From contig JAKBRJ010000031.1 of the NCBI GenBank assembly GCA_021834785.1, positions 1 to 6,785 of the forward strand: a stretch of DNA of 6,785 bases, written 5' to 3'. This document shows, in pieces, positions 1-6,785 of this stretch. Position numbers and translations under genes: made by a program. A model generated the notes under the pieces. It did no database searches, was not told where the DNA came from, and saw only the letters and a program-made list of their open reading frames with translations. Within the stretch, counting starts at the first letter, position 1. Each line of letters starts with the position of its first letter. This stretch comes from Microcaldota archaeon. Its GTDB lineage: Archaea > Micrarchaeota > Micrarchaeia > Micrarchaeales > Micrarchaeaceae.

Positions 1-112
1 TTTCAGGGTATGGATTAACTCCTTGTGACCTAATGCCTTCAAGCTTCTTCATCCGTTCCGAATCAACCATATATTCTCCCATCCAACTATGGCTTATACC
101 GAGTGTTCTCAT
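1..112 (-). CDS. lysS: N-terminus of probable class II lysyl-tRNA synthetase (partial)
   Basis: The first 37 codons lie in the window and the rest runs off the left edge. The stretch MKKLEGIRSQGVNPYP has the helix-then-'NPYP' pattern that opens class II LysRS, just before the anticodon-binding OB fold. The family charges tRNA-Lys with lysine in the cytoplasm. I chose the ATG at 112 because a TATATATA box about 27 bases upstream predicts a transcript start only a few bases before it, so the mRNA would be nearly leaderless. Inner Met codons at residues 11, 15 and 21 are alternatives, and Met15 would give a more typical LysRS N-terminus. The gene is transcribed away from the peptide/radical SAM unit and looks like an unrelated housekeeping neighbour. 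The catalytic domain is not visible, so another OB-fold class II synthetase remains possible. Confidence 0.6.
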   Translation of the reverse strand, partial: MRTLGISHSWMGEYMVDSERMKKLEGIRSQGVNPYPE

Positions 113-137
113 CTCTCATTAAATATTCCCTATCATA

Positions 138-293
138 CTATATATACTTGCTGTAATCTTTCTCTATTACATGCGAGTTGTCTCTCATAGCTAGCTCATA
201 GATGTAATATGCGCTTATGCTTTTCTCTCCGTTTTTTACAAACGCTATAAGGTTCTTGTATCTTATGATTTTTCCGGCAATCGCACTTATTCT
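138..293 (-). pseudogene. Possible C-terminal remnant of a broken gene
   Basis: An open frame of 51 sense codons runs between a TAA (294-296) and a TAG (138-140) on the minus strand. It has no ATG until residue 36, so it cannot be a normal gene in full. The text reads like protein: a basic/hydrophobic start (IAGKIIRYKNLIAFVKNGEK), then a helix-like stretch (SAYYIYELAMRDN) and a charged tail. I do not recognise the family. It is cut off exactly where one copy of the flanking 9-bp repeat (295-303) lies, so it could be the tail of a gene disrupted when the low-GC block arrived. It may equally be a chance open frame, since 51 codons is short. Confidence 0.25.
139..146 (-). promoter_or_regulatory. 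TATA box of the lysS-like gene
   Basis: TATATATA (same on both strands), centred about 27 bases before the predicted transcript start near 116 on the minus strand. The start codon at 112 would then have a leader of only about 4 bases. The stop codon of the possible coding remnant to its right (138-140) overlaps this box. Confidence 0.5.
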
Positions 294-294
294 T

Positions 295-303
295 TACGAG
301 AAA
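295..303 (+). repeat. Left copy of 9-bp direct repeat TACGAGAAA
   Basis: TACGAGAAA occurs here and again at 5103-5111, in the same orientation. The two copies bracket the peptide/radical SAM/LeuRS-like block almost exactly. It may be a target-site or attachment duplication, or a shared regulator site: this copy lies about 30 bases upstream of the TATA box of the peptide promoter. A related CGAGAG follows at 312-317. Nine bases is short enough for chance. Confidence 0.3.
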
Positions 304-333
304 GACAGAGTCGAGAGCAAAGCCAGCAATACC

Positions 334-341
334 TTTAAATA
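334..341 (+). promoter_or_regulatory. TATA box for the peptide/radical SAM operon
   Basis: TTTAAATA is a near-ideal archaeal TATA box. Its centre is about 24 bases before the ATG at 361, so transcription should begin at about 361-364. The peptide would be translated from a leaderless message at 361, or from the ATG at 373 with a very short leader. No strong SD precedes 361, which fits leaderless use. Confidence 0.65.
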
Positions 342-360
342 TCTAATATAAGAAGATTAA

Positions 361-492
361 ATGGGGATAGAAATGAAGGAAATAAAATTGGAAGACTTGA
401 AAATAAAGGTTTCAGAGGATAAGAAGAAGGTAGAAAAAGAGATAAAAATAGACGAAGATATGATTTGCTTACAATGCTGGCCAGATGCATAA
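361..492 (+). CDS. Putative RiPP precursor peptide, 43 aa, C-terminal core MICLQCWPDA
   Basis: A small gene directly after a good TATA box and 24 bases before two radical SAM/SPASM enzymes. Residues 1 to about 33 form a charged, helix-prone leader: MGIEMKEIKLEDLKIKV, then a Lys/Glu/Asp-rich part ending KIDED. The last 10 residues, MICLQCWPDA, hold the only Cys (36, 39) and Trp (40). A charged leader with a short Cys- or Trp-bearing tail next to SPASM enzymes is the usual layout of radical-SAM-modified peptides (sactipeptides, ranthipeptides, PqqA and MftA types). Likely reactions at this tail are thioether or Trp-centred crosslinks, but this is inference. The start may be 361 (leaderless) or 373, giving 39 residues. 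The frame matches the next gene and no stop lies between them apart from its own TAA. I recognise no named family; it could instead be a small metal-binding CxxC peptide. Confidence 0.72.
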   Translation: MGIEMKEIKLEDLKIKVSEDKKKVEKEIKIDEDMICLQCWPDA

Positions 493-516
493 ATCTCGGA
501 CAGAATAGAAATCCAT

Positions 517-1551
517 GTGGATATAATGATTGCCCCAAAGTTAATATCTGTAGAATGGGATTTGTCTTACTTATGTAATTTTTCTTGCATACATTGTCGT
601 AATGCCACTTCTCAAGGAAAATACCTAGACAAAAATATCTATATAGATATTATAAAGCGTATTGCAGAATTAAAGCCTGAATTTTTAACCATAGGTGGGG
701 GAGAACCCCTTTTATACCCAAACTTAGCTGAATTAATTTTAGAAGCACATAATTTAGGCATTAAACCAAGAGTTCTTTCTAATGGTTGGCTTATTAATAA
801 GGAACTGGTTAAAAAATTAGTTGATGGTGGGGTGTGGGGCATCTCAATAAGTCTAGATGGCGCTAAGGCCGAAACGCATGATAGAATAAGGGGTGTAAAG
901 GGATCATACGATAGAGTAATAAATGCATTAAAATTACTAGTAAGTATGGGTGTAAATTGTCCCGTAAGTATGACAGTTAATGCAATCAATATCAATGATA
1001 TTGAGCAGGAGGCAGAGCTATGCTATAATCTAGGTGTCAAAAATTTTGGAATAAGACCCATGCTACCATCTGGTAGGGGATTAAAAGTTTATTATGACCT
1101 GAAAATAGAGGAATATAAAGATATCTTTACTAGGACCCATAAATTAAAACAGCTATATAAAGGTAAAATAAATGTTAGCTCTGGCGATCCCTTATATAAT
1201 ACTATAGATTTGAAGTACCTCAGAAATGCAGAGCAAGTAGATTTTAAATTGTTGGGTGGCTGCGACATAGGTTTATCTATGATTAGAATAGATCCTGATG
1301 GCAACATTGGTTTATGCCCCCTTATACAAGATATTAAACTTGGCAATATATTTAATGATAACATAAAATCACTCTGGGAAAATAACGAAATACTCAATGC
1401 CTTTCGTACACGCGAAGTCTTGACTGGAGCGTGTAAAGACTGTAGATATAAATATATTTGTGGCGGTTGCAGAGCAAGAGCATTAACCTTTGGTGATATT
1501 CAAGGAAATGATCCGGTGTGCTGGCGTTCCGAAAAATCTAAAGCAGTATAA
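517..1551 (+). CDS. Radical SAM/SPASM peptide-modifying enzyme (first of a tandem pair)
   Basis: 344 residues. The radical SAM core begins with C20-x3-C24-x2-C27 (LCNFSCIHC), which binds the [4Fe-4S] cluster that cleaves S-adenosylmethionine, followed by GGGEP at 60-64. The C-terminus is a full SPASM domain with seven Cys: C249, C267, then C306-x2-C309-x5-C315-x2-C318 and C335. This is enough for two auxiliary clusters, as in PqqE, MftC, AhbC/D and sactisynthases. The RPMLPSGRG segment before SPASM is typical of this group. No N-terminal PqqD-like recognition domain is present. Its place right after the small peptide gene suggests it modifies that peptide. The start is GTG 517 or, three codons on, ATG 526; neither has a strong SD. 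The closest alternative is a haem- or tungsten-cofactor maturase of the same superfamily. Specificity cannot be read from sequence. Confidence 0.88.
   Translation: MDIMIAPKLISVEWDLSYLCNFSCIHCRNATSQGKYLDKNIYIDIIKRIAELKPEFLTIGGGEPLLYPNLAELILEAHNLGIKPRVLSNGWLINKELVKKLVDGGVWGISISLDGAKAETHDRIRGVKGSYDRVINALKLLVSMGVNCPVSMTVNAININDIEQEAELCYNLGVKNFGIRPMLPSGRGLKVYYDLKIEEYKDIFTRTHKLKQLYKGKINVSSGDPLYNTIDLKYLRNAEQVDFKLLGGCDIGLSMIRIDPDGNIGLCPLIQDIKLGNIFNDNIKSLWENNEILNAFRTREVLTGACKDCRYKYICGGCRARALTFGDIQGNDPVCWRSEKSKAV
1457..1476 (+). repeat. 20-nt exact match shared by both SPASM domains (copy 1)
   Basis: The 20 bases coding for the CGGCRA part of the SPASM domain are identical to 2485-2504 in the second enzyme, although most of the rest of the two genes has diverged. 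It reflects common descent under strong constraint, or local gene conversion. Confidence 0.7.
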
Positions 1552-1572
1552 ATGTCGAGAGTGATTCAATAA
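1552..1572 (+). other. Six-codon mini-frame (MSRVIQ) at the start of the second radical SAM gene
   Basis: An ATG directly abuts the TAA of the first radical SAM gene, ideal for translational coupling, but its frame stops after six codons at TAA 1570-1572. The frame of the second enzyme is open from 1542 yet has no ATG or GTG. A one-base loss here, or a -1 ribosomal shift, would join this ATG to the enzyme. No classical slippery heptamer is visible. Confidence 0.4.
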
Positions 1573-1595
1573 CAATATCGCAAAAGATAATATTA

Positions 1596-2567
1596 TTGGA
1601 AGTAACTAATCATTGCAACCTAAATTGCCTTTTTTGTAGAGCTGAAGCTAACAAACATTTAGAGAATGAATTAAAATTTAGCGAAATCACCGAGTTATTA
1701 AAGGATTTGAAGGATTTGGGAGCAAAACATATTTCTATAACTGGCGGCGAACCCCTGATGCGTAAAGATCTGAAAGATATTGTACAAACAATTATGGCCT
1801 TGGGTTTCGAATCGAGTATTTCAACAAATGGCACTCTAATTTCACCTTCAAATATCGACTGGCTTAAGAAATTAAAACTTGTGCGTATTAGTTTGGATAG
1901 CGCAGATCCTGCAAAACATGATGCAATAAGAGGAGGTATAAAAGGCGCTTTTTATAAGACTCTAACCAATATCAAATTACTCTTAGAGAATAAAATAAAT
2001 GTCGCTATACGTTTTACGCTTATTCCGCAAAACATAAACGAATTACCACAAATAATAGAACTTGTTCATGATTTAGGAATGCAATCATTATCTTTAAGTA
2101 GGGGCATACCTATTCTCGGTGGGAAAAAATTTGAAATGCTTTCCCCCAAGGAATACGCAGATGCATTAAGGCATTCCTTAGAACTCGGACAAAGATACGG
2201 CATCGAGATAACTTCTGAAGACCCTGTAACATTCTATATCTTCAAAAAGGATTTAGTTGATAATAATACGGGCAATCTTTTTGGGGGTTGTGCTGCTGGA
2301 ATTTCGTATATCCATATAAATTCTAGGGGAGACGTATTTCCATGCCCATATTTACCCATAAAAGTAGGTTCGATAAAGGAAGAAAAGATAGGAGACTTAA
2401 TCAAAAATCAGAAAGTTACTGAAAAATTCTATAACATTCGGTTTAATCTTGAAGGAAAATGCAAATCATGTAAGTATCTTAATGTTTGTGGCGGTTGCAG
2501 AGCATCTGCTTTATCTTTTACTGGTAATATCCAAGGTTCCGATCCAGTCTGCTTACTCGGGTCATAA
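1596..2567 (+). CDS. Second radical SAM/SPASM enzyme of the tandem pair (start uncertain)
   Basis: Numbered from TTG 1596 it has 323 residues: C7-x3-C11-x2-C14 (HCNLNCLFC) for the SAM-cleaving cluster, GGEP at 50-53, and a SPASM domain with C232, C250, C289-x2-C292-x5-C298-x2-C301 and C319. The ending CGGCRAS...GSDPVC closely matches the first enzyme's CGGCRAR...GNDPVC, so the two are paralogues, probably acting in turn on the same peptide. TTG 1596 is the only conventional start in frame, but it cuts the first barrel strand. Upstream the frame reads ISQKIILLE, which looks like genuine protein. An AUA start at 1575 (giving MSQKIILLEVTNHCN) with GTGAT nine bases before it is attractive. A one-base error downstream of ATG 1552 is the other option. 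If TTG is real the N-terminus is unusually short. Function rests on family membership; the partner peptide is inferred from context. Confidence 0.85.
   Translation: MEVTNHCNLNCLFCRAEANKHLENELKFSEITELLKDLKDLGAKHISITGGEPLMRKDLKDIVQTIMALGFESSISTNGTLISPSNIDWLKKLKLVRISLDSADPAKHDAIRGGIKGAFYKTLTNIKLLLENKINVAIRFTLIPQNINELPQIIELVHDLGMQSLSLSRGIPILGGKKFEMLSPKEYADALRHSLELGQRYGIEITSEDPVTFYIFKKDLVDNNTGNLFGGCAAGISYIHINSRGDVFPCPYLPIKVGSIKEEKIGDLIKNQKVTEKFYNIRFNLEGKCKSCKYLNVCGGCRASALSFTGNIQGSDPVCLLGS
2485..2504 (+). repeat. 20-nt exact match shared by both SPASM domains (copy 2)
   Basis: Second copy of the identical tract in 1457-1476, lying in the same reading frame and at the same place in the SPASM domain (CGGCRA). 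Confidence 0.7.
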
Positions 2568-2580
2568 CTAATAATATTAC

Positions 2581-2592
2581 TATATATATTTA
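2581..2592 (+). promoter_or_regulatory. TATA box of the LeuRS-like gene
   Basis: TATATATATTTA lies just past the stop of the second radical SAM gene. It predicts a start of transcription near 2612 and a leader of about 20 bases that contains the SD at 2621. The LeuRS-like gene could therefore be transcribed on its own as well as by read-through. Confidence 0.55.
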
Positions 2593-2620
2593 ACCCAGTA
2601 ATAGCTTGCATTGACATACA

Positions 2621-2625
2621 GAGGT
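2621..2625 (+). promoter_or_regulatory. Shine-Dalgarno site of the LeuRS-like gene
   Basis: GAGGT, seven bases before ATG 2633. This is a good match to the archaeal anti-SD and it settles the start. It contrasts with the leaderless peptide gene upstream. Confidence 0.7.
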
Positions 2626-2632
2626 TATTAAA

Positions 2633-5029
2633 ATGAATGATAAAAGTTTTTATCTGATATTTGCATATCCGACTACCTCTGGGGCTCTTCATGTAGGGCA
2701 TATAAGATCTTACACTCTACCTGACATTATAGCTAAATACCATCTTTCCAAAGGCGAAAACATCTTCTTTCCGGTGGGATTTCATGCTACCGGTTCAGAT
2801 GCAATAAAGATATTCAATGCAATTAAAGCGGATCCGGATAAAGCAGAAAGCTATGGTATACCAAGGGATAGCGTATATAAAATAAATGAACCTGCAGATG
2901 TTGTTAAGGTTCTTGCCTCATCATATATCGACCTCTTTAAAGAGGCCGGCTTTTCATTGAATTACGATGCCGCTATCTCAACTATAAATCCTGCGTACAG
3001 CAAGGTAATAGAATGGCAGTTCAGAAAATTGCATAGGTTAGGGTATCTAATCCAGAAAGATTATCAGTTGCCATGGTGCCCTAATGAGAATCAGCCCGTA
3101 CACTTGGACGCATCTGAATCAGACATAGCTAGTTTCAAAGGCAACAAGGTAATAAAGTACGATCTGGTGCTATTTGAAGGAGATTTACCGTTTGTGGGGT
3201 ATACCACTGATTTAAGCAATCTTCTTGGTCCTATAACCCTAGAAATAAATTCAAAAGAAAAATATGCAGAAGCAATTATAGATAGTAAAAAAGTAGTAAT
3301 ATCGGAAAAGGCCATAGGGAAGCTCCTTAATCTAGATAGGGATATAAAGAAGATAAGGGATGTGGTAATTAGTGGCAAAGATAACCTGAAAATCCTGAAT
3401 CCAATAACTCACGAACGCGTTGTAATAAGAGAAACGCCGTTCGAGGTAGCGGATGGAACGGATATCAGAATTATTGTAGATGCAGAAACCGAGGAAAGTA
3501 AAAAACATCATAATATCACAGCCGGCAAGGAAGTTTACAAAAAATTAGAAGCAAGCAACAGAATAGACATTATGCAAGAGCTATCTGCAAAGCCGGTATA
3601 TTGCAGATGCGGTGCAGAGGTAATAGTGAAAACGATAAAGAATCAGTGGTTTATAGACTATAGTAATAATAACTGGAAAGAATCTGCAAAAAAGCTCGTC
3701 AACAATATCTCGACCTTTCCCAACAGTTATAAAGACGAGCTTTACGGGATAATTGATTGGTTAGGGCCCAGGCCATGCGTTAGAAGAACTGGCTTGGGAA
3801 CCAAATTCCCATTTGAAGACGGCTGGATTATCGAGGCACTATCAGATTCAAATATATACATGGCAATATACATAATTGCTGAAGCAGTAAATTCCGGCAA
3901 AATCAGTGTCAATTCCATATCCGACGAGCTGCTTGATTATGTGTTCTTAGGTTCTGGGGAGATAAGTGAAGTCAGTTATGCTACAGGCATAAGCACAGAT
4001 GCAATAAAGGTCTTGAGAGAGAGATTCGAAAGCACATATCCACTGGATGTAAACTTTGGTGGCGTGGAACACAAATCTGTCCATTTCCCATTTTTCATAT
4101 TTAATCATGCAGCGATATTCCCAGAAAAGTACTGGCCCAAGGCGATTTTCCTAAACTGGCATGTGATAATCAACGGGGAAAAGATGAGCAAGCACCTAGG
4201 CAACTATGTGTCATGGAATGATGCACTGAATAAATACGGTACCGACGCGGTGCGGCTGTATATTGCCTCTGGTGCAGAGCAATGGAGCACATTTAATTGG
4301 AGTAACCAGGTAGCAGAGGAGACAAAGACTAGACTAGCTGAGTTTATCAATCAAACCAGGAGGCTAATAAAATTATCTACAGACTTAAATTTAGCGGGAG
4401 ATAACGAGACAATTTTTGACCGGTGGCTTTTGTCTAAATTAAATTCAACAATACAGGGCGTAACAGCACACCTGGAGAAGTATGAGATACGATCCGCAAT
4501 ACTGGAAGCATTATATGATGTAGATAGTTATCTAAACTCTTACCTATCTTATAATAAAATTAACGGTAAGGTATTGCAAGTGGTCATAGAGAAACAGTTG
4601 GCCATGACCTATTCATTCATTCCAAACACGTCAATAGAGCTGTTAAGAGATTTAGGCGTTGACAAAGCGCAGATAAAATGGCCCAACGTAGAGAAAGAGA
4701 GTATAAACAAAAAATTGGAGAACGTTTTCAACAGTTTAGACAATACTATAAAAGATTTGAACAGCATTAGAAAAATCAAAAATAAATATCAGGAAAATGA
4801 AAATAACATTTGTTATCTATATGTATCAACAGACGAAGAAAAAATTTTATATGAAGAAGCAAAAGAACGGTTGACAAAAAGTGTGGGGATAAAGGAAATC
4901 GTTGTATATAAAATTGGCGACAAAAACATTTATGACCCTGAAAATCGGGCTTCCCGTGCAAAACCATTTAAGCCTGCAATATTTATAACTGATTCGGATA
5001 AATACAAAACGGATCTCAGCAAAATATAA
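2633..5029 (+). CDS. Leucyl-tRNA synthetase paralogue with degenerate editing domain
   Basis: 798 residues, against roughly 930-970 for archaeal LeuRS. The order of domains is kept: HVGH (20-23), FHATGSD (50-56; FHVTGTP in ordinary enzymes), EWQFRKL (127-133), CRCG (324-327), WIIEALSDSNIYM (398-410), FFIFNHAAIF (487-496), KMSKH (517-521, normally KMSKS), then the anticodon-binding helices and a C-terminal domain ending NRASRAKPFKPAIFI (771-785). The loss is mostly in the CP1 editing insert (about 165-320). The Thr-rich 'TLRPET' site reads TTDLSNL (191-197), and the expected 'GVVMSVPAHAPFD' block is replaced by unrelated charged residues near 275-295. Proofreading is therefore probably absent. 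Amino-acid activation looks possible, while tRNA charging is uncertain. It follows the peptide and its modifying enzymes, so a role in attaching or supplying an amino acid is plausible. A resistant LeuRS copy or a non-catalytic paralogue, as reported in Sulfolobales, are alternatives. Its substrate cannot be read here. Confidence 0.88.
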   Translation: MNDKSFYLIFAYPTTSGALHVGHIRSYTLPDIIAKYHLSKGENIFFPVGFHATGSDAIKIFNAIKADPDKAESYGIPRDSVYKINEPADVVKVLASSYIDLFKEAGFSLNYDAAISTINPAYSKVIEWQFRKLHRLGYLIQKDYQLPWCPNENQPVHLDASESDIASFKGNKVIKYDLVLFEGDLPFVGYTTDLSNLLGPITLEINSKEKYAEAIIDSKKVVISEKAIGKLLNLDRDIKKIRDVVISGKDNLKILNPITHERVVIRETPFEVADGTDIRIIVDAETEESKKHHNITAGKEVYKKLEASNRIDIMQELSAKPVYCRCGAEVIVKTIKNQWFIDYSNNNWKESAKKLVNNISTFPNSYKDELYGIIDWLGPRPCVRRTGLGTKFPFEDGWIIEALSDSNIYMAIYIIAEAVNSGKISVNSISDELLDYVFLGSGEISEVSYATGISTDAIKVLRERFESTYPLDVNFGGVEHKSVHFPFFIFNHAAIFPEKYWPKAIFLNWHVIINGEKMSKHLGNYVSWNDALNKYGTDAVRLYIASGAEQWSTFNWSNQVAEETKTRLAEFINQTRRLIKLSTDLNLAGDNETIFDRWLLSKLNSTIQGVTAHLEKYEIRSAILEALYDVDSYLNSYLSYNKINGKVLQVVIEKQLAMTYSFIPNTSIELLRDLGVDKAQIKWPNVEKESINKKLENVFNSLDNTIKDLNSIRKIKNKYQENENNICYLYVSTDEEKILYEEAKERLTKSVGIKEIVVYKIGDKNIYDPENRASRAKPFKPAIFITDSDKYKTDLSKI

Positions 5030-5066
5030 GAATGAGCCTTTAATTATTATATCCTTAAATCTACTA

Positions 5067-5071
5067 TTTTT
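5067..5071 (+). terminator. T-run, likely transcript end after the LeuRS-like gene
   Basis: TTTTT lies about 38 bases after the stop codon, preceded by AT-rich DNA without a clear hairpin. Archaeal termination usually needs only a T-run, so this is a plausible but weak terminator. Confidence 0.35.
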
Positions 5072-5112
5072 CTCGATATATTTATACAAACCCCAATCGT
5101 CCTACGAGAAAA
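5068..5112. repeat. 8-bp inverted repeat around a TATA-like stretch
   Basis: TTTTCTCG (5068-5075) and CGAGAAAA (5105-5112) are exact inverse complements, 29 bases apart. Between them lies TATTTATA (5079-5086), which reads as a TATA-like box on either strand, best as GTATAAATATA on the minus strand. The right arm overlaps the 9-bp direct repeat. It may be a regulator site around a promoter or a boundary sequence. No clear gene starts just downstream on either strand. Confidence 0.35.
5103..5111 (+). repeat. Right copy of 9-bp direct repeat TACGAGAAA
   Basis: Matches 295-303 exactly in the same orientation, 74 bases beyond the LeuRS-like stop. Together the pair encloses the whole peptide/radical SAM/LeuRS-like unit. 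Confidence 0.3.
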
Positions 5113-5340
5113 CAATAATCCATCAAATCTTTCATGGCTTAATTTGTTCTTGTAGGGTATGTTTGTCATGCAAATTATATTTTAGATAAATACGCATCAG
5201 TCTTTTTGAACTAAACAACTTTCGCTTCTTCTTTGCTAACATCTGTCTCATAAACTTAATCTTATAGAGATAAGTTGCTATTATATGAGAATATGGTCGA
5301 TAAACCTCCTTTCGCAGGACTATCACACAAAGATGATAGG
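5113..5340. other. AT-rich gene-free stretch
   Basis: I see no convincing gene here. Plus-strand frames are a few codons long until a 38-codon frame at 5285-5401 (MRIWSINLLSQ...), which has no clear SD and runs through the next promoter. The minus strand has a Lys/Arg-rich frame near 5132-5260 (MRQMLAKKKRKLF...) of 40 codons from its inner ATG. Either could be a worn remnant of a lost gene, but neither matches a family I know. Confidence 0.4.
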
Positions 5341-5348
5341 TATAAATA
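5341..5348 (+). promoter_or_regulatory. TATA box of the methyltransferase gene
   Basis: TATAAATA predicts a transcript start near 5368-5372, which gives a leader of about 90 bases before ATG 5462. That is long compared with the leaderless or short-leader genes elsewhere in the window. Confidence 0.5.
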
Positions 5349-5369
5349 CTGCGGAACCAAATCAGATGT

Positions 5370-5460
5370 TTATTCCGTATCATGGCGGAATAGGGGCTTG
5401 AGAGAGGGTTAAGGACCCAGGATGAATTTGCATTCAGTCCAGCATAAAGGTGATCTAACA
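5370..5460 (+). promoter_or_regulatory. Hairpin-rich 5' leader of the methyltransferase mRNA
   Basis: Three stem-loops can be drawn by hand. One is TATTCCG (5371-5377) with CGGAATA (5386-5392), 7 bp and an 8-base loop. The second is GGGT (5406-5409) with ACCC (5415-5418). The third is GGATGAAT (5420-5427) with ATTCAGTCC (5432-5440), 8 bp with one bulged G and a TTGC loop. A strong SD (GGTGATCT, 5449-5456) follows, five bases before ATG 5462. A weaker fold pairs ATCT (5453-5456) with AGAT (5460-5463), which would cover part of the SD and the start codon. The leader may control translation or be a separate small RNA; it matches no riboswitch I recognise. Confidence 0.4.
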
Positions 5461-5461
5461 G

Positions 5462-6319
5462 ATGCCGGTAAAGAGTAACTATGTTGTATCTGGTTATCAT
5501 ATAGAAGAGCTGGTAAGACACAGCCAAGGCAGTATAAGGATCAGCCTAGACCTCGGGTTAAACCACACCTATGTTACCAAGTCCGATCAGGGTGTACGCC
5601 TTCCCGATGGCCAGATCATAAAACTGGACGACCTTGATAGGGTGTTAAAGAGACGGCACTCAGAGGACTGTTTCTTATTGGAAGATGGTTCACCTCTGCA
5701 TCTCTACCTCTTTGAGAATAATCAGACCTACAAACTCTATGAACCGCACATCGATTGGCCGCCAACTCTACTGATAAACGGGGGTAGCGTCATGCATACG
5801 GTCTCAGTCTCAAAGCCTACGGACGAGGCCGGTATGAAGGTAAGGGCTCTTGGCAACGTATCTGGAAATATTCTTGACTGCTGCTTCGGCCTGGGCTACA
5901 CCGCAATAGAGCTTGCAAAGCGCGGTGCGAATAATGTTCATACATGCGAGATATCCTCCAGTGTCATCGAGATTGCAAAGGTGAACCCATGGTCTCAAAA
6001 GGCATTCTCTAACAAGAGAATATCGCTTCAGAATGCGGATATCGCAGAAACGATAAGCGGCGTTGAGAGTGGCTACTACGATGCGATACTCCACGATCCA
6101 CCAAATCTGAAGATATCCGGCAATCTCTATTCGCGCAGCTTCTACGACCAACTCTACAGGGTACTCAAGAGCGGCGGTGTTCTCTACCACTTTGTTGGAG
6201 GCGGGAGAACTCCGAGGGAGTACAAGGTTGACTATACGAAAGGGGTTACGAAGAGATTATCTGAAGCCGGCTTCAGAGTCCATAAAAGCTATAGGGGGGT
6301 TCTGGCAGTCAAAGCCTGA
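5462..6319 (+). CDS. COG2521-type archaeal class I SAM-dependent methyltransferase
   Basis: 285 residues. An archaea-specific N-terminal part of about 105 residues precedes a Rossmann methyltransferase fold. Motif I is ILDCCFGLGYT (137-147), the acidic residue after strand 2 is E163, NPWS lies at 175-178, and DAILHDPP (207-214) is the motif IV site that usually holds the methyl acceptor. YSRSFYDQLYRVLKSGG (223-239) matches the family closely. 'LDxCxGLGYTA' with 'NPW' and 'HDPP' is the signature of the predicted archaeal methyltransferases in COG2521. The D-P-P site suggests transfer to a nitrogen on RNA, DNA or protein, but the substrate is not known to me. The start is fixed by a strong SD. 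It is more GC-rich than the genes to its left and has its own promoter, so it is probably not part of the peptide system. It ends in TGA followed at once by TAA. Confidence 0.82.
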   Translation: MPVKSNYVVSGYHIEELVRHSQGSIRISLDLGLNHTYVTKSDQGVRLPDGQIIKLDDLDRVLKRRHSEDCFLLEDGSPLHLYLFENNQTYKLYEPHIDWPPTLLINGGSVMHTVSVSKPTDEAGMKVRALGNVSGNILDCCFGLGYTAIELAKRGANNVHTCEISSSVIEIAKVNPWSQKAFSNKRISLQNADIAETISGVESGYYDAILHDPPNLKISGNLYSRSFYDQLYRVLKSGGVLYHFVGGGRTPREYKVDYTKGVTKRLSEAGFRVHKSYRGVLAVKA

Positions 6320-6362
6320 TAAGAATAGGAGTAAATCCCGCACCAACTACTCTATCAAGAGC

Positions 6363-6521
6363 TCATTTAGCGTAATACAGGAAATGGTTAGCTATCAGTA
6401 TTACTATCGCAAACGCGGTTATTCCGATAAGTACAAACTTGGGATTTATCTTAGGTCCCTTAGACGGGGCATCGTAAAAGCTCAGGACACCTGCCTGCGA
6501 TTGCGGTGAATATAACGCCAT
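6363..6521 (-). CDS. secG: Preprotein translocase subunit SecG / Sec61-beta
   Basis: 52 residues. A short polar N-terminus with the pattern AGVLSFYDAPSKGPKINPKFV (residues 10-30) leads into one membrane span at about 30-50 (LIGITAFAIVILIANHFLYY). This is the layout of archaeal Sec61-beta, the small tail-anchored partner of SecY and SecE in the protein-conducting channel. The 'KGPKINPKFV' box before the span is the family's most conserved part. It lies 31 bases downstream of the isomerase stop on the same strand and converges with the methyltransferase gene, 43 bases between stop codons. It has its own TATA-like box, so the transcript would be almost leaderless. The gene is short enough to be missed by many gene finders. 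Confidence 0.88.
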   Translation of the reverse strand: MALYSPQSQAGVLSFYDAPSKGPKINPKFVLIGITAFAIVILIANHFLYYAK

Positions 6522-6548
6522 AAATATCAATAATCTATTGTAAACAAT

Positions 6549-6557
6549 CTATTTATT
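6549..6557 (-). promoter_or_regulatory. TATA-like box of secG
   Basis: AATAAATAG on the minus strand overlaps the stop codon of the isomerase gene and is centred about 32 bases before the ATG at 6521. It predicts a leader of about six bases. Confidence 0.45.
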
Positions 6558-6785
6558 CATTTCTGTATCTGTTCGAATTGGAGCTCTTGTAAAAATCTAT
6601 GACCCTGTCTATGGCTATAGGGAACCAGGCGGTGTAGCTCTTCGGGTTCTCCCTCACATCGCGCTCCAGATTCTCAAGCCTGATCCACTTGAAAGATTCG
6701 ACCTCCGCAGGATCCGGCGATATACTCCCATCATAATCTCCAACTATGACATGGTCGTACTCGTGCTCCTTAAGCCCCTTATCCA
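6553..6785 (-). CDS. idi: Isopentenyl-diphosphate delta-isomerase, type I (Nudix), C-terminal part
   Basis: The last 76 residues are present; the N-terminus lies beyond the right edge. The fragment starts DKGLKEHEYDHVIVGDYDG, where EHEYDH holds the Glu residues that bind metal and catalyse proton transfer in type I enzymes. PDPAEVESFKW and YTAWFPIAIDRV follow in the family's usual order. The enzyme interconverts isopentenyl and dimethylallyl diphosphate, feeding archaeal isoprenoid lipids. The short Ser/Asn-rich tail ending NRYRNE is probably disordered. Many archaea use the unrelated type II enzyme, so a type I copy is mildly informative about lineage. The same strand carries secG next, and the two may be read together, although secG has its own promoter-like box. 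Confidence 0.82.
   Translation of the reverse strand, partial: DKGLKEHEYDHVIVGDYDGSISPDPAEVESFKWIRLENLERDVRENPKSYTAWFPIAIDRVIDFYKSSNSNRYRNE

Follow-up and report, generated by a model that had tools for sequence, protein, structure and literature searches.

A peptide and two radical SAM/SPASM enzymes beside a LeuRS paralogue in a micrarchaeal contig

A micrarchaeal stretch of 6,785 nucleotides, here called the window, encodes a small cysteine-containing peptide, two radical SAM/SPASM enzymes (S1 and S2) and a LeuRS paralogue (LeuRS2). Do the four genes form one pathway, in which a synthetase-like protein contributes an amino acid to a modified peptide, or do two unrelated parts adjoin each other? 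The sequence-only reading of this DNA had favoured a single RiPP-like system. The best reading of the present data is that the locus has two parts, a peptide-S1-S2 unit and an adjoining LeuRS2 gene. We estimate a probability of about three in four that a RiPP-type peptide/two-SPASM operon (positions 361-2567) stands here beside an unrelated LeuRS2 (2633-5029).

Organization of the window

The four open reading frames were found where they had been placed, all on the forward strand. The precursor-like peptide ORF (361..492) encodes 43 residues if read from the ATG at 361 or, more likely, 39 residues from the ATG at 373, and its tail is MICLQCWPDA. The sequence suggests that ATG 373 is probably the start, because a database copy of the peptide (P0123) has the same start and the homologue from a second locus (L131, described below) also has 39 residues, counted from an MK start. 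A TATA-like box, TTTAAATA, is positioned at 334..341, which would fit a very short 5' leader, or none, for the peptide. The charged leader and the Cys/Cys/Trp tail described earlier are thus present, in a peptide that is likely to be somewhat shorter.

S1 occupies positions 517..1551 and starts at GTG 517 or ATG 526. S2 extends from about 1569 to 2567 and has no in-frame ATG or GTG start; the sole alternatives are an unusual start further upstream and TTG 1596, which lies near the CxxxCxxC motif. Radical_SAM and SPASM domains score above the Pfam cut-off in both proteins, in agreement with their original description as two tandem radical SAM/SPASM enzymes. S1 contains the CX3CX2C motif and seven SPASM cysteines, and lacks an N-terminal recognition domain. 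The motif and the SPASM cysteines are invariant in the aligned six S1 and four S2 sequences. In a tree of six S1, six S2 and 39 other homologues, chosen from the listed matches, S1 and S2 are separate clades with support of 100/99 each.

Exporter and protease domains are absent among the Pfam-scanned neighbours in the window and in L131. A PqqD-type domain is not fused to S1 or S2, as judged by Pfam and the S1 model, and PF05402 has no match in four genomes, including the genome to which the window is assigned (G000) and that holding L131 (G278), both about 88% complete. As stated earlier, no protease, exporter or recognition domain is visible among the genes scanned, so that this pathway, compared with most RiPP systems, seems to lack components. 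Many RiPP systems lack a PqqD-like recognition domain.

Recurrence of the peptide beside two SPASM enzymes

The peptide-S1-S2 unit recurs in the same order in L131, which belongs to another family; S1 and S2 are 51% and 49% identical to their counterparts in the window. These two loci are the ones in which all three genes have been read as DNA. The L131 peptide ends in CMVCWPDD, lies directly before S1 and is preceded by a TATA-like CTTTAAAAAC, which appears to resemble the box of the window. The two leaders match at 5 of 29 residues. The tail C-x-x-C-W-P-D-x-stop is common to both peptides and is encoded mostly by different codons, those for the two cysteines and for the proline among them. 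The presumed core of the window peptide, I-C-L-Q-C-W-P-D-x, is located at 463..489, and its C, C, W, P and D are identical in L131. A short precursor gene conserved beside a maturase gene, as is usual for RiPPs, is thus found in both loci, and its independent recurrence argues for a genetic tie between the peptide and the SPASM enzymes.

A profile of the two peptides retrieved four database proteins. MICLQCWPD is unchanged in the three close ones, the last residue being A, D or G. Besides the copy P0123, P0122, P0124 and P0125 are database variants of the peptide. A narrow CLQCWPDA pattern had no match in 141 genomes and was replaced by the looser DNA pattern CxxCWPDx-stop, which occurs in 2 of 371 genomes of the phylum: in G278, directly upstream of S1, and in G100. 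The latter match was taken as chance, because there is no SPASM ORF in the surrounding 2,963 bp. From G000 itself, the stretch of the contig with the peptide is missing. A match of the peptide to DUF7900 was dropped (18.8 versus a Pfam cut-off of 27). Searches of the open-licence literature found no paper on a CxxCW radical SAM peptide and none on a radical SAM precursor peptide in Nanoarchaeota; for CWPD, all of the matches listed are unrelated by title.

A third S1/S2 pair is likely to be formed by P0004 (S1) and P0129 (S2), the latter found in a search queried from TTG 1596, not 1569. Each of the two proteins lists six contigs from the same sources, the longest being 17,085 bp, which suggests that the pair lies on one contig. 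No S1 partner was identified for P0127, a protein of the S2 type. Of the seven genomes of its family, only G278 itself was positive. By our own judgement, a tiny Cys peptide adjoins the SPASM gene in three of six other S1-related loci (L134, L135 and L136); on visual inspection the small ORFs of L132 and L133, and several of those in L134-L136, were dismissed as spurious, and L137 has none. The S1 profile matched one distant locus (27%) in 40 stretches of a viral collection. An FAD oxidoreductase and a glycosyltransferase are encoded on the L131 contig more than 5 kb from the unit.

The LeuRS paralogue

LeuRS2 (2633..5029) contains the Pfam domains tRNA-synt_1 and Anticodon_1. It scores below the cut-offs of the archaeal LeuRS models TIGR00395 (496.8 versus 648.5 bits) and NF008957 (604.6 versus 677 bits). 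G000 holds a second LeuRS, a 907-residue frame at C2. The missed cut-offs and this second protein show that the term 'paralogue', applied previously, is right. Of the catalytic motifs, LeuRS2 retains HVGH and KMSKH. The editing core is gone, its TRPET and VPAH-x-P-x-D blocks being lost or deleted, and LeuRS2 does not have the intact CP1 of a canonical archaeal LeuRS. The protein probably still makes leucyl-adenylate. Its closest relatives are found in L063 (87%) and L064 (69%), and each of these genomes also has a second LeuRS. In a tree of 41 rows (39 different), a subset of chosen loci that leaves out the canonical LeuRS of G000, LeuRS2 belongs to a separate clade with Micrarchaeota-named homologues.

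The position of LeuRS2, 65 bp past S2 on the same strand, could place it in the pathway, where it would supply the peptide with an amino acid, possibly taken from tRNA as PEARL systems do. The retained catalytic motifs agree with this idea, the loss of the editing core would fit a non-translational role, and the L131 peptide, too, has a gene for an aminoacyl-tRNA synthetase nearby (MetRS according to Pfam, upstream on the same strand), a proximity judged to be chance. The homologues of LeuRS2 indicate otherwise, however. No SPASM gene adjoins the homologue in L063 (where 920 bp before and about 1.2 kb after the gene are covered) or that in L064 (about 6 kb on each side). In the draft genomes of these two homologues, the S1 profile found a distant SPASM match only in G329 (E 1.1e-25) and none at E <= 1e-15 in G330. 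The peptide-SPASM unit of L131, in turn, is on a contig from which the LeuRS paralogue is absent (best tblastn E of 4.5 on that contig).

A blastn block common with L063 (window 2581-5032, L063 869-3320, 87%) begins 14 bases past the S2 stop and includes the promoter/ribosome-binding region of LeuRS2 at 2581..2632, where the promoter was read by eye. The codon composition of LeuRS2 is unlike that of S1 and S2, with GC3 of 0.38 versus 0.27 and 0.29, respectively; a methyltransferase gene has 0.55. The peptide, at 0.41, is also unlike S1 and S2, a value that comes from 39 codons only. A conserved link between synthetase and peptide, expected of PEARL-type or other aaRS-dependent extension, is seen in none of L063, L064 and L131. 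We consider it very improbable that LeuRS2 takes part in the pathway, and reject this role on the evidence of its SPASM-free homologues, its own promoter region and the L131 contig. LeuRS2 is judged to be a neighbour unrelated to the peptide system: an apparently editing-deficient protein that would be expressed from its own promoter and is carried by Micrarchaeota-type genomes without the peptide-SPASM unit. Of the RiPP-like system proposed earlier, the peptide/SPASM part is supported by its recurrence in L131, and the LeuRS part is probably wrong; the refuting condition set with that proposal tells against the LeuRS link and in favour of the one between peptide and SPASM enzymes.

Enzymes, product and known systems

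The genes, their conservation and order, the cluster motifs and the predicted SPASM fold of S1 are best read as marking a new family of RiPP-type precursors on which two divergent SPASM maturases act, by a chemistry that we infer. The last eight residues of the 39-residue precursor, C-x-x-C-W-P-D-x, would be the core and the charged N-terminal part the leader. S1 and S2 would act in turn on one tail, each abstracting a hydrogen via a 5'-deoxyadenosyl radical, and the bond formed could be a Cys-derived thioether or a Cys/Trp/Asp crosslink. The product might stay inside the cell, or a housekeeping protease might cleave it, and by analogy it may serve as a small redox or metal-binding cofactor, not as a secreted toxin.

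The predicted model of S1 has a pLDDT of 93. Foldseek ranks two RiPP maturases, SkfB and SuiB, first and PqqE after them, and non-RiPP proteins are also matched (BlsE at rank 8, DesII at rank 15). The best-ranked NCBIfam models for S1 and S2 include AhbD, NirJ2, TIGR04053 and GeoRSP. Heme pathways have pairs of SPASM-type enzymes, AhbC/AhbD, and S1 and S2 might similarly be a pair of the AhbC/AhbD or NirJ kind with a tetrapyrrole or another small molecule as substrate, the short ORF being incidental or regulatory. The scores do not agree with this, however: for either enzyme, the 25 best listed reach about half of the cut-off at most, AhbD (TIGR04545) giving 180.7 and 197.3 bits versus 500. 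HemC has no match in four genomes (G000, G278, G329 and G330; the first two about 88% complete), and the conserved peptide tail lies next to S1 in both loci. A heme-type role is improbable and was rejected on the AhbD-type scores and the HemC result. The MftC equivalog (TIGR03962) also falls short, with 135.3 and 104.5 bits versus 265.

RiPP clusters are predicted across archaea, DPANN included, with radical SAM-modified peptides among the abundant classes, according to PMC12144867. This, a sporadic distribution and the predicted likeness of S1 to SkfB and SuiB would suit a secreted, bacteriocin-like sacti- or ranthipeptide directed against neighbours. Such a role is unlikely, because the scanned neighbours encode no exporter or peptidase, and a conserved tail with a divergent leader is unlike the arms-race pattern of bacteriocins as PMC3023750 presents it. 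The same features recall the grammar of mycofactocin and PQQ more than that of bacteriocins. It is rather doubtful, if conceivable, that in these small archaea the CxxCWPD tail is specifically turned into a redox cofactor, S1 and S2 linking its two Cys to Asp and Trp to give a miniature thioether- or tryptophylquinone-like structure. Cys, Trp and Asp also meet in the crosslinked subunit of quinohemoprotein amine dehydrogenase.

The locus offers a system for peptide modification that is reduced to a minimum, in archaea whose genomes are very small. The conservation of its core suffices for a prediction of which residues react, and the enzymes are short enough for expression. A product that proves to be a cofactor would join PQQ and mycofactocin as a new one made from a peptide. 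The claim that LeuRS drives a RiPP pathway, attractive as it is, lacks support and is set aside, and the editing-less LeuRS paralogue parallels a known puzzle in Sulfolobaceae.

The short mycofactocin precursor MftA adjoins the SPASM enzyme MftC; its N-terminus is described as diverging and its last eight residues as almost invariant, a conservation seen in the protein but not in the DNA (PMC3023750). The window peptide resembles it in its divergent N-terminus and conserved tail beside a SPASM enzyme. However, the tail itself differs, there are two SPASM enzymes, no PqqD-type domain was found, and the window has no glycosyltransferase or dehydrogenase. In PQQ synthesis a SPASM enzyme, PqqE, modifies a small peptide, PqqA, and after SkfB and SuiB the next protein among the fold matches of the S1 model is PqqE, but PqqD was not found in the four genomes. 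The PqqA tail has Glu/Tyr where the window peptide has Cys/Trp/Asp.

The S1 model shares the SPASM fold of SkfB, SuiB and CteB (we take structure 5why to be CteB), with TM of 0.69-0.80 over the query, and these enzymes also act in systems with a Cys-containing core. The two Cys of the window core are a further likeness to sactipeptides and ranthipeptides, whereas S1 and S2 lack the N-terminal extension of their maturases and the window has a single core in which two Cys are combined with Trp-Pro-Asp. A system that uses two radical SAM enzymes, RumMC1 and RumMC2, is reported for ruminococcin C (PMC8188230). S1 and S2 have the CX17C and CX2CX5CX2C spacing given for AhbD in PMC10452713, and AhbD and NirJ2 are among their best-scoring curated families; unlike these, S1 and S2 are linked to a peptide and score well below the cut-offs, and HemC has no match in the four genomes searched. 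LeuRS2, like Sulfolobaceae LeuRS-I and haloarchaeal LeuRS2, is an archaeal LeuRS duplicate. In LeuRS-I the CP1 editing domain is reported to be disrupted and the C-terminal domain to have diverged (PMC9437257), and the editing core of the window protein is similarly lost, a likeness that does not imply orthology. The window LeuRS2 differs from both in belonging to its own clade with Micrarchaeota-named homologues.

The peptide and its SPASM gene pair

A 43-residue peptide ORF (361-492, plus strand) is followed on the same strand by two tandem enzymes, S1 (517-1551) and S2 (ending at 2567, its frame already open ahead of 1569), both scoring above the Pfam cut-offs for Radical_SAM and SPASM. The same gene order is found in L131, a locus of genome G278, where a small ORF ending in CMVCWPDD precedes S1 and S2. 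Counted from their MK starts, the two peptides have 39 residues each and align without gaps. They share 5/29 residues in the leader and 5/10 at the end, namely C, C, W, P and D. The window and L131 use different codons for both cysteines (TGC and TGT in each case) and for the proline (CCA and CCT), and the conservation is therefore at the protein level; both loci have GAT for Asp, and only one codon exists for Trp. This type of argument was previously applied to the mycofactocin precursor (PMC3023750). The peptide gene is real, and the tie between a small peptide with a Cys/Cys/Trp tail and the SPASM pair, proposed in the sequence-only reading, is borne out by the recurrence of the unit in L131 with its tail kept. 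S2 has no in-frame ATG or GTG start in window positions 1552-1600; the only candidate there is TTG 1596, very near the CxxxCxxC motif.

A two-peptide profile, in a search that requires shared five-residue words, retrieved four database proteins: the window's own, close variants at 95% and 85%, and the G278 type. A DNA pattern for CxxCWPDx followed by a stop matches 2 of 371 phylum genomes, G278 at the peptide site and G100, where no SPASM ORF lies near the match. Of 166 sequence sources, the window, loci taken from that place in G278 and the G100 locus are the only ones with such a tail. Two full peptide-S1-S2 loci (the window and L131) enter the count.

The close clade of S1 in a search of 5.8 billion proteins consists of P0001 (93%), P0002 (74%), P0003 (51%), P0004 (45%) and P0005 (44%), below which identity drops to 36%. 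Of 279 phylum genomes searched, 16 gave a match at E <= 1e-30, and P0003, one database name of which calls the organism a Nanoarchaeota archaeon, was thereby placed in G278; the best S1 identity after G278 was 35%. G278 is of the same class as the window's genome and of a different family. All S1 matches in 55 genomes, 27 others of the genus included, are at most 39% identical. P0004 and P0129 likely form a third S1-S2 pair because they agree in contig number (six each), longest contig (17,085 bp) and sources. For P0127, an S2-type protein on a 12,374-bp contig, no S1 partner could be named.

Six other S1-related loci (L132-L137, from G035, G161, G046 twice and G081 twice) all lack the CxxCWPD tail. 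In our judgement a tiny Cys peptide lies next to the SPASM gene in three of them (L134, L135 and L136). A 25-residue peptide, MEKVLWQFSC[L/V]ACGGISG..., follows close behind a single SPASM gene in two genomes (L134, in G046:C43, and L136:2230-2304). It has a good ribosome-binding site and no NCBIfam match, and is possibly another small RiPP family. In L135 (G046:C59) a peptide of 60-66 residues with a Cys-rich tail (ECNTCKQCPGCGCMCNND) lies just upstream of the SPASM gene and ends right at its start.

Families, motifs and predicted fold of S1 and S2

The homologues of S1 and those of S2 form separate clades with support of 100/99 each in a tree of 51 rows. Neither enzyme falls in an NCBIfam family, the best 25 of 80 and of 108 matches reaching about half the cut-off or less. 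The CX3CX2C motif and seven SPASM cysteines are kept in all sequences aligned (6/6 S1, 4/4 S2). Their spacing, CX17C and CX2CX5CX2C, is like that of AhbD, for which C223 is described as the upstream eighth cysteine (PMC10452713). The equivalent position, placed by spacing only, is Ser in 4/4 S2 and 4/6 S1 sequences, and Cys in the S1 homologues P0004 and P0005. The motifs suggest that three cysteines may ligate the first auxiliary cluster, an arrangement reported to leave an open iron site in CteB (PMC10452713). The model of S1 predicts a confident fold (pLDDT 93.1). Its best solved matches are the RiPP maturases SkfB and SuiB, with PqqE next; further down are CteB, anSME and ChlB, as well as non-RiPP enzymes such as BlsE (rank 8) and DesII (rank 15).

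The LeuRS paralogue and the composition of the contig

The LeuRS-like gene LeuRS2 (2633-5029, plus strand, 798 residues; Pfam tRNA-synt_1 and Anticodon_1) is a true paralogue, because G000, the genome assigned to the window, and G329 and G330, the sources of its closest relatives, each carry a second LeuRS (frames of 907, 956 and 955 residues). It is shortened, as the sequence-only reading had it; the alignments show a large CP1 deletion and a shortened C-terminal domain. HVGH, KMSKH and the C-terminal end are kept, and TRPET and the VPAH-x-P-x-D block are lost. These losses match, by description, Sulfolobaceae LeuRS-I, which is reported to have a disrupted CP1 and to form leucyl-adenylate without aminoacylation (PMC9437257). 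Three small archaeal genomes hold, in addition to another LeuRS, an editing-deficient paralogue. LeuRS2 forms a clade with its counterparts at L063 of G329 (87%) and L064 of G330 (69%) with support of 100/100, adjoining the LeuRS of a Bathyarchaeota MAG and an Aenigmatarchaeota MAG. The other LeuRS of G329 and G330 lie apart, among Micrarchaeota-named rows. The other members of the 55-genome search have no LeuRS closer than 38% to LeuRS2.

Membership of LeuRS2 in the peptide pathway had been proposed, with recurrence of the peptide and SPASM genes beside its relatives as the check. The SPASM genes do not recur at the two loci compared, and membership is unlikely. S1 and S2 are absent from L063 and L064 (tblastn), and the L131 contig has no LeuRS2. 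Window-L063 DNA homology spans 2581-5032, that is, LeuRS2 and its promoter region, and the gene directly upstream of the LeuRS on the 4.5-kb L063 contig is a different one, of 209 residues. A profile search of the draft genomes G329 and G330 found no S1-type gene, the only match being a distant SPASM one in G329.

LeuRS2 is followed by a methyltransferase-like gene (5462-6319, plus strand) and a minus-strand NUDIX-type ORF cut at the window's right edge. GC3 is 0.27 in S1, 0.29 in S2, 0.41 in the short peptide and 0.55 in the methyltransferase; that of LeuRS2 is 0.38, compared to 0.42 in L063 and 0.31 in L064. The methyltransferase has matches in 2/33 genomes, G000 and G036 (38%). The contig is an acquired island or mosaic, or is misbinned, since the GC3 of this gene is far above that of S1 and S2 and none of 19 other same-genus genomes matches it. 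G000 covers the region only by a 3,778-bp contig, 99.9% identical to window 2028-5805. The host is uncertain, either a G000-type or a Micrarchaeota-type archaeon, both of which would be DPANN.

Neighbouring genes and the likely product

Of ten other L131 ORFs scanned by Pfam, two have no match and the rest match a tRNA anticodon OB-fold, an FAD oxidoreductase, a glycosyltransferase, FeoA (weakly), Fic, TFIIB, an AbiEii-like nucleotidyltransferase and MetRS. Aminoacyl-tRNA synthetase-like ORFs, all on the minus strand, lie near both loci. In the window one is cut at the left edge (2-112), resembling a lysyl-tRNA synthetase N-terminus by eye and having no Pfam match; in L131 they are the OB-fold ORF at the contig end and MetRS directly upstream of the peptide (L131:5-367 and L131:9917-11311). 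Their presence is probably due to chance.

No exporter or protease was found by Pfam in the window or among the ten L131 ORFs, and the S1 model lacks an N-terminal recognition domain, in keeping with what had been read from the sequence. PqqD was found in none of the four genomes searched (G000, G278, G329 and G330; the first two about 88% complete). HemC is likewise found in 0/4, which speaks against heme chemistry for S1 and S2.

The gene unit, the conserved tail, the cluster motifs and the predicted S1 fold are the observed part; the mechanism is a proposal, in which S1 and S2 would each bind the peptide through its leader, their radical chemistry would crosslink the two Cys, the Trp and the Asp of the tail, and the product would stay inside the cell. 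In Haft's contrast of precursor grammars, as given in PMC3023750, a conserved tail without an exporter points to a cofactor-like product. By analogy, the conserved tail and the lack of an exporter here favour a product of that kind.
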